Origin: Pseudomonas songnenensis
GTDB lineage: Bacteria; Pseudomonadota; Gammaproteobacteria; Pseudomonadales; Pseudomonadaceae
Direction of reading: 5' to 3'
NCBI RefSeq assembly: GCF_003696315.1
Contig: NZ_RFFN01000003.1
Coordinates: 496,001-560,000, forward strand
Length of the DNA: 64,000 bases
Shown piece after piece: positions 1-64,000 of the stretch. Within the stretch, counting starts at the first letter, position 1; each line of letters begins with the position of its first letter. Below the pieces are notes generated by a model that saw only the letters and a program-made list of their open reading frames with translations, was not told where the DNA came from and ran no database searches. A program made the translations under genes and the position numbers.

Positions 1-1
1 C

Positions 2-2353
2 TTCAAATGGGTCACCGAAGCCAAGGCGCGCAACAAGGCCCGGCTGGTCGTGGTCGATCCGCGCTTCACCCGTTCGGCCTCGGTGGCCGACATGTATGCG
101 CCGATCCGCACCGGCACGGACATCGCCTTCCTCGGCGGGCTGATCAACTACCTGCTGGAAAACGACAAGATCCAGCACGAGTACGTGGTCAACTACACCG
201 ATGTCTCGTTCATCGTGAAGGAAGGCTTCGGCTTCGAGAACGGCCTGTTCAACGGCTACGACGCCGACCGCCGCGCCTACCCGGACAAATCAGCCTGGAG
301 CTACGAGCTGGACGAGGACGGCTTCGCCCGCGTCGACAAGAGCCTCACCCATCCGCGCTGCGTCTATAACCTGCTCAAGCAGCACTACAGCCGCTACACG
401 CCGGAGGTGGTCAGCAACATCTGCGGCACGCCGCAGGACAAGATGCTGCAGATCTGGGAGACCATCGCCGAGACCTCGGCCCCGGGCAAGGTCATGACCA
501 TCATGTACGCCCTGGGCTGGACGCAGCACTCGGTGGGCTCGCAGATGATCCGCACCGGCGCCATGGTGCAGCTGCTGCTCGGCAACATCGGCATGCCCGG
601 TGGTGGCATGAATGCCCTGCGCGGCCACTCCAACATCCAGGGCCTGACCGACCTGGGCCTGCTCTCCAACCTGTTGCCGGGCTACATGACGCTGCCGCTG
701 GAGGCCGAGCAGGACTACACCGCCTACATCACCAAGCGCACCGCCAAGCCGCTGCGCCCGGGGCAGCTGTCCTACTGGCAGCACTACGAGAAATTCCACG
801 TCAGCCTGATGAAGGCCTGGTACGGCAGGAACGCCACCGCGGAGAACAACTGGGGCTACGACTGGCTGCCAAAGCTGGATATCCCCGGCTACGACGTGCT
901 CAAGGTGTTCGACATGATGTACCAGGGGCAGGTCAACGGCTATTTCTGCCAGGGCTTCAACCCCATCGCCTCGTTCCCCAACAAGGCGAAGGTGAGCGCG
1001 GCGCTGGCCAAGCTCAAGTACCTGGTGATCATGGACCCGTTGGCCACCGAGACCTCGGAGTTCTGGCGCAACGCCGGCGAGTACAACGACGTCGACACCG
1101 CCAGCATCCAGACCACGGTGTTCCGCCTGCCGACCACCTGCTTTGCCGAGGAGGACGGCTCGCTGGTCAACAGCGGCCGCTGGCTGCAGTGGCACTGGAA
1201 GGCCGCCGAGCCACCGGGACAGGCGAAGACCGACGTGGTGATCATGGGCGGGCTGTTCCATCGCCTGCGCGAGCTCTACCGCAAGGAAGGCGGCGCCTAT
1301 GCCGAGCCACTGATGAACATCGATTGGGGCTATCGCCAGCCGGAAGAACCGAGCGCCGAGGAAATTGCCCAGGAGTACAACGGCAAGGCACTGGCCGACG
1401 TCTTCGACCTGCAGACAGGCGCCCAGCTGGCCAAGGCCGGCGAGCTGCTGCCGGGCTTCGGCCTGCTGCGCGCCGACGGCACCACCTCGAGTGGCTGCTG
1501 GATCTTCTGCGGCTCCTGGACCCAGGCCGGCAACCAGATGGCCCGCCGCGACAACGCCGACCCCTACGGCATGGGCCAGACGCTGGGCTGGGCCTGGGCC
1601 TGGCCGGCCAACCGGCGCATCCTCTACAACCGCGCCTCGGCCGATCCGGCGGGCAATCCGTGGGATGCGCAGAAGAAGCGCCTGGTGTGGTGGGACGGCG
1701 GCAAGTGGGGCGGCACCGACGTGCCGGACTTCAAGGTCGATTCACGGCCGGAAGATGGCATGAATCCGTTCATCATGAACCCCGAGGGGGTGGCACGGCT
1801 GTTCGCCGTGGACAAGATGAACGAGGGGCCATTCCCCGAGCACTACGAGCCGTTCGAAACGCCGATCGGACGCAACCCGCTGCATCCGGGCAACGCGCAG
1901 GCGATCAGCAACCCCGCCGCGCGGGTGTTCAAGAACGACATGGAGCTGTTCGGCACCGCCGAGGACTTCCCCTATGCCGCCACCACCTACCGACTGACGG
2001 AGCACTTCCACTTCTGGACCAAGCATTGCCGGCTCAACGCGATCACCCAGCCCGAGCAGTTCGTCGAGATCGGCGAGGTGCTGGCCAACGAGCTGGGCAT
2101 CAAGGCCGGCGAGCGGGTCAAGGTGTCGTCCAACCGCGGCTTCATCAAGGCGGTGGCGGTGGTGACCAAGCGCATCAAGCCGCTGACGGTAGACGGGCAG
2201 ACGGTGCACCAGATCGGCATCCCGCTGCACTGGGGCTTCGCCGGGGTGGCGCGCAACGGTTACCTGACCAACACGCTGACGCCGTTCGTCGGTGACGCCA
2301 ACACCCAGACGCCGGAGTTCAAGTCGTTCCTGGTCAACGTGGAGAAGGCATGA
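2..2353 (+). CDS. fdnG: Formate dehydrogenase-N/O alpha subunit, C-terminal part (5' truncated by window)
   Basis: This is the catalytic molybdopterin (bis-MGD) subunit of a membrane-bound respiratory formate dehydrogenase, which oxidises formate to CO2 on the periplasmic side. The reading frame is open from base 2, so the first ATG/GTG inside is not the real start. About 783 residues are visible of a family that is usually near 1015, so the Tat signal, the [4Fe-4S] domain and the expected selenocysteine UGA codon lie upstream of the window. The visible part holds the family signature [19 protein letters not shown] near its start and the C-terminal molybdopterin-dinucleotide domain (around [19 protein letters not shown]). 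The stop overlaps the start of the iron-sulfur subunit (ATGA). The linked fdnH, fdnI, fdhE and sel genes support the selenoprotein FdnG assignment. The selenocysteine itself cannot be seen here. Confidence 0.96.
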
Positions 2354-3291
2354 TGGCTACTCAAGACGTGATTGCCCGCTCCGCCACGACCACCGAGCGG
2401 CCGTCGATCCGCGAGATCGGCGAAGTGGCGAAACTGATCGACACCTCCAAGTGCATCGGCTGCAAGGCCTGCCAGGTGGCGTGCTCGGAATGGAACGACC
2501 TGCGCGACGAGGTCGGCACCAGCCACGGGACCTACGACAACCCGATCGACCTCACGGCCGAATCCTGGACGGTGATGAAGTTCGCCGAGTACGAGAACCC
2601 CGGCAGCGGCAACCTCGAATGGCTGATCCGCAAGGACGGCTGCATGCATTGCGCCGACCCGGGCTGCCTCAAGGCCTGCCCGGCGCCGGGGGCGATCGTG
2701 AAGTACGCCAATGGTATCGTCGACTTCAACCAGGACCACTGCATCGGCTGCGGCTACTGCATCACCGGTTGCCCGTTCGACATCCCGCGCATTTCCGAGA
2801 AGGACAAGAAGGCCTACAAGTGCACGCTCTGTTCCGACCGCGTGTCGGTCGGCCTTGAGCCGGCCTGCGTGAAGACCTGCCCCACAGGGGCCATCGTCTT
2901 CGGCAGCAAGGAGGACATGAAGGAGCATGCCGCCGGGCGCATCGCCGACCTCAAGGAACGCGGTTTCGACCAGGCCGGCCTGTACGACCCCGATGGCGTC
3001 GGCGGTACGCACGTGATGTACGTTCTGCACCATGCCGATCAGCCCTCGCTGTACAACGACCTGCCGAACGAGCCCACCATCAGCCCGCTGGTCAGCCTGT
3101 GGAAGGGCGTGACCAAGCCCCTCGCCCTGCTGGGCATGGGCGCGGCGGTGCTGGCCGGCTTCTTCCACTACACGCGGGTCGGCCCGATCCGCGTCGAGGA
3201 AGAGGACGACAAGGCCGAACTCAGCGAGCCCGTGGTGCACCAGGTCGATCCTTCGGTGCATGTGGTCGATCCCAAGGAGCCGCGACCCTGA
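2350..3291 (+). CDS. fdnH: Formate dehydrogenase-N/O iron-sulfur (beta) subunit
   Basis: This is the electron-transfer subunit of formate dehydrogenase. It passes electrons from the catalytic subunit through four [4Fe-4S] clusters to the cytochrome b subunit. The 313-residue product shows ferredoxin-type cysteine clusters: [11 protein letters not shown] near residue 37, [13 protein letters not shown] near 98, [11 protein letters not shown] near 131, and CTLCSDR...CVKTC further on. A single C-terminal membrane anchor lies around residues 255-275 ([18 protein letters not shown]), as expected for FdnH/FdoH. The ATG overlaps the fdnG stop by 4 nt, which indicates translational coupling. Length and domain order are typical of the family. 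Confidence 0.97.
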
Positions 3292-3295
3292 CCGC

Positions 3296-3317
3296 GCGGC
3301 CCCGTTCGCGGGGCCGC
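3296..3317 (+). promoter_or_regulatory. Intercistronic hairpin with UUCG tetraloop between fdnH and fdnI
   Basis: A perfect 9-bp GC stem (3296-3304 with 3309-3317) encloses a TTCG loop, just after the fdnH stop. No T-tract follows, and a clear AAGGAG-type ribosome site for fdnI lies downstream. I read it as an RNA-stabilising or partially attenuating structure that sets subunit ratios, rather than as a full terminator. The structure is seen in the sequence; the function is inferred. Confidence 0.5.
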
Positions 3318-3348
3318 CTTCGGTGTCCGCTCGCTCAAGGAGTCAACG

Positions 3349-3972
3349 ATGAACAACAACGAGATCGAACGCTACAACCCCTCGCAACGGACCAACCACT
3401 GGATCGTCGCGATTCTCTTCGTGCTCGCCGCGCTGTCCGGCCTGGCACTGTTTCATCCGGCGCTGTTCGGCCTCTCCGGGCTGTTCGGCGGCGGCACCTG
3501 GACGCGCATCCTGCACCCCTTCCTCGGGGTCGCGATGTTCGTCTTCTTCCTCTGGCTGGCGATCCGCTTTGCCGGGCACAACCGCATCGAGGCGCGGGAT
3601 CGCCAGTGGCTCAGGCAGATCAACGACGTGGTGCACAACCGCGAGGAAAAGCTGCCGGAAGTCGGCCGCTACAACGCCGGGCAGAAGGTGCTGTTCTGGA
3701 TGCTGATCCTCAGCATGCTGGTGCTGCTGCTCAGCGGCATCGTCATCTGGCGCGAATACTTCAGCAGCTTCTTCGGCATCGTCTCGCTGCGCTGGGCCAG
3801 CCTGCTGCATGCCATCGCCGCCTTCGTGCTGATCGTCAGCATCATCGTGCATATCTACGCCGCGATCTGGATCAAGGGCTCGATGGGCGCGATGCTCTAC
3901 GGCACCGTCAGCCGCGCCTGGGCGCGCAAGCACCATCCGGCCTGGTACCGGGAGATCAACCAGCGCAAGTAA
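3349..3972 (+). CDS. fdnI: Formate dehydrogenase cytochrome b556 (gamma) subunit
   Basis: This is the membrane subunit that takes electrons from the iron-sulfur subunit and reduces quinone using two b-type haems. The 207-residue protein has about four hydrophobic segments: around residues 17-38 (NHWIVAILFVLAALSGLALF), 55-72, 110-132 and 147-172. Histidines suitable as haem ligands sit in NHWI, in LHPFLGV and in LLHAIAAFVLIVSIIVHIY. The start is preceded by CAAGGAGTCAACG, a strong ribosome site. It is the third gene of the fdn operon, and its size matches FdnI/FdoI (about 210 residues). Confidence 0.95.
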   Translation: MNNNEIERYNPSQRTNHWIVAILFVLAALSGLALFHPALFGLSGLFGGGTWTRILHPFLGVAMFVFFLWLAIRFAGHNRIEARDRQWLRQINDVVHNREEKLPEVGRYNAGQKVLFWMLILSMLVLLLSGIVIWREYFSSFFGIVSLRWASLLHAIAAFVLIVSIIVHIYAAIWIKGSMGAMLYGTVSRAWARKHHPAWYREINQRK

Positions 3973-3988
3973 GCCTGCCAAGCGCCGG

Positions 3989-4012
3989 AGATTCCCGCCG
4001 CCGCGGGAATCT
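3989..4012 (+). terminator. Hairpin after fdnI, possible terminator or processing site
   Basis: A perfect 10-bp inverted repeat (3989-3998 with 4003-4012) has a 4-nt loop and sits 17 nt after the fdnI stop. Only a short pyrimidine stretch follows, with no T-run. It may attenuate read-through into fdhE-selA-selB rather than stop it. Confidence 0.4.
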
Positions 4013-4096
4013 TCGCCCGTGCATGCCATCGAAAGCCGAGCGACAACCGCTGACGGACTATGCTGTTCGGCATAACCACAAGAAAAGGAGTCCTGC

Positions 4097-5014
4097 GTGG
4101 CAGGCACCATTCTAGAGCCCGGGCAGATCGAAGCCGCTGCCAGCAAACCACCCTTCACCAACCTGCCGCCGCGCGATCTGTTCGCCCTGCGCAGCGCGCG
4201 TCTGACCAAGCTCGCCGAAGATCATCCGCTGGCCGACTACCTGCGCCTGCTCGCCGGCGTATGCCAGGCACAGCAGCAGGTGCTGGACAACCCGCCCGCC
4301 ACTGCGCCGCTCGACCCTGCGCGCAACCGCGAATGCTTCAAGCACGCCATGCCGCCGCTGGCCGCCGACACCCTGGTGCGCGAAGGGGCGTGGCTGCCGC
4401 TGCTCGATGCCTGGCTGGATGCCTTCGCGGTGCCGGACAACCTGTCGGTCATCGCTGCCATCGACCAGCTGCGCCGCGCCGACAGCGGCCAGCGCAAGGC
4501 CTGGGCCGTGGCGCTGGTCAGCGGGCAGTACGACAGCCTGCCGCCGGCGCTGGTGCCCTTTCTCGGCGCCGCGCTGCAACTAGCCTGGACCCACTGGCTG
4601 CTCCAGCTCGACCTCTCCGACCTGCGCGAACGCGAAGACCAGACACTCTGCCCCTGCTGCGGCGCACCACCCATGGCCGGCATCATCCGCCACCGCGGGC
4701 AGCTCAACGGCCTGCGCTACCTGGTCTGCTCCCTGTGCGCCTGCGAATGGCACTACGTGCGCCTGAAATGCAGCCACTGCCGCAGCACCAAGAAGCTCGA
4801 CTACCTGCACTTCGAAGGCTCGCCCAACGGCATCAAGGCCGAGGCCTGCCCCGAATGCAACGGCTACCTCAAGCAGCTCTATCTGGAGCTGGCACCGGAA
4901 GGCGAAAGCCTGTCCGCCGACCTGGCGACGCTGGACCTCGACCTGCTGCTGGCCGATCAGGGCTACAACCGCCAGGCACCCAACCTGCTGCTGGCACCGG
5001 GTAACGAGGCATGA
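4097..5014 (+). CDS. fdhE: Formate dehydrogenase accessory protein FdhE
   Basis: FdhE is a cytoplasmic, rubredoxin-like iron protein needed to make active formate dehydrogenase; it acts on the catalytic subunit before export. The 305-residue product contains four CxxC motifs in its second half: CPCCGAPP near residue 185, CSLCAC near 209, CSHCRS near 223 and CPECNG near 251. This is the expected metal-binding arrangement. I chose the GTG at 4097 because AAGGAG lies 6 nt upstream and the length then fits the family. The stop overlaps the selA start (ATGA), which couples Fdh maturation to the selenocysteine genes. Confidence 0.93.
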
Positions 5015-6420
5015 GCAGCAGCCACCTGCCCTCGGTGGACAGGCTGCTGCGTGACCCGGCCTGCCAGCCACTGCAGCAGCGCTATGGTCGTCAGGCCCTG
5101 CTGGCGACGCTGCGCGACCTGCTCGACGAACTGCGCGAACCGGCTCGCCGTGGCCAGCTGGCCGCGCTGGAACTGTCCGAAGCGGTGCTCGCCGGGCGCG
5201 CCGGCGAACGCCTGGCCAGCCAGCACAAGAGCCGCGTGCGCCGAGTGTTCAACCTCACCGGCACAGTGCTGCACACCAACCTCGGTCGCGCCCTGCTGCC
5301 GGATGAAGCCATCGAGGCGATCACCCTTGCGGCGCGCTACCCGCTCAACCTGGAATTCGATCTTGCCACCGGCAAGCGCGGCGACCGCGACGACCTCATC
5401 GAAGGACTGATCCGCGAACTGACCGGCGCCGAGGCGGTCACCGTGGTGAACAACAACGCCGCCGCCGTGCTGCTGGCCTTGAACAGCCTAGGTGCACGCA
5501 AGGAAGGCATCATTTCCCGTGGCGAGCTGATCGAGATCGGCGGCGCCTTCCGCATCCCCGACATCATGGCCCGCGCCGGCGTGAAACTGCATGAAGTCGG
5601 CACCACCAACCGCACGCACGCCAAGGACTACGAAGCGGCCATCAACCCGCGCTCAGGGCTGTTGATGCGCGTGCATACCAGCAACTACAGCGTGCAGGGT
5701 TTCACTGCCAGCGTCGCCACCGCCGAGCTGGCGCGCATCGCCCATGCCCACGATCTGCCGTTGCTGGAAGATCTGGGCAGCGGCAGCCTGCTCGACCTCT
5801 CGCGCTGGGGCCTGCCCAAGGAGCCGACGGTGCAGGAAGCGCTGCGCGACGGCGCCGATATCGTCACCTTCAGCGGCGACAAGCTGCTCGGCGGCCCGCA
5901 GGCCGGGCTGATCGTCGGCAGCAAGGCGCTGATCCAGAAGATCAAGAAGAACCCGCTCAAGCGCGCCCTGCGCGTCGACAAGCTGACCCTTGCCGCACTG
6001 GAAGCGGTGCTCAACCTCTATCGCGACCCCGACCGCCTCGCCGAACGCCTCACCAGCCTGCGCCTGCTCAGCCGCCCGCAGACGGAGATCCGCACCCAGG
6101 CCGAACGCGTCGCCCCGGCGCTGACCGCCGTGCTCGGCGAGAGCTGGCAAGTCGCAGTAACCGATGCCCTGGGCATGATCGGCAGCGGTGCGCAGCCGGT
6201 GGCCCGCCTGCCCAGCGCCGCCCTGTGCATCCGTCCGCAACAGCCCAAGCGCCTGCGCGGCCGCAGTCTGCGCCAGCTTGAAGAAGCGCTGCGCTGCCTG
6301 CCGATTCCGGTGCTCGGGCGCATTGACGACGACGCCCTCTGGCTCGACCTGCGCCAGCTGGACGACGAACCGGCCTTCCTCCAGCAACTGACGCACCTGC
6401 AAGAGGAGCTGGCCCGTTGA
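5011..6420 (+). CDS. selA: L-seryl-tRNA(Sec) selenium transferase
   Basis: SelA is a PLP enzyme that converts seryl-tRNA(Sec) to selenocysteyl-tRNA(Sec) using selenophosphate. The 469-residue product has the full family pattern. The N-terminal tRNA-binding region leads into [14 protein letters not shown] (about residues 81-94). The PLP lysine is in [14 protein letters not shown], with Lys291 as the probable Schiff-base residue. It overlaps fdhE by 4 nt and is overlapped by selB, so the three genes are translationally linked. selD, which makes selenophosphate, is not in this window. Confidence 0.97.
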
Positions 6421-8333
6421 TCGTCGGTACCGCCGGCCATATCGACCATGGCAAGACCGCACTGCTCCACGCCCTCACCGGGCAACAGGGCGACCGCCGC
6501 CGCGAGGAGCGCGAGCGTGGCATCACCATCGACCTCGGCTATCTCTACGCCGACCTCGGCGAAGGCAGCCTCACCGGTTTTATCGACGTGCCGGGCCACG
6601 AGCGCTTCGTGCACAACATGCTGGCCGGCGCCAGCGGCATCGACTGCGTGCTGCTGGTGGTCGCCGCTGACGATGGCGTCATGCCGCAGACCCGCGAACA
6701 CCTCGCCATCGTCGAGCTGCTCGGCATCCGCCGGGCACTGGTGGCGCTGACCAAGATCGATCACGTCGAGCCGGCGCGCATCACCGAAGTCGCGCAACAG
6801 ATCGAAAACCTGCTGGCTGCCGGAGCACTGGCCGGAACGCCGATCTTTCCGGTCTCCAGCATTCGCGGCGATGGCATCGACGCCCTGCGTGCCACTCTGA
6901 TCGACGAGGCCGCGCGCACCGCCGCCCGCAGCGACAGCGGCCACTTCCGCCTGGCCATCGACCGCGCCTTCAGCGTCACTGGCGCTGGCGTGGTGGTCAC
7001 CGGCACCGCCTTTGCCGGGCGCGTGCGAATCGGCGACGAATTGCTGCTCGGCCCCGCCGGCAAACGCGTGCGCGTCCGCGGTCTGCATGCGCAGAACCGC
7101 GAAGCGGACGAAGCCCATGCCGGCCAGCGCGTCGCGTTGAATCTCGCCGGTGAGCGGCTGGCAGTGGAGCAGATCCATCGCGGCGACTGGCTGCTGCACC
7201 CACTGCTGCACGCGCCGACCCAACGCATCGACGTCGACTTCCAGCTGCTGCCGGGCGAAGCCCACGAGCTCAAGCACTGGACGCCGGTGCACGTGCACCT
7301 CGGCGCCCAGGACGTCACCGCGCGTGTCGCCCTGCTCGAAGGCACGAGCCTGGCGCCGGGCGAACGCGCCTTCGCCCAGCTACTGCTCAACGCACCGAGC
7401 CACGCTGTACATGGCGACCGCATCGTCCTGCGCGACCAGTCCGCCCAGCGCACCCTTGGCGGTGGCCGTGTGCTCGACCCCTTTGCACCGCCACGCAATC
7501 GCCGTCGTGCCGCGCGGCTGGAGCAACTTCGCGCCCTCGACCAGCCGAGCCTGGAGCAGGCATTGCCGCCACTGCTCGCCAGCGCCACCAATGGCATCGA
7601 CCCGCAAGGCCTGGAACGCCAGTTCAACCGCCCGCGCGATGGCTGGCAGCTGCCGCACGGCGTACTGGAAGTCGGCACGCGATTGGGGCCACGGCTTTTC
7701 GATCAGGCCCGCTGGGACGAACTCGAAGCCACCCTGCTCGCCGCCCTGCAACGCTTTCACGAAGAACAACCCGACGAACTCGGCCCCGACCGCGACCGCC
7801 TGCGTCGCTACGCCGTGCCGCAGCTGGAGCGGCCGGTATTTATCGCCCTGCTGGAGCAGGAGCTAGCCGCCGGCCACATCGAAACCAGCGGCCCGTGGCT
7901 GCACCGCCCCGATCACCGGGTGCGCCTGAGCGATGCGGAAGAAGATTTGAAAGCACGCCTGTGGCCATTGCTCGAAGCCGGCCAGTTCGACCCACCCTGG
8001 GTCCGCGACCTGGCACGCGACCTCGGCGTCGACGAAACACAGATGCGCAACCTGCTACGCAAGCTCGCCCGCCTCGGCCTGCTGCAACAGGTGGTGAAAG
8101 ATTTGTTCTACCCCGAGTTCACCATTCGCCAACTCGCGGGGCATGTACTGCAACTGGAAGCACAAAGCGGCGTGATCCGCGCCGCCGCCTTCCGCGACCG
8201 CATCCAGCTCGGCCGCAAACGCAGCATCCAGCTGCTCGAACACTTCGACCGCATCGGCCTCACCCGCCGCTTCGGCAACGAACGCAAAGTCCGCCAGGAC
8301 AGCGCCTTGGCGATCCAGTCAGGCCTGGGGTAG
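6417..8333 (+). CDS. selB: Selenocysteine-specific translation elongation factor SelB
   Basis: SelB is a GTPase that carries Sec-tRNA(Sec) to UGA codons marked by a SECIS hairpin. The 638-residue product begins with the G1 motif GHIDHGKT (residues 7-14), followed by DVPGHERF and TKID motifs, EF-Tu-like domains 2 and 3, and C-terminal winged helices that bind SECIS RNA (from about residue 400). The start is a TTG at 6417 that overlaps the selA stop (TTGA). It is chosen because the product then begins [14 protein letters not shown], matching other SelB proteins; there is no upstream alternative. selC lies 40 nt downstream. Confidence 0.97.
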
Positions 8334-8372
8334 GCTGGTCGCCGCTTCCTTTCTCACATCAAGACCAGATAA

Positions 8373-8468
8373 GGAAGGCAATCGCACCCGGTGGTGCGGC
8401 CGGGCTTCAAACCCGGTTGGGGGCGGCAGCCGTTCCCGGGTGAGTTCGACTCTCACTGCCTTCCGCCA
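8373..8468 (+). tRNA. selC: tRNA-Sec (anticodon TCA)
   Basis: This is a 96-nt tRNA-like sequence with the hallmarks of selenocysteine tRNA. It has an 8-bp acceptor stem (GGAAGGCA pairing with TGCCTTCC), a 5-bp T stem closing TTCGACT, a very long variable arm, and CCA encoded at the 3' end. The anticodon TCA is at 8407-8409 within CTTCAAA. It sits directly after selB, completing the selA-selB-selC set. The long arm and 8+5 acceptor/T geometry separate it from serine tRNAs. Confidence 0.97.
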
Positions 8469-8600
8469 TCCACCCCCGCTCCATCCTCGCCGTCACGCCG
8501 CGACAGCCCGCCTCACTTCGCAATATCAAAAAGCCATCGCACTCCAGCGCGAAGCGCGTCACAATCGCGGTTTTTCTTTCCAGGGACAGGAGAGGCCGTA

Positions 8601-8918
8601 GTGGGTAATTCGCCGGATGAGCGTCGTGCGTTGCATGCGCTGCGTGACCATATCGACTGCCTGCTGGCCGAAGGAGCGTCCGTCGTCGGGCGCGACCCGG
8701 TGCAGCTGAGCTTTCAGGGCCGGACGTTGACGGTGCAGCACGGGATACTGCTCAACGAGAACGGCCACCAGGACCTGATCGAGACGTTGGCCGAGCTGGA
8801 GTGGACGAACAAGCGCACTCGCGATCTGGCCATCGATATCTGCATCCGCCAGCTGGATCATGCGATCAAGGCGAGTTGCTTCGAGGTGCTGGACAGCTCG
8901 ACGCCGGAAAAGCCCTGA
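8601..8918 (+). CDS. Small hypothetical protein (105 aa)
   Basis: I do not recognise this protein. I take the GTG at 8601 as the start, since GACAGGAGAG lies just upstream; the longer open frame would run back into the tRNA gene. The product is soluble, acidic and mostly helical-looking, with no membrane segment. It has two cysteines (IDCLL near residue 19 and ASCFEVL near 95) and an ICIRQLDHAIKASCFEVL C-terminal helix. It is a lone gene between selC and the convergent GcvH-like gene. No function can be assigned. Confidence 0.7.
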   Translation: MGNSPDERRALHALRDHIDCLLAEGASVVGRDPVQLSFQGRTLTVQHGILLNENGHQDLIETLAELEWTNKRTRDLAIDICIRQLDHAIKASCFEVLDSSTPEKP

Positions 8919-8997
8919 GAGGTCTGGCGCAACACGGTCAGCGTCTTTGCGCGGTGTTTGAGATGGTTTGAAGTCATCTACCGCGCCTCCAGTACCG

Positions 8998-9462
8998 CTA
9001 TTTCCACCGCAACGCCTGCACATGGGCGTTGGCCGGGTCGAAGTTGTCGAGCCGCATGCGTTCGGCGATGGCGGCTTCGGCGGCCTTGCCCAGCGGGAAC
9101 TCCTCGCGCATCGCACTCCAGTCTTCCGGCCTCAGGCGGACCATCCAGCCATCGCCGTAACAATCCTGATTGATCAGCGCCGGTCTCTCGAGTAGCGCTT
9201 CGTTGACGGCCAGCAGTTCACCGGCGAGCGGGCTGCGCGCCGAGGATGCGGCCTTGGCGAATTCCACCACACCAAAGCTGCGCTCGCGCTCGATGCGGGC
9301 GCCGACGCGCTTGGGGGTGAAGGCGAATATCTGGCCGTAGAGTGCGCAGCCGTATGCAGTCAGGCCGAGGGTGACGCTGCCGTCTACCTCTTCACGCAGC
9401 CACAGGCTGTGCTCCGGGGCGTAACGCAGCGCGTCGGGGAATTCGAGACCCTGCACATTCAT
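8998..9462 (-). CDS. GcvH-like lipoyl-carrier protein (stand-alone)
   Basis: This 154-residue protein has the glycine-cleavage H-protein fold pattern: an N-terminal HSLWLREE-VTLGLTAYG region and the lipoylation site GVVEFAKAASSARSPLAGE, in which Lys70 is the likely lipoyl lysine. It is longer than GcvH (about 129) by a C-terminal tail. No gcvT or gcvP is nearby. Instead it overlaps by 4 nt (ATGA) with an upstream DsrE-family gene, so the pair is co-expressed. That pairing resembles sulfur-transfer systems that use lipoate-binding proteins more than glycine cleavage. The family resemblance is strong; the role is inferred. Confidence 0.8.
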   Translation of the reverse strand: MNVQGLEFPDALRYAPEHSLWLREEVDGSVTLGLTAYGCALYGQIFAFTPKRVGARIERERSFGVVEFAKAASSARSPLAGELLAVNEALLERPALINQDCYGDGWMVRLRPEDWSAMREEFPLGKAAEAAIAERMRLDNFDPANAHVQALRWK

Positions 9463-9833
9463 AGCGTCAGCACCCGGTCGTACTCAAGGATCATCTGCGC
9501 CAGCTCGCCGCCGCTGGAAATTTCGTCCAGTTCGGCGATCAGCGTCGCAGGGTCGACCTGCATGCCCGGCTGCCGGCACATCAGCAGGCGTGCGCCGGCC
9601 TGTTTGGCGTTGCGGATGAAGTGCCGGACCGGCTCGCCGCCTTCGACCGCCACCAGGGTTTCAGCAATGTCCCGCCGAGCCAGCTGCACTCCCTCGCCGG
9701 TGAGGTAGAGAGTGACTTGCGCGTCCATGCAGGCCAGCAGTGTGGCGATATGAAAGGGCGCGGCGCAGCGCGCCGGAGTGCTGGGGCCACTGGCGACCAG
9801 GATCAGCACGCGTTGTGAACAGGCGGACGCCAT
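9459..9833 (-). CDS. DsrE-family (sulfur-relay-like) protein
   Basis: This is a small cytoplasmic protein of about 124 residues with a DsrE/TusD-type alpha/beta pattern: VLILVASGPSTPARCAAPFHIATLLACMDAQVTLYLTGEG is split here as VLILVASGP, then PFHIATLLACM, then VTLYLTGEG. A cysteine in LLMCRQPGM lies where such proteins often carry sulfur or a flavin-peptide contact. I use the ATG at 9833 because GAGG precedes it; a longer start at 9899 has no ribosome site. It is the first gene of a two-gene unit with the GcvH-like protein. A sulfur-transfer role is an inference from family and partner. Confidence 0.75.
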   Translation of the reverse strand: MASACSQRVLILVASGPSTPARCAAPFHIATLLACMDAQVTLYLTGEGVQLARRDIAETLVAVEGGEPVRHFIRNAKQAGARLLMCRQPGMQVDPATLIAELDEISSGGELAQMILEYDRVLTL

Positions 9834-9982
9834 ACGACCTCGTCTGGCAAAGCTGTGAACTCGGGCGATCGGCTGCACGTTCGCAGCCATTGAGCCCATA
9901 GCATGAAACTATCATCACCATAGCCTACAGTTTTCACTTCATGGTCTAGGATTTTCACGGATGCACTAGAAGGAGATGGAGC

Positions 9983-11164
9983 ATGCTGGCGACATTGCTA
10001 CCGGCCCTGAAAGAACTCGCCTTGCCGCTGAAGCTGCAACTGTGGGACGGCAAAGAGATCGACATCGGGCCAACCCCCTGCGTCACCCTGGTAATCAAGG
10101 ACCCGAATCTGGTGACTCGGTTGGCGCAGCCAAGCCTGGACGTGCTCGGTGCGGCCTACGTCGAAGGTCAGATCGACCTGCTTGGGCCAGTGCATGAGGT
10201 GATCCGCATCGGCGACGTGATCACCCGGGCGCTGGGCGAGGACGACTTTCCACTGCCTTCGCGCGAGGCGCACGACAAGGCGACCGACGCCGAGGCCATT
10301 TCCTATCACTACGACCTGTCCAACGATTTCTACCGGCTCTGGCTGGACAAGGACATGGTCTATTCCTGCGCCTATTTCGAAACCGGTAGCGAGGACCTGG
10401 AACAGGCCCAGCAGGCCAAGCTGCGCCACCTGTGCCGCAAGCTGCGGCTCAAGCCTGGTGAACGTCTGCTGGATGTCGGCTGCGGCTGGGGCGGCCTGGC
10501 TCGCTATGCCGCCCGCGAGTTCGGCGCGAAGGTATTCGGCATCACCTTGAGCCGCGAGCAGCTCGAGCTGGCCCGCGAACGGGTGGCCGAGGATGGGCTG
10601 CAGGATCGGGTCCAGCTGGAGCTGATGGACTATCGCGATCTGCCGCAGGATGGCCGTTTCGACAAGGCCGTCAGCGTCGGCATGTTCGAGCATGTCGGCC
10701 ATGCCAACCTGCCGCTGTACTGCCAGCGGCTGTTCGACGCCGTGCGCCCCGGCGGGCTGGTGATGAACCACGGCATCACCGCCCGGCACATCGACGGCCG
10801 CCCGGTGGGGCATGGCGCCGGCGAATTCATTGATCGCTACGTCTTCCCCCACGGTGAGCTGCCGCATCTGGTGAACATCAGCAGCTGCATCAGCGATGCC
10901 GGCCTGGAAATCGTCGACGTGGAAAGCCTGCGCCTGCACTACGCACGCACGCTGGATTTCTGGAGTGAGCGGCTGGAGGCGCGGCTGGAACAGGCCAAAC
11001 GGATGGTTCCCGAGCGCGCGTTGCGCATCTGGCGCCTCTATCTGGCCGGTTGCGCCTATGGCTTCCGCCACAACTGGATCAACCTGCACCAGATCCTCGC
11101 CAGCAAGCCGCTGGCCGATGGCTCCCACGAACTGCCGTGGAGCCGCGCGGACCTTTACCGCTGA
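9983..11164 (+). CDS. cfa: Cyclopropane-fatty-acyl-phospholipid synthase
   Basis: This SAM-dependent enzyme adds a methylene group across double bonds of membrane phospholipid acyl chains, typically in stationary phase or under stress. The 393-residue protein has an N-terminal lipid-binding domain, the motif YHYDLSNDFYRLWLD (about 108-122), the SAM-binding motif LLDVGCGWGGLARYA (about 162-176) and the C-terminal CAYGFRHNW region that carries an active-site cysteine. AAGGAGATGGAGC precedes the ATG at 9983. It stands alone, divergent from the DsrE gene and convergent with the Usp gene. Pseudomonads can have two Cfa paralogues; I cannot tell which one this is. Confidence 0.93.
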   Translation: MLATLLPALKELALPLKLQLWDGKEIDIGPTPCVTLVIKDPNLVTRLAQPSLDVLGAAYVEGQIDLLGPVHEVIRIGDVITRALGEDDFPLPSREAHDKATDAEAISYHYDLSNDFYRLWLDKDMVYSCAYFETGSEDLEQAQQAKLRHLCRKLRLKPGERLLDVGCGWGGLARYAAREFGAKVFGITLSREQLELARERVAEDGLQDRVQLELMDYRDLPQDGRFDKAVSVGMFEHVGHANLPLYCQRLFDAVRPGGLVMNHGITARHIDGRPVGHGAGEFIDRYVFPHGELPHLVNISSCISDAGLEIVDVESLRLHYARTLDFWSERLEARLEQAKRMVPERALRIWRLYLAGCAYGFRHNWINLHQILASKPLADGSHELPWSRADLYR

Positions 11165-11203
11165 CCGCGCCGCGCCCGCGGACGGGTACGCAGCGAACGG
11201 TGA

Positions 11204-12055
11204 TCAGCGCAGCAACAGCAGCGGCGTGGGGGTGGTGCGGATCATGTTGGTGGTGGTGCTGCCGACGAAGAACTGGCGAATGCGCGAGTGACCGTAGGCG
11301 CCCATCACCAGCAGGTCGATATCGTGCTCGGCCTGATAGGCATGCAGGGTCGGCTCGACTTCACCGGCGCGGATGGCGATTTCCACGTTGAAGCCTGCGG
11401 CAGTCAGCACGCCACGGGCGTTTTCCAGCTGCGCCTGGTTGTCGTCGGTGTCGGCCGCGACCATCACCAGATGGATCGGCATGCCCTTGAACAGCGGGCT
11501 GCCGGCGAGCATTTCCACGCCCTTGCGGCTGGTGGCGCTGCCGTCGAAGGCAAGCATCACGCTCTGCGGTGCGCTGAAATCGTTGGGGGCAACCAGAATC
11601 GGCCGCTGCATGGTGCGGATGACGTTCTCCAGCTGGCTGCCGATGTGCTGGATGGCATCGCCGCTGTCCTCGCCCTGGCGACCGATGACCAGCAGGCGCG
11701 TCTCGTCCTGCAGATCACGCAGGGATTCGACCAGATCACCGTGGCGCTGCCGGCACTCGGGCTGGGCGACTCCGGCGGAGATCGCTCGCTGGCGTGCCGA
11801 ATCGAGCATCATCCGGCCCTCTTCCAGCGCCAGCTTGGCCCGCTTCTCGTCCAGCGTGGCCAGCTCCTGCAGGAGGAACTCGCGGCTGCCCAGGCCGATG
11901 ATGCCGCTCAGATCGCCCGACACCGGATACTGCTGGCGGTCGAGCACGTGCAGCAGCGTCAGAGGCGCATCCAGGCGCTTACTGGCCCAGGCCGAATAGT
12001 CGCAAACCGCCGCGGCCTGCGGTGATCCGTCGATACAAGCCATTACGTGGGTCAT
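11204..12055 (-). CDS. Universal stress protein, tandem UspA domains
   Basis: This 283-residue cytoplasmic protein consists of two UspA domains (about 1-150 and 155-283). The second has a good ATP-binding signature, GAYGHSRIRQFFVGST (G-x2-G-x9-G-S/T). The first has a poorer version. It starts 14 nt after the end of the SulP transporter gene and is surely co-transcribed with it. SulP-Usp pairs are common in pseudomonads, so it probably tunes the transporter or responds to the same stress. That functional link is inferred from gene order. Confidence 0.9.
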   Translation of the reverse strand: MTHVMACIDGSPQAAAVCDYSAWASKRLDAPLTLLHVLDRQQYPVSGDLSGIIGLGSREFLLQELATLDEKRAKLALEEGRMMLDSARQRAISAGVAQPECRQRHGDLVESLRDLQDETRLLVIGRQGEDSGDAIQHIGSQLENVIRTMQRPILVAPNDFSAPQSVMLAFDGSATSRKGVEMLAGSPLFKGMPIHLVMVAADTDDNQAQLENARGVLTAAGFNVEIAIRAGEVEPTLHAYQAEHDIDLLVMGAYGHSRIRQFFVGSTTTNMIRTTPTPLLLLR

Positions 12056-12069
12056 TATTGTTCTCCTGG

Positions 12070-13557
12070 TCAGTGGCTCATGAGCTGGTCGATGGCCTCG
12101 GGTTTGTCATGCACACCGAAGCGGTCGACGATGGTGGCGCTGGCTTCGTTCAGACCCAGCACTTCGACCTCGGTGCCTTCGCGACGGAACTTGATGACCA
12201 CCTTGTCCAGCGCCGCCACGGCGGTGATGTCCCAGAAATGTGCGCGGGACAGGTCGATGGTGACCTTGCCGAGCGCTTCCTTGAAATCGAACGCACCGGT
12301 GAATTTGTCCGATGAGCTGAAGAATACCTGCCCGATCACCTTGTAGGTGCGCTGATTGCCGGCGGCATCCAGCTCCGCTCCGATGTGCAGGTAGTGGCCG
12401 ACCTTGTTGGCAAAGAACATCGCCGCCAGCAGCACACCCGCCAGAACACCGTAGGCCAGGTTGTGGGTGAAGACCACCACCACCACGGTGACGACCATGA
12501 CGATGTTGGTGGAAAGCGGATAGCGCTTGAGGTTGCGCAGCGAATCCCAACTGAAGGTGCCGATCGACACCATGATCATCACCGCCACCAGCGCGGCCAT
12601 GGGGATCTGCCCGACCCAGTCGCTCAAGAACACCACCATCAGCAACAGCACCACGCCGGCGATCAGCGTGGACAAACGGGTGCGGCCGCCGGATTTCACG
12701 TTGATCACCGACTGGCCGATCATCGCGCAGCCGGCCATGCCGCCGAACAGACCGGAGACGATGTTGGAAACACCCTGCCCTTTGCATTCGCGGTTCTTGT
12801 CACTGGAGGTGTCGGTGAGGTCGTCGACGATGGTCGCGGTCATCAGCGACTCCAGCAGGCCGACCACGGCCAGCGCGGCGGAGTACGGGAAGATGATCGC
12901 CAGGGTTTCGAAGGTCAGCGGCACCTCCGGCCAGAGGAAGACCGGCAGGGTGTCAGGCAGGTCGCCCATGTCGGCGACAGTACGAATATCCAGGCCGAAG
13001 TACATGGCCACCGCCGTCATCGAGAGGATGCACACCAGCGGCGACGGGATGACCTTGCCGACCTTCGGCACATAAGGGAACAGGTAGATGATGCCCAGGC
13101 CCGCGGCGGTCATGGCGTAGACGTGCCAGGTGACGTTCGTCAGCTCCGGCAACTGCGCCATGAAGATCAGAATCGCCAGCGCGTTGACGAAACCGGTGAC
13201 CACCGAGCGCGAGACGAAGCGCATCAGCGAACCCAGGCGCAGGTAGCCGGCGCCGATCTGCAGCACACCGCACAGCAGCGTTGCCGCCAGCAGGTACTGC
13301 AGGCCGTGCTCGCGCACCAGCGTCACCATCAGCAGCGCCATGGCGCCGGTGGCAGCAGAAATCATCCCCGGCCGGCCGCCGACAAAGGCGATCACCACGG
13401 CGATACAGAAAGAGGCATACAGGCCGACCCGCGGATCGACCCCGGCGATGATGGAGAAGGCGATCGCTTCGGGAATCAGTGCCAGCGCGACGACGAGGCC
13501 GGACAGCACGTCGCCACGGATGTTGGAGAACCAGTTTTGTTTGATCGATTGCAGCAT
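12070..13557 (-). CDS. SulP-family inorganic anion transporter (permease + STAS domain)
   Basis: This 495-residue inner-membrane transporter has multiple membrane helices from about residue 15 to 385 (for example [20 protein letters not shown] near the N-terminus) and a C-terminal STAS domain (about 395-495) containing [20 protein letters not shown]. The SulP family moves sulfate, bicarbonate or related anions; the substrate cannot be read from the sequence. It is the first gene of a two-gene unit with the Usp protein. About 290 bp upstream of it (13558-13846) contain no gene I can support. Confidence 0.92.
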
Positions 13558-13846
13558 CGGACTATCCAGAGCAAAAGCACCACCATGCAGACCACGGGCG
13601 GCCGGCAGCGATACAAGGCGAGTTTTTGGTGATTGATTCGGCTGTCAGTCGACAAAACGCACGGACAGCAGCGTACGACCGCCCCATGACAGGCCGTCGC
13701 AATTTGACGCGAGGGAGCGAAGCGCTATGGCGGACCAGGCAGCCAGGTCATGGGCATTACGAGCTCTTCTCTGAGCGACTCGCCGGGCGAATCGCTTTCG
13801 GGGGGCGGCATTCTAGCGGCACCGCCCCCGTTTTACGACCGTCAGT

Positions 13847-15058
13847 CTAGGTCCAGAGCACATCGAGGTTGCTGAAGCCCCAGGCGGCGGGGTCTTCGCG
13901 GCCGACGATGCGGTCGCTGCACTGCGGGCTGGAGAGGTCCATTTCCACCGGGACGATAGCCGCGCGGGCGCGTGTGGAATAGAACAGCTTCACGCGCGGC
14001 GCCGTCAGCTGCTGCGGGTGGTGCTCGGTCACTACGCCAAGCCGTCCCGATTGCAGCCGCACCAGCGAACCCAATGGATAGATGCCCACCGTGCGCACGA
14101 AGGCATGCAGCAGCTGGGTATCGAAATGCCCGTGCCACTGCGCCATGCGTGCCAGCGAACCGGACGCATCCCAGGCAGTCTTGTACGGGCGGTTTGAGGT
14201 GATGGCGTCATACACGTCGCAGATCGCCCCCATGCGTGCCAGCCGGCTGATCTGCTCGCCCGCCAGCCGGTAGGGGTAACCGGTGCCATCCACCTTTTCA
14301 TGGTGATGCAGGCAGACATCCAGCACCGCATCGGACACCGAGGTCTGCGCCGCGAGCAACATGGCGTGCCCGCGTTCGGGGTGGCTGCGCATGACCGCGT
14401 ACTCGTCGTCGCTGAGCTTGCCGGGTTTGTTCAGCACGTCCAGCGGCATGGCCATCTTGCCGATGTCATGCAGCAGCCCGGCCATGCCGGCCTCGTGCAC
14501 CTGGTCTTCCGGCAATCCCAGCTGACGTGCCAGCGCGACCATCAGCGCGCAGACCGCCACCGAGTGCATGTAGGTGTATTCGTCCTTGGTCTTCAGCCGC
14601 GCCAGGCTGAGCAATGCCGAGCCATTTCGCGCCAGGGATGCGGAAATCTGTTCCACCAGCGGCTGGCATTGCTGCGGATCGACGGCTTTGCCCAGGCGCG
14701 CCTCGTTGAATACCGAGGTGACCTGCTGCCTTGAGCGTTTGAGCAGCTCGGTGGCGCGCTGCATCTCTTCCTTGGCGCTGCACTGCTGTACTGGCGGGGG
14801 GACGGCAAGCGGCACGACGGGCGTGTCAGCCCCGAGGGGCGGGGCCTCTGCCGCCGGCGGCGTTGCCGTCTCCACATCGACACCCTTGCCCGCATCGATC
14901 CAGACGGCCTTGATACCGCTGGCGCGCAGCGCCTGAAGGTCCGCGGGGTCGGTCAGCAGAAACTTGCTGCGCCAGAATGGATGGTCGAACCAGCTGCCCT
15001 CCAGCGCGTGTACGTACATTCCGAAGCGGAGTTGGCTGACCAGGATCTTTCTAAGCAA
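13847..15058 (-). CDS. HD-GYP domain cyclic-di-GMP phosphodiesterase with DUF3391
   Basis: This protein is predicted to degrade cyclic-di-GMP. The N-terminal DUF3391 region reads ILVSQLRFGMYVHALEGSW, and the C-terminal HD-GYP domain shows the diagnostic HDIGK (about residues 197-201) and HHHEKVDGTGYP (about 251-262), so the catalytic set is intact. No membrane segment or receiver domain is present. I prefer the TTG at 15058, because GAGG lies about 6 nt upstream and the product then begins like relatives (MLRKILVSQLR). The ATG at 15088 is the alternative. It is a single gene, divergent from dctB. A link to motility or biofilm switching is plausible but not shown. Confidence 0.93.
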   Translation of the reverse strand: MLRKILVSQLRFGMYVHALEGSWFDHPFWRSKFLLTDPADLQALRASGIKAVWIDAGKGVDVETATPPAAEAPPLGADTPVVPLAVPPPVQQCSAKEEMQRATELLKRSRQQVTSVFNEARLGKAVDPQQCQPLVEQISASLARNGSALLSLARLKTKDEYTYMHSVAVCALMVALARQLGLPEDQVHEAGMAGLLHDIGKMAMPLDVLNKPGKLSDDEYAVMRSHPERGHAMLLAAQTSVSDAVLDVCLHHHEKVDGTGYPYRLAGEQISRLARMGAICDVYDAITSNRPYKTAWDASGSLARMAQWHGHFDTQLLHAFVRTVGIYPLGSLVRLQSGRLGVVTEHHPQQLTAPRVKLFYSTRARAAIVPVEMDLSSPQCSDRIVGREDPAAWGFSNLDVLWT

Positions 15059-15261
15059 GGCGGACCTCGACTGGAACGGCGAGGCCATTCCCCTATCAGC
15101 GATCCCTGCTTGAGCTGAAGGTAACTCCCTACAGTATAGGCGTGATGGCATATTGCCTCTACAGGACCAGGTCACGACTTTGGTGCTACGTCGCCCCCCG
15201 GCAATGCACCACGTGCGCTGACTATCGCTTACCATCGGCGCGTCCCGTCGCGAGCGCCGTC

Positions 15262-17025
15262 ATGCCTGCCCTGCCCAACCGCCTGCGTGTAACCCTGATC
15301 GTGGCGCTGATTCTCGTCGGCCTGCTGCTGAGCATGTACTGGGCCGGGCGCCTGGCCGAACAGCGCGCCTGGGCCGAGCGCGGTCAGGAGTCTCAGGGCC
15401 AGCTTGAACTCTATGCCCAGGCGATCCATACCCAGGTCGAGCGCTTCCGCTCGGTGCCGGCATTGCTGGCGCTGGACAGCGACATCCAGGGGCTCCTTGC
15501 CGACCCGGGCAACCGTGCATTGCGTCGCGAACTGAACCAGCGCCTGGAACAGCAGAATCACGCCGCCGGGTCTTCGGTGCTGTACCTGCTCGACCGCAAC
15601 GGCGAGACCATTGCCGCCAGCAACTGGCGCGACTGGAGCAGCTTCGTCGGCAACAATTACGCCTTCCGCCCGTACTTCCGCGACGCCGTGGCCCATGACA
15701 GCGGGCGTTATTTCGCGGTCGGCGTCACCACCGGCATTCCCGGCTATTTCCTCTCCAGTTCGGTGAAGAACGCCGCCGGCGAAGTGCTTGGCGTACTGGT
15801 GGTCAAGCTGGAGCTGGAAGACATGCAGCGCGACTGGGTCGGCCAGCCGGGCATCCTGCTGATTGCCGATTCGCTGGATATCGTCATTCTCACCAACCGT
15901 CCGGCCTGGCGTTTCCGCTACCTGCGCCCGCTGAGTGATGAGGTGCGCAGCCGCCTGGTCGATGTGCGCCGCTATGCCGAGCAGACCCTGCAGCCGTTGC
16001 AGAGCAGCCGCGTGCAACAACTCTCCGAGAGCAGCGAGCGACGTCTGGTGGATGGCCCGGACGGCCGCCGCGAGTACCTCTGGCAACGCCTGGCGCTGCC
16101 CGAGGAAGACTGGACGCTGCACCTGCTGCACGACCCGCAGATGGTGGTGGCCAGCGTACGCAGCTACCGCCTGGCCGCGGCCGGGGTGTGGATGACCCTG
16201 GCCTTCCTGCTGCTCTACCTGGCGCAGCGGCGCAAGACGCGGCGCGTGGAAATGCGCAGCCGCAGCGAACTGGAGCATCTGGTGCATGAGCGCACCCGCG
16301 AACTTCATACCGCCCAGGATGAGCTGGTGCATGCCGCGCGCATGGCCGCCCTGGGGCAGATGTCCGCCGCCCTCGCCCACGAGATCAACCAGCCGCTGAC
16401 TGCACTGCGCATGCAGCTTGCCAGCCTCCGCCTGCTGCTCGACAGCGGCCGCGACGGCGAGGTGCGCGAAGGCCTCGGGCATGTCGAAGGCCTGCTCGAA
16501 CGCATGGCGGCGCTGACCGGCCACCTGAAGACCTTCGCCCGCAAGAGCCCGGCCGGGTTGCGCCAGCGCCTGAGCCTGGCCGAGGTGCTGGAGCAGGCCT
16601 TGCAGCTGCTGTCGCCGCGCATTCGCAGCGAGCAGGTCGAGGTGTTCCGCCAGGTGCCGGCCGAGGCCATGGTCAGTGGCGATGCGATCCGCCTCGAGCA
16701 GGTACTGATCAATCTGCTGCACAACGCGCTGGACGCCATGAGCGGGCGTCCGCAGCGACGCCTGCGCATCCTTTGTCAGCTCGCCGGCGACAGCTGGCAG
16801 CTCAGCGTGGGCGACAACGGCGGCGGTATTCCCAGCGAGCACCTGGATCAGGTATTCGAACCCTTCTTCACCACCAAACCGGTCGGCCAGGGCCTCGGCC
16901 TCGGGCTGGCAGTGTCCTACGGCATCGTCCGTGACATGGGCGGCACGCTGGAAGTCAGCAATGACGAGCACGGCGCGGTGTTTACCCTGACGCTGCCGGC
17001 TGCCGAAGCGCACGCCGCCGAGTAA
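15262..17025 (+). CDS. dctB: C4-dicarboxylate sensor histidine kinase DctB
   Basis: This membrane sensor kinase of the NtrB/DctB class has TM1 at about residues 8-26, a periplasmic double-Cache sensor domain carrying the DctB-like stretch SFVGNNYAFRPYFRDA, TM2 at about 302-322, a cytoplasmic linker, and a HisKA domain with the phosphoacceptor in ALAHEINQPL (His373). The ATPase boxes NLLHNALDAM, VGDNGGGI, FEPFFTTK and GQGLGLGLA follow. I set the start at the ATG at 15262, just before the first membrane segment; the longer frame adds an unlikely N-terminus. dctD follows after 31 nt. The dicarboxylate transporter genes that it should control are not next to it. Confidence 0.92.
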   Translation: MPALPNRLRVTLIVALILVGLLLSMYWAGRLAEQRAWAERGQESQGQLELYAQAIHTQVERFRSVPALLALDSDIQGLLADPGNRALRRELNQRLEQQNHAAGSSVLYLLDRNGETIAASNWRDWSSFVGNNYAFRPYFRDAVAHDSGRYFAVGVTTGIPGYFLSSSVKNAAGEVLGVLVVKLELEDMQRDWVGQPGILLIADSLDIVILTNRPAWRFRYLRPLSDEVRSRLVDVRRYAEQTLQPLQSSRVQQLSESSERRLVDGPDGRREYLWQRLALPEEDWTLHLLHDPQMVVASVRSYRLAAAGVWMTLAFLLLYLAQRRKTRRVEMRSRSELEHLVHERTRELHTAQDELVHAARMAALGQMSAALAHEINQPLTALRMQLASLRLLLDSGRDGEVREGLGHVEGLLERMAALTGHLKTFARKSPAGLRQRLSLAEVLEQALQLLSPRIRSEQVEVFRQVPAEAMVSGDAIRLEQVLINLLHNALDAMSGRPQRRLRILCQLAGDSWQLSVGDNGGGIPSEHLDQVFEPFFTTKPVGQGLGLGLAVSYGIVRDMGGTLEVSNDEHGAVFTLTLPAAEAHAAE

Positions 17026-17056
17026 ACTGCCGCGACGCGACCGCGAGGAGCAGGCA

Positions 17057-18400
17057 ATGAGCGGGCAGGTAATCTTCATCGACGACGAGGCGGCGATCCG
17101 CCAGGCCGTGCAGCAGTGGCTGGAGCTGTCCGGCTTTCAGGTGCGCACCTTCTCCCGCGCCCGCGAGGCGCTGACGGCGCTGGATCGGGACTTTCCAGGG
17201 GTGCTGATCAGCGACGTGCGCATGCCCGACCTCGACGGCCTCGGCCTGCTCGAACAGCTGGTGGCGCTGGACGCCGACCTGCCGGTGATCATGGTCACCG
17301 GCCACGGCGACGTGCCCATGGCCGTGCAGGCGCTGCGCCGGGGCGCCTACGACTTCATCGAAAAACCCTTCACCCCGGAACGCCTGCTCGACAGCGTGCG
17401 CCGCGCCATGGACAAGCGCCGGCTGGTCTGCGAGAACCGCCAGCTGCGCGAGCAGTTCGCCCGCAAGGGCCGCATCGAATCGCAGCTGCTGGGCGTATCC
17501 CGCGCCATGGATAACCTGCGACGGCAGGTGCTGGAGCTGGCCGGGACCGACGTCAACGTGCTGATCCGCGGCGAGACCGGCAGCGGCAAGGAACAGGTCG
17601 CGCGCTGCCTGCATGACTTCAGCCCGCGCGCCGGCGGGCCGTTCGTGGCGCTGAACTGCGCAGCGATCCCGGAGACCATCTTCGAAAGCGAGCTGTTTGG
17701 TCACGAGAGCGGCGCCTTCACCGGCGCCCAGGGCAAGCGCATCGGCCGCATCGAACACGCCGCCGGCGGCACGCTGTTCCTCGACGAGATCGAAAGCATG
17801 CCGCTGGCCCAGCAGGTCAAGCTGCTGCGCGTGCTGCAGGAAAAGACTCTGGAACGGCTGGGCTCGAACCGCAGCATCGAGGTCGACCTGCGGGTGATCA
17901 GCGCGGCCAAGCCGGACCTGCTCGAAGAGGTGCGCGGCGGGCGCTTCCGCGAGGATCTGCTGTACCGGCTGAACGTCGCCGAACTGCACATCCCGCCACT
18001 GCGCGAGCGCCGCGAGGACATTCCGCTGCTGTTCGAACACTTCGCCAGCCAGGCCGCCCAGCGCCACGGCCGCGCCGCGCCGCCGGTGACACCCGGCGAG
18101 CTGACGCAACTGCTCGCCCACGACTGGCCGGGCAACGTGCGTGAACTGATCAATGCCGCCGAACGCCACGCCCTCGGCCTCAGCGCGCCCGCCCCGGCGA
18201 GCAGCGGCGGACAGTCGCTGGCCGAGCAGATGGAAGCCTTCGAGGCGCAATGCCTGCACAACGCCCTGCAGCAGTGCAAAGGCAACATCACCGAAGTCAT
18301 GACCCAGCTGCAGCTGCCGCGCCGCACCCTCAACGAGAAGATGCAGCGCCATGGACTGAGCCGCAGCGATTACCTGCCGGCAGGCAGTGCCGATAGCTGA
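17057..18400 (+). CDS. dctD: C4-dicarboxylate transport sigma54 response regulator DctD
   Basis: This NtrC-type activator works with DctB to switch on sigma54 promoters of dicarboxylate transport genes. The 447-residue protein has a receiver domain (Asp53 in [12 protein letters not shown]), a sigma54 AAA+ domain with Walker A GETGSGKE (about 171-178) and the sigma54-contact loop GAFTGA, and a C-terminal Fis-type helix-turn-helix (about 405-440). A GAGGAGCAGGCA ribosome site precedes the ATG. It forms a two-gene operon with dctB. Confidence 0.94.
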
Positions 18401-18687
18401 GCGATCGGCCCGGGACGCTGAGAATTCCGCGGATGTTGCCGCAACATCGGAACGATCCGCTCAACTGCCACATCGGAGTTGACCCGCAGGCTTTAGCGGC
18501 CAGGCCATCGATGGCCAAGCGACCTTCGCTCCCAGAGCAAACCACAAGAGTGGCAGGCTCGACGCTTTGCGCAGGAGGAACGCTTTATCCGCTCCGCAGG
18601 CCCCAGCCTGGAACGTACCACCGAGGCTTAGCAGCGAAATACCGTCACGGGCTTAACTCCCATCGGCAAGCGCCTGAGCAGCCACAA
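18401..18687. other. Intergenic region between convergent dctD and the ECF42 sigma gene
   Basis: I see no coding frame with a ribosome site here. Two small perfect palindromes stand out: GATGTTG/CAACATC (18432-18438 with 18442-18448) and GGCCATCGATGGCC (18503-18516). Neither is followed by a T-run, so I do not call a terminator. Confidence 0.4.
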
Positions 18688-19929
18688 TCACCCGTCCAGG
18701 CTCTCCAGCTGCCTCTGCAGAAAACGCCGTTCCGGCTCCAGCTGTACCAGACGCAGCGCGCGGCGATAGGCCTCCCGCGCCTCATCCTTACGTGCCAGGC
18801 GGCGCAACAGATCGGCACGGGTGGCATGGCTGAGGTGATAGTCCTGCAGAGCACCACGCTCCAGCAGCTCATCCACCAACAGCAAGCCGGCCTCGGCACC
18901 GTCACGCATGGCCACGGCTACCGCGCGGTTCAGCTCCACTACCGGCGACGGGTTCAGCTGCAGCAGCACATCGTAAAGCCGCACGATCTGCGGCCAGTCG
19001 GTCTGCGCGGCGCTCGGCGCTTCGGCATGCACGGCGACGATGGCGGCCTGCAGCGCGTAGGCGCCGAATGCGCGACTGCTCAGCGCCAGCTGCACCAGCT
19101 GCGATCCCTCGGCGATCTGCTGGCGGTTCCACAGGCTGCGGTCCTGTTCGTCCAGGCGCACCAGCTCGCCGGTCGCATCGGTACGCGCCGCCCGGCGGGC
19201 ATCGTGCAACAGCATCAGCGCCAGCAGCCCCATCACTTCGGCGTTGGGCAGCAGTTCGAGGAGCAATCGACCTAGCCGAATCGCCTCGGCACAGAGGTCG
19301 GCGCGGGTCAGCTCGGCGCCGGCCGATGCCGTGTAACCCTCGTTGAACACCAGATAGACCACCCGCAGCACGCTCTCCAGGCGCGCCGGCAACTCGGTGC
19401 GCTCGGGCACCCGATAGGGCAGCTGGGCGTCACGGATCTTCGCCTTGGCGCGCACGATGCGCTGGGCAATGGTGGCCGGCGGCGCCAGAAAGGCGCGGGC
19501 GATTTCCTCGGTGGTCAGGTCGCAGACCTCGCGCAGGGTGAGCGCCACGCGACCATCGGCCGGCAGGGCTGGATGGCAGCAGGTGAAGATCAGCCGCAGA
19601 CGGTCGTCTTCCATCTCGTCCACCTCCGCCGCCTCGGCTGCGTCTTCCAGCTGCTCGGCCAGCAGCCGCAACGAGGCATCGAAGCGCGCCCGCCGGCGCA
19701 GGGCATCGATGGCCTTGAAGCGACCGGTGGATACCAGCCAGGCGCGCGGGTTATTCGGAACACCATCGCGCGGCCACTGCTGCAGGGCGGCGGCAAAGGC
19801 GTCCTGTAGCGCTTCCTCGGCACGATCGAAATCGCCCAACAGACGGATCAGCGTAGCCAGCACGCGACGCGATTCGCGCCGGTAGACCGCCTCGACCTGC
19901 GCAGCGGCGAAGGCTCCAACAAGCGGCAT
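18688..19929 (-). CDS. ECF42-type RNA polymerase sigma factor with C-terminal TPR-like extension
   Basis: This 413-residue extracytoplasmic-function sigma factor has sigma region 2 (about residues 10-75, LIRLLGDFDRAEEALQDAF) and region 4 (about 115-165, LTLREVCDLTTEEIARAFL). A roughly 220-residue C-terminal helical extension follows, typical of the ECF42 group. Those sigma factors are not controlled by classic anti-sigma factors and sit beside DGPF (YCII) proteins, as here: the DGPF gene ends 2 nt upstream. An upstream promoter matches the group's motif, so the operon is probably autoregulated. The signal and targets are unknown. Confidence 0.92.
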   Translation of the reverse strand: MPLVGAFAAAQVEAVYRRESRRVLATLIRLLGDFDRAEEALQDAFAAALQQWPRDGVPNNPRAWLVSTGRFKAIDALRRRARFDASLRLLAEQLEDAAEAAEVDEMEDDRLRLIFTCCHPALPADGRVALTLREVCDLTTEEIARAFLAPPATIAQRIVRAKAKIRDAQLPYRVPERTELPARLESVLRVVYLVFNEGYTASAGAELTRADLCAEAIRLGRLLLELLPNAEVMGLLALMLLHDARRAARTDATGELVRLDEQDRSLWNRQQIAEGSQLVQLALSSRAFGAYALQAAIVAVHAEAPSAAQTDWPQIVRLYDVLLQLNPSPVVELNRAVAVAMRDGAEAGLLLVDELLERGALQDYHLSHATRADLLRRLARKDEAREAYRRALRLVQLEPERRFLQRQLESLDG

Positions 19930-19931
19930 GC

Positions 19932-20288
19932 TCAGCGCTGCGGCAGCTGGCGCAACGGCCGGATTTCGACACAGCCGATACCGGCCGGCGGGATCTTCGC
20001 TGCAATGGCTTCGGCCTCGCGCATGTCCGCGGCTTCGATCAGATAGAAGCCCGCCAGCTGCTCGCGGGTTTCGGCGAACGGGCCGTCGACCACCGAGGTG
20101 ACGCCGTCACGCACGCGCACCGTGCGCGCGGTACGCACCGACTGCAGCGGCTCGCCGGCCAGCATGTGGCCGCTGGCACGCAGCTCGTCGGCGCAGCTCA
20201 GGCACCGCGCGACCAGCGCATGCCACTGCTCATCGGTCATCGCATCCACACGCTGTTCGTCGTAATAGATCAGGCACAGGTAGTTCAT
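19932..20288 (-). CDS. YCII/DGPF-domain protein, partner of ECF42 sigma factor
   Basis: This small 118-residue cytoplasmic protein has the YciI-like ferredoxin fold. It carries the DGPF signature in VVDGPFAETREQLAGFYLIE (about residues 65-85) and starts MNYLCLIYYDE, as is usual for the family. It lies directly upstream of the ECF42 sigma gene with a 2-nt gap, the classic DGPF-ECF42 arrangement. DGPF proteins are thought to act in the same pathway; the enzyme activity is not known. Confidence 0.92.
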   Translation of the reverse strand: MNYLCLIYYDEQRVDAMTDEQWHALVARCLSCADELRASGHMLAGEPLQSVRTARTVRVRDGVTSVVDGPFAETREQLAGFYLIEAADMREAEAIAAKIPPAGIGCVEIRPLRQLPQR

Positions 20289-20376
20289 GGCGGGGCTCCG
20301 TCTGCCGGCAACGCAGCAAAGCTAGCAGCCATTGAACGACCTCGCCCGATCACGCGACGAAGGCCGAGGGCGAGCC

Positions 20377-20835
20377 TCAACCGGCCTGTTGCTGCGACGG
20401 AGCCTGATCCATGCATACCTGGCCGGTCTGCATGTCGAAGGGCATCGAGAAGTGCTCGTGGATCACCTTCCACTCACCATCGCGGCGCGCCCAGACCCGC
20501 GTGCCGCGCATCCAGGCGGCCTGCATCTCGCCTTCGGCATTGGGGCCGCCACAGTGAGTGAGCATGCGGCTGCAGGCCATGTCGCCACTGACGTCCACGT
20601 GCAACTCGTGGGTTTCGAAAAAGCCTTCGCCCTGGCAGAACTCGAAACAGCGCTGCCAGTGCGCGCGATACTCGGGAACGCCCTTGAATTGCAGGGCGCC
20701 AACCGCATCGAAGGCGACTACGTCATCGGCGTACTGCGCCATGATCCGGTCCAGATCCTTGGCCGCTGTGGCCTGCTCGAAGGTTTCGTGCAGCTGGCGA
20801 ATGGCGAGTTCGTCCTGGCGGGTTTCGCTGTTCAT
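20377..20835 (-). CDS. SnoaL-like/DUF4440 protein in the ECF42 operon
   Basis: This 152-residue cytoplasmic protein has the NTF2/SnoaL-like pattern: an N-terminal helix AIRQLHETFEQATAAKDLD, the motif YADDVVAFDAVGALQFKG, and the terminal strand DGEWKVIHEHFSMPF. It is the first gene of the three-gene ECF42 unit, 88 nt upstream of the DGPF gene, and has a strong AGGAG ribosome site. Proteins of this fold in such operons may be small-molecule enzymes or binding proteins. No substrate can be inferred. Confidence 0.85.
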   Translation of the reverse strand: MNSETRQDELAIRQLHETFEQATAAKDLDRIMAQYADDVVAFDAVGALQFKGVPEYRAHWQRCFEFCQGEGFFETHELHVDVSGDMACSRMLTHCGGPNAEGEMQAAWMRGTRVWARRDGEWKVIHEHFSMPFDMQTGQVCMDQAPSQQQAG

Positions 20836-20876
20836 GTCCGTCTCCTGTCATCTGGTTGAACGGGTTCGTCAACTAG

Positions 20877-20902
20877 TCGTCCGGTGTGTCCCTCAATCGA
20901 CA
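20877..20902 (-). promoter_or_regulatory. Predicted ECF42 promoter upstream of the SnoaL-DGPF-ECF42 operon
   Basis: On the minus strand TGTCGA (20897-20902) is separated by exactly 17 nt from CGA followed by C (-10, 20877-20879). It lies about 42 nt upstream of the first start codon of the operon. From memory this agrees with the motif reported for ECF42 sigma factors (TGTCGA at -35, CGA/TC at -10), and it points to autoregulation. Confidence 0.7.
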
Positions 20903-21013
20903 GGCCGGAGAATCTTTTTTTTGCAAAGTCGCTTAGGAGGGACAGGCCGCGAGCCAGACAGCCCGGGCAGGCGACAGGCCGCTGTGACGAGCCACCGCGA
21001 GGCGGAATACAGT

Positions 21014-21040
21014 TGCGAATTGTTATCTTTTAGATACGAT
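21014..21040 (+). promoter_or_regulatory. Possible Fur box / promoter region of the TonB receptor gene
   Basis: An AT-rich stretch, TGCGAATTGTTATCTTTTAG, sits about 85-110 nt upstream of the receptor start in otherwise GC-rich DNA. It partly resembles a Fur site (GATAAC-AATTCGC on the other strand). The match is imperfect, so I call it only as a candidate for iron control. Confidence 0.35.
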
Positions 21041-21125
21041 ACTGGCTCCCAGATGGCACAGGCTCTCAACAACCCGCGCGCCGTCCTCCGCCTTCCCCAC
21101 AGCTCAACGTCCGGTCAGGTCCGTC

Positions 21126-23366
21126 ATGTCCACTCTCCGCTTCCCGCGCAAAACTGCACTGCTGCTCGTTTGCCTTGCCGCCAGCTTCGCTGGCTCGCCG
21201 CTCATGGCCCAGGAACAACTCGAGGACAAGCCCCAGCGCACAGCAGCCGAGCCGGTGGAGCTGCAATCGATGGAGATCACCGCCAGCGCCGACGCCTCTG
21301 CAGACGGGCTGACCCAGCCCTACGCCGGCGAACAGGTCGCCCGTGGTGGGCGTGTGGGTATTCTCGGCAATCAGGACTATATGGAGACTCCGTTCACCTC
21401 AACCGCATACACCTCCAAGCTGATTCAAGATCAGCAGGCGCGTAGCGTGTCGGACATCGTGCAGAACGATCCGTCGGTGCGTGTGGCACGGGGCTTCGGC
21501 AACATGCAGGAGCTGTACGTCGTGCGCGGCTTCACGCTGTTTTCCGACGATATTTCATACAACGGGCTTTACGGCTTGCTGCCGCGTCAGTACGTAGCGG
21601 CCGAATTCATTGAGCGCGCCGAAGTCTTCCGTGGCGCCAGCGCCTTTCTTAATGGTGCGGCACCGGGAGGCTCAGGTGTTGGCGGCATGATCAACCTCGT
21701 ACCCACGCGTGCTCCGAATGAGCCGCTCACGAGACTGACAGTGGGTGCCGAAAATGGCGGTCAAGGTTCGGCAGCCGTCGATCTGGGCCGCCGCTTCGGT
21801 GAAGAGGAGCGCTTCGGCTTGCGTCTTAACGCTGCCAAGCATGCCGGCGAGACGTCAGTCGACAACGAAGACCGTACTCTGGATATGTTCGCCCTCGGCC
21901 TCGACTATCAGGGCGACAACTTCCGCCTATCTGCTGATATCGGTCATCAATACCACTTCATAGATGCGCCTCGCCCCAGCGTGAGCATCGCCACCGGTAT
22001 ACCGCTACCAAGCGCACCAGACGCCAAAGATAACTTTGCTCAGCCATGGACGTTCTCCAAGGAAATGCAGACGTTTGGCACCGTCCGGGGCGAATATGAC
22101 TTTTCTGACTCGGTCACGGGCTGGCTAGCCGTAGGCGCGCGCCGCGGCGAGGAAGAAAACCGCTTGGCCAACCCGACTTACGTCGGCGCCGACACCACGA
22201 CTGCATATCGCTTCGATAACCGACGCAAGGAAGAAATATCTACAGGTGAAATTGGCCTGCGCGGCCGTGCATTGACCAGGCAGGTTTCACACCAATGGGT
22301 AATGTCTGCCGCGACCTTTCGGGCCGAGGAACGCAATGCGTTCGGTGGATCAGATTACGACAACCTTTTGGCCGGTAGCCTCGATAACCCGTATGACGTC
22401 CCTATCCCCGACTTGCTGCCGAAAAACATCAACGGTTCGTTTTCCGATCCCAATGTGATTGGCCGCACCTCCACTCAGAGCCTGGCGATCGCAGACACGC
22501 TTGGGTTCATGGATGATCGGCTACTTGTAACCCTGGGCGCACGTCGACAAGGGATCGAGACCAAGAACTACTCTGCAGCGACTGGAGATCGCGATTCACG
22601 AATCAACCGCTACGAGACCACTCCAGTTGGTGGTGTGCTCTACAAGCTGACCGATGACGTATCGATCTATGCCAACTACATCGAAGGACTTGCCAAAGGT
22701 GACACCGCCCCATGGACCACCAGGCGGCCAGATGGAACGATCGAGGCAGTTAGCAACGCCGGGCAGACGCTGGCACCACACATCGCCAAGCAAACCGAGA
22801 TCGGCTTGAAGTACGACGGCATCAACCTGGGCGGCAGCCTAGCGGTGTTCCGCACCGAACGCCCTATCGGCGTAGTGACCGACTCCGTCTTCCGCGAAGG
22901 AGGCGATCAGATCAATCGCGGGATCGAACTGTCGCTGTTCGGCGAACCGGCCTCCGGGATCCGTCTGCTGGGCGGCGTCACCCTCCTCGATACCGAGCTG
23001 AGCGACACCAACAATGGCGATTACGACGGTAACCACGCTATCGGAGTGCCTAAGACCCAAGCCAACATTGGCGGAGAATGGGATGTGCCCGGGCTTGCCG
23101 GCCTCACGCTGACCAGTCGCGTCGTCTATACCGGCAGCCAGTACACCGATATCGACAATGACCGGGAAATCCCGTCCTGGACTCGTCTGGACCTCGGCGC
23201 GCGCTACGGGATGAAAGTGCAGGACCGCGACGTGACGCTCCGCGCCCGTCTCGACAACGCCACTGGCCGTGACTACTGGGCCTCCACAGGTGGCTATCCA
23301 GGCTCGAACTACCTCGTCCTCGGCGCCCCCCGCACGCTCTCGGTCAGCGCCACGGTCGACTTCTGA
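21126..23366 (+). CDS. TonB-dependent siderophore receptor
   Basis: This 746-residue outer-membrane receptor has a signal peptide at about residues 1-28 (TALLLVCLAASFAGSPLMAQ), a plug domain at about 75-205 with the pattern TPFTSTAYTSKLIQDQ and VFRGASAFLNG, and a 22-strand barrel ending in aromatic SVSATVDF. No N-terminal STN signalling domain is present, so it is not a transducer-type receptor. The PepSY-domain gene begins at the stop codon (TGATG). Base composition dips compared with its neighbours, so the gene may have been acquired. The siderophore cannot be deduced. Confidence 0.92.
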   Translation: MSTLRFPRKTALLLVCLAASFAGSPLMAQEQLEDKPQRTAAEPVELQSMEITASADASADGLTQPYAGEQVARGGRVGILGNQDYMETPFTSTAYTSKLIQDQQARSVSDIVQNDPSVRVARGFGNMQELYVVRGFTLFSDDISYNGLYGLLPRQYVAAEFIERAEVFRGASAFLNGAAPGGSGVGGMINLVPTRAPNEPLTRLTVGAENGGQGSAAVDLGRRFGEEERFGLRLNAAKHAGETSVDNEDRTLDMFALGLDYQGDNFRLSADIGHQYHFIDAPRPSVSIATGIPLPSAPDAKDNFAQPWTFSKEMQTFGTVRGEYDFSDSVTGWLAVGARRGEEENRLANPTYVGADTTTAYRFDNRRKEEISTGEIGLRGRALTRQVSHQWVMSAATFRAEERNAFGGSDYDNLLAGSLDNPYDVPIPDLLPKNINGSFSDPNVIGRTSTQSLAIADTLGFMDDRLLVTLGARRQGIETKNYSAATGDRDSRINRYETTPVGGVLYKLTDDVSIYANYIEGLAKGDTAPWTTRRPDGTIEAVSNAGQTLAPHIAKQTEIGLKYDGINLGGSLAVFRTERPIGVVTDSVFREGGDQINRGIELSLFGEPASGIRLLGGVTLLDTELSDTNNGDYDGNHAIGVPKTQANIGGEWDVPGLAGLTLTSRVVYTGSQYTDIDNDREIPSWTRLDLGARYGMKVQDRDVTLRARLDNATGRDYWASTGGYPGSNYLVLGAPRTLSVSATVDF

Positions 23367-24493
23367 TGCAGGCAGCCACGCTTCGTCGCTGGGGCTGGGT
23401 CCACAAGTGGTCCAGCCTGGTCTGCACGCTGTTTATCCTGATGCTGTGCCTGACCGGCCTGCCGTTGATCTTCTCGCATGAGATCGACCACCTGACCGGC
23501 AACGAGATCGAGGCGCCGGCGATGCCCGAAGGCACGCCGCGCGCTCCGGTCGATCGGGTGGCCGCCAAGGCGGTCGAGGCCTATCCGGGGCTGGTGCCGC
23601 TGTATTTCTTCGCCGAGGAAGACGATCCGGATGTCTGGTACGTCAAACTCGATACCCGCGTCGACACCGACGAGAGCGGGTCCACACTGATCCTCTCCGA
23701 CGCCCGCACGGCCGAGGTTCTGGGCGCGCCGAACTTCGACGAGGGGTTCATGAGCGTGATGTACCGTCTGCACGTCGACCTCTACGCGGGGCTGGCGGGC
23801 AAGCTGTTCCTCGGCTTCATGGGCCTGCTGCTGATGGTGGCGATCATCTCCGGCGTGGTGCTCTACGCGCCCTTCATGCGCAAGCTGCGCTTCGGCGAAG
23901 TGCGTCAGGAACGCACCGCCCGCACCCGCTGGCTGGACCTGCACAACCTGCTCGGCATCGTCACCCTGGTCTGGGCGCTGGCGGTGGGCTTCACCGGGGT
24001 GATCAACACCTGGGCGGACCTGATCTTCCAGGCCTGGCAGGCCGAACAGGTCGCCGCCCTGCAGGCCGGCAAGACCCGCGTGCTGCTGCCGAAGGACGCC
24101 GGTGATGCACCCGCCGCGGACGGCTCGCTGCAGACTGCTGTCGACCGTGTACTGGCCGCCGCGCCGGGCATGGCGGTGGCGATGATCGCCTACCCCGGCA
24201 CGCTGCGCGCCACGCCGGACCATGTCGCGGTGATCCTGCGTGGCGACACGCCGCTGACATCACGGCTGAGCCAGGCGCTGCTGGTGGACCCCGCCGATGG
24301 CGAGGTGCTCGAAGCCGGCGCCCGCCCCTGGTACGTCACCGCGCTGCAGCTGTCCGAGCCGCTGCACTTCGGCGACTACGGCGGCCTGCCGCTGAAGGTG
24401 CTATGGGCGCTGCTGGATATCCTCACCATCGTCGTGCTGGGCAGCGGCCTGTACCTCTGGCTCAAGCGCGGCGCGACCGAGGTGCGGACATGA
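23366..24493 (+). CDS. PepSY-associated TM protein (iron-siderophore reductase-like)
   Basis: This 375-residue inner-membrane protein has about four membrane helices: around residues 16-34 (LVCTLFILMLCLTGLPLIF), 145-165, 188-210 and 340-360. Two PepSY-like periplasmic segments lie between them. Such proteins next to siderophore receptors are often linked to reductive iron release or siderophore handling in the periplasm (FpvG-like). The start overlaps the receptor stop by 1 nt and the stop overlaps the next small gene (ATGA), so all three are one unit. The function is inferred from family and context. Confidence 0.88.
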   Translation: MQAATLRRWGWVHKWSSLVCTLFILMLCLTGLPLIFSHEIDHLTGNEIEAPAMPEGTPRAPVDRVAAKAVEAYPGLVPLYFFAEEDDPDVWYVKLDTRVDTDESGSTLILSDARTAEVLGAPNFDEGFMSVMYRLHVDLYAGLAGKLFLGFMGLLLMVAIISGVVLYAPFMRKLRFGEVRQERTARTRWLDLHNLLGIVTLVWALAVGFTGVINTWADLIFQAWQAEQVAALQAGKTRVLLPKDAGDAPAADGSLQTAVDRVLAAAPGMAVAMIAYPGTLRATPDHVAVILRGDTPLTSRLSQALLVDPADGEVLEAGARPWYVTALQLSEPLHFGDYGGLPLKVLWALLDILTIVVLGSGLYLWLKRGATEVRT

Positions 24494-24711
24494 TGCGCAT
24501 CTGGTTGTGGCCGGTGGTGATCGGCGTCGCGTCCACGCTCGGGCTGATCGCCGGGCTGGTCTCAGAAGGCGCGGGCGACTGGTTGAGCTGGCTGGCCCTG
24601 GCGGCACCCGTCGCCATCGGCCTGCAGGGCTTGTCACGTAGCGGCGCCCGCCCACCGTCACGCGGCGGCGACCTTACCCCTGCAGGATCTCGGCGAGCTG
24701 GTCGAAGCTGA
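24490..24711 (+). CDS. Small two-helix membrane protein downstream of PepSY gene
   Basis: This 73-residue protein starts MMRIWLWPVVIGVASTLG and has two hydrophobic segments (about residues 4-22 and 30-48), then a polar, arginine-rich tail. The ATG overlaps the PepSY stop, giving a third gene in the receptor operon. Its 3' end overlaps the convergent hybrid kinase gene by about 38 nt, so the tail may be poorly constrained. Small proteins like this often follow PepSY genes in pseudomonads; the role is unknown. Confidence 0.7.
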   Translation: MMRIWLWPVVIGVASTLGLIAGLVSEGAGDWLSWLALAAPVAIGLQGLSRSGARPPSRGGDLTPAGSRRAGRS

Positions 24712-27460
24712 ACGGCTTGGGCAGTGAGCGCGCCGGCAGATTGCTTTCGATACGCCCTTCGCCGGAGACGAACACCAGCCGCAACCATGGCTGGGTGCGC
24801 AAGGCGTCGGTGGCGAAGTCGGGGCCGGAGCGGCCTGGCAGGTTGACGTCGAGCAGCAGGTGGTCGAAGCGCTGCTCGTGCATCGCCTGCGCGGCCGCTT
24901 CCGCGGTCGGATAGCCGCTGGCGCGGTAGCCCAGTTCCTCGACCATTTCGCAGGTCAGCGCAAGCAGCTGCGGCTGATCCTCCACCACCATCACCCATTG
25001 TTGCGGGGCGGCCCGTTCCTCGCTGTGCTGCGCGCCCAGCAGCTGTCGTACCTTGCGCGCCAGGTCTTCCTGGCGGTAGGGCTTGCTCAGCAGCTCCACA
25101 CCCGGATCGAGCCGGCCACCATGCACGACGGCATTGCGCGTGTAGCCGGAGGTGAACAGCACCGCGATATCCGGTAGCAGCAGTCGCGCCTGGCGCGCCA
25201 GTTCGGTGCTGCTCAGCGGGCCCGGCATGACCACGTCGGTAAACAACAGGTCGATGGAAAGGCCACTCTGCAGAATGCTCAGGGCGCTCTGCGCATCATT
25301 GGCGCGCAGCACCGAATAGCCGAGGCCGGTGAGCAGTTCGATCACGGTCGCCTGCACCGGCAGGTCATCCTCCACCACCAGGATGGTTTCGCTGCCACCC
25401 ACCACCGGGCCGACCGTCGGCTGCAGCGCCTGTACTTCGGGCTGTTCGGTACGCGGCAGGTAGAGCTTCACGGTAGTGCCGGCGCCCTCCTCGCTGTAAA
25501 GGCGAATGTGTCCACCGCTCTGCTTGGCGAAGCCGTAGGCCATGCTCAACCCAAGCCCGGTGCCGTGGCCCTCGGGCTTGGTACTGAAGAATGGCTCGAA
25601 GGCCTGCTCGATCACGTCGGCGGGCATGCCGACGCCGGTGTCGGACACCGCCAGCAGTACGTACTGACCGGGCGTGACATCGCTCTGGGTCTCGGCGTAA
25701 TGCTCGTCGAGCATGGAATTGCCGAGTTCGAGCGTCAGCTTGCCGCCATCAGGCATCGCATCCCGGGCATTGATCGCCAGGTTCAACACCACCTGTTCGA
25801 GCTGATTCGGGTCAACCATGGTGGTCCATAACCCACCCGCCACCACGGTTTCGATCTCGATGTGCTCGCCAATGGCCTGGCGCAGCAGCTCGTCGAGATC
25901 GCGCAGCAGCCGGCCCAGATTGGTCGGTTGCGGCCGCAGCGGCTGGCGGCGGGCGAAGGCCAGCAGCTGGCGCGCCAGCTTTGCTCCGCGCTCGACCGCC
26001 GAGCTGGCAGCATCGACGCGCTTGGCCGCGCTGCGGTGCTCTTCCACCAGCGGCTGCAGCAATTGCAGGTTGCCGGCAATCACTTGCAGCACGTTGTTGA
26101 AGTCATGGGCCACGCCACCGGTCAGCTTGCCGATGGCCTCGAGCTTCTGTGACTGATACAGCGCCTGTCGGCTGAGTTCGAGTTCGCGGGTGCGCTCCTC
26201 GACCAGCTCCTGCAGGCGCTCGCTGGAGCGCCGCAGTTCCTGCTGCGCCAGCACCTGAGCGGTGACGTCATGGCCCTGGCAGAAGATCCCACCGACCTGC
26301 TCGTCTTCACTGAATATCGGCTGGAAGATGAAGTTCACGTAGCGCCGCTCGGCCTTGCCGCCAGCCTGCGGTCGTACACGCACGGCAATGTCGCGGCCGA
26401 TGTAGGGCCGCCCGGTGACGTAGACCTGCTGCAGCAGCTCGGAAAGCGCGCGGCTCTCCAGCTGCGGAAACGCCTTGAAGGCCGGGCGGCCAAGCAGCTC
26501 GCGGGCACCGACCAGCTGGTGGAACGCACGGTTGGCGATCTTCAGCTGATGCTGCGGCCCTTCGGTGATGGCGATGAAGCCCGGTGCCTGGTCGAACAGC
26601 CGCTGCAGGTGCGCACGCTCCTCGCTGAGCTGATGCCCTTGCAGTTCGCTGGCGCGGCGCTCGGCAACCAGTGCCGAAACATCACGCACGGTCAGCGCCG
26701 CGCCCACCACCGCGCCATTCGCCGCGCAGACGGCGGCCACGACGATCTCCAGCGTCCGCCCACCGCCTGTGTCGTCATGCTGCAGGGTCAGTGTCTGATC
26801 GCAGTCCTGCACACGCGTCAAGGCCTGGGCCAGTTCGGCACTCCAGAACGGCAGGCCACTTGCTGGGCGCCCCAATACCTCGGCACGCGGCAAGCCGAAC
26901 AGTTCGGCAGCGCCAGCACTCCAGTAAAGCACCGCGCCCGCGTGATCGAGACCGACGATGGCGTCGCGCGCCGCGTCGATGAAGTGATGCAGGTAGAGTT
27001 CCGCCGCAGGCAGCGGTCGCCGGCTCGCATTGGTGCCATCGACCGTGACGTTGGCCCGCGCCAGGGTCGTGCGCAGGCGCATCCGCCGGTGCACGCTCGC
27101 CAGCGCCTCATCGAGTTGCTGCAGCGGTCTGGTGTCGAGCGTGACGATGGACCAGTAGGGCCCCAGCAGAGGTGCCGGACCCAACTCGCGATGCAGGGCG
27201 TCGACATTCGCATCTTCGCTGAGGAACAGCAGTTGCGTGGCCTTCCAGCGACTGCGCAATTGGCGAGCCAGGGCCACCGGACGCGCCAGCCCTGGCGCCA
27301 GCAGCACCAGAGCCGGCTGATCGTCTTCGGACGGCAATGCGCCCACATCCAGAGTGTGCAGCTGCAGCCCATGGGTCACGGCCCAACTGCCTATCCGCTC
27401 GCGCAGATGGGCGTCGCCTGCCTCCAGCAGTGCGACGTGGTCGAGCAGCACCTCGCTCAT
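24674..27460 (-). CDS. Hybrid sensor histidine kinase with two PAS domains and two receiver domains
   Basis: This predicted soluble sensor kinase has 928 residues. In order it holds an N-terminal receiver-like region without clear phosphoacceptor (1-135), PAS (about 158-265), PAS/PAC (about 283-405), a coiled linker, HisKA with His452 in GGVAHDFNNVLQ, an HATPase (about 560-680), and two receiver domains (about 695-810 and 822-925). The start at 27460 overlaps the stop of the acyl-CoA dehydrogenase gene (ATGA), so the two are translationally coupled. A longer frame to 27655 lies inside that gene and is rejected. No output regulator is adjacent. It may sense a redox or acyl-CoA-related signal, by context only. 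Confidence 0.9.
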   Translation of the reverse strand: MSEVLLDHVALLEAGDAHLRERIGSWAVTHGLQLHTLDVGALPSEDDQPALVLLAPGLARPVALARQLRSRWKATQLLFLSEDANVDALHRELGPAPLLGPYWSIVTLDTRPLQQLDEALASVHRRMRLRTTLARANVTVDGTNASRRPLPAAELYLHHFIDAARDAIVGLDHAGAVLYWSAGAAELFGLPRAEVLGRPASGLPFWSAELAQALTRVQDCDQTLTLQHDDTGGGRTLEIVVAAVCAANGAVVGAALTVRDVSALVAERRASELQGHQLSEERAHLQRLFDQAPGFIAITEGPQHQLKIANRAFHQLVGARELLGRPAFKAFPQLESRALSELLQQVYVTGRPYIGRDIAVRVRPQAGGKAERRYVNFIFQPIFSEDEQVGGIFCQGHDVTAQVLAQQELRRSSERLQELVEERTRELELSRQALYQSQKLEAIGKLTGGVAHDFNNVLQVIAGNLQLLQPLVEEHRSAAKRVDAASSAVERGAKLARQLLAFARRQPLRPQPTNLGRLLRDLDELLRQAIGEHIEIETVVAGGLWTTMVDPNQLEQVVLNLAINARDAMPDGGKLTLELGNSMLDEHYAETQSDVTPGQYVLLAVSDTGVGMPADVIEQAFEPFFSTKPEGHGTGLGLSMAYGFAKQSGGHIRLYSEEGAGTTVKLYLPRTEQPEVQALQPTVGPVVGGSETILVVEDDLPVQATVIELLTGLGYSVLRANDAQSALSILQSGLSIDLLFTDVVMPGPLSSTELARQARLLLPDIAVLFTSGYTRNAVVHGGRLDPGVELLSKPYRQEDLARKVRQLLGAQHSEERAAPQQWVMVVEDQPQLLALTCEMVEELGYRASGYPTAEAAAQAMHEQRFDHLLLDVNLPGRSGPDFATDALRTQPWLRLVFVSGEGRIESNLPARSLPKPFSFDQLAEILQG

Positions 27461-28614
27461 AACAGCGGCAACCCGAGCAGGCTGCGACCTGTCCAGAGTT
27501 TGAGCAGGCCGGTTGTGGGGGTCATGACATGGCCGGCGCGGGCATCGCGCAGCAGACGCGCTGCGCGACTGTTCTCGCGGTACGCGGCACCGCCACACAG
27601 GGTCATCGCCTCGTTCGCCAGACGCACCGCGGTTTCCGCAGCTTCTGCCTTGCACGCCAGAATGAACGGCAGCGCCTCGGGATGCGCAGCATCACCGCGA
27701 CGTGCCGCTTCGCGCACCAGGGCGCGCGTCTTGACCAGATCGGTCCAGAGCTCACCGTAGCGAATTTGCAGGCTTTCCACATCCCGCAGGGCTTCGCCGG
27801 AATGGCTGTAGCGCCGCGAGCGCAGGTGCAGGCTGGCTTCGTCCAGCGCCGCCTGGGCAACGCCGAGATAGGTGCCGGCCATGGCCATCAGAAAGAACGG
27901 TGCGACCACCTCGAACACATACCAGACCTGATCGCCCGCCTCGCCGAGCAGGTTGCGCGCGGGCACCCGAACCTTGTCCAGCCGCAGCGGCCGCGAGGAG
28001 TTGCCACGCATGCCGAAGCCGGCCCAGGCGTCGAGCCAGTGCATACCGACGCTGCCCTTGTCGACGATCAGGCAGCTGAAATCCCCGGCTTCGGCGCCCG
28101 CGGCTACCGTGGAAACAACGTAGGAATCGGCATGCCCACCGTTGGTGACAAACTGCTTTGTGCCGTCGACGACGAAGTCCTCGCCATCGGCGTCCAGGCG
28201 GGTTTCCGGCAGGTAGAAATGCGCGCCGGTGCCGTGCTCGGAAAGCGCCAGCGTGGTGAGGTGCCGCCCCGCGGCAATCTCGCGCAAGTAATGATCACGC
28301 TGATGCTCGGTGGCCTTGGCGGCGATGACCGCGGTCGCCACGCAATGCATGCCGTAGCACAGCGCCGACGACGGGCAGGCACGGGCGATCGCCTCGGTGA
28401 GCACGCACAGGCCCAGCAACCCTTGCCCAAGTCCGCCCAGTTCGCTCGGCACCTGCAGCCCCAGCAGACCGGCATCGGCAAAAGCCTGCATCGAGTGGGC
28501 AGGCCAGCGACATTCGGCATCCACCTCGGCGGCCAGCGGTGCGATCACGGTTTCGGCCAGATCAGTGGCGACGCTCTGCAACTCGGCGAGCTGAACGGGT
28601 AGCAAATGGTCCAT
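27457..28614 (-). CDS. Acyl-CoA dehydrogenase family protein, unusual active site
   Basis: This 385-residue protein has the acyl-CoA dehydrogenase fold: the N-terminal helical domain GLLGLQVPSELGGLG, the FAD/beta domain TLALSEHGTGAHF and KQFVTNGGHADSYVV, and the C-terminal domain with MTLCGGAAYRE and RLLRDARAGHVMTPTTG. In ordinary enzymes the last motif reads YEGT with a catalytic Glu. Here, aligned by eye, that place is Thr365 (MTPT), so it may not be a normal dehydrogenase. AGGAAG precedes the ATG at 28614. It is translationally coupled to a hybrid histidine kinase. Confidence 0.87.
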   Translation of the reverse strand: MDHLLPVQLAELQSVATDLAETVIAPLAAEVDAECRWPAHSMQAFADAGLLGLQVPSELGGLGQGLLGLCVLTEAIARACPSSALCYGMHCVATAVIAAKATEHQRDHYLREIAAGRHLTTLALSEHGTGAHFYLPETRLDADGEDFVVDGTKQFVTNGGHADSYVVSTVAAGAEAGDFSCLIVDKGSVGMHWLDAWAGFGMRGNSSRPLRLDKVRVPARNLLGEAGDQVWYVFEVVAPFFLMAMAGTYLGVAQAALDEASLHLRSRRYSHSGEALRDVESLQIRYGELWTDLVKTRALVREAARRGDAAHPEALPFILACKAEAAETAVRLANEAMTLCGGAAYRENSRAARLLRDARAGHVMTPTTGLLKLWTGRSLLGLPLL

Positions 28615-28737
28615 TAATCTTCCTGAAATCAAGGGAGGCCGGCATCCGCCCGGGTGGATATCAGACCGTAATAGTCAGGTAATGTTCTGAGTGCGTATCT
28701 TGCGGGAGCGTTGTGCAGCAATGGCGGTCATAGTCGC

Positions 28738-29931
28738 ATGACTACATTGACCAGGGGCAATCGGCCCACACTGCTTCGTCTCGCTTCCGCCCTGCTGGTC
28801 GGCGCGTTGCTGGCGTTCGGTGCGCGAGCCGCGACAGACGATATGCACATCCTCATCGGCAGCTACACACACGATAGCGACAGCCCGGGCATCCTGCGTC
28901 TGCGCTTCGATCCCAAGACCGGGCAGATCGACCCGAAGCCCGTGCAAACCCTCGCCAGCGACAACCCGTCCTGGCTGGTGCTGGATGAGGAGCGCGGCCG
29001 GCTTTACGCCACCAACGAGAACGGTCCGGCCCACGAAGATCCGGTCGGTCGTGTCAGCGCCTGGCAGCTCGACAGCACCGGCGACCATCAGCTGATCGGG
29101 CAGAACATCAGTCTGGGCGATGAACCGACCCATGCCAGCCTCAGCCATGACGGGCGCTATCTGTTTATCAGCAATTACGGTTCGCGGCCCAACCCTGGCG
29201 GCAGCCTGGCGGTGATGCCGCTGGCCAAGGATGGCCACCCGCTGCCGGTCACGCAGATGCTGGCGCATCAGTCGAGCGGCGTGCACCCCGAACGCCAGCA
29301 GTCGGCGCATGTGCACTCCGCCGTGCCGAGCCCGGACGGCAAGCGCCTGCTGGTCAGCGACCTGGGCGCCGATCGGGTATTCGTCTACCGCTACGACCCG
29401 AGCAATGCCGAGCGCCCGCTGCAGCCGGACGAGCCGGCCAGCATCGAGCTGCCAGCGGGCAGCGGCCCGCGCCATCTGGTGTTCCACCCCAATGGCAAGC
29501 ACGCCTATCTCGCCCTCGAGCTGAGCGCCCAGGTGGCGAGCTTCGACTACACGAACGGCACCCTGACCCGCCGGCAATTGCTGGACCTCAAAGAGGCCGG
29601 TAGCGACGTGCGTCATTCGCCCGGCGCGATCCATACCTCGGCGGACGGCCGCTTCCTCTATGTCAGCGACCGCGGCGACTACAACCACATCATCGTGTTT
29701 GCCATCGAGGCCGACGGCACGTTGCGCGAAATCCAGCGTCGCTCCAGCGAAGGCCGCGAACCGCGGGAATTTGCCATCACCCCGGACGGGCGCTTCATGC
29801 TGATCGCCAATCAGCTGAGCGATGAACTGGTGGTGCTACGCCGCGATGCGGGCAGTGGCGAGCTGGGCGAGACGCTGCAGACCTTGCCGGCCGGACGACC
29901 GTCGGACATCAAGCTGCTCGCGCCGAACTGA
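28738..29931 (+). CDS. Lactonase-family beta-propeller protein (6-phosphogluconolactonase-like), secreted
   Basis: This 397-residue protein has an N-terminal signal peptide (about residues 8-30, LLRLASALLVGALLAFGARA). A seven-bladed propeller follows, with repeated SHDGRYLFI, SPDGKRLLV, HPNGKHAYLA, SADGRFLYV and TPDGRFMLIAN elements. Relatives are annotated as Pgl-like lactonases, but an exported form is unlikely to act in the pentose phosphate pathway. I take the ATG at 28738, 9 codons inside the longest frame. It is divergent from the acyl-CoA dehydrogenase gene and ends 11 nt from the convergent flagellar operon, marking the border of the flagellar island. Confidence 0.87.
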   Translation: MTTLTRGNRPTLLRLASALLVGALLAFGARAATDDMHILIGSYTHDSDSPGILRLRFDPKTGQIDPKPVQTLASDNPSWLVLDEERGRLYATNENGPAHEDPVGRVSAWQLDSTGDHQLIGQNISLGDEPTHASLSHDGRYLFISNYGSRPNPGGSLAVMPLAKDGHPLPVTQMLAHQSSGVHPERQQSAHVHSAVPSPDGKRLLVSDLGADRVFVYRYDPSNAERPLQPDEPASIELPAGSGPRHLVFHPNGKHAYLALELSAQVASFDYTNGTLTRRQLLDLKEAGSDVRHSPGAIHTSADGRFLYVSDRGDYNHIIVFAIEADGTLREIQRRSSEGREPREFAITPDGRFMLIANQLSDELVVLRRDAGSGELGETLQTLPAGRPSDIKLLAPN

Positions 29932-29942
29932 GCAGGAAGGGA

Positions 29943-30980
29943 TCAGGACAACAGGCTGACCACCGCGAAGCGGCTGATATTGGCCTGCGCCACCACTGTC
30001 TGGGTGACCGCGGCGTAGCTGGAAGGGCTGCGCTGCATCAGGTTGAACACCGAGTGGGAAAAGTCCTTGGCCCACTGCTGCTCGTCGACATCGGCCTGCT
30101 GCGCGAGAAATTCGCGGATCTCGCGCTGGCGCTGACCGAGCTGCTCGCGCAGCGCGCCGACCTTCTCCAGCCCGGCTACCACGGTATCGAGCATACGCCG
30201 CAGTTCGCGCAGCGAATCCAGGGCCGGCTCTTCGGGAAACTTCAGCAGCTGCTCTTCCTGACTCTGCACACGCTGGAAGCGACCCTTGGCAAAGAGCTTA
30301 TCCTCGCCCTGCACCGCCAACTGGCCCTTGAGCTGCTGCCAGTCGCTTTCTCGCGCCGAGAACCTGAGCCGGCCACTGTCATCGAGTTCGGCGCGAATGC
30401 CGGACTGCCCGAGGCTGCCGTTGAAGCGACGCAGGATCTGCTCATCGCTCATGTCGTCATCGAGCACCACTGCCACCGGTTCGGCCAGCTGGCGGCCGCC
30501 ACTGAACAGCAGCGTCTCGCGACCGGACTGGCGAATGGCCTCGAGCGACTCCAGGCCCTGCAGGCTGAAGCGACTGCGCACCGGCTCGCTCAGGCGCAGC
30601 TTCAGCGTGGCATCCAGAGAATTGGCCGAGCGCTTGCTGCGTTCACGCAACAGCTGCTCAACCTCCTGCATGGCATGACGAATCGCATCCGGCCCGGTAT
30701 TCGAGGTCGGCGAGCTGATTTCGCGGCTGAGGCTGAGCTTGAGCTGCGACAGCCGGCCATGCAGGTCATTCAGGTAGCTTTCCGCAGACTGCATGGAAGA
30801 CAGCTGCTGATTGAGCTGCAGGCTGAAGCTGGTGCTCTTCTTGTTGGCGACCTCCGCATGCGCGGTATCGCCCGGCACCGGCAGACGGCGCGATGGCGGC
30901 GGCACGTCGGCAAGCAATGCCTGCCGGCGTTCATGGGGGTTGATGGCGGAGACGGCGGGTAGCGGCTTGCCAATCTTCAT
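29943..30980 (-). CDS. LafW-position flagellar protein, putative hook-associated
   Basis: This 345-residue protein lies directly after flgL (16-nt gap, AGGA ribosome site), the slot occupied by lafW in the E. coli Flag-2 locus. It has no signal peptide or membrane segment. It is rich in helical, coiled-coil-like sequence (for example about residues 100-125 and 255-300) and ends in an amphipathic stretch, SYAAVTQTVVAQANISRF, that resembles the D0 C-terminus of axial proteins. I did not recognise a domain directly. A hook-associated or junction protein, or a secreted substrate of the lateral flagellar exporter, is inferred from position and C-terminus. Confidence 0.6.
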   Translation of the reverse strand: MKIGKPLPAVSAINPHERRQALLADVPPPSRRLPVPGDTAHAEVANKKSTSFSLQLNQQLSSMQSAESYLNDLHGRLSQLKLSLSREISSPTSNTGPDAIRHAMQEVEQLLRERSKRSANSLDATLKLRLSEPVRSRFSLQGLESLEAIRQSGRETLLFSGGRQLAEPVAVVLDDDMSDEQILRRFNGSLGQSGIRAELDDSGRLRFSARESDWQQLKGQLAVQGEDKLFAKGRFQRVQSQEEQLLKFPEEPALDSLRELRRMLDTVVAGLEKVGALREQLGQRQREIREFLAQQADVDEQQWAKDFSHSVFNLMQRSPSSYAAVTQTVVAQANISRFAVVSLLS

Positions 30981-30996
30981 TCAAGCGTTCCTCGCC

Positions 30997-31905
30997 TCAG
31001 AGCATGCCGAACAGCGACAGGCCATTGATCTTCAGATAGGTCTTCTGCGTGGCCTGCAGCGACAGCTGGTAATTGTTCAGGTCGATGCTGGCGCCGGCAT
31101 AGTCCAGACGCGACAGCTCGCCTTCGATCTTCTGGTTCACCAGCGAGACGTCCTCGTTGCTGCTGCTGAGCAGGGTCAGGGTGTTCTGTCGCCCGCCGAG
31201 ATCGGTCACCGCGCCGAGCAGCCTGCCGTGGGTGTCGTCCAGGCTGTTCATGGTCGCGGTGATCTGCGCGCGCACGGCCGGGTCGGTGGAATCCAGCGCC
31301 GGGTCCTTGAGCGTCTGCACCAGGCTGCGCAGCTCGTTGAGCATGCCGACGCCGGCACCGAAGATCTGCGCCGCGGTGACGTTCTCTTCCACCAGCACGC
31401 CGTTGGCCACCGCCGCCTGGCGATGCTGGTCGTTGCCCTGCAGCACGTAGGTACCGCCAACCAGGGCGATCGCCGGCTGGTTGGAGCGGGTACCGGAGAA
31501 CAGGTAGCGGCCTTCTTCGTCACGCACGTTGGCGAAGCTGAGCACGGTGTTTTCCAGCGATTCCAGCTCGTTGGCGATGGCCGACAGGTCCTCGTCGGTG
31601 TTGCTGCCGTTGGCCGCCCACAGCAGCAGGTCGCGGATGCTCAGCATGCTGTCGGAGGCGGCTTTCAGATTGGCTTCCTGCTTGGACAGGTTGCCGGAGA
31701 CGTTGGCGATGTTGGTGCGGTACTGCGTCAGGCTGGCTTCCTCGCGCTGGATGCGCAGCACGCGGACCGCCGAGATCGGGTCGTCGGATGGCACCAGCAT
31801 GCGCTGGCCGCTGGCCATCTGCTGCATCAGCTTGCCGAGCTTCTCGGAGCTGTTGTTCAGTGAGCCGTGCATCATGGCGGTGATCTGGGCGTTGGAAATG
31901 CGCAT
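30997..31905 (-). CDS. flgL: Flagellar hook-filament junction protein FlgL (HAP3)
   Basis: FlgL joins the hook cap protein FlgK to the flagellin filament. The 302-residue product starts MRISNAQI and keeps the flagellin-like N-terminal D0/D1 helices, with GQRMLVPSDDPISAVRVLRI near residues 33-52. It ends with a C-terminal helix (LSLQATQKTYLKINGLSLFGML). It is the penultimate gene of the flgB operon, 21 nt after flgK. Confidence 0.95.
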   Translation of the reverse strand: MRISNAQITAMMHGSLNNSSEKLGKLMQQMASGQRMLVPSDDPISAVRVLRIQREEASLTQYRTNIANVSGNLSKQEANLKAASDSMLSIRDLLLWAANGSNTDEDLSAIANELESLENTVLSFANVRDEEGRYLFSGTRSNQPAIALVGGTYVLQGNDQHRQAAVANGVLVEENVTAAQIFGAGVGMLNELRSLVQTLKDPALDSTDPAVRAQITATMNSLDDTHGRLLGAVTDLGGRQNTLTLLSSSNEDVSLVNQKIEGELSRLDYAGASIDLNNYQLSLQATQKTYLKINGLSLFGML

Positions 31906-31926
31906 GGTGTCTTCTCGTCAGTCGGC

Positions 31927-33306
31927 TCAGAACATCGCCAGTACGGCGTTGAACAGGTCGTTGGAGGTGCTGATGACCTTCATGTTGGCCTGATAGGCCT
32001 GCTCGTAGGCCATCAGGTTGACCGCTTCCTCGTCCAGGTTCACCGCGCTGACGCTGTCGCGCTGGGCCTGGGCCTGCTCGGCGACGACGGTGGCGGCGGC
32101 AAGGTCGGCCTTGTTCTGCCGGCTGGCACTGCCGACGCGGCCGACCAGGCCGGCGTAGGCGTCGTTGAGCGGTACATCGCTATCGGCCACGTTGACCTTG
32201 GCCGACTTGAGTTCCAGCAGCGCCAGCAGGTTCTGGTTGTTGCCGACTTCGCCAGTGCCGCTCTGCCCGGCGGAAGAAAAGGCCAGCTGCTCCGGGGTCA
32301 GCGCGGTCACTGCGAGCATGCCGCTGGTGCTGCCAGGGGTATGGACGAACAGCGGCTGGCCCGGATTGCCATTGAGGTCGAAGCCGCCAGCGAGGGTGTC
32401 GTTGACCATCTGCGCCAGGGCCGCGGCCATGTCGTGCAGGTCGGCCTGGGCCGGACGCAGCGCGCCATATTCCATGTCGTAGAGTGCGCCCAGCGAGCCA
32501 CCGAGGCCGTCCTGCACCAGCGGGAAGGTGGTCTTGGCGAACACCAGGGTCAGCTCCTGTTCGCCGGCCAGGTTCTGCTCCACCCGCAACTGGCCGGCGG
32601 TGGTGCCCGCCACCAGCGGCTGACCGTTGGCCAGGGACACGGTCAGCGTACCGTCGGCGACTTCCTGCACACGGATACCGGCGTACTGGCTGAGGTCCTT
32701 GATCAGGTTCTCGCGGTAGTCGCGCAGGGTGGCGGTATCGCGCCCGGCCGACTCCATCTTGAGGATCTCCGCGTTCAGCTCGGCGATGTTGCCGGACAGC
32801 CCGTTGATCTCGGCAACCATCGCCACGCGCTGGCCCTGCAGGGCGTTGAGCTGGGTGCCGATGTTGCCGTTCAGGCCGTTGAAGCGCTGCGCCAGCTGCT
32901 TGGCCTCGCCGATGATCTGCTGGCGCAGGGCGATGGATTCCGGCGTGGAGCTGGCCTCGCTGAGCGCGGCGAAGAAGTTGTCCAGGCCGACGCTGACGCT
33001 GGAGCCTTCGCTGTGGATCAGGCCTTCCAGCGCGGTCAGGTACTGCTGGCTGGTGCCGTAGTAGTTCTTGTCGGTGCTGGCGCGCCAGAGCTGCTGGTTC
33101 TGGAAATCGTTGGACAGCCGGCGGATGCTGCTGACCTGCACGCCGCCGCCGATACTGGTGGCGGTCTGCCCGCCGACCGAATGCATCTCCGGCGCCAGAC
33201 GGCTGAAGCCGGGCGTGTTGACGTTGGCGATGTTCTGCCCGGTCGCGGTTAGGGCGATCTGCGAGGCGCGTACGCCGCTGTAGCCAATCTGACTCAAGAC
33301 ACTCAC
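31927..33306 (-). CDS. flgK: Flagellar hook-associated protein FlgK (HAP1)
   Basis: FlgK is the first junction protein at the hook tip. The 459-residue product begins MSVLSQIGYSGVRASQIALT with the rod/hook ANVNTPGFSR motif (about 28-37) and ends in the matching C-terminal helix AYEQAYQANMKVISTSNDLF. It is shorter than the 550-680 residues common in polar systems, which means a reduced central domain. The start overlaps the flgJ stop by 4 nt. Confidence 0.95.
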   Translation of the reverse strand: MSVLSQIGYSGVRASQIALTATGQNIANVNTPGFSRLAPEMHSVGGQTATSIGGGVQVSSIRRLSNDFQNQQLWRASTDKNYYGTSQQYLTALEGLIHSEGSSVSVGLDNFFAALSEASSTPESIALRQQIIGEAKQLAQRFNGLNGNIGTQLNALQGQRVAMVAEINGLSGNIAELNAEILKMESAGRDTATLRDYRENLIKDLSQYAGIRVQEVADGTLTVSLANGQPLVAGTTAGQLRVEQNLAGEQELTLVFAKTTFPLVQDGLGGSLGALYDMEYGALRPAQADLHDMAAALAQMVNDTLAGGFDLNGNPGQPLFVHTPGSTSGMLAVTALTPEQLAFSSAGQSGTGEVGNNQNLLALLELKSAKVNVADSDVPLNDAYAGLVGRVGSASRQNKADLAAATVVAEQAQAQRDSVSAVNLDEEAVNLMAYEQAYQANMKVISTSNDLFNAVLAMF

Positions 33307-34415
33307 GACAGGGCTTCCTTCGAATCGATGCGGATCGGTTGGGCGAACGCCACGGAGAGATGGCGAGCGACAACCGGCTGTTGTCTATCCAAGGCGACTG
33401 CCAAAGGCGCCTCATTAAGCGCGGCGGATGCCGACTGCGGCTCGCCGATGCGCTTGCCCTCCACCACCGCCAGCAACTGACCGCGCGACAGGCGCTCGGC
33501 GGTGGCGCGGCTCGCCTGCGCCGCCTGCGACCAGCCGGATGCCTGCACGGCGGCCTGCGGCTCGCGCGGCTGGCTGTTGGCCGCCTGCAGGTCCTTGAGA
33601 ATGTTGCGCGTGTAGTCGCGGGTTTCCTGAAAGGGGATTTTCTGGATCCAGCCGGCCGCATCGATCTCGCCGCGGCGCGGGTCGCCATGGTTCTTCAGCC
33701 ACTCGTCGACCTTGCCGGGGCCGGCGTTGTACGCCGCCAGCGCCAGCGCCTGGTGACCGTCGTAGCGCTCGAGCATCTTGCTCAGGTAGGCGCTGCCCAG
33801 GCGCTTGTTGTACTCGGCATCGCTGGTCAGCCGCGCTTCGTCGAAGGGCAGACCAAGCTCGGCGGCCATGTCGCGGGCAGTGCCGGGCATCAGCTGCATC
33901 AGGCCGCGGGCGCCCTTGGGCGAGACGGCGGCGATGTTGCCGCTGGATTCATGCTTGATGACGCTGTCCACCAGCGCACGAAAACCCGCCTTGCCCGCCG
34001 CCCAGGCGCTGTCCAGCGCTTCGACGCCACGCTGCCAGGTGCCGCGCAGCGCATGCTGGCCGCCTTGCCCGACACTGGCCAGACCGAGCGCGGCAGGCGC
34101 TGGCGCGGTGCCGTCGATACCACCGGAGAGCTGCTGCACCAGCATGTCGGCGATGCCGGTCTGGCGCTTGCCGGCCAGGGTTTCGGCGAGCACCTCGTCG
34201 TAGAAGTCGCGCATGGTGTCCAGCTCGCGGCTGCGCATCGGGTTGCCGGCCGACAGCACGTCGCCGGCCTTGCGCATCTGCTTGAGGATCTGCTGCAGGA
34301 ACATGGCTTCGAACTGCTCGGAAACCATCTCCAGCTGCTGGCGGCGCGCAGCGCTCGGACCGTCGTGGCGCGCGCGCATGGCATTGAGGTGTTGGGGAAG
34401 GGATACGATGCTCAT
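33303..34415 (-). CDS. flgJ: FlgJ: rod-binding domain fused to SLT-type lytic transglycosylase
   Basis: FlgJ caps the growing rod and opens the peptidoglycan. The N-terminal rod-binding domain (about 25-95, SEQFEAMFLQQILKQMRKA) is typical. The C-terminal half (about 145-275) is not the usual GH73 glucosaminidase but an SLT/GH23-like lytic transglycosylase. The probable catalytic Glu156 is in HESSGN, followed by GLMQLMPGTA and ALAAYNAGPG. A roughly 95-residue low-complexity tail follows. The product lies between FlgI and FlgK as usual and overlaps flgK by 4 nt. Confidence 0.93.
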   Translation of the reverse strand: MSIVSLPQHLNAMRARHDGPSAARRQQLEMVSEQFEAMFLQQILKQMRKAGDVLSAGNPMRSRELDTMRDFYDEVLAETLAGKRQTGIADMLVQQLSGGIDGTAPAPAALGLASVGQGGQHALRGTWQRGVEALDSAWAAGKAGFRALVDSVIKHESSGNIAAVSPKGARGLMQLMPGTARDMAAELGLPFDEARLTSDAEYNKRLGSAYLSKMLERYDGHQALALAAYNAGPGKVDEWLKNHGDPRRGEIDAAGWIQKIPFQETRDYTRNILKDLQAANSQPREPQAAVQASGWSQAAQASRATAERLSRGQLLAVVEGKRIGEPQSASAALNEAPLAVALDRQQPVVARHLSVAFAQPIRIDSKEALS

Positions 34416-34423
34416 GGGCGGCC

Positions 34424-35536
34424 TTACATCACGATCAGTTCGGCGTTCAGTGCGCCGGCGCGTTCCAGCGACTGGAGGATGCTCATCACGTCATCCGGGG
34501 TCGCGCCCAGGCTGTTGATGGTGTTGATGATGCTTTCCAGGCTGGCGCCTTCAGGCCACTTGAACATGGCGTTGCGGTCCTGTTCGACGGCGACGTCCGA
34601 TTGCGGCACCACGGCGGTCTGGCCCTGGGAGAAGGGGCCGGGCTGGCTGACCTGGGGCCGCTCGCTGATGGTCACGGTCAGCGAGCCATGGGCCACCGCG
34701 GCGGCCTTCACGCGCACGCCCTCGCCGACCACCACCGTACCGGTACGGCTGTTGAACACCACCTTCGGCCGCACGCGACCTTCTTCGACGTCCAGACGCT
34801 CGAGCATGGCCATGAAGCTCATGCGCTGGGTGCTGGTGACCGGCGCACGAATCGAGATCTTGGTGGCATTGAGCGCGGTGGCGGTGCCCTTGCCGAAGTA
34901 GCCATCGACCGCATCGACCACGCGGGTGACGGTCTGGAAGCTCGGTTGACGCACGTTGAGCATCACGTCCGGGCGCTCGGTGAAGTCGGTGGGAATCATC
35001 CGCTCCACCGTCGCGCCGTTGGGGATCAGCCCGCTGTTGGAGGTGTTGATCGCCACCTTGGAACCGCTGGCACCTTCGGCATTCACCCCACCGACCACCA
35101 GCGCACCCTGGGCCACGGCATAGATTTCGCCGTCGACGCCCTGCAGCGGGGTCATCAGCAGCTGACCGCCGCGCAGACTCTTGGCGTCGCCCAGCGAGGA
35201 GACCGTGACATCGATGCTCTGCCCAGGGCTGTAGGACGGCGGCACCGTGGCGGTAACGGTCACTGCGGCGACGTTCTTCAGCTTCGGGTCGACGTTGGCC
35301 GGCAGGTTGATGCCGAACTGCTTGATCATGTTGGCCACCGAGTGGCTGGTGAACTTCACCTGGTTCTTGTCGCCGGTGCCATCGAGGCCGACCACCAGAC
35401 CGTAGCCGATCAGCTGGTTGCCGCGGATGCCCTCGATATCCACCAGGTCCATCAACGGCACGGCCTGCGCCGGCAGCTGCCAGCACAATACAAGGGAGGC
35501 GAAGAACAGCTTCACGGAGCGCAAGGGGCTAGTCAT
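34424..35536 (-). CDS. flgI: Flagellar P-ring protein FlgI
   Basis: FlgI forms the periplasmic P-ring around the rod. The 370-residue product has a signal peptide (about 8-26, KLFFASLVLCWQLPAQA) and the conserved DIEGIRGNQLIGYGLVVGLDGTGD motif region, quoted here only as IRGNQLIGYGLVVGLDGTGD. Length is normal. It lies 13 nt downstream of flgH in the flgB operon. Confidence 0.96.
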   Translation of the reverse strand: MTSPLRSVKLFFASLVLCWQLPAQAVPLMDLVDIEGIRGNQLIGYGLVVGLDGTGDKNQVKFTSHSVANMIKQFGINLPANVDPKLKNVAAVTVTATVPPSYSPGQSIDVTVSSLGDAKSLRGGQLLMTPLQGVDGEIYAVAQGALVVGGVNAEGASGSKVAINTSNSGLIPNGATVERMIPTDFTERPDVMLNVRQPSFQTVTRVVDAVDGYFGKGTATALNATKISIRAPVTSTQRMSFMAMLERLDVEEGRVRPKVVFNSRTGTVVVGEGVRVKAAAVAHGSLTVTISERPQVSQPGPFSQGQTAVVPQSDVAVEQDRNAMFKWPEGASLESIINTINSLGATPDDVMSILQSLERAGALNAELIVM

Positions 35537-35549
35537 TGGGAGCTACCGC

Positions 35550-36218
35550 TTAAAGGGGGAACAGCGGCGACGCGAAGAATCGCGTCAGCCAGCCAGCCGA
35601 ATTGCTGTCGTTGAGCACGCCGCGACCCGCGTAGGAAATCTTGGCGTTGGCCACGCTCTGCGAAGAAACCTGGTTGTAGCGGTTGATGTCATCGATCCGC
35701 ACCAGACCGGTCAGGCGGATGTACTCGTCACCCTGGTTCAGGCGCAGCGCCTTCTCGCCCTTGATCAGCAGCGTTCCGTTCGGCAGCACGCGATGCACGC
35801 TGACGGCGATCGAGCCGCGCAGGGTGTTCTGCTGCGAGCTCTTGGCCGAACCCTTGAACTCGCGCTCGCCGGAAGCCGAGGTTTCCACGTCCGGGTAGGT
35901 CTTGCCGAGCACGGTGGGCACGCCGATGCCGACGCTCGATTCCTTGCCGAAGCTGGTGCCGGCGCTCTTGCTCGACTGGGTGGATTCGTCCAGCACCACG
36001 GTGAGAATGTCGCCGACCCGCACCGCGCGCCGGTCGCTGACCAGCGAGCCGCCGTAGCCGGAGCGGAACAGACCGCCGCCGGTGGTCGGTGGCAGGCTGT
36101 AGTCGAGTTCCAGGGGCTCGTACTCGCTGGAATCCTCGTCCGGCAGCAGCTCGTCGAAGCTGGCGCAGCCGCCGAGCAGCAGAAAGGCGAACAGGAGGGC
36201 GATCGGCTTCATCGGCAT
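35550..36218 (-). CDS. flgH: Flagellar L-ring lipoprotein FlgH
   Basis: FlgH forms the outer-membrane L-ring. The 222-residue product carries a lipoprotein signal ending in the lipobox LLGGC (Cys18) and the family motif DILTVVLDESTQSSKSA. The longer frame upstream in the same phase is the flgG shadow, so I start at the ATG at 36218, which overlaps the flgG stop by 1 nt (TGATG). Met3 (36212) is an alternative. Neither has a good ribosome site, so translation probably depends on coupling. Confidence 0.93.
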   Translation of the reverse strand: MPMKPIALLFAFLLLGGCASFDELLPDEDSSEYEPLELDYSLPPTTGGGLFRSGYGGSLVSDRRAVRVGDILTVVLDESTQSSKSAGTSFGKESSVGIGVPTVLGKTYPDVETSASGEREFKGSAKSSQQNTLRGSIAVSVHRVLPNGTLLIKGEKALRLNQGDEYIRLTGLVRIDDINRYNQVSSQSVANAKISYAGRGVLNDSNSAGWLTRFFASPLFPL

Positions 36219-37003
36219 CACACGGTCTGGTTGAGGAACTGCTGCATGCCGCTGGCGGCATCGAGAACCTTGGCGTTGGCCTCGTAAGCGCGCTGGATGG
36301 CGATCATCGCCACCATGGCCTCCACCACCTGCACGTTGGAGCCTTCCAGTACGCCCTGCTTGAGCTGGCCGAGGCCTTCCTCGCCCGGCACGCCTTCCAC
36401 CGGCTCGCCGCTGGCGACGGTTTCGCGGTACAGGTTGCCGCCCAGCGCTTCCAGTCCGCCGGGGTTGGTGAAGTTGACCAGGGTGATCTGCCCCAGTTCG
36501 GACGGCAGGGTGTCGCCGGCCAGCACGGCGGTGACGATGCCGTCGCTGCCGACGGTGAAGCCGGTGCTGCCTTCGGGTACTTCGATCGCGGGGTTCAGCG
36601 GCAGGCCCTGGGCGTTGACCATCATGCCTTCGGCGTTGAGCTGGAACTGGCCGTTCTCGGTGTAGAAGATGTCGCCGTTGGGCGCCTCGACCTGGAAGAA
36701 GCCGCGGCCGACGATGGCCAGATCCATCGGCTGGCCGGTGGTCTGGATGCTGCCCTCGGTGAACACCTTCTGTGTGCCGGCGACGCGCACGCCGCTGCCC
36801 AGCTGGATGCCGGACGGCACGGTGTTGATCTCGTCGGCCTGGGCGCCCGGCTGCTTCTCGATGACGTAGAACAGGTCCTCGAAGACCGCGCGGTCGCTCT
36901 TGAAGCCGTTGGTGTTGACGTTGGCCAGGTTGTTGGCGACGGTGGCCATGGCCTTGTCCTGGGCGGCCAGGCCGGTCTTGCTGACCCAAAGTGCGGAATT
37001 CAT
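36218..37003 (-). CDS. flgG: Flagellar distal rod protein FlgG
   Basis: FlgG forms the distal rod. The 261-residue product starts MNSALWVSKTGLAAQDKAM and contains the rod motif NNLANVNTNGFKSDRAVFE (about 26-44). It ends with the C-terminal ALVAMIAIQRAYEANAKV-type helix, here VAMIAIQRAYEANAKVLD. Length matches the family (about 260). It sits between flgF and flgH in the operon. Confidence 0.96.
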   Translation of the reverse strand: MNSALWVSKTGLAAQDKAMATVANNLANVNTNGFKSDRAVFEDLFYVIEKQPGAQADEINTVPSGIQLGSGVRVAGTQKVFTEGSIQTTGQPMDLAIVGRGFFQVEAPNGDIFYTENGQFQLNAEGMMVNAQGLPLNPAIEVPEGSTGFTVGSDGIVTAVLAGDTLPSELGQITLVNFTNPGGLEALGGNLYRETVASGEPVEGVPGEEGLGQLKQGVLEGSNVQVVEAMVAMIAIQRAYEANAKVLDAASGMQQFLNQTV

Positions 37004-37017
37004 GCGTTATCTCCCGA

Positions 37018-37746
37018 TCAGCTGCCGCGGATCATTCGGTTGCCGGCGTCGGAAAGGTCCTCGGCGGCTTTCATCATCTTCACCTGGGTTTCGAACAGGC
37101 GGTTCAGGCTCATGGTCGAGGCCAGCTCGTCGATCGCCGAGACATTGCTCGACTCGAGAAAGCCGCTGGCCAGCCGCACGTCCTCGCTGGGCTGCGCCGG
37201 CTCGCCGTCGCGGGTCACCAGCAGGCCGGCCTGGTTCTTCATCAGATTGGCCGCCGGCACATCGACCAGACGGATGCGATCGACCTCGGCCATCATCCAG
37301 TCGCCGGGGGCCATGACCGACACGGTGCCGTCATTGCCGATCTCCATGCGGTCGTACTCGGGCAGGACGATGGGGCCGCCCTCGCCGAGCACCGCACGGC
37401 CGTTGAGTGTCAGGCGGCCTTCGGCGTCCACCTGCATGCTGCCCTGGCGGGTATAGGCCTCGCCTTCGCCGTCCTGCAGCACGATCAGGCCGTTGCCCTT
37501 GACCGCGAAGTCCAGCTCGCGACCGGTGGCCACCATCGGGCCGGCGGCCAGGCTGACGCCGTTGTTCTCGATCAGCGCCATGTGCCGGCTGTCGTAGCCG
37601 TAGCCTTCCACCGCCACGGCCTGGGCGCGTTCGAGGTCGGCGCGAAAGCCGGGGGTGTTGACGTTGGCCAGGTTGTTCGAGCGCACCTGCAGCGACATCA
37701 TCGTGCGGCTGGCGGCCGTCATCGCGGTGTATCCCAAGCGATCCAT
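37018..37746 (-). CDS. flgF: Flagellar proximal rod protein FlgF
   Basis: FlgF is part of the proximal rod. The 242-residue product starts MDRLGYTAMTAASRTMMSL and has the NNLANVNTPGFRADLER motif (about 28-44). Its C-terminal helix reads DELASTMSLNRLFETQVKM. It is 9 nt downstream of flgE and 14 nt upstream of flgG, all in one operon. Confidence 0.95.
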   Translation of the reverse strand: MDRLGYTAMTAASRTMMSLQVRSNNLANVNTPGFRADLERAQAVAVEGYGYDSRHMALIENNGVSLAAGPMVATGRELDFAVKGNGLIVLQDGEGEAYTRQGSMQVDAEGRLTLNGRAVLGEGGPIVLPEYDRMEIGNDGTVSVMAPGDWMMAEVDRIRLVDVPAANLMKNQAGLLVTRDGEPAQPSEDVRLASGFLESSNVSAIDELASTMSLNRLFETQVKMMKAAEDLSDAGNRMIRGS

Positions 37747-37755
37747 GGGTCAGCC

Positions 37756-38946
37756 TCAGATTGCGTTGAACAGGACCTGGGTCAGTTCCTTGTTGGTGGA
37801 AATGACCTGGGTGTTGGCCTGGTAGTTACGCTGGCCTTCCATCAGGCCAACCAGCTGCTGGGTGAGGTCGACGTTGGAGCTCTCCAGCGCGCCGGAGGCC
37901 AGGGTGCCGTACTGGCCGACGCCCGGGGCGCCGAGCATTGCCGCGCCGGAGGCAGCGGTTTCGGTCCAGGCAGTGCCGCTGATGTTCTTCAGGCCTTCGG
38001 CGTTGACGAAGCTGGCCAGCACCACCTGGCCCTGGAGCATGCGTTCGCCATTGGAATAGCTGGCGTAGACCTTGCCGTCCTTCTCCACGCTCATGCCGGT
38101 CTGCTCGCCAGCTGCGTAGCCGGTGGCGCGGTTGTTGGTGACGCTGAATTCCGAGCCGTACTGGCTGGTGCCGCTGTAGTCGAGCTGGATGGCCAGGGGT
38201 GCCACGCCGCCGGTCAGCGGAGCGGCCAGGGCGACGCTGCCGATCGGGGTGGCGAGCACGCCGGCGGTGTCGAAGGTCAGTGCCTGCGGCGCACCAGCGA
38301 GGGCGGCGCCGTCGACGTAGTAGTGGGCATTCCAGCTGTTGTCGGCGGTCTTGACGAAGTACTGGGTCAGGGTGTGTTCCTTGCCCTGGGAGTCGTACAG
38401 CTTGGTGGTGTAGGTGGAGTTGTAGCTGCCCGCCGCCAGCGGGTCGAAGGCCACGGTCGGGACTTCCTGATTGGCGTCCAGGTTGGCGACAAAGCTCAGC
38501 GCATCGGTGGCGCGGGCCGGGATGCCGCCGGAGCGCAGCTGCAGGTCACCGACAGTGCCGGTCTGCAGGTTGCCGGTGGCGTCGGCCGGATAGCCCTGCA
38601 GGCGCTGGCCGAGGCTGTTGGTGATGTAGCTGTCCTTGTCGGTGCCGAAGATGCCGGCACGGGTGTAGCCGATGTCACCGTTGCTGGCGCGGGTGACGAA
38701 GAAGCCGCCGCCGGAAATGGCCAGGTCCAGGGTGCGGTTGGTCGAGGTCAGCGCGCCACCCTGGCTGATGCTCTGGGTGGTGCCGATCACTTCCACGCCC
38801 ATGGCCTGGGTTTCGGCATACAGACTGCCGAAATTGGTGCGCGAGGACTTGAACCCCACGGTGCCGGAGTTGGCGATGTTGTTGCCAATGGTGTTGAGTT
38901 GTTCGTTGACGGCGGACAGGCCGGTCAGGGCGATATTGAAGCTCAT
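37756..38946 (-). CDS. flgE: Flagellar hook protein FlgE
   Basis: FlgE is the structural subunit of the hook. The 396-residue product begins MSFNIALTGLSAVNEQLNT and has the NNIANSGTVGFKSSRTNF motif (about 22-39). A central hook domain follows, then the C-terminal QLVGLMEGQRNYQANTQVI segment. The size is typical for a compact gammaproteobacterial hook. It is preceded by flgD with a 50-nt gap. Confidence 0.96.
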   Translation of the reverse strand: MSFNIALTGLSAVNEQLNTIGNNIANSGTVGFKSSRTNFGSLYAETQAMGVEVIGTTQSISQGGALTSTNRTLDLAISGGGFFVTRASNGDIGYTRAGIFGTDKDSYITNSLGQRLQGYPADATGNLQTGTVGDLQLRSGGIPARATDALSFVANLDANQEVPTVAFDPLAAGSYNSTYTTKLYDSQGKEHTLTQYFVKTADNSWNAHYYVDGAALAGAPQALTFDTAGVLATPIGSVALAAPLTGGVAPLAIQLDYSGTSQYGSEFSVTNNRATGYAAGEQTGMSVEKDGKVYASYSNGERMLQGQVVLASFVNAEGLKNISGTAWTETAASGAAMLGAPGVGQYGTLASGALESSNVDLTQQLVGLMEGQRNYQANTQVISTNKELTQVLFNAI

Positions 38947-38996
38947 GGTTGCGTCTCGACTCTGCTGGATGAAGGTTCGGTGGCTGGCCGCCGCGC

Positions 38997-39662
38997 TCAG
39001 GCGCGGCCGGCACCGAACTCGAGAATGTTGTAGAACGGCACCGAGCCGACGCCGTCGATCTGCAGCACCGGGCCTTCGGCGCTGACGCGCACGTTGCCGA
39101 CCAGACCGGCGACTTCCACCTGCGGGTACTCGCCGTTGTCCGATTCGATCGCCACGCTGTACTGGCCGGCCGGCAGGCCGAGGCGCTGCGGGTCGATGTC
39201 GAACGGCACCTGGCCGGGCGCGCGGGCGCCGAGCTCGAGGGTGGTCTTCAGGCCGTTGGAATCGGTCAGTACCACGGCCGTGCGGTTGGAGGCGTGGGCC
39301 AGGGTGAACTGCCCCTGCACTGGCTGCGTGCCCAGCTGCAGGCTGTCCACCGCCACCCGCACCTGCTGGCCGACCAGGCCGGCAGCGGTCAGCGTCTGCA
39401 GGTTGTCCATCAGTACCAGGTTGTTCTGCGCCAGGCTGGTCATGTTCTCCATGCTCTTGACCTGGGACATCGCCGAGAACTGGTTGAGGAACTCGGTGCT
39501 GTCGACCGGCTTGGTCGGGTCCTGATACTTGATCTGCGCGACCATCAGGCTGATGAAGTTGTTCTCCATCGTGGTGGCGTCGCTGACATTCACGGCGCGC
39601 TTGACCTGATCGATGCTGTTGCCGGCCAGGCTGGCGTCCAGCGCGGAATTGACGCTACTCAT
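38997..39662 (-). CDS. flgD: Flagellar hook cap/scaffold protein FlgD
   Basis: FlgD caps the growing hook and is lost when the hook is complete. The 221-residue product shows the signature FISLMVAQIKYQDPTKPVDS (about 37-56) and QFSAMSQVKSMENM. A C-terminal Tudor/FnIII-like region follows. Its start overlaps the flgC stop by 1 nt. Confidence 0.95.
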   Translation of the reverse strand: MSSVNSALDASLAGNSIDQVKRAVNVSDATTMENNFISLMVAQIKYQDPTKPVDSTEFLNQFSAMSQVKSMENMTSLAQNNLVLMDNLQTLTAAGLVGQQVRVAVDSLQLGTQPVQGQFTLAHASNRTAVVLTDSNGLKTTLELGARAPGQVPFDIDPQRLGLPAGQYSVAIESDNGEYPQVEVAGLVGNVRVSAEGPVLQIDGVGSVPFYNILEFGAGRA

Positions 39663-40090
39663 CAGACTTCTCCCAGGCGCAGCAGGCTCTGCTGCATGCT
39701 CTTGACGCGGTTGAGCACCTCGACACCGGTCTCGAAGCTGCGGGTGGCCGACATCATGTCGGTCATCTCCTCGATCTCGTTGATGTCGGGGTAGTAGACG
39801 TAGCCCTCGCCGTCGGCCAGCGGATTGCCCGGCTCGTAGCGGCGCTTGGGCTCGGCCCCGGAAGTGACCACATCGAGCACCTGCACATGGGCGCCGCCCA
39901 GGCCGACGCCGCGGGTCAGCGAGTTGTTCTCGTACACCGCGGCGAACATCGGTTTGCGCGCCTGGTAGACGTCCGCCGGGTTGGCCGCCGCCGAGTCGGT
40001 GTTGGCCAGGTTGCTGGCCACGGTGTTCAGCCGCACGGTTTGCGCGTTCATCGACGAACCGGCGATGCGGTAGATGGAATCGAATGACAT
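39662..40090 (-). CDS. flgC: Flagellar proximal rod protein FlgC
   Basis: FlgC is a proximal rod subunit. The 142-residue product starts MSFDSIYRIAGSSMNAQTVR with the rod motif SNLANTDSAA (about 26-35). It ends with the helical MMSATRSFETGVEVLNRVKS segment. It overlaps both flgB and flgD by 1 nt. Confidence 0.95.
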   Translation of the reverse strand: MSFDSIYRIAGSSMNAQTVRLNTVASNLANTDSAAANPADVYQARKPMFAAVYENNSLTRGVGLGGAHVQVLDVVTSGAEPKRRYEPGNPLADGEGYVYYPDINEIEEMTDMMSATRSFETGVEVLNRVKSMQQSLLRLGEV

Positions 40091-40455
40091 CAGCGGCCCT
40101 CGATGGCCTGCTTCAGGCCACGGAATTTCATGGTCAGGAAGGTCAGGCTGGTCTGGAAATCCATGGAGTTGCGCGAGAACTGCGCCTGCTCGACCGACAG
40201 CTCGACGGTGTTGCCGTCCTGCGAAGCCTGGGTCGGTACGCGATAGAGCATGCGCGGATCGCTGCCGGCGATGCTCAGGCGCGACGAGACGCCATCGTCC
40301 AGGCGTTGCATCTCGGCGCCGAAGTCGATGTCGCGGGCCTGGAAGCCCGGGGTGTCTTCGTTGGCCAGATTCGCTGCGAGGATCTCGCTGCGCTGCATGC
40401 GCAAGCCCAGCGCCCGTTCGTGAACGCCGAGTGCGTCTTCAATCCGTATACTCAT
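40090..40455 (-). CDS. flgB: Flagellar proximal rod protein FlgB
   Basis: FlgB is the first gene of the rod-hook operon. The 121-residue product starts MSIRIEDALGVHERALGLR and has the LAANLANEDTPGFQARDIDF motif (about 26-45). The longer frame adds 38 residues with no ribosome site. I use the ATG at 40455, preceded by AAGGGTATC. A sigma54 promoter lies about 50 nt upstream. It is divergent from flgA. Confidence 0.94.
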   Translation of the reverse strand: MSIRIEDALGVHERALGLRMQRSEILAANLANEDTPGFQARDIDFGAEMQRLDDGVSSRLSIAGSDPRMLYRVPTQASQDGNTVELSVEQAQFSRNSMDFQTSLTFLTMKFRGLKQAIEGR

Positions 40456-40504
40456 TCGCCGATACCCTTGAAGCATGAGCGGTGTGATAACCGACCATCG
40501 CTTC

Positions 40505-40520
40505 TGCAGCATTCGTGCCG
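40505..40520 (-). promoter_or_regulatory. Sigma54 (-24/-12) promoter of the flgBCDEFGHIJKL operon
   Basis: On the minus strand CGGCACGAATGCTGCA matches the TGGCACG-N4-TTGCA consensus. It has GG (-24) at 40519-40518 and GC (-12) at 40507-40506, with exactly 10 nt between. Transcription would start near 40494, about 40 nt before flgB. This fits control by LafK, the sigma54 activator encoded in this cluster. Confidence 0.8.
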
Positions 40521-40541
40521 GCCTGCCAACGAATAGGTAAC

Positions 40542-41342
40542 ATGTTGTTTTTACTGAAAAAAAACGCAAAACACCGGCGCCTGCTCAACGCCCTCCTTCC
40601 GCATCGAACGCAGCATGAAGGCGGAAGCGGAAAACGAACTTCCGCCTGGGCAGCACTGCTGTTGCTGCCAGGGTTGGTGTGGGCGCAAGGCGGTGCTGAT
40701 GAGCAGATTCGCCAGGCCGTCGACCGGCATCTGAACGATGCGCTGCTGCGCGAAGCGAAGCGTCAGGGTTGGCAGGGCGCACGCCTGAGACACGACACCA
40801 GCCTGCCAGCCAGTGCCGCGCGGCTGCCGCGCTGTAACCAGCCGCTGCAGGTTCGCGATGCAGGGGGCAACTCGTCGCTGCTGGAGCGGCAACGGCTGAC
40901 GATCAGCTGCGCTGATGCGAATGGCTGGACCCTGGACGTCACCAGCCAGCCCAGCGTGTGGCTACCGGCCGTGCATGCCCAGGGCATCATCGAGCGCGGG
41001 CAGACGCTGGGGCGTGACGATCTCAGGCTCGAGCCGATCAATATCGGCAAGGCCCAGCGCGGTTATTTCAATCGCCTGGAAGAGGTGCAGGGTATGGCCG
41101 CGAAACGACGCATCCGCGCCGGCCAGACCCTCACCCCGTCGCTGCTGACGCAGCCCTTGGCAGTCAAGCGCGGCCAGCCGGTAAAGATCGTGGCCAGCCA
41201 CGACGGTATCGAAGCCTCCACCAGCGGCGAAGCACTGGGCGATGGGCAGCCGGGCGAAGTGATCCGCGTGCGCAACGTGCGCAGCGGCAAGGTGATCGAT
41301 GCCAAGGTGGTGGAAGAAGGCGTGGTGACCAGTACGTTCTAA
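40542..41342 (+). CDS. flgA: Flagellar P-ring assembly chaperone FlgA
   Basis: FlgA is a periplasmic chaperone that helps FlgI form the P-ring. The C-terminal SAF-like domain reads RIRAGQTLTPSLL and QPVKIVASHDGIEAS (about residues 185-225). The N-terminal region carries a secretion signal that begins late (about 33-50, TSAWAALLLLPGLVWAQG) after a long basic lead. I choose the ATG at 40542 over the GTG at 40515 because of the AGGTAA upstream. It is divergent from flgB. The enhancer-like inverted repeat falls inside its 5' coding region, and that odd lead may exist for that reason. Confidence 0.88.
   Translation: MLFLLKKNAKHRRLLNALLPHRTQHEGGSGKRTSAWAALLLLPGLVWAQGGADEQIRQAVDRHLNDALLREAKRQGWQGARLRHDTSLPASAARLPRCNQPLQVRDAGGNSSLLERQRLTISCADANGWTLDVTSQPSVWLPAVHAQGIIERGQTLGRDDLRLEPINIGKAQRGYFNRLEEVQGMAAKRRIRAGQTLTPSLLTQPLAVKRGQPVKIVASHDGIEASTSGEALGDGQPGEVIRVRNVRSGKVIDAKVVEEGVVTSTF
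40619..40648. promoter_or_regulatory. Inverted-repeat candidate activator site (UAS) for the flgB promoter
   Basis: A perfect 9-bp inverted repeat, AGGCGGAAG (40619-40627) and CTTCCGCCT (40639-40647), lies about 130 bp upstream of the flgB -12 element. A similar motif (GGAARCGG ... TTCCGCCTG) sits upstream of the fliD sigma54 promoter. I propose both as LafK binding sites. TTCCGCCTG also occurs in unrelated coding sequence, for example in fdnG and selB, so only the paired form is informative. Confidence 0.5.
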
Positions 41343-41426
41343 CAGGCGAACGCGAATGATAGGAGCCGTGCAAGGGCGCTGAAAGGCCTATTGGGAGCGA
41401 TGGAAAAAAATTTTGGCGCCAGGATT

Positions 41427-41453
41427 TAATCCTTCCTTGTGGGTTGTCGCCTT
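41427..41453 (+). promoter_or_regulatory. Weak sigma28-like promoter candidate of flagellin gene
   Basis: TAAT (41427-41430) is followed after 15 nt by GTCGCCTT (41446-41453), the right spacing for TAAA-N15-GCCGATAA. The -10 half matches poorly (3 of 8). It lies 60 nt before the flagellin start. I see no better sigma28 or sigma54 site upstream of flagellin. Confidence 0.3.
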
Positions 41454-41513
41454 ACCCCTTCAGCAGGCAGTCAAGCCAGCTCCTACAGCCCACTTAGCAC
41501 GAAGGATTTTCAC

Positions 41514-42350
41514 ATGGCCCTGTCCATTCATACCAACTACTCCTCGCTGATCACTCAGACCAACCTGAGCAAGACCAACAACGCCCTGGGCACCAACCAG
41601 CAGCGCCTGGGCACCGGCCTGCGCATCAACAGCGCCGCCGACGACGCTGCCGGCCTGCAGATCGCCACCCGCCTGAACGCCCAGAGCCGCGGCATGGGCG
41701 TTGCCATGCGCAACACCAACGATGCTGTTTCGCTGCTGCAGACCGCCGAAGGCGCGTTGAACGAGATGACCGACATCGTCCAGCGCATGAAGGATCTGGC
41801 TACTCAGGCCGCGAACGATACGAACAGTGCCGACGACCGCACCGCCATTCAGGCAGAGTTCGATGCTCTAAGCGAAGAAATCACCAACATCTTTGATAAC
41901 ACCAAATATGCAGGGGAAGCGCTGTTCGGTGCCGGCAAATTCGGCGCAGACGCAGTAACCTTCCAGATCGGCGCCTCGACAGCCGAAACCATGGTAGTGG
42001 ACGTTTCCGGTAAAGCAGACGCGCTTGATAGCCTGCTGGGCTCTGACATCTCTACTTTGGACCTGACGACCGCCGCTAACGCTGCAATCGACACCCTAGC
42101 AAGCGCCTTGAATTCCATCGGATCGCTGAGAGCGGATTTTGGCGCCAATATCAACCGCCTGAACCACACCAACAACAACCTGGCCAACATGAAGGACAAC
42201 ACCGAGATGGCCAAGGGTCGCATCATGGATGCCGACTTCGCCTCGGAAAGCGCCAACATGACCAAGAACAGCATGCTGATGCAGTCCGGCATCTCCATGC
42301 TCAAGCAGGCCGGCCAGATGCCGAGCATGGTCATGGGCCTGCTGGGCTGA
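41514..42350 (+). CDS. lafA: Lateral flagellin
   Basis: This is the filament subunit. The 278-residue product has conserved flagellin ends: an N-terminal MALSIHTNYSSLITQTNLSK and GLRINSAADDAAGLQIATRL (about 40-59), and a C-terminal NINRLNHTNNNLANMKDN with MLKQAGQMPSMVMGLLG. The variable central region is very short, as in other lateral flagellins. The start is the ATG at 41514 after GAAGGATTTTCAC; the longer frame is not coding. It is monocistronic, with a strong terminator after it. The symbol lafA is given by analogy to lateral systems. Confidence 0.93.
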   Translation: MALSIHTNYSSLITQTNLSKTNNALGTNQQRLGTGLRINSAADDAAGLQIATRLNAQSRGMGVAMRNTNDAVSLLQTAEGALNEMTDIVQRMKDLATQAANDTNSADDRTAIQAEFDALSEEITNIFDNTKYAGEALFGAGKFGADAVTFQIGASTAETMVVDVSGKADALDSLLGSDISTLDLTTAANAAIDTLASALNSIGSLRADFGANINRLNHTNNNLANMKDNTEMAKGRIMDADFASESANMTKNSMLMQSGISMLKQAGQMPSMVMGLLG

Positions 42351-42392
42351 TGACTGCCGGGTTGGCCTATGGCCGACCCAATCGATACATCC

Positions 42393-42423
42393 AAAAAAGC
42401 CCCGACTGGTTCGGGGCTTTTTT
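42393..42423 (+). terminator. Rho-independent terminator of flagellin gene
   Basis: The sequence AAAAAAGCCCCGA, loop CTGGT, TCGGGGCTTTTTT forms a strong GC stem flanked by A and T runs, about 45 nt after the flagellin stop. It should work in both directions. Confidence 0.92.
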
Positions 42424-42720
42424 GTTATCTCAGTTTTTTCTCATGTCCATCCGACCAACGGCTAGTGATGTCATTTTAACGGCATACAGCTCGCTTAAAT
42501 TCACGCAAACCCTTCTAAACCAAGGCTTTCAGCATCATCGGTCGCTTAGCGAGCCATCACTGTCGGGACAAATGATGGCAAATAGCCATTATTCATGACC
42601 GCTATCACCTTGATTAGTTCCCTTGTAAGTTCAAAATAACGGCGCCAATATACTGCCGACCAGTTCACGGTAAACTTTTGTTCCAGATCACAGATACTTC
42701 CTTTCGCTTCTCAGGGCACC
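42424..42720. other. AT-rich intergenic region upstream of the ToxR-like regulator
   Basis: These roughly 300 bp are clearly richer in A+T than the flanking genes, and I find no credible gene. The region must hold the promoter of the membrane regulator gene, whose start is preceded by CAGGG. No sigma54 or sigma28 element is evident. Confidence 0.5.
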
Positions 42721-43551
42721 ATGACTTCATCTCTGACCATGAAGGCCACCGATGGCACCGTCTGTCCGCTCCTGAAGAGTGGCCGTGACGGCTGCCTGGC
42801 TCGCTTCGATCGCTCGCTCTATCAGCTCTCGCTATCCAACGGCGATGACGTGGAAAAAGTTGACCTCGGCTTCTCCGGGAGCCGCGTTCTGGAGCGCCTG
42901 CTGCAAGTACCTGGCGAGGTCGTTTCCCGCGAGGAGCTGCTCAGCTACGCCTGGCAGGATCGGGTGGTCGGGCAAGGCAGCCTGAACCAGCAGATCTATA
43001 CCCTGCGCCAGGTTCTGGGCGATGCCGACAGCCAGATCATCCAGACGTTGCCGCGTCGGGGCTATCTGTTCAACCCGAACTACCTGGTCAACATCGAGAA
43101 GGCCCCGCTGTCGCCGGTCCCGACAGCTATCGAACAGCCGATCACGGCTCCGGCACAACGCCCACCTCAAATGCCGCAGCGCTCTGCCTGGTTTGCCCCG
43201 ACGATGCTTGGCACTGCGGTAGCACTGTTCCTGGCATGTGTCGCCCTGGGTTACCGCTTCATGCATGCGCCCAAGGGTTCGCTGACCTATACCCATTCCA
43301 TCGGCCAGCTCGAAGTGCTGTACGTGGAAAAGAGCCAGCAGATGCTCGACCGGATGATGCAGGAAACCCGCCTGCTGGTAGCCAGCGTTGCCGGCATGAG
43401 TTCGCGGCCGGGTCGCCTGATCGTGAACATGTCACCGGGCTTCTATGAGCTGCGCTGCCTGCAAAACGATGGCCGGATCAACTGGCTGAAGGTTCACCGC
43501 AGCCAGGTGAACGCTATTCCGAATGAAACACTGCAAGGATGTCTGCGATGA
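42721..43551 (+). CDS. lafZ: ToxR-like membrane-anchored transcription regulator (LafZ-type)
   Basis: This 276-residue protein combines a cytoplasmic OmpR/PhoB-type winged helix (about 45-118; REELLSYAWQDRVVGQGSLN and TLPRRGYLFN), a proline-rich linker (about 130-155), one membrane segment (about 159-180, APTMLGTAVALFLACVALGY) and a 95-residue periplasmic domain. That domain holds two cysteines, Cys246 and Cys274, as in ToxR. A transmembrane regulator (LafZ) occupies the similar place before flagellin in E. coli Flag-2. It is followed by an overlapping small gene whose product could be a ToxS-like partner. Regulation of lateral flagella by an envelope signal is inferred. Confidence 0.82.
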   Translation: MTSSLTMKATDGTVCPLLKSGRDGCLARFDRSLYQLSLSNGDDVEKVDLGFSGSRVLERLLQVPGEVVSREELLSYAWQDRVVGQGSLNQQIYTLRQVLGDADSQIIQTLPRRGYLFNPNYLVNIEKAPLSPVPTAIEQPITAPAQRPPQMPQRSAWFAPTMLGTAVALFLACVALGYRFMHAPKGSLTYTHSIGQLEVLYVEKSQQMLDRMMQETRLLVASVAGMSSRPGRLIVNMSPGFYELRCLQNDGRINWLKVHRSQVNAIPNETLQGCLR

Positions 43552-44030
43552 ATGCTTCTTTCGAAACCGGCACGGCGAGCAAGCGCCTGCTGCGCGTGAT
43601 GGTGCCGACTGCGCTGGCGTTATGGGCCTTCGTTGCGATGGGTACCACCACCAACTACAGCGCCAACCTCGATGGTCGGTATTCCTCTACCGGCCAGGTA
43701 TTGCTTAGCAATGGTCAATTGGTACAGGTCAGTCAGAGCGTGGTGTTCAATGATGGGCGCTTTTATTCGATGACGCGCAACAGCCCGGCCATCGTGGAGG
43801 CATCCGGCCGCGTCGAAACGGACTTTCTCGGCCGCGCCCGGCTGGTGGTGGAAGAAGGCCAGATCAGCGGGATCGCCGGCACCGACGAACTGGACGAAGA
43901 GCTGATCTTCAACCTGTTCTATGGCAAGCACAAAGGCGCCCGCATCACCCTGGAAGAGGTGGGTGCCTGCCTTTACGGCGTCGAGACCCAGCAGGTCTAC
44001 TGCGCCGAACCGGCGGTGGCCCAGCTCTGA
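43548..44030 (+). CDS. Single-pass membrane/periplasmic protein, possible ToxS-like partner of the regulator
   Basis: This 160-residue protein starts at the ATG at 43548, which overlaps the regulator stop (ATGA) and has AAGGATG upstream. It has one N-terminal membrane or signal segment (about 14-31, LLRVMVPTALALWAFVAMG) followed by a periplasmic beta-rich domain. Two cysteines lie near the C-terminus (Cys141, Cys152). I recognise no family. The layout, a membrane winged-helix regulator followed by a small coupled periplasmic protein, copies ToxR/ToxS and TcpP/TcpH. A stabilising or sensing role is therefore a reasonable but untested inference. Confidence 0.75.
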   Translation: MNASFETGTASKRLLRVMVPTALALWAFVAMGTTTNYSANLDGRYSSTGQVLLSNGQLVQVSQSVVFNDGRFYSMTRNSPAIVEASGRVETDFLGRARLVVEEGQISGIAGTDELDEELIFNLFYGKHKGARITLEEVGACLYGVETQQVYCAEPAVAQL

Positions 44031-44034
44031 CAAC

Positions 44035-44062
44035 CCCGCTGCGCCAGACAACCTGCAGCGGG
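44035..44062. terminator. Hairpin between convergent regulator operon and motB
   Basis: An 8-bp perfect stem, CCCGCTGC with GCAGCGGG (44035-44042 and 44055-44062), with a 12-nt loop lies in the 54-nt gap between two convergent genes. There is no T-run, so termination is only likely from position. Confidence 0.4.
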
Positions 44063-44084
44063 CGCGCAGCCACACGCGTTGCAA

Positions 44085-45023
44085 TCAGATTTCGTCGGAC
44101 TCAGGAGCGCTGTAGCTCGCGCCCTTCTCGGTGAAGCGCACCTTGCCGTAGCTGTCGCCGAACAATTCCTTGTACAGGTTCTCCGCCGAGTCGGTCAGCA
44201 GGAGAATCTCCACCCGTCGATTGGCTCCGTCTTCCGGTGCATCCGGACGCAGCGGCATGACATCCGCCTGCGCAGTCACTTGCAGCACCGAGCGGCCCGG
44301 CAGGCCGGCACTCACCAGCACATTGCGCGCACGCAAGGCGCGATCGCCGGAAAGATTCCAGTTGTCATAGCCCGATTGCAGCCGGTAAGGCGTGGCATCG
44401 GTGTGGCCGCTGATGATCAGCTTGTTCTCGACCTTGGCCAGTACACCGGCAAGCACACCGAGCAACCGGGCGAAGTGCGGGTTGAGCACGGCACTGCCGC
44501 GCTGGAACATGAAGCGCTGCTGGTCGTCCTTGATCAGGATGCGCAGGCCCTGGGGCACCACGTCCACTTCCAGATTGGCCAGCGCATCGACCTGCCCGGC
44601 CACTTCCTGCATCAACGCTGCCAGCGCCTGCAACTCGGCCGTCGAGGCATAGCGGCGGCTGCCTTCCTCGGGCAACTCCCCGGCGGCACGATCGCTCTCG
44701 ACACGCCGACGCTCGGGTTCATCCTCATTGCGCGCCTGCCGCACTGGTACGCCATCGAGCTCCAGCGGCGAGGTGCTGGTGCCGTCGAAAATGCCGGCAC
44801 CGCCATCGACCAGGGGATTGCTTTCCTCATCGCCGAATGCCGGATTGGTCAGGTTCATCTGCGGCTGAATGATCCACAGGACCATGAACAGCGCCATCAT
44901 CGCCAGGGTGAAGTCGGCGAAAGCCACCTTCCAGGCGCCACCGTGCTCATCGCCGTGACCCTTCTTGGTCCGGCGGCGGACGATGATCTCGTGCTCGTTG
45001 CCGCTCTTGCCTCGGCTCTTCAT
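44085..45023 (-). CDS. motB: Flagellar motor protein MotB (lateral stator, LafU-like)
   Basis: MotB is the peptidoglycan-anchored stator subunit. The 312-residue product has one membrane helix (about 34-53, AFADFTLAMMALFMVLW). The proton-binding Asp37 is in FADFTLAMM, which points to a proton-driven motor. A C-terminal OmpA-like domain carries ISGHTDATPY. The longer frame lies inside motA, so I use the ATG at 45023, which overlaps the motA stop. It is the last gene of the fliD operon. Confidence 0.94.
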   Translation of the reverse strand: MKSRGKSGNEHEIIVRRRTKKGHGDEHGGAWKVAFADFTLAMMALFMVLWIIQPQMNLTNPAFGDEESNPLVDGGAGIFDGTSTSPLELDGVPVRQARNEDEPERRRVESDRAAGELPEEGSRRYASTAELQALAALMQEVAGQVDALANLEVDVVPQGLRILIKDDQQRFMFQRGSAVLNPHFARLLGVLAGVLAKVENKLIISGHTDATPYRLQSGYDNWNLSGDRALRARNVLVSAGLPGRSVLQVTAQADVMPLRPDAPEDGANRRVEILLLTDSAENLYKELFGDSYGKVRFTEKGASYSAPESDEI

Positions 45024-45892
45024 GCCGCGTCCCTTTCTTCCTCGTACTGGTTGACCCAGACCTCGAGTTGACGGAAGGCCGGCTTGACGTCCTGCTCGAT
45101 CAGCTTGCGGCCGGCGTCGACCGCCAGCAGCGTCGGCTTGCCGGCCAGATGCGCGACCAACGTGGTGCGCACGCATTCAAGCGCCGACAGCTCGGTCTTG
45201 ACCCGCTGGCCCATGGCGTTGGAGAGCGGCTCCATCAGGCAGTAGCAGAAGAAGATGCCGAGAAAGGTACCGACCAGCGCCGCGGCCACATGGGCGCCGA
45301 TCTCGGCGACGCTACCGCCGATGCTGCCCATGGTGATGATGATGCCCATGATCGCCGCCAGGATGCCGAACCCCGGCATCGCCTCACCGATCTTGAACAG
45401 CGAACGCGACGGCTGCAGCAGCGCATGCTCCATCGCCTCGAGTTCCTGCTCGAGGAAGCCCTCGAGCTCGTGGGCGGTGATCTTGCCCATGGCCATCAGG
45501 CGGAAGTTGTCGGCGATGAACGCCATCAGGTTCTTTTCCTTGAGGATCAGCGGGTAGCGTGCAAACAGCTCGCTCTGCTCCGGCTCCTCGATATGCGAGT
45601 CGAGCACCTTGAGGCCGCCCACATCGACCATTTCCAGCAGCTCATAGAGCAGCATCAGCAGCTGGCGCTGGAACTCCTCGCCACGGCGTTCGTAGATGAA
45701 CACGCCGCGGATCTGCGAAAGCATTTCCACCAGCACTTCCTTGGGATTGCCGACCACCAGGCTGCCGATCGCGGCGCCGAGGATGATCACGATCTCCGCG
45801 GGCTGCCAGAGCACCCGCATGTCGCCGTTGGCCATGGCGTAGCCGCCCAGCACGCAACCGATGATGATGAACGCACCTAATACTTTCTGCAT
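45020..45892 (-). CDS. motA: Flagellar motor protein MotA (lateral stator, LafT-like)
   Basis: MotA forms the stator ring with MotB. The 290-residue product has helices at about residues 4-20, 30-50, 170-190 and 200-222. The conserved motif GIMGIIITMGSIGG is seen here as LAAIMGIIITMGSIGGSVAE. The cytoplasmic loop carries charged residues for FliG contact (about 85-160). It lies between fliA (4-nt gap) and motB (4-nt overlap), as lafS-lafT-lafU do in lateral systems. Confidence 0.95.
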   Translation of the reverse strand: MQKVLGAFIIIGCVLGGYAMANGDMRVLWQPAEIVIILGAAIGSLVVGNPKEVLVEMLSQIRGVFIYERRGEEFQRQLLMLLYELLEMVDVGGLKVLDSHIEEPEQSELFARYPLILKEKNLMAFIADNFRLMAMGKITAHELEGFLEQELEAMEHALLQPSRSLFKIGEAMPGFGILAAIMGIIITMGSIGGSVAEIGAHVAAALVGTFLGIFFCYCLMEPLSNAMGQRVKTELSALECVRTTLVAHLAGKPTLLAVDAGRKLIEQDVKPAFRQLEVWVNQYEEERDAA

Positions 45893-45896
45893 GACG

Positions 45897-46631
45897 TTAC
45901 TGACTTCTCTCGGTTAAAAAGCGACAGGCCTTGCCGATCGCCTGCTTGCTCAACTGACAGACCCTGGCGTCGCTGACTTCCAGCACCAGGGCGATTTCCT
46001 TGAGGCTCAATTCGTGCTGGTAGTACAGCGTCAGCACCAGTCGCTCGCGCTCGTCCAGCCGGCTCAACGCCTGCTCCAGCAGACGCTCCTTGAGCAGCCG
46101 CTCCTCGAACAGCTCCGCCGTGTCGGGGAAGTGCTCATGGCCGCTCTGCAGCAGCTCGTCCAGGCTCTCGATGGCCTCGGACGAATCGGCCCAGAGGAAG
46201 GCCTGGTAATCCTTTTCATCCAGCCCGGTAAACGTCTTGATCTCCTCGTCACTTGGGCTGTGGCCCAGCTGGCGGGTGAGTTCACGAATCGCGTCGCGCA
46301 CCTTGTGCGCCTGCTGCCGGACCTGACGCGGGCGCCAATCCTGCCGGCGCAGCTCGTCGAGGATGGCGCCGCGGATGCGCAACGCGGCGAAGCGCCCGAA
46401 CTGCTCGTCCGGTTCGCCGTAGCGACGCAGGCCTTCGAGCAGCCCGATCATGCCGATCTGCTCCATGTCCTCGCGGTCGAGCACCTGATTCGCCTGCAAC
46501 GAAAGCTGCCGCACGATGCGCTTGACCAGCGGCAGGTACTGCATCAGCCAGCGCTGCTCGGCGCCCGGTGCGAATAGCGCAGGGCTGGCCGGGCTGGCGC
46601 CGTAGTAGTCGACGGAACAGGTGGCGTTCAT
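45897..46631 (-). CDS. fliA: Flagellar sigma28 factor FliA (LafS-like)
   Basis: FliA is the RNA polymerase sigma factor for late flagellar genes. The 244-residue product has region 2 (about 28-95, LPLVKRIVRQLSLQANQVLD and QIGMIGLLEGLRRY), region 3 (about 100-140) and region 4 (about 180-235, LTLYYQHELSLKEIALVLEV). It lies within the sigma54-driven fliD operon, so it would be made after LafK acts. The cluster encodes its own FlgM. Confidence 0.95.
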   Translation of the reverse strand: MNATCSVDYYGASPASPALFAPGAEQRWLMQYLPLVKRIVRQLSLQANQVLDREDMEQIGMIGLLEGLRRYGEPDEQFGRFAALRIRGAILDELRRQDWRPRQVRQQAHKVRDAIRELTRQLGHSPSDEEIKTFTGLDEKDYQAFLWADSSEAIESLDELLQSGHEHFPDTAELFEERLLKERLLEQALSRLDERERLVLTLYYQHELSLKEIALVLEVSDARVCQLSKQAIGKACRFLTERSQ

Positions 46632-46642
46632 GGCGCGGGCCT

Positions 46643-47092
46643 TTACTGAACGATCATCTTGTTGACCAGTACGTGCCGGAACGGCACCACTGCGTTCTTG
46701 CTGGCGAAGTCGGCAAACAGCGCTTCCTCCAGACGGGTCTGCAACTCGCCGATCGGCATGGCACGCAGGTCGGCGAATTCGAGGCCGGAGAGGTAGCTGA
46801 CCACCGAATTGCGCACCAGCGGTTCGACCTGCTCGAAGTTCTTCGGCTCGTCCGAGGCTTCCGCCTGCAGCGCCAAGTCGAGCACGAAATAGCGCTCTCG
46901 GCCCTCCCCGCGCAGGCTGACGATCACCTTTGAGACCGGATAGAACTGGTACTCCATCGGCTCGATGGTTTCCGCGACCACCTCACCACCGCTCATGCCC
47001 GGCTTGAGCAACCAGTAGGCGGCACCGACCCCGCCGGCAACGGTGACGACATTGAGTAGCAGCATCAGAAGAACCAGACGGGGCGTCGACAT
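46643..47092 (-). CDS. fliL: Flagellar basal body-associated protein FliL (LafF-like)
   Basis: This 149-residue inner-membrane protein has one N-terminal helix (about 5-27, LVLLMLLLNVVTVAGGVGAA) and the FliL domain: YQFYPVSKVIVSLRGEGRER and LRAMPIGELQTRLEEALF. The C-terminal motif is VPFRHVLVNKMIVQ. It supports stator function under load. It is placed between fliK and fliA, as in lateral gene clusters. Confidence 0.9.
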   Translation of the reverse strand: MSTPRLVLLMLLLNVVTVAGGVGAAYWLLKPGMSGGEVVAETIEPMEYQFYPVSKVIVSLRGEGRERYFVLDLALQAEASDEPKNFEQVEPLVRNSVVSYLSGLEFADLRAMPIGELQTRLEEALFADFASKNAVVPFRHVLVNKMIVQ

Positions 47093-47128
47093 AACCTATT
47101 CACAATCCTGTAGTTGAAGTTGAGCCGG

Positions 47129-48286
47129 TCAGACCGTGACCAGCACATCACTGCCGCGACCAGCCGAACGCTTGCCGTCAGCCAATGCCGCTGGCGCGCC
47201 TGCAGATCCGGCTGCCGCGGCCAGCACCTCGTCACTGTCTGGCAACTGCTGCGGCCGATCCTGTCGGCCGGACTGCCCATCGGCCCCGACCTGCACGTTG
47301 ACCTGCACGAAATGCTGCGCCACCAGCTCCTGGCGCAGCCGGTCGCTGGTCTGCTGCAGCAGCCGCGCGACATCGGCATTGGCTGCGCTGAGCTGCACGC
47401 TGAGACGACCGGACTCATGGCTGAGATGGATTTCCAGACTGCCCAGCTCCGGTGGGTCCAGGCGAATGCTGGCGCTCTGCTGCCGTTGCTGAAGCTGGAT
47501 TTCGACGTGCTCGCGCAGGGCATGGAGCATCTGCTCGCCCCACTTTGCCTCAGGGCCCTGCAGCCTGAGCAGGCGCTCGGCCCCCTGAGTCACACCGCCT
47601 GCCGGACGCTCGATCAACAGCGCTGCCGACTGGCTGCCCTCATCAATACCGCCGAGCTCCACCAGTCGCTCTGGCAGCTCTGCACCGGGATCACGTGCAG
47701 CTGCGCCGGCTGCCAACAGATTCAGCGCAGCCCCTGGCTCAACGACTGGACGTATGGCCAGAGCAGCAGGCATCGGCCGGTCAGTGATCGGATCAGCCGT
47801 CTGCCGACCGGACAACTCGAGGGGCCACAGGGGTACCTGGCCCTGCAGCCGTGCTTCGGCGACGCCAGCGGCTTCACCTTCCGCTTCACCTTCCGCTTCA
47901 GCGGCTGCCTGCTGTGGCGCCACTGGCCAACCCGGGTGAACCGCTGCCTCTCGCGCCTGAACCTGCACCTGCTGCTGATCGAGCATCCCCAGCAGCCACT
48001 GTTCGACCGGCCCTTGCTCGGCCACTTCGTCGCCGCTCGCCTGGGCAACGGGTTCGGCTGGCGCCGGCGGCAGCATTTCTTGCCCGGCCACGGGCTGTTG
48101 CAGCGCTTCCATATCCAGCTCAACGGCAGCATTCAGCATGCGCGCATTGAAATCCGCGCCGAGACCGGACCGGTCCTCGGCCGCTCGCGCGGCCGCATGG
48201 CCACTCAGCGAGGCCGGACGCAGCGGTTGCGTCAACGCTTGTGCCGTGGCAGCGGTCGAGGCCGAAGCCGGGATCAACTGGATCAC
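47129..48286 (-). CDS. fliK: Flagellar hook-length control protein FliK (LafE-like)
   Basis: FliK is a secreted molecular ruler that sets hook length and switches export specificity. The 385-residue product is Ala/Gln/Glu-rich with a low-complexity middle (about 135-150, AAAEAEGEAEGEAAG). The conserved C-terminal domain contains IRLDPPELGSLEIHLSHESG and AANADVARLLQQTSDRLRQ. I use the GTG at 48286, preceded by GAGGAA, which overlaps the fliT stop (GTGA). Upstream extensions lie inside fliT. Confidence 0.9.
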   Translation of the reverse strand: MIQLIPASASTAATAQALTQPLRPASLSGHAAARAAEDRSGLGADFNARMLNAAVELDMEALQQPVAGQEMLPPAPAEPVAQASGDEVAEQGPVEQWLLGMLDQQQVQVQAREAAVHPGWPVAPQQAAAEAEGEAEGEAAGVAEARLQGQVPLWPLELSGRQTADPITDRPMPAALAIRPVVEPGAALNLLAAGAAARDPGAELPERLVELGGIDEGSQSAALLIERPAGGVTQGAERLLRLQGPEAKWGEQMLHALREHVEIQLQQRQQSASIRLDPPELGSLEIHLSHESGRLSVQLSAANADVARLLQQTSDRLRQELVAQHFVQVNVQVGADGQSGRQDRPQQLPDSDEVLAAAAGSAGAPAALADGKRSAGRGSDVLVTV

Positions 48287-48600
48287 TCGCCGTTCCTCGC
48301 CTGATACATGTCGACTCGTTGATAAGCCGAGCGCCCTTCGGCGTACTCGAGGTGATTCACCAGCAGCAGGCGCAGGCGCTCGCATTCCTCGGCGCAGGCC
48401 TTCAAGGCCTGGCCATGCAAACGCTTGAGCTGCTGCCTGGCGCTCTGCACGGATGCGTGTGCCTCTCGCGGCAACTGTTCCAGGCACTGCCGGATCGCCT
48501 GATCGGTTTCACCGACGGCGCGCCAGTCCTGGCTTTGCAATGCCGCCGCCAGCCTCTCGTGCAAGGCTTGCAGGCGCTGCTCGTCACTTGCGTGCGGCAC
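48283..48600 (-). CDS. fliT: FliT-like flagellar chaperone (LafD position)
   Basis: This 105-residue all-helical protein lies between fliS and fliK, the position of FliT/LafD export chaperones. It has no membrane segment; its helices include RLQALHERLAAALQSQDWRA and LKACAEECERLRLLLVNHLE. I choose the GTG at 48600 because GGAGG lies 6-7 nt upstream; the ATG at 48621 gives a longer overlap with fliS. FliT binds the cap protein FliD in known systems. Sequence identity to FliT is weak, so position carries most of the call. Confidence 0.72.
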   Translation of the reverse strand: MPHASDEQRLQALHERLAAALQSQDWRAVGETDQAIRQCLEQLPREAHASVQSARQQLKRLHGQALKACAEECERLRLLLVNHLEYAEGRSAYQRVDMYQARNGE

Positions 48601-48979
48601 TGACGCCCTCCCAACCTTCACGCAGCGTGCCGAGCAGGTTCACCACCTCGTCCAGACCGTCGAGCGACAGCGTCACGCTGACGTCGGAGAGTCGGTAGAT
48701 GCAGTACTCGTAAAGCCGCGCCAGCCCCTGCACGACCTCACCGCCGTTCTCTTCGTCGAGGGCGCCGTTGAGGCCGTTGAGGATGTTCATGCACTTTTCC
48801 AGCGAGGCGCCCTTCTGCTGATAGCGCTTGTGCTCGATGTGGCCACGCGCACGGGCCAGCTCGTCGAGCAGGCCATCCATCAGCACCAGCACCAGCTCAT
48901 AGGGTGATGCCGAAGCGGCGCGCGCCTCCAGGTCCACCGAGCGGTAGCTGTCGTAACTGTCGTTGGGAAGGTAGGTCAT
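48584..48979 (-). CDS. fliS: Flagellin export chaperone FliS (LafC-like)
   Basis: FliS binds the C-terminus of flagellin before export. The 131-residue product has the typical N-terminus (YDSYRSVDLEARAASASPYE) and LVLVLMDGLLDELARARGHI. Later it has KGASLEKCMNILNGLNGALD and GLARLYEYCIYRL. It overlaps fliD by 1 nt (TGATG) and fliT by 17 nt. Confidence 0.94.
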   Translation of the reverse strand: MTYLPNDSYDSYRSVDLEARAASASPYELVLVLMDGLLDELARARGHIEHKRYQQKGASLEKCMNILNGLNGALDEENGGEVVQGLARLYEYCIYRLSDVSVTLSLDGLDEVVNLLGTLREGWEGVSAARK

Positions 48980-50250
48980 CAGAACATTCCGAAGGTCTGC
49001 TCCATGCTCTGCATGGTCTGCATCATGGAGGTGAACTGCTTGAGGTAGCGGGAGTAGTGGCTGTCATACTGCTGCTGCAGCTTGTCGAACTGCTCGTTGG
49101 TACGCCGCAGGTTCATGTCCAGCGTGTCCATGCGGTTCTTCAGCATGCCGTTGGTGGTGCTGGTGTAGCTGGCGACGGTCTTGTCGATGCTGTCGAGCAG
49201 GTTGTCCTTGCCGGTGAACAGTGCCTCGAACCCGGCCGGGTCCTTCGCCACGGCTGCTTCGAAGCGTGCGGTGTCGATGGTCAGCTTGCCGTTGCGATCG
49301 GCACTGATACCGAAATTGATCAGGCTGTTGCCGCCGAAGTCGGTACGCAGCAGGGTGTTCAGGCGGCCTTCGATGGCGCGCACGCTGGAGTCACCCGCCA
49401 GTGCACCACGGGCGCTGCTGTCGCTGCCGCTGGCGGTCAGCGAGTCGAAGCTGGTCATCAGGGCATTGAATGCGTCGACGAAGCTCTGCGCCTTGCCTTT
49501 GGTGGCGCTCTTGTCCTGGTCGATGGTCAGCGTCAGCGCCGGATCGCCGTCCTTGTGCACCTTGCTGACCGACAGGCTGACGCCCTCGATGACATTGTCG
49601 AAGGTGTTGCTCGAACTGGTCAGCTCGATACCACCAACACCGTAACTGCCGCCCATGCGAATACGCGCATCGGCCGCGTCTGACAGATCGGTGGTCGTGC
49701 CGCTCGAATCGGGGCTCAATGAAATGGCGAACGCATTGGCGGCGCCGCTTTCGGCACTGGTCAGCACCAGGTTGACCTGGCCGTTGCTGCGCACCAGCGT
49801 GGCCTGCACGCCGAGGTCGGCAGTGGCATTGATGGCCTTTGCCGCGTCTTCGAGGGTGGCGTAGCCGCTCAGATCGAAATCCTGCCCCTTGAGCGTCAGC
49901 GTGCCGCTCAGGCTGCCGTCGACCAGCCCCTGCACCGCCACCTGCTGTTTGCTGGCCAGCTGCTCGACATAGAACTGATAGCTGCCGGCCTGCGCCTTGG
50001 CACCGACCGTGGCGCTGACATAGCCCTCCTGGCTGGTGGTGGCGCTGTTGACCAGCATGGTCGCCTTGCCGGTCTTCAACCCGGAAACGGCCGACTTGAA
50101 GGTCGTCAGGGAGGTGCGCAACTTGCTCAGCGCATCACGCTGAGTCTTGTAGTTGCTTTCGTTGCGATTGAGCCGGTCCAGCGAAGACTGAACTTCGTAG
50201 GTCGCCAGCTGCGTCGACATCTGCTTTATGTAATTCGAATCTATCGCCAT
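48979..50250 (-). CDS. fliD: Flagellar filament cap protein FliD (LafB-like)
   Basis: FliD caps the filament and inserts flagellin. The 423-residue product has the N-terminal FliD_N pattern (IDSNYIKQMSTQLATYEVQS) and the C-terminal coiled coil near the end (MDTLDMNLRRTNEQFDKLQQ, followed by YSRYLKQFTSMMQTMQSMEQ). It is the first gene of an eight-gene operon (fliD to motB). An AGGAAGGGG ribosome site and a strong sigma54 promoter lie just upstream. Confidence 0.95.
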   Translation of the reverse strand: MAIDSNYIKQMSTQLATYEVQSSLDRLNRNESNYKTQRDALSKLRTSLTTFKSAVSGLKTGKATMLVNSATTSQEGYVSATVGAKAQAGSYQFYVEQLASKQQVAVQGLVDGSLSGTLTLKGQDFDLSGYATLEDAAKAINATADLGVQATLVRSNGQVNLVLTSAESGAANAFAISLSPDSSGTTTDLSDAADARIRMGGSYGVGGIELTSSSNTFDNVIEGVSLSVSKVHKDGDPALTLTIDQDKSATKGKAQSFVDAFNALMTSFDSLTASGSDSSARGALAGDSSVRAIEGRLNTLLRTDFGGNSLINFGISADRNGKLTIDTARFEAAVAKDPAGFEALFTGKDNLLDSIDKTVASYTSTTNGMLKNRMDTLDMNLRRTNEQFDKLQQQYDSHYSRYLKQFTSMMQTMQSMEQTFGMF

Positions 50251-50277
50251 TACCGATCCCCTTCCTGTGCTCTGTAG

Positions 50278-50293
50278 AGCAAGTTGAGTGCCA
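50278..50293 (-). promoter_or_regulatory. Sigma54 (-24/-12) promoter of the fliD-to-motB operon
   Basis: On the minus strand TGGCACTCAACTTGCT is a nearly perfect sigma54 promoter. It has GG (-24) at 50292-50291, GC (-12) at 50280-50279, and exactly 10 nt between. The predicted start near 50267 leaves a short leader of about 17 nt with the ribosome site. Confidence 0.88.
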
Positions 50294-50348
50294 ATTCACA
50301 AACCATTGATTTACAAGCGCTTTACGCCAAGTGGCGCAGAAGAAGCAC

Positions 50349-50397
50349 TTCCGCCTGGCAGTCTTATGAGGAAACGGGGAAATGCCGTTTCCGCCTG
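50349..50397. promoter_or_regulatory. Candidate activator site (UAS) for the fliD promoter
   Basis: This stretch holds a perfect 8-bp inverted repeat, GGAAACGG (50370-50377) and CCGTTTCC (50385-50392). Two direct copies of TTCCGCCTG (50349-50357 and 50389-50397) are also present. It lies 60-110 bp upstream of the sigma54 promoter. The layout GGAARCGG-spacer-TTCCGCCTG matches the site upstream of flgB, so both may bind LafK. Confidence 0.5.
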
Positions 50398-50720
50398 ACC
50401 GGATGGCGCAATCTCTCTGGTTAAAGGCGACGAATACGGAGGCAACGCTAAGGCGCGCCGAAAATATCGATGGGACGATCGCCCGGCTGTCCCGCTCGGG
50501 AGCTGCGCTCATGTGAGGAAACCCGGGCAGGACGCTGGAGTGCGCCCGAAGGGTCGGGCAATGCAGGAGCCGAGGCGCCCGTGGCCAGCAGAAAGGCTAG
50601 CGGCTGGCGAACCGCCCGGTCGCAGCGCCAACAGCATGCGTGAGCAAGCTCACCGACGAAGGCAGAGGCAGAGGCAATCGGCGGGAAGCGGAGAAACGCG
50701 GGGATCACGCCGCGCGGGTG
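50398..50720. other. Non-coding stretch between flgN and the fliD control region
   Basis: I find no credible gene in these 320 bp. One further partial copy of the proposed activator motif (GGAAGCGGAGAAACG, near 50685) occurs close to the flgN end. Confidence 0.4.
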
Positions 50721-51161
50721 TCAGTACATCTGCGGCTGATAGAGCCGTGCGTCATGACTGCCAGCCAGCAGCTGGCCGAGGATCTCGTGATGCATGGCAA
50801 GCAGCTTGCCGTTGCGCTCGTTGATCTGCTGGCACTGGCTGGCCAGCACGCCGAGCTGCTGCCAGGACTGCCGCAGACGCACTGCCTGCTCGTCCGGGTA
50901 AGAACCAAGCAGGCGCTGCATGCCATCGGCATCGGCCTGCAGGCGAAAGGCACTCAGCACCTTCGCCCGCCGCTGGGCCCGTGCACCGATGGTTTCGACG
51001 CGCGTGGTGATCTGCAGATTGAGTCGATCGATCTCTACACTGTCGCGTTCGAGCAGGAACGCGTAGAGCGCCTGCATCAGGTCACGCAGGGCCAGGTAGT
51101 CATCGCAATCCTGCTCGAGGTCGATGGCAACGACCGCGAGCAGCTTGTCGCGCTGGTTCAC
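50721..51161 (-). CDS. flgN: Flagellar export chaperone FlgN
   Basis: FlgN is a helical chaperone for the junction proteins FlgK and FlgL. The 146-residue product shows the family pattern of a helical N-terminus (DDYLALRDLMQALYAFLLER) and a C-terminal QCQQINERNGKLLAMHHEIL. It overlaps flgM by 4 nt, forming a flgM-flgN unit. The ends of flgN vary widely between species, so the call rests on pattern and on flgM linkage. Confidence 0.87.
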   Translation of the reverse strand: MNQRDKLLAVVAIDLEQDCDDYLALRDLMQALYAFLLERDSVEIDRLNLQITTRVETIGARAQRRAKVLSAFRLQADADGMQRLLGSYPDEQAVRLRQSWQQLGVLASQCQQINERNGKLLAMHHEILGQLLAGSHDARLYQPQMY

Positions 51162-51433
51162 GCATCGCTTCCGCGATGGTAGGCAAGCATGCTGCCGGCC
51201 AGTTCGGCAGGATCGCTGGAGATTTCGCCGCGCTGCAGGGCCTGCTTGATGGCCGCAACCCGGTCGAGGTCGATTTCCGGCATGGCGCGCAGGGCGTCAT
51301 GCATCTGCTCCAGCGGCAGGCTGGCCGGCTGGCGCACCAGCACCTCAGCCGTGGGCCGTGCGGCGGGCTGGCGATTGGTGCTGGCCTCGGCGGCCGGTGT
51401 CAGGGCGGGCTTGAAATGCCGGCTGATTTCCAT
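51158..51433 (-). CDS. flgM: Anti-sigma28 factor FlgM
   Basis: FlgM holds FliA inactive until the hook is complete and FlgM is exported. The 91-residue product is disordered at the N-terminus. The sigma-binding C-terminal helix motif reads IDLDRVAAIKQALQRGEISS (about 54-73), followed by LAGSMLAYHR. It has its own sigma28-type promoter, giving feedback. FlgN overlaps it downstream. Confidence 0.93.
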   Translation of the reverse strand: MEISRHFKPALTPAAEASTNRQPAARPTAEVLVRQPASLPLEQMHDALRAMPEIDLDRVAAIKQALQRGEISSDPAELAGSMLAYHRGSDA

Positions 51434-51475
51434 GATTTCATTCCAACTCGGTGGTTACAGCCAAACAGGCGACCA

Positions 51476-51504
51476 TCATCGGCAAGTTATTAAATCGACT
51501 TTCA
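51476..51504 (-). promoter_or_regulatory. Sigma28-type promoter upstream of flgM
   Basis: On the minus strand GCCGATGA (51476-51483) matches the sigma28 -10 element GCCGATAA at 7 of 8 positions. A GAAAG element (-35) lies 15-16 nt upstream near 51499-51503. It is about 45 nt from the flgM start, and fits FliA control of its own anti-sigma factor. Confidence 0.7.
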
Positions 51505-51576
51505 TCTGCATCACGCGGGGCGCGACGCAGACGTGCGCATGCAGTCTACCGGGCCGGCCTGCGCGGCGTCGCTGCC

Positions 51577-51999
51577 TCAATGCGTGGCGCGCCAGTGGGC
51601 CTGCGCCGCCAGTCCGTCCTGGATCTTCTGCTCCTGCTGGGCGAGCAGCTGCTGCCACTGCTGCAGCTTGCCCTCGATCATGTGCTCGACCACCTTTTCG
51701 CTGCGCATGGCCTGCAGCAGCTCGCGCTGGATGCGCTCCAGCGCCTGCTCGGCGACCGCCAGTTCACGGCGCTGCAGCTCCACCATCTTGTACAGGGTGG
51801 CCTTGTAGCGCTGCTGGTTGTCGCGCTGCAGCGGTGTGCTCATCGGCACGGAGAATCCGCACAGGCGACTCAGGCCGGTGATGTTGTTGCGGTAGCGCTG
51901 GCAGAGGTTCTGCTGGTACTGCACGCGGCCGAGCATCTGCCGCACACGGTGGCTGCGCAGGCTGGCCAGGCGGCCGAGGGTCTCGATCTGCTGTTTCAT
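51577..51999 (-). CDS. fliJ: Flagellar export chaperone/stalk protein FliJ
   Basis: FliJ is the coiled-coil stalk that links the FliI ATPase to FlhA. The 140-residue product is almost wholly helical with long charged heptads (VELQRRELAVAEQALERIQR and LLQAMRSEKVVEHMIEGKLQ). I use the ATG at 51999, which overlaps the fliI stop; the longer frame lies inside fliI. It is the last gene of the lafK-fliEFGHIJ unit. Confidence 0.88.
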   Translation of the reverse strand: MKQQIETLGRLASLRSHRVRQMLGRVQYQQNLCQRYRNNITGLSRLCGFSVPMSTPLQRDNQQRYKATLYKMVELQRRELAVAEQALERIQRELLQAMRSEKVVEHMIEGKLQQWQQLLAQQEQKIQDGLAAQAHWRATH

Positions 52000-53330
52000 C
52001 GCGGTTTCCCGAGGATGTTCTGCAAGGTGGCGACGCTGGTTTCCAGTTCGGCGGCTTCGCCGACGTCCTGGCGCAGGAAGCGTTCGATGGTCGGCGCCAG
52101 CTGCACCGCGCGATCGGTCTTGATGTCCGCCCCCGGCGTGTAGCCGCCGAGCGGGATCAGCTCCTTGATCTTCTCGAAGGTGCTGTAGCACTCCTTGAGC
52201 TGGCGCGCCGCGCCCAGGTGCGCCGGCTGGCCGACCTGACTCATGCAGCGGCTGACCGAGGCGCAGACGTCGATGGCCGGGTAATGCCCGGCTTCGGCCA
52301 GGCGCCGCGAGAGCACGATGTGGCCGTCGAGAATCGCGCGCGCACAGTCGACGATGGGGTCCTGCTGGTCATCGCCTTCGGCCAGCACCGTGTAGATGGC
52401 GCTCAGGCTGCCATTGTCGCTGGCGCCATTGCCGGCGCTTTCCACCAGCTCCGGCAGCATGCCGAACACCGACGGCGGATAGCCCTTGGTCGCCGGCGGC
52501 TCGCCGAGGGCCAGGGCGATCTCGCGCTGGGCCATGGCGTAGCGGGTCAGCGAATCCACCAGCAGCAGCACGTCATGGCCCTGGTCGCGGAAATAGGCGG
52601 CGATGCTATGGCAGAGCTCGGTGGCCTTCAGCCGCATCAGCGGCGACTCGTTGGCCGGCGCGACCACCACCACGGCTTTCTTCAGGCCCTCCTCACCCAG
52701 CGAATGCAGCAGGAACTCCTGCACCTCGCGGCCACGCTCGCCGATCAGCCCGACCACCACCACGTCGGCCTTGGTCTGCCGGGTGATCATGCCCAGCAGC
52801 ACGCTCTTGCCGACACCGGAGCCGGCGAACAGACCCACGCGCTGGCCCTTGCCCAGGGTCAGGGTGGCATTGATCGCACGCACGCCGACATCCAGCGCTT
52901 CGCTGACCGGCTTGCGCTTGAGCGGATTGACCGAAGGCAGCTCGGTCGGCAGCGGGTCACGCCCGCCGAGCTTGCCCAATTCGTCCAGCGGTTCGCCGAG
53001 GCCGTTGACCACGCGCCCCAGCCAGGATTCGTCGATATGCAGCTTGGCGTCATCCGGCGCCGGGAATACCCGCGAACCGGCGGTCAGGCCGACCGGTTTC
53101 TTGAACGGCATCAGGTAGGTGATATCGCGATTGAAGCCGACCACCTGCGCTTCCAGCATGCTGCCGTCGCCCTGCTCGACATAGCAGCGCTGGCCGGTCA
53201 TGCGCTGGCAGCCGAGGCTTTCCAGCAGCATCCCGGAGACGCGCACCAACCGCCCGCTGACCTTGGCCAACTGCACGTTGTCCAGCGAGCGCAGGGCCTC
53301 GTCGAGGCGGAAGCTGTCGCGCAGGGCCAT
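51996..53330 (-). CDS. fliI: Flagellum-specific export ATPase FliI
   Basis: FliI energises and orders export substrate loading. The 444-residue product has Walker A GLFAGSGVGKS (about 166-176), Walker B around DVLLLVDSLTRYAMAQREI, and the T3SS ATPase signature GGYTPGADIKTD. Length is normal. It is 3 nt after fliH. Confidence 0.97.
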   Translation of the reverse strand: MALRDSFRLDEALRSLDNVQLAKVSGRLVRVSGMLLESLGCQRMTGQRCYVEQGDGSMLEAQVVGFNRDITYLMPFKKPVGLTAGSRVFPAPDDAKLHIDESWLGRVVNGLGEPLDELGKLGGRDPLPTELPSVNPLKRKPVSEALDVGVRAINATLTLGKGQRVGLFAGSGVGKSVLLGMITRQTKADVVVVGLIGERGREVQEFLLHSLGEEGLKKAVVVVAPANESPLMRLKATELCHSIAAYFRDQGHDVLLLVDSLTRYAMAQREIALALGEPPATKGYPPSVFGMLPELVESAGNGASDNGSLSAIYTVLAEGDDQQDPIVDCARAILDGHIVLSRRLAEAGHYPAIDVCASVSRCMSQVGQPAHLGAARQLKECYSTFEKIKELIPLGGYTPGADIKTDRAVQLAPTIERFLRQDVGEAAELETSVATLQNILGKPR

Positions 53331-53333
53331 CGG

Positions 53334-54032
53334 TCAGCCCTGCGCCGTGATGTGTTCGGCGAGGGTTTCCATGCACGAATCCAGGCGCTGCTGGCAGCCG
53401 ATGTCGGCTTCGGCCTGGGCGGTCAGCACACGGCACTCGCCGAGCGCCAGCTTCTCGTCCGGCACTAGGCGCCAGGCGGCGGCACGTTCCGGCGCCAGCT
53501 CGCGGATGCGCGCGCACTCTTCCGGATTGAGCTGGATGCGCACGTCTTCCTGATCGCCCGGCATGGCGTTCAGTGCTTCCTCGGCCAGGGTCAGCAACTG
53601 GGTCGGATGCAGGGTCAGCTCGCAGCGGATCACCTGCCGCGCAACCTTCTGCACCAGCTCCAGCAGTTCCTCGCGACGTGCCTGCTCGTATTCCTGACGA
53701 AAGCCTTCGAACGCCTCGATCAGGCGATCCAGCGGCCGACCGGCCTCGTCAAAGGCCCGGCGACCCTGCTGGCGACCCTCTTCCAGACCGAGCGTCTTGC
53801 CATCCTCGACGCCGCGCTGAAAGCCTTCGCGATGCCCGGCCTCGCGGCCCTGCTCCAGGCCTTCGCGATAGCCCTTGTCGATGCCCTCCTGAAAGCCATC
53901 GGCCACCGCCCGCTGCAGGGCTGCCGGATCGCCGGCGAACCCAGCCGCGGCCTGCGCCGGAGACTTCACCCGCGGCGGGAAGCGGAACGGCCGCCAGCTG
54001 CGATCGGCACCCTTGATCACCTTGATCGTCAT
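53334..54032 (-). CDS. fliH: Flagellar export stator protein FliH, with Gly-rich repeats
   Basis: FliH binds FliI and docks it at the C-ring. In the 232-residue product the middle holds a run of GxxxG-type repeats (about 45-95: GFQEGIDKGYREGLEQGREA then GHREGFQRGVEDGKTLGLEE), a known but variable FliH feature. The C-terminal domain is VQKVARQVIRCELTLHPTQL. I set the start at the ATG at 54032, 1 nt after the fliG stop; the longer frame is inside fliG. Confidence 0.92.
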   Translation of the reverse strand: MTIKVIKGADRSWRPFRFPPRVKSPAQAAAGFAGDPAALQRAVADGFQEGIDKGYREGLEQGREAGHREGFQRGVEDGKTLGLEEGRQQGRRAFDEAGRPLDRLIEAFEGFRQEYEQARREELLELVQKVARQVIRCELTLHPTQLLTLAEEALNAMPGDQEDVRIQLNPEECARIRELAPERAAAWRLVPDEKLALGECRVLTAQAEADIGCQQRLDSCMETLAEHITAQG

Positions 54033-54033
54033 C

Positions 54034-55101
54034 TCATTCCACCGTCTGCTCGCGGAACAGCTGCACCTGCAGCTCGCCATCGGCGGACATCTCGCGGACC
54101 ACGGCCATGATGTCCTTGCGCACCTGCTCGACGCGACTCAGGGGCACCGGGCCCTGGCGTCGGTTGATCGATTCCATCTGCTGCGCCTGGCGCTTGGGCA
54201 TGGCGGCCTGAATGGCCTTGACCAGCTCCGGCTCGGCGCCCTTCAGCGCAACCACCCACTCGTCCAGCGGGATGACTTCCAGCAGGGTCTGCAGCACGTC
54301 CTGGTTCTGCCGCGAAAGGATGAAGAAGTCATACATCTCATCCTCGATCTTGCCGACCAGCTCTTCGTTGTGCGCGCGCAGCAGCTCGAACATCTGATCG
54401 CGGTTGCCCTTGAAGCGGTTCATGATGTCCGCCGCCTGCTTCACGCCGCGCACCTGCGAGCCCTGGGTGCTGAGCACCTTGAGGCTGCGGTCGATCAGCT
54501 GCTCCAGCTCGGCGATCACATCGCTGTTGACCTCGGAGAGATTGGCGATGCGATACAGCAGCTCGTCCTGGCGCTCGGCCGGCATGCACTCGAGCACCTC
54601 GGTGGCCATGCCCGGCGGCAGGAAGGCGAGGAACACCGCCTGCATCTGCGCGTGCTCCTTGGCGATCAGCGCGGCGAACTGCTTGGGATCGAGCCACTCC
54701 ATCTTGGCCATCTTGGCGCGGATCTCCTCGCCATAGATGGAATCGAGCAGCGAGCGGGTGATGTCGCCACCCAGCGCCTTGCCGAGCATCCCGGCCAGGT
54801 AGGAACGCGACGCACCCTTGATGCTGCTCTGCTCCTTGTAGTCGTCGAAGAAGCGGCTGATCACATCGGAAACCATCGGCTGCTTGACGTTGGACAGTCG
54901 CGCCATCGCCTGGCTGATGCTGATGATTTCCTCGCGGGAGAAGTTGCGCAGGATACCGGCGGAAATCTCGTCGCCCATGCTCAGCATGAGGATTGCCGCC
55001 TGATCCAGCGAACTGACCGAGCGCAGCTGCACCGGCCGCGGTTTGATCTCGCGGGACGACGCCTGGCTGTCTTCAGCCGGCTGGGTTGAGGTCTCTTTCA
55101 T
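54034..55101 (-). CDS. fliG: Flagellar motor switch protein FliG
   Basis: FliG forms the rotor face that contacts MotA. The 355-residue product has an N-terminal FliF-binding domain, a middle domain where the usual EHPQ motif is EHAQ (near LIAKEHAQMQAVFLAFLP), and a torque domain with LQTLLEVIPLDEWVVALKGA. It has an extended N-terminus of about 30 residues. It overlaps the end of fliF by 29 nt. The changed EHPQ motif suggests an adapted FliM contact. Confidence 0.94.
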   Translation of the reverse strand: MKETSTQPAEDSQASSREIKPRPVQLRSVSSLDQAAILMLSMGDEISAGILRNFSREEIISISQAMARLSNVKQPMVSDVISRFFDDYKEQSSIKGASRSYLAGMLGKALGGDITRSLLDSIYGEEIRAKMAKMEWLDPKQFAALIAKEHAQMQAVFLAFLPPGMATEVLECMPAERQDELLYRIANLSEVNSDVIAELEQLIDRSLKVLSTQGSQVRGVKQAADIMNRFKGNRDQMFELLRAHNEELVGKIEDEMYDFFILSRQNQDVLQTLLEVIPLDEWVVALKGAEPELVKAIQAAMPKRQAQQMESINRRQGPVPLSRVEQVRKDIMAVVREMSADGELQVQLFREQTVE

Positions 55102-56749
55102 TGCGCCCTATCCAATGCTTGATGACTTCCGAGACCCGCTCGGGATCGTTCTTGGCGAGCATCTGCAAATGCTCGATCTGCAGCTCCAGCCCCGAACCCG
55201 GCGCCGGCAGGCGGATCTCCGAGAGCGGGTTGAGCTCGCCGAAAATATGCGGCCCGTTCGATTCGCGCGGGCTGGCCAGCGCCGGCCTGGCGTCGCCTTC
55301 CAGCGCGGCCGGCGCGCTCGGCTCGACCAGACTGCCTTCCAGCCCTTCGCCCTGCGGCAGCGCCTGGACGTTGCGCTGGGTGAGATTGCGTACCGCCGGG
55401 CGTACCACGATCAGCAGCAGCAACAGGGCGATCAGTCCGGCCACGCCGACCTTGGCCAGCGCATGGATCTGGCCGTTCTCCCACCAGGGCACGACCTGCT
55501 CGATCGGCTCGACGGCGGCGAACGGCAACACGCTGAGGCTCAGGAGATCGCCGCGCTCCTGCTTGAAGCCGACGGCATTGCGCACCATCGCCTCCATTTC
55601 GGCACGGGCCTCGTCTGTCCAGCCACCCTCCGGTGCCGCCGCAGAGTTGAGGACCACCGCCACGCTTTGCTGACGCAGAGCGAAGCCGGCGTGTTTGACG
55701 TGCACGACGCTCTGGTCGTAATCCATCTGCCGGGTCGATTCTTCGCGCAGCGACGTCGCGCCCTTGTTCTCGGTGGCCAGCTGCTGCGCTTCTTCGCCCT
55801 CAGGCGCCGGCGGCAGCGGCCTGTTGCTCAGCGAGCCGGGCACGCCCAGCGCCAGACGGTCCAGCGCGCTTTCGTTGCGCAGGACTTCGTTGCGCAGGCG
55901 CGGCGTGTCGCCGTAGGACTGGAAGGTCTCTTCCTTCTGGCTGAAGTCGATATCCGCCGCCACGCTGATGCGGAAGTTGCCCAGGCCCAGCACCGGCGCC
56001 AGCACCTGCTCGATGTTGCCCGCCGCCTTCTGCTGGTAGTCCTCCACGGCCTGCCAGTTCTGCGCCGGCCCGCCGCCGACGTTGAGCCCGCGCGAGAGCA
56101 GCGCGCCGTACTGGTCGACCACACCGACATCTTCCGGCTTCAGATTGGGCACGCTGTTGGCGACCAGATTGACGATGGCGCCGACCTGGTCACTGCTGAG
56201 CGTGTAGCCGGGCTCCAGCTGCAGCATCACCGACGCCTTGCTCGGCGCGCGCTTGCTGACCACGAAGGAGCTGTTCTCCTCCTGTGCCAGGTGCACCCGT
56301 GCCTGCTGTACGCCCTTGAGCGCCATCACCGTGCGCGCCAGCTCACCTTCCAGGCTGCGCTTGAGGCGCACGTCCTGGACGAACTGGCTGGTGCCCAGCG
56401 GCTCTTCCTTGTCGAACAGCTCGTAACCGGCAGGCTGCGCCACCTTCACGCCCCTGGCGTTGAGCAGCAGCCGCGCCTGGGCCAGCTGATCCTCACGCAC
56501 CAGGATCTGCCCGCTCTGCGGATGGATGCGGTACTGCAGCGCCTCGCCATCGAGCACCTGCATCACCTCGGCGGCAGGAAACGACTCGCCGGCGCCATGC
56601 AGCGGCCGGAACGAGCCATTGTCGCGCCACAGGTAGAACGCCACAGCCACCGCCAGCGCGGCGGCGATCACCGCCATGCCGGCCAGCGTCACACGCGGAT
56701 CGAGTTGCAGCCCGCCTTCGGGCAACCGGGATTTGAGTTTCTGCAGCAC
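55073..56749 (-). CDS. fliF: Flagellar MS-ring protein FliF
   Basis: FliF builds the membrane MS-ring. The 558-residue product has TM1 at about 22-42 (VTLAGMAVIAAALAVAVAFY), a periplasmic ring-building domain with the YscJ/FliF motif (VREDQLAQARLLLNARGVKV) and ARTVMALKGVQQARVHLAQ, TM2 at about 453-473 (ALAKVGVAGLIALLLLLIVV), and a C-terminal FliG-binding tail. It follows fliE by 20 nt. Confidence 0.96.
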   Translation of the reverse strand: MLQKLKSRLPEGGLQLDPRVTLAGMAVIAAALAVAVAFYLWRDNGSFRPLHGAGESFPAAEVMQVLDGEALQYRIHPQSGQILVREDQLAQARLLLNARGVKVAQPAGYELFDKEEPLGTSQFVQDVRLKRSLEGELARTVMALKGVQQARVHLAQEENSSFVVSKRAPSKASVMLQLEPGYTLSSDQVGAIVNLVANSVPNLKPEDVGVVDQYGALLSRGLNVGGGPAQNWQAVEDYQQKAAGNIEQVLAPVLGLGNFRISVAADIDFSQKEETFQSYGDTPRLRNEVLRNESALDRLALGVPGSLSNRPLPPAPEGEEAQQLATENKGATSLREESTRQMDYDQSVVHVKHAGFALRQQSVAVVLNSAAAPEGGWTDEARAEMEAMVRNAVGFKQERGDLLSLSVLPFAAVEPIEQVVPWWENGQIHALAKVGVAGLIALLLLLIVVRPAVRNLTQRNVQALPQGEGLEGSLVEPSAPAALEGDARPALASPRESNGPHIFGELNPLSEIRLPAPGSGLELQIEHLQMLAKNDPERVSEVIKHWIGRNERDLNPAG

Positions 56750-56769
56750 GTCTTAGCTCTCTGGGCCGA

Positions 56770-57090
56770 TCAAAGCGGCATTCGCATGACGTCGTCGAAC
56801 GCCGTGGTCAGTTTGTTGCGCACCTGCAGCAGGGCGGAGAACGACACGCTGGCCTTCTGGCTGTCGATCATCGCGCCAACCAGATCGTCGCTCTTGCCAC
56901 TGTCCACCGCGGCCATCGCCGCGCTGGCCTTGTGCTGCTCGGCATCCACCGAACGCAGCGCCGCCTCGAACGAGCCGCTGATGGCGTTGGCCGCCATGCT
57001 CGACGGCCGGATCGGCTGCCCTTCGGCGGCCCCGGCCAGCTGTTGCATGCGGCCCAGCAGATCCTGCTGCACCTGAGTGATGGAACTCAT
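56770..57090 (-). CDS. fliE: Flagellar hook-basal body adaptor FliE
   Basis: FliE links the MS-ring to the rod. The 106-residue product starts MSSITQVQQDLLGRMQQLAG and contains SFEAALRSVDAEQHKASAAM. Its C-terminus SVSFSALLQVRNKLTTAFDD is the most conserved part. I use the ATG at 57090 (GGGAG upstream); the longer frame overlaps lafK. It lies 20 nt after lafK. Confidence 0.93.
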   Translation of the reverse strand: MSSITQVQQDLLGRMQQLAGAAEGQPIRPSSMAANAISGSFEAALRSVDAEQHKASAAMAAVDSGKSDDLVGAMIDSQKASVSFSALLQVRNKLTTAFDDVMRMPL

Positions 57091-57110
57091 GGTTGCTCTC
57101 CCCCGATCAT

Positions 57111-58490
<1,380 letters not shown>

Positions 58491-58925
58491 TGCCTGACTG
58501 ATACTCTTCAATGTGACCACCTTGCCCTTCCGGTATTGGCCGCGCTGCAAATGAGCGCGACACCAGAAACAAGCGAAAGAAAAAAGATTTAATTTTCCGG
58601 AACTGAGTGCCGCCTTCTGCATGGCAACTTCGCTGTCGAAGCGATTTACCCAACGACACTTCCCGAACAAGTGCGCGCACGCTATCAGGACGCCGGATCA
58701 ACTCCCCAATCAGTTCTGCTTAATTGAAATCAACCGATGCCTGATCAGCTCAAAAAAGCTCATTTGATATCTCTTGATTTAACCCCCTCACGCGCCCAGG
58801 CCTAGGATGGCGGCACGCTAGAGCCGTGCCCGGAAGAACACCCGCGCCAGCCAGCCAATCATCTGCACGCACGGCCAACGGCAGCGCCACCGTGTTAACC
58901 GACCCCAGGAAATACAGTTCACAAC
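58491..58925. other. Divergent control region between lafK and fliM
   Basis: These 435 bp hold no gene that I can support. The region is relatively AT-rich (58690-58790) and must carry promoters for the lafK and fliM operons. I see a 6-bp inverted repeat GGCACG/CGTGCC (58812-58817 and 58825-58830) but no good sigma54 or sigma28 site, which fits early genes read by the main sigma factor. Confidence 0.5.
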
Positions 58926-59765
58926 ATGACTGGCAATTCAAAAGTCCACCATGGCGTGCCCGCCCAAAGCCTGACTGTATTGAAACCGCAGAAGCTGGGA
59001 CGGCATCACCACAAGATTCCGCAGTACATAAAGGAAAGCACCAACAAGAACCCGCGCCTGATCGGCGATTATTTCCTGCGCAACTACCGGATCAATCTCG
59101 AACTGAACAAGATTGATGTTCAGGAAGAGCGCAGCGAAGAACCGGACTGCATCTACCGATCGGCCATGGGAAAAGTTGGATTTTCGATTGATCGGGCACT
59201 ACTGACCGAAGCGCTGGAGTGCTATTACGGCGGCACTGTAGTGGCCAGCCAGGACACGCCCCCGATCAGTACGTCGGAACAGCGGATGCGCAATCGTCTG
59301 GGCATGGACATCACCGATATATTCGCCCGCTCGATAATGTCCGGCGAGACATTCGGCAAACTCGACAGTTATCGCAACGACTACGAGGAAACCAGCTGGG
59401 AATACGTGGCCGAGTACGAATACATCAGCCATATCACCGGTAGCCGCTCTTCGATCTACCTCTATCTGGACACCGAGCTGGTCGACGAACTGACCAGCCG
59501 TCTCGCCGGCCCGGCCCCGGCACGCTTGCCCGGCAACCCCATCGATCACATCAAGCATCTGCCGGTACGCCTCGATTGCGTGGTCGCGTCGGCGCAGATG
59601 CCGCTGGCGCAGGTACTCGCGCTCCAGCTCGACGACATCCTCATGCTGCGCCCGCTGGACCGTTACGAAGTGCGCATCAACCAGCAGAAGCTCTATCGCG
59701 GCACCATCTTCGAAGAGGACGGGGCCCTGTTCCTTACTTCACTTGAAAGCGTGAACCCCCAATGA
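58926..59765 (+). CDS. fliM: Flagellar motor switch protein FliM, divergent N-terminus
   Basis: FliM forms the C-ring with FliN and FliG. The 279-residue product is shorter than usual (about 320) and lacks the N-terminal LSQxEIDALL-type CheY-binding motif. It starts instead MTGNSKVHHGVPAQSLTVLK. The middle domain is recognisable by VGFSIDRALLTEALECYYGG. The C-terminal SpoA domain (about 200-275) has LPVRLDCVVASAQMPLAQVL and LDDILMLRPLDRYEVRINQQ. The weak ribosome site is odd for a first gene. It overlaps fliN (ATGA). Confidence 0.9.
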   Translation: MTGNSKVHHGVPAQSLTVLKPQKLGRHHHKIPQYIKESTNKNPRLIGDYFLRNYRINLELNKIDVQEERSEEPDCIYRSAMGKVGFSIDRALLTEALECYYGGTVVASQDTPPISTSEQRMRNRLGMDITDIFARSIMSGETFGKLDSYRNDYEETSWEYVAEYEYISHITGSRSSIYLYLDTELVDELTSRLAGPAPARLPGNPIDHIKHLPVRLDCVVASAQMPLAQVLALQLDDILMLRPLDRYEVRINQQKLYRGTIFEEDGALFLTSLESVNPQ

Positions 59766-60133
59766 ACGGCCATCTTTCCGACAACGAATTCGAAAACCTC
59801 ATCAACGAAGGTGACCTGAGCCTGGATGCGGTTGACACCCCCGTGCTCGAGGCCCCGGCCGCCGCGCCTGCATCGCGCCAGGACCTGAGCTTCTTCGGCA
59901 AGATTCCGGTGAATGTCACCCTGGAAGTCGCTTCCGCGGAAATCTCCCTCAAGGAGCTGATGGAGTGCGACACCAGCAGCGTGATCGTGCTCGACAAACT
60001 GGCCGGCGAGCCGCTCGACGTGAAGGTTAACGGCACCCTGTTCGCCAAGGCCGAAGTGGTGGTGATGAACGGCAACTACGGCCTGCGCATCGTCGAACTG
60101 TCCGGCACCAGCCTGGACGCCTTCGCCCCATGA
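59762..60133 (+). CDS. fliN: Flagellar motor switch protein FliN
   Basis: FliN is a C-ring component and export docking site for FliH. In the 123-residue product an acidic N-terminus leads into a SpoA domain with FFGKIPVNVTLEVASAEISL and LDKLAGEPLDVKVNGTLFAK. The end is ELSGTSLDAFAP. It overlaps both fliM and fliP by 4 nt. Confidence 0.95.
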   Translation: MNGHLSDNEFENLINEGDLSLDAVDTPVLEAPAAAPASRQDLSFFGKIPVNVTLEVASAEISLKELMECDTSSVIVLDKLAGEPLDVKVNGTLFAKAEVVVMNGNYGLRIVELSGTSLDAFAP

Positions 60134-60885
60134 ACCTGCGTCGCGGCCTGAGCCTGCTCGGCCTGCTGCTGATCGGGCTGATGCCCCTGGCAGCTCAGGC
60201 TGCCGGCGGCGAGATCACCCTGTTCAACCTGAACGATACCGAGAACGGCCAGGAATTCTCGGTGAAGCTGCAGATCCTGATCATCATGACCCTGCTCGGC
60301 TTCCTGCCGGCGATGCTGATGATGATGACCTGCTTCACCCGCTTCATCATCGTGCTGGCCATCCTGCGCCAGGCCATCGGCCTGCAGCAGAGTCCGCCGA
60401 ATCAGGTGCTGATCGGCATCGCGCTGATCGTCACCCTGCTGGTGATGCGCCCGGTCTGGCAGGAAATTCACGGCCAGGCCTACGAGCCGTTCCAGAACGA
60501 CGAGATCACCCTCGAACAGGCGCTGGACTCGGCCAAGGGCAGCCTGGCCGGTTTCATGCTGGCGCAGACCAACAAGAACTCCCTGGAAACCATGGTGGCC
60601 CTGGCTGGCGAGGAACTGCCGGAAAACCTCGACGACCTGGATTTCTCGCTGCTGCTGCCGGCGTTCGTGCTGAGCGAGCTGAAGACCGCGTTCCAGCTGG
60701 GCTTCATGATCTTCGTGCCGTTCCTGGTGATCGACCTGGTGGTGGCCAGCGTGCTGATGGCGATGGGCATGATGATGCTCTCGCCGATGATGATTTCGCT
60801 GCCGTTCAAGCTGATGGTGTTCGTGCTGGTTGATGGCTGGGCGCTGTTGATGGGTACGTTGACCACCAGTATTCAGCCGTTTTAG
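60130..60885 (+). CDS. fliP: Flagellar export gate protein FliP
   Basis: FliP forms the export gate with FliQ and FliR. The 251-residue product has a cleavable-type signal (about 5-24), then the conserved MLMMMTCFTRFIIVLAILRQ near residue 60 with downstream QSPPNQVLIG. The C-terminal motif is SVLMAMGMMMLSPMMISLPF. The normal fliP-fliQ junction is broken here: fliQ starts only 1,034 bp later, after a repeat element. Confidence 0.96.
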   Translation: MNLRRGLSLLGLLLIGLMPLAAQAAGGEITLFNLNDTENGQEFSVKLQILIIMTLLGFLPAMLMMMTCFTRFIIVLAILRQAIGLQQSPPNQVLIGIALIVTLLVMRPVWQEIHGQAYEPFQNDEITLEQALDSAKGSLAGFMLAQTNKNSLETMVALAGEELPENLDDLDFSLLLPAFVLSELKTAFQLGFMIFVPFLVIDLVVASVLMAMGMMMLSPMMISLPFKLMVFVLVDGWALLMGTLTTSIQPF

Positions 60886-61006
60886 GTGATGGGGATGAAG
60901 GCATTGGCCGTGCGGTGGGGCTTGGAGAATGGGGAGGCAGGGCTCGTTTGTGAGAGCGACCTTGGCTGCGATGCCCTACCTTTGTCGGCCCAAACACCGG
61001 CATTCG

Positions 61007-61742
61007 GCGCCACGCTTTCCTCGGCTGGGACTACAGGTTGCGCCTCGCACGGCGCGTCACTTTTTCTTGTCTGGCCAAGAAAAAGTAACCAAAAAGAAGG
61101 CCACCCCTACATCCGGGTTTTGCTGCGCAAAACTTCCCTCGCTTCGGCGCGGCTCCGGGGGTCGTCGCGAAGGGCCATCCCTGGCCCATCGCTCCTCGCT
61201 CGGCATCCATGCCTCGCGACCCCCTACGCCACGCCTACGCTCAGCCTCCTGAAGGGGGCTCGGGACCGAGTCGTCTGGGAGTTTTTGAACAGCGACGGCA
61301 GCAAAGCGCTTCAACCTTTGGCAGGCTTCGTAGGGTGGAAAACTGCGAAGCATTTTCCACCGCAATCGACGCAGCGATTGGTCTCGAACGTTGCGCGCAA
61401 AAACCGGTGGGTAAGCTTCGCGTTACCCACCCTACGATCCCTTGAAGGCCGCACATCTATCTCGCTGCACGGCCTTTCAGGCGCGACCGAGTCGCCCCTT
61501 TCAGGAGGCCGAGCGCAGGTGGCGTGGAAGGGGTTGAGCGGCATGGATGCCGCGAGAGCCGCGATGGGCCAGGGATGGCCCTTCGCGGCGGGCCCCTGGA
61601 GCGTCACCGGAGCGAGGGAACCCCGGCGCAGCCGGGGCCGGATGGAGGGGCAAGCGTTTTTGCTTACTTTTTTCGCGTTTGAAAAAAGTGAGTCGCCGTG
61701 CAAGGCGAAACCTGTAGATGGCGCCGAGGAAAGCGCGGCGTC
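61007..61742. repeat. Long imperfect inverted-repeat element inserted between fliP and fliQ
   Basis: The 1,034 bp between fliP and fliQ (60886-61919) contain two long imperfect inverted arms, about 61007-61272 and 61483-61742. Within the arms is an exact 27-bp inverted match, 61166-61192 against 61561-61587. Both arms also share CGCTTTCCTCGGC, CGTCACTTTTT-like A/T-rich blocks and CAGCCTCCTGAA-like blocks. Similar non-coding repeats with AAAAAGTAACCAAAAAG blocks are widespread in Pseudomonas genomes and often mis-annotated as proteins. An open frame spans the region on the plus strand, but its translation follows the repeat and lacks protein features. Confidence 0.82.
61330..61435. repeat. Nested inverted repeat (GTAGGGTGG ... 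CCACCCTAC) at the centre of the element
   Basis: This 106-bp core is bounded by perfect 9-bp ends, GTAGGGTGG and CCACCCTAC. Each side can fold into its own hairpin, GTGGAAAA with TTTTCCAC on the left and GTGGGTAA with TTACCCAC on the right. A further CCCACCCTAC copy lies near 61790. This is a common dispersed element type in pseudomonads. Confidence 0.8.
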
Positions 61743-61919
61743 AGACGCACGTCTACGTGCCACATCGGGTAGAGAACGCTCCGCGGTTTCCCACCCTACA
61801 ACGCTTGGTCAGGCAAGGACGCGCAAAGCGCATCTCAACTCGATGCAGAGCGCTAAGTCCCCATATCTGCGGCCGAGCCTAACCGGCGCTTACAAAACAC
61901 CCCGCGTGATGGTGCCCCC

Positions 61920-62192
61920 ATGCTAACCCCCGACACCGCCGTCCATATCGTCTCCAACGCCATCCACGTGATCGTCCTGGTGGTCTGCGTGCTGATCGTC
62001 CCGAGCCTGCTCGGCGGCCTCCTGATCAGCATTTTCCAGGCCGCCACCCAGATCAACGAACAGATGCTGAGCTTCCTCCCGCGCTTGCTGATCACCCTCG
62101 GCATGCTGGTGTTCGCCGGGCACTGGATCCTGCGCACGCTGAGCGATCTGTTCATCGAAACCTTCCAGCAGGCGGGTCGCCTGGTCGGCTGA
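61920..62192 (+). CDS. fliQ: Flagellar export gate protein FliQ
   Basis: FliQ is a small export gate component. The 90-residue product has two membrane helices (about 15-38, AIHVIVLVVCVLIVPSLLGG, and 52-74). The family signature is FQAATQINEQMLSFLPRLL. The start follows the repeat element with no clear ribosome site (GGTGCCCCC before ATG), so its translation is puzzling. fliR begins 3 nt after the stop. Confidence 0.94.
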   Translation: MLTPDTAVHIVSNAIHVIVLVVCVLIVPSLLGGLLISIFQAATQINEQMLSFLPRLLITLGMLVFAGHWILRTLSDLFIETFQQAGRLVG

Positions 62193-62195
62193 ATC

Positions 62196-62993
62196 ATGCC
62201 CTACGATCCCCTCATGCACGCCGGCCACTACCTGCAATCGCTGCTCGCCTACTGGTGGCCGTTCTGCCGGATCATGGCCGTGTTCAGTCTGGCGCCGATG
62301 TTCAGTCACAAGGCGATCAGCGTGCGTGTGCGCATCCTCCTGGCGCTGGCGCTGACCCTGGTGCTGGGCGCGGCCTTGCCGACACCGCCGACACTCGATC
62401 CGCTGTCGCTGGCAGGCATGCTGGCCACCATCGAGCAGATCGCCATGGGCCTGCTGCTGGGCCTGGCGCTGCTGCTGGTGTTCACCGTGTTCACCCTGAT
62501 CGGTGACGTGGTCTCGACCCAGCTCGGGCTGTCCATGGCGGTATTCAACGACCCCATGAACGGTGTGTCCTCGGCCTCGATCATCTACCAGCTGTATTTC
62601 ATCCTGCTGGCACTGCTGTTCTTCGCCATCGACGGGCATCTGGTCACGGTGAGCATCATCTACCAGAGCTTCGTCTACTGGCCGATCGGCAGCGGGCTGT
62701 TCTACGACGGTCTGCAGACCATCGCCTGGTCCATGGCCTGGGTGATTTCGGCGGCGTTGCTGATCGCCCTGCCGATTGTCTTCTGCATGACCCTGGTGCA
62801 GTTCTGCTTCGGCCTGCTCAACCGCATCTCGCCGGCGATGAACCTGTTCTCGCTGGGCTTTCCCATGGCGATCCTCGCCGGGCTGTCGCTGATCTACCTG
62901 ACCCTGCCGAACCTGGCCGAGGCCTACCTGCACCTGACCCGCGACCTCTTGGACAAGATCGGCGTTCTGCTCAGGAGCGGCGGCCATGTCTGA
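62196..62993 (+). CDS. fliR: Flagellar export gate protein FliR
   Basis: FliR is a polytopic export gate protein with six predicted helices across 265 residues. Recognisable segments are FCRIMAVFSLAPMFSHKAIS near the N-terminus, GLLLGLALLLVFTVFTLIGD, and LGLSMAVFNDPMNGVSSASI. It overlaps flhB by 8 nt. Confidence 0.96.
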   Translation: MPYDPLMHAGHYLQSLLAYWWPFCRIMAVFSLAPMFSHKAISVRVRILLALALTLVLGAALPTPPTLDPLSLAGMLATIEQIAMGLLLGLALLLVFTVFTLIGDVVSTQLGLSMAVFNDPMNGVSSASIIYQLYFILLALLFFAIDGHLVTVSIIYQSFVYWPIGSGLFYDGLQTIAWSMAWVISAALLIALPIVFCMTLVQFCFGLLNRISPAMNLFSLGFPMAILAGLSLIYLTLPNLAEAYLHLTRDLLDKIGVLLRSGGHV

Positions 62994-64000
62994 GCAGAAC
63001 AGCAGTCAGGAAAAGACCGAAGAAGCCTCCGAGCAGAAACTCAAGAAGAGCCGCGACGATGGCCAGGTCACCCGCTCCAAGGACGTCGCCACCACCGTTT
63101 CGCTGCTCGCCACGCTGTTGCTGCTCAAGCTCAGCGCCGGGGTGTTCCTGGACGGCATGCAGCAGAGCTTCAGCTACTCCTATATCAACTTCCAGCAGAG
63201 CGAGATCGGCATCGATGACCTGCAGGTGATCCTGCTGCACAACCTGCTGGTGTTCGTCAGTGTGCTGCTGCCGCTTTTGCTGACGCCGATCCTGGTCATC
63301 GCCTTCGCCCTGGTGCCGGGCGGCTGGGTGTTCTCGGCCAAGAATTTCGCGCCCAAGTTCAGCAAGCTCAACCCCATTACCGGGCTGGGGCGGATGGTCG
63401 GCGCGCAGAACTGGAGCGAGCTGGCCAAGTCGCTGCTGAAGATCTCCGCGCTGCTCGGCATCGCCGGCTGGCAGCTGTACTACGCCGCGCCACGGCTGAT
63501 CGCACTGCAGCGCACCGACATCTTCAACGCCATCGGTGGCGCCTTTTCGCTGACCTTCGATCTGGCGTTTTCGCTGCTGCTGGTGTTCGTGCTGTTCTCC
63601 TTCATCGACATCCCGCTGCAGCGCTTCTTCTTCCTCAAGAAAATGCGCATGACCAAACAGGAGCGCAAGGAAGAGCACAAGAACCAGGAAGGCCGGCCCG
63701 AGGTGAAGGCGCGCATCAAGCAGCTGCAGCGCCAGCTCGCGCAGCGGCAGATCACCAAGGTGATCAAGGAGGCCGACGTGGTGATCGTCAACCCGACCCA
63801 CTATGCCGTGGCGCTCAAGTACGACCCGAAAAAGGCCGAAACGCCGTTCGTAATCGCCCGCGGCGTCGACGAGATGGCGCTGTACATCCGCAAGATGGCC
63901 CAGGCCAACGCGCTGGAAGTGATCGAGCTGCCGCCGCTGGCCCGCGCCATCTACTACAGCACCCAGGTCAATCAGCAGATCCCGGCACCGCTCTACACCG
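62986..64000 (+). CDS. flhB: Flagellar export switch protein FlhB (3' truncated by window)
   Basis: FlhB is the specificity switch of the export gate. About 338 residues are visible with no stop before the window ends, so some 40 residues are missing. It starts MSEQNSSQEKTEEASEQKLK, with four membrane helices (about 32-52, 85-110, 145-165, 185-210). The self-cleavage site NPTH is present near residue 268 (VIVNPTHYAVALKYDP). The start lies inside fliR. flhA would be expected next. Confidence 0.95.
   Translation, partial: MSEQNSSQEKTEEASEQKLKKSRDDGQVTRSKDVATTVSLLATLLLLKLSAGVFLDGMQQSFSYSYINFQQSEIGIDDLQVILLHNLLVFVSVLLPLLLTPILVIAFALVPGGWVFSAKNFAPKFSKLNPITGLGRMVGAQNWSELAKSLLKISALLGIAGWQLYYAAPRLIALQRTDIFNAIGGAFSLTFDLAFSLLLVFVLFSFIDIPLQRFFFLKKMRMTKQERKEEHKNQEGRPEVKARIKQLQRQLAQRQITKVIKEADVVIVNPTHYAVALKYDPKKAETPFVIARGVDEMALYIRKMAQANALEVIELPPLARAIYYSTQVNQQIPAPLYT

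Follow-up and report, generated by a model that had tools for sequence, protein, structure and literature searches.

A Flag-2-type lateral flagellar locus of Stutzerimonas, the genus to which named relatives assign this DNA, contains, between the lateral flagellin gene lafA and its motor genes, a pair of overlapping genes that code for a membrane-anchored winged-helix regulator and a small periplasmic partner. We read this pair as a co-component system of the VtrA/VtrC and ToxR/ToxS type that would gate the lateral flagellar genes in response to a periplasmic signal, with a probability of roughly 0.7. The features of the window, by which we mean the whole 64,000-nucleotide stretch of DNA that was analysed, are collected in Table 1.

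The architecture is that of known co-component systems, found here in a new lineage and with what would be a new role. Such systems are known chiefly from enteric bacteria, as virulence cassettes (PMC9214523), and the pair would extend them to motility. Few candidates exist for the periplasmic side of the decision by which cells on surfaces build a second, costly flagellar system. The pair offers a two-gene candidate sensor in environmental bacteria, present in 76 of the 81 lateral loci of our family sample, and natural variants in which the regulator stands alone or is truncated serve for comparison. A literature search, with most subscription papers outside its reach, gave, among the papers listed, none on a ToxS-like partner in a lateral flagellar locus, and PMC9214523 contains no word beginning with 'flagell'.

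Table 1. Features of the gene pair and of the surrounding lateral flagellar locus (positions in the window).
Feature	Position	Strand	Basis
LafW-like protein after flgL, Flag-2 hallmark, without Pfam family	29943..30980	-	24% identical to the equivalently placed E. coli Flag-2 protein, E 6e-11 (single comparison)
AAAATTTTGGCGCCA in lafA promoter region, pattern AAAA-N4-GRCGYCA	41407..41421	+	same pattern at 42633-42647
lafA, lateral flagellin	41514..42350	+	Flagellin_N, Flagellin_C
Conserved block upstream of regulator, consensus CTTGTA-NN-ATCAAAAAAACGGCGCCAATATGCCGCCG; promoter and/or operator candidate	42622..42658	+	14 upstream regions aligned
Membrane-anchored winged-helix regulator, 276 aa, ToxR/VtrA-like component	42721..43551	+	ORF; Trans_reg_C; 15-sequence alignment including the window
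Winged-helix DNA-binding domain, residues 46-117	42856..43071	+	Trans_reg_C PF00486, E 1.5e-13
Predicted regulator transmembrane helix, residues 161-181	43201..43263	+	AlphaFold2 model; hydrophobic sequence
Predicted regulator periplasmic domain with C246 (43456-43458) and C274 (43540-43542)	43264..43548	+	model; Cys conservation
Upstream in-frame ATG, probably not the partner start	43539..43541	+	shares two bases with the regulator C274 codon
Single-pass periplasmic partner, 160 aa, ToxS/VtrC-like component	43548..44030	+	ORF; invariant M; L014; predicted fold
Predicted partner N-terminal membrane helix, residues 9-32	43572..43643	+	model
Predicted lipocalin-like barrel, residues 43-153, eight strands; C141 (43968-43970), C152 (44001-44003)	43674..44006	+	model, fold matches
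lafU (motB), convergent with partner	44085..45071	-	OmpA, MotB_plug
lafT (motA), lateral-locus marker	45020..45892	-	MotA_N, MotA_ExbB
lafS, FliA-type sigma factor	45897..46631	-	Sigma70 regions 2, 3, 4
lafK-like sigma-54-dependent activator	57111..58670	-	Sigma54_activat E 8.2e-68

The gene pair and its predicted folds

A preliminary description of this DNA had recognized a membrane-anchored winged-helix regulator with two periplasmic cysteines, and the regulator is confirmed as such by its Trans_reg_C domain and a single predicted membrane helix. C246 and C274 are present without exception in the 67 aligned sequences (the window included) and at 59 of 59 loci. According to Pfam and the model it thus combines the CadC/ToxR-type winged helix, one membrane helix and the C-terminal periplasmic domain that are typical of co-component regulators. 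The mean pLDDT of the AlphaFold2 model is above 90 in every block from residue 191 onward. Its periplasmic part has the element order b2-a-a-b3-a-a, which agrees with the order in the co-component core b2-a-b3-a and may represent that core, and C246 is placed in a strand. A disulfide with a cysteine close to the C-terminus is among the traits of co-component regulators, and C246 and C274 could form one. In structure comparisons with the predicted model, ToxR is the nearest structure to the DNA-binding domain, while the fold lists for the whole regulator are filled by that domain. The sequence profile of the regulator likewise matches the DNA-binding domain in the PDB, together with one unrelated row (E 0.8).

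The longest open reading frame in the frame of the partner begins at 43539. The methionine at 43548 is invariant in all 14 aligned sequences (the window and 13 relatives), and one further relative (L014) carries an in-frame stop codon between this ATG and that at 43539. The ATGA overlap at 43548-43551 is therefore the likely start of the partner, with the ATG at 43539 as the alternative. This also bears out the earlier view of a small single-pass periplasmic protein that overlaps the regulator by ATGA. The partner model consists of one N-terminal helix, the remainder being beta-rich, and ToxS and VtrC are among the best solved-structure matches of the predicted eight-stranded barrel. On its predicted fold the partner thus has the lipocalin-like barrel of co-component partners, and the ToxR/ToxS-like reading of the pair is supported. 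The two cysteines noted earlier, C141 and C152, show no variation across the 82 aligned sequences and are conserved at 58 of 59 loci. They lie 11 residues apart, in the last two predicted strands.

The partner was also said to belong to no known family, and indeed the protein encoded in the window reaches the cut-off of no Pfam or NCBIfam family. The only matches, to TMEM100 (E 0.02-0.03) and to a biotin ligase (E 0.18), score 15 and 11 bits where the respective cut-offs are 34 and 311, and were rejected. When the 82 aligned partners were compared with Pfam and NCBIfam, in listings that give no cut-offs, weak matches were scattered, each occurring in at most 8 of the 82. The best of these, to a V-ATPase subunit f-like family (E 0.00055, 8/82), and one to thiol peroxidase (E 0.0027) were taken for chance or membrane-helix matches. 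The partner sequence profile found nothing in the PDB (best E 0.52, unrelated). With the Pfam ToxS profile (PF17323) no candidate was obtained in the whole genome at E 10, and 14 control genomes gave a single match, below the cut-off; ToxS is also absent from the Pfam matches of the partner (to E 1) and of the 82 members (to E 5). For the FidL_like profile (PF15941) four candidates in the whole genome were scored and none reached E 10, four control genomes gave matches of which none was above the cut-off, and the family is absent from the Pfam matches of the partner and of the 82 members.

Conservation of the pair and its natural exceptions

The gene order in the window runs from the LafW-like gene through the flg genes to lafA and the pair, beyond which motB, motA and the gene of the FliA-type sigma factor follow on the opposite strand, continuing as far as fliD. 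A LafK-type activator, LafW, an own FliA and motor genes are thus found in one cluster, as is characteristic of Flag-2. Some neighbouring genes (fliL, fliS, flgB-D and similar) carry presumptive names based on their position. The same order was found at other loci by tblastn with the proteins of the window. At one of these (L066) about 4.7 kb between motB and the partner represent an insertion in the locus, and at four others (L064, L070, L106 and L108) three tandem lateral flagellin matches precede the regulator.

Among 58 relatives searched, the partner occurs in 16 genomes, all within the 37 of the same genus (own genome included). The regulator lies directly before the partner and motB after it in 16/16 of these loci, and lafA precedes the pair in 15/16, the sole exception (L007) being a locus where the contig ends. 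A broader sample of 398 genomes was drawn evenly from the family Pseudomonadaceae. Here, the partner profile matches in 78 genomes and the regulator profile, at E 1e-20, in 107; we counted as regulators the 84 that score 159 bits or more, the weaker ones (at most 145.6 bits) being read as other membrane regulators and left out. Each of the 78 partners immediately follows a regulator at its 3' side in the same orientation, and a partner accompanies 78 of the 84 regulators. Together with the ATGA overlap this corresponds to the adjacent, codirectional and often overlapping downstream gene for a membrane-anchored periplasmic product that is seen in co-component systems. The co-occurrence of the two genes on which the preliminary description had staked its reading is thereby found in 78 genomes of the sample.

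The lateral motA, searched with a limit of E 1e-70, is present in 81 of the 398 genomes and is cleanly separated, all 81 being matched at E 3.0e-156 or better. It is found together with the partner in 76 genomes and alone in five, while the partner occurs without it in two (2 of the 317 genomes that lack lateral motA). Fisher's test gives 7.7e-73 for this association, a value that is not a true probability because the genomes are related. In 76 of 76 cases the partner is convergent with lateral motA, at a distance of 0.9-5.7 kb (median about 1.0 kb). A regulator is found at all 81 lateral loci, with a partner at 76 and without one at five. In 49 pair loci that were viewed in a wider window (L060-L079 and L101-L129; L079 is from the same genus as the window), motB is near in 47 and absent from L068 and L129, while lafA lies upstream of the pair in 19/20 of the former set and in 27/29 of the latter, once only as fragments. 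A class-wide search, which diverged partners could escape, returned the partner in one of 369 genomes, our own. The class-wide motA search at E 1e-70, a limit that misses diverged lateral motors, returned two of 345, our own and G692, and the locus of G692 contains no regulator or partner match.

Distances of the partner correlate with those of the regulator periplasmic domain (0.914) about as with those of fliA (0.912). The partial distance correlation with the partner is 0.51 for the periplasmic domain versus 0.39 for the DNA-binding domain, which weakly favours a link between partner and periplasmic domain and is at most suggestive of the obligate heterodimer that the periplasmic domains of co-component systems form.

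Some of the exceptions show joint loss. In two lateral loci (L081 and L082, genomes G072 and G087) the regulator ends just past the membrane helix and there is no partner, and in G131 a regulator outside a lateral locus also lacks both the periplasmic domain and the partner, so that regulators without periplasmic domain are without partner in 3/3 cases. Downstream of the G072 regulator a short piece of the periplasmic domain is still recognizable (45% over 31 residues, E 0.001), and the absence there is therefore a loss. In G259, G150 and G162 (L080, L083 and L084) the regulator has kept its periplasmic domain and both cysteines, with no partner gene or clear remnant. In some lineages the regulator thus dispenses with the partner. 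Conversely, G159 (L068/L132) and G095 (L129), which are genomes without lateral motA, contain the same pair outside any lateral locus.

Weaker profile matches led to sister pairs elsewhere in Pseudomonadaceae (L086, L087, L094 and L098), two each in G303 and G285 and one each in G231 and G286, with no flagellar gene matched. Nine residues are common to the six sister and three lateral partners (9/9): G43, G49, G95, N122, Y125, C141, Y143, E146 and C152. The signature N-x2-Y and C-x-Y-x2-E-x5-C is present in 9/9 sequences. In five of the six sister regulators a terminal cysteine stands a few codons ahead of the stop, and 4 or 13 bases are shared with the partner frame; the regulator of G231, the remaining one, is shorter and does not reach this frame. 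The detached Pseudomonas cluster of VtrC-like sequences of Kinch et al. is a candidate counterpart of these pairs. In G303 two tandem sister pairs flank a gene for an EAL-domain protein of the c-di-GMP phosphodiesterase type (L086 5762-10079), with no flagellar match nearby, and in L087 (6466-9892) two further sister pairs of regulator and partner stand in tandem, likewise away from any flagellar match.

Relation to known systems and possible mechanism

Compared with its relatives, the pair has features of its own. VtrA of Vibrio parahaemolyticus, which with VtrC controls a type III secretion system in response to bile acid, has no disulfide (PMC9214523), whereas here a cysteine pair is conserved in both proteins. 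According to PMC8359183, the disulfide of ToxR in V. cholerae joins C236, in a helix, with C293 near the C-terminus, while C246 of our regulator is modelled in a strand. ToxR/ToxS is also the exception without frame overlap (PMC9214523), in contrast to the ATGA overlap found here; the Pfam ToxS profile does not recognize our partner, and the role of ToxR/ToxS is in virulence, whereas that of the present pair would be in lateral flagella. In the FidL/YqeJ/BprQ group a cysteine-bearing partner likewise lies downstream of a cysteine-bearing membrane regulator, but there the partner disulfide connects the N- and C-terminal strands, i.e. the first and the last (PMC9214523), in contrast to the last two strands here and the unmatched FidL_like profile. 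CadC has the same order of winged helix, membrane helix and periplasmic sensor, and some homologues are named CadC family in their source annotations. CadC is however a one-component protein with a second helical periplasmic domain (PMC9214523) that is absent from our regulator.

In the mechanism that we infer, the regulator would span the inner membrane, its winged helix facing the cytoplasm, and its small periplasmic domain would pair with the partner barrel, both proteins presumably being made together from the overlapping frames. A periplasmic condition, either occupancy of the barrel by a ligand or the redox or folding status of both cysteine pairs, would alter the stability or the dimer state of the regulator. 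The regulator would then act, with a positive or negative sign, on lateral flagellar promoters, most likely those of lafA and its own.

A genuine co-component pair could also have non-flagellar targets, the locus having moved to or grown around it, as might be suggested by the sister pairs without flagellar match and by the two pairs of the same family outside lateral loci. We consider this improbable, since 76 of 78 partners are convergent with lateral motA, only two genomes have a partner without it, and a chance neighbour would hardly track the locus across seven genera. Those same two pairs in G095 and G159 speak against a still less probable reading, in which the partner serves the lateral flagellum in the periplasm, as a structural or motor-associated protein, and its overlap with the regulator is incidental. 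Its position between lafA and lafU and its near confinement to genomes with lateral motA would suit such a protein. However, the partner follows the regulator even outside flagellar loci, disappears in all three cases where the regulator lacks a periplasmic domain, is missing from five lateral loci that retain motA, motB and lafA matches, and has regulator-linked sister proteins elsewhere.

The remaining alternatives are closer to a co-component system that gates lateral flagella. The regulator may be the orthologue of LafZ, one-component by origin, to which the partner was added as an accessory in Pseudomonadaceae. This is compatible with the co-component reading, from which it differs mostly in history, and we regard it as rather unlikely. 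E. coli Flag-2 indeed has a membrane winged-helix regulator beside lafA, which we call LafZ by its place as given in PMC6993521. Its profile match to our regulator has a probability of 97.7%, it possesses a C-terminal cysteine and an earlier one in the periplasmic part without a partner gene (L100 5605-6447, minus strand), and partner-less regulators exist here too. Against orthology, the match covers 101 columns of the DNA-binding domain only and stops short of the periplasmic domain, and place and direction differ. The preliminary description had put LafZ at the position of our regulator, which proved wrong: in two E. coli Flag-2 records LafZ is flanked by the LafW gene and lafA and is read in the opposite direction to lafA, whereas here the regulator is found between lafA and lafU, remote from the LafW-like gene (Table 1). 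As fewer than 60 bases separate LafZ from the convergent LafW gene in both records, there is no room for a partner. A narrower form of the co-component reading, inseparable from it by sequence, would make the partner only a chaperone or anti-protease for the regulator, with no sensing. PMC8359183 describes ToxR as cut mainly by DegS and DegP and stabilized by ToxS, and PMC11323476 reports that TcpH inhibits TcpP proteolysis; moreover, our partner shares its predicted fold with ToxS. Since the VtrC barrel, of the same fold, binds bile acid (PMC9214523), we are inclined to doubt so restricted a function. More tentatively within the co-component reading, the pair could be a dedicated periplasmic receptor. 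Its barrel would take up a small ligand, hydrophobic or derived from the envelope, or respond to the redox state of the envelope, and through the membrane-bound regulator the pair would contribute a third input, next to LafK and LafS, to whether Pseudomonadaceae form lateral flagella on a surface. We hold this to be possible at somewhat less than even odds. If true, it would place a co-component system outside enteric virulence, as a branch within a wider clade of such pairs in Pseudomonadaceae.

Upstream DNA

The block conserved upstream of the regulator follows a majority consensus, with some positions invariant and others variable among the 14 regions. Part of it recurs before lafA: the window contains two matches to the pattern AAAA-N4-GRCGYCA, one upstream of lafA (41407) and one upstream of the regulator (42633), versus 0.09 expected. 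As the pattern was picked after both sites had been seen, the two sites constitute a lead. The lafA site is located just upstream of a conserved TTTAA...GTCGCC element, which we take to be the sigma-28-type promoter. Upstream of lafA at other loci, the A/T tract and a similar core are kept only in part. A scan of the own genome with the motif gave 13 matches versus four for a reversed control. Eleven of the matches are outside the lateral locus, seven of them inside long mechanical reading frames and four not, and from this outcome no regulon was drawn.

A scan of 42300-44200 for sigma-70 promoters and terminators gave no more than chance, and a sigma-54 pattern with two mismatches is not in excess in the window (30 found versus 43 expected). 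A perfect sigma-54-type site, TGGCACTCAACTTGCT, is located at 50278-50293 on the minus strand, a short way upstream of fliD, and is consistent with LafK control of that operon.
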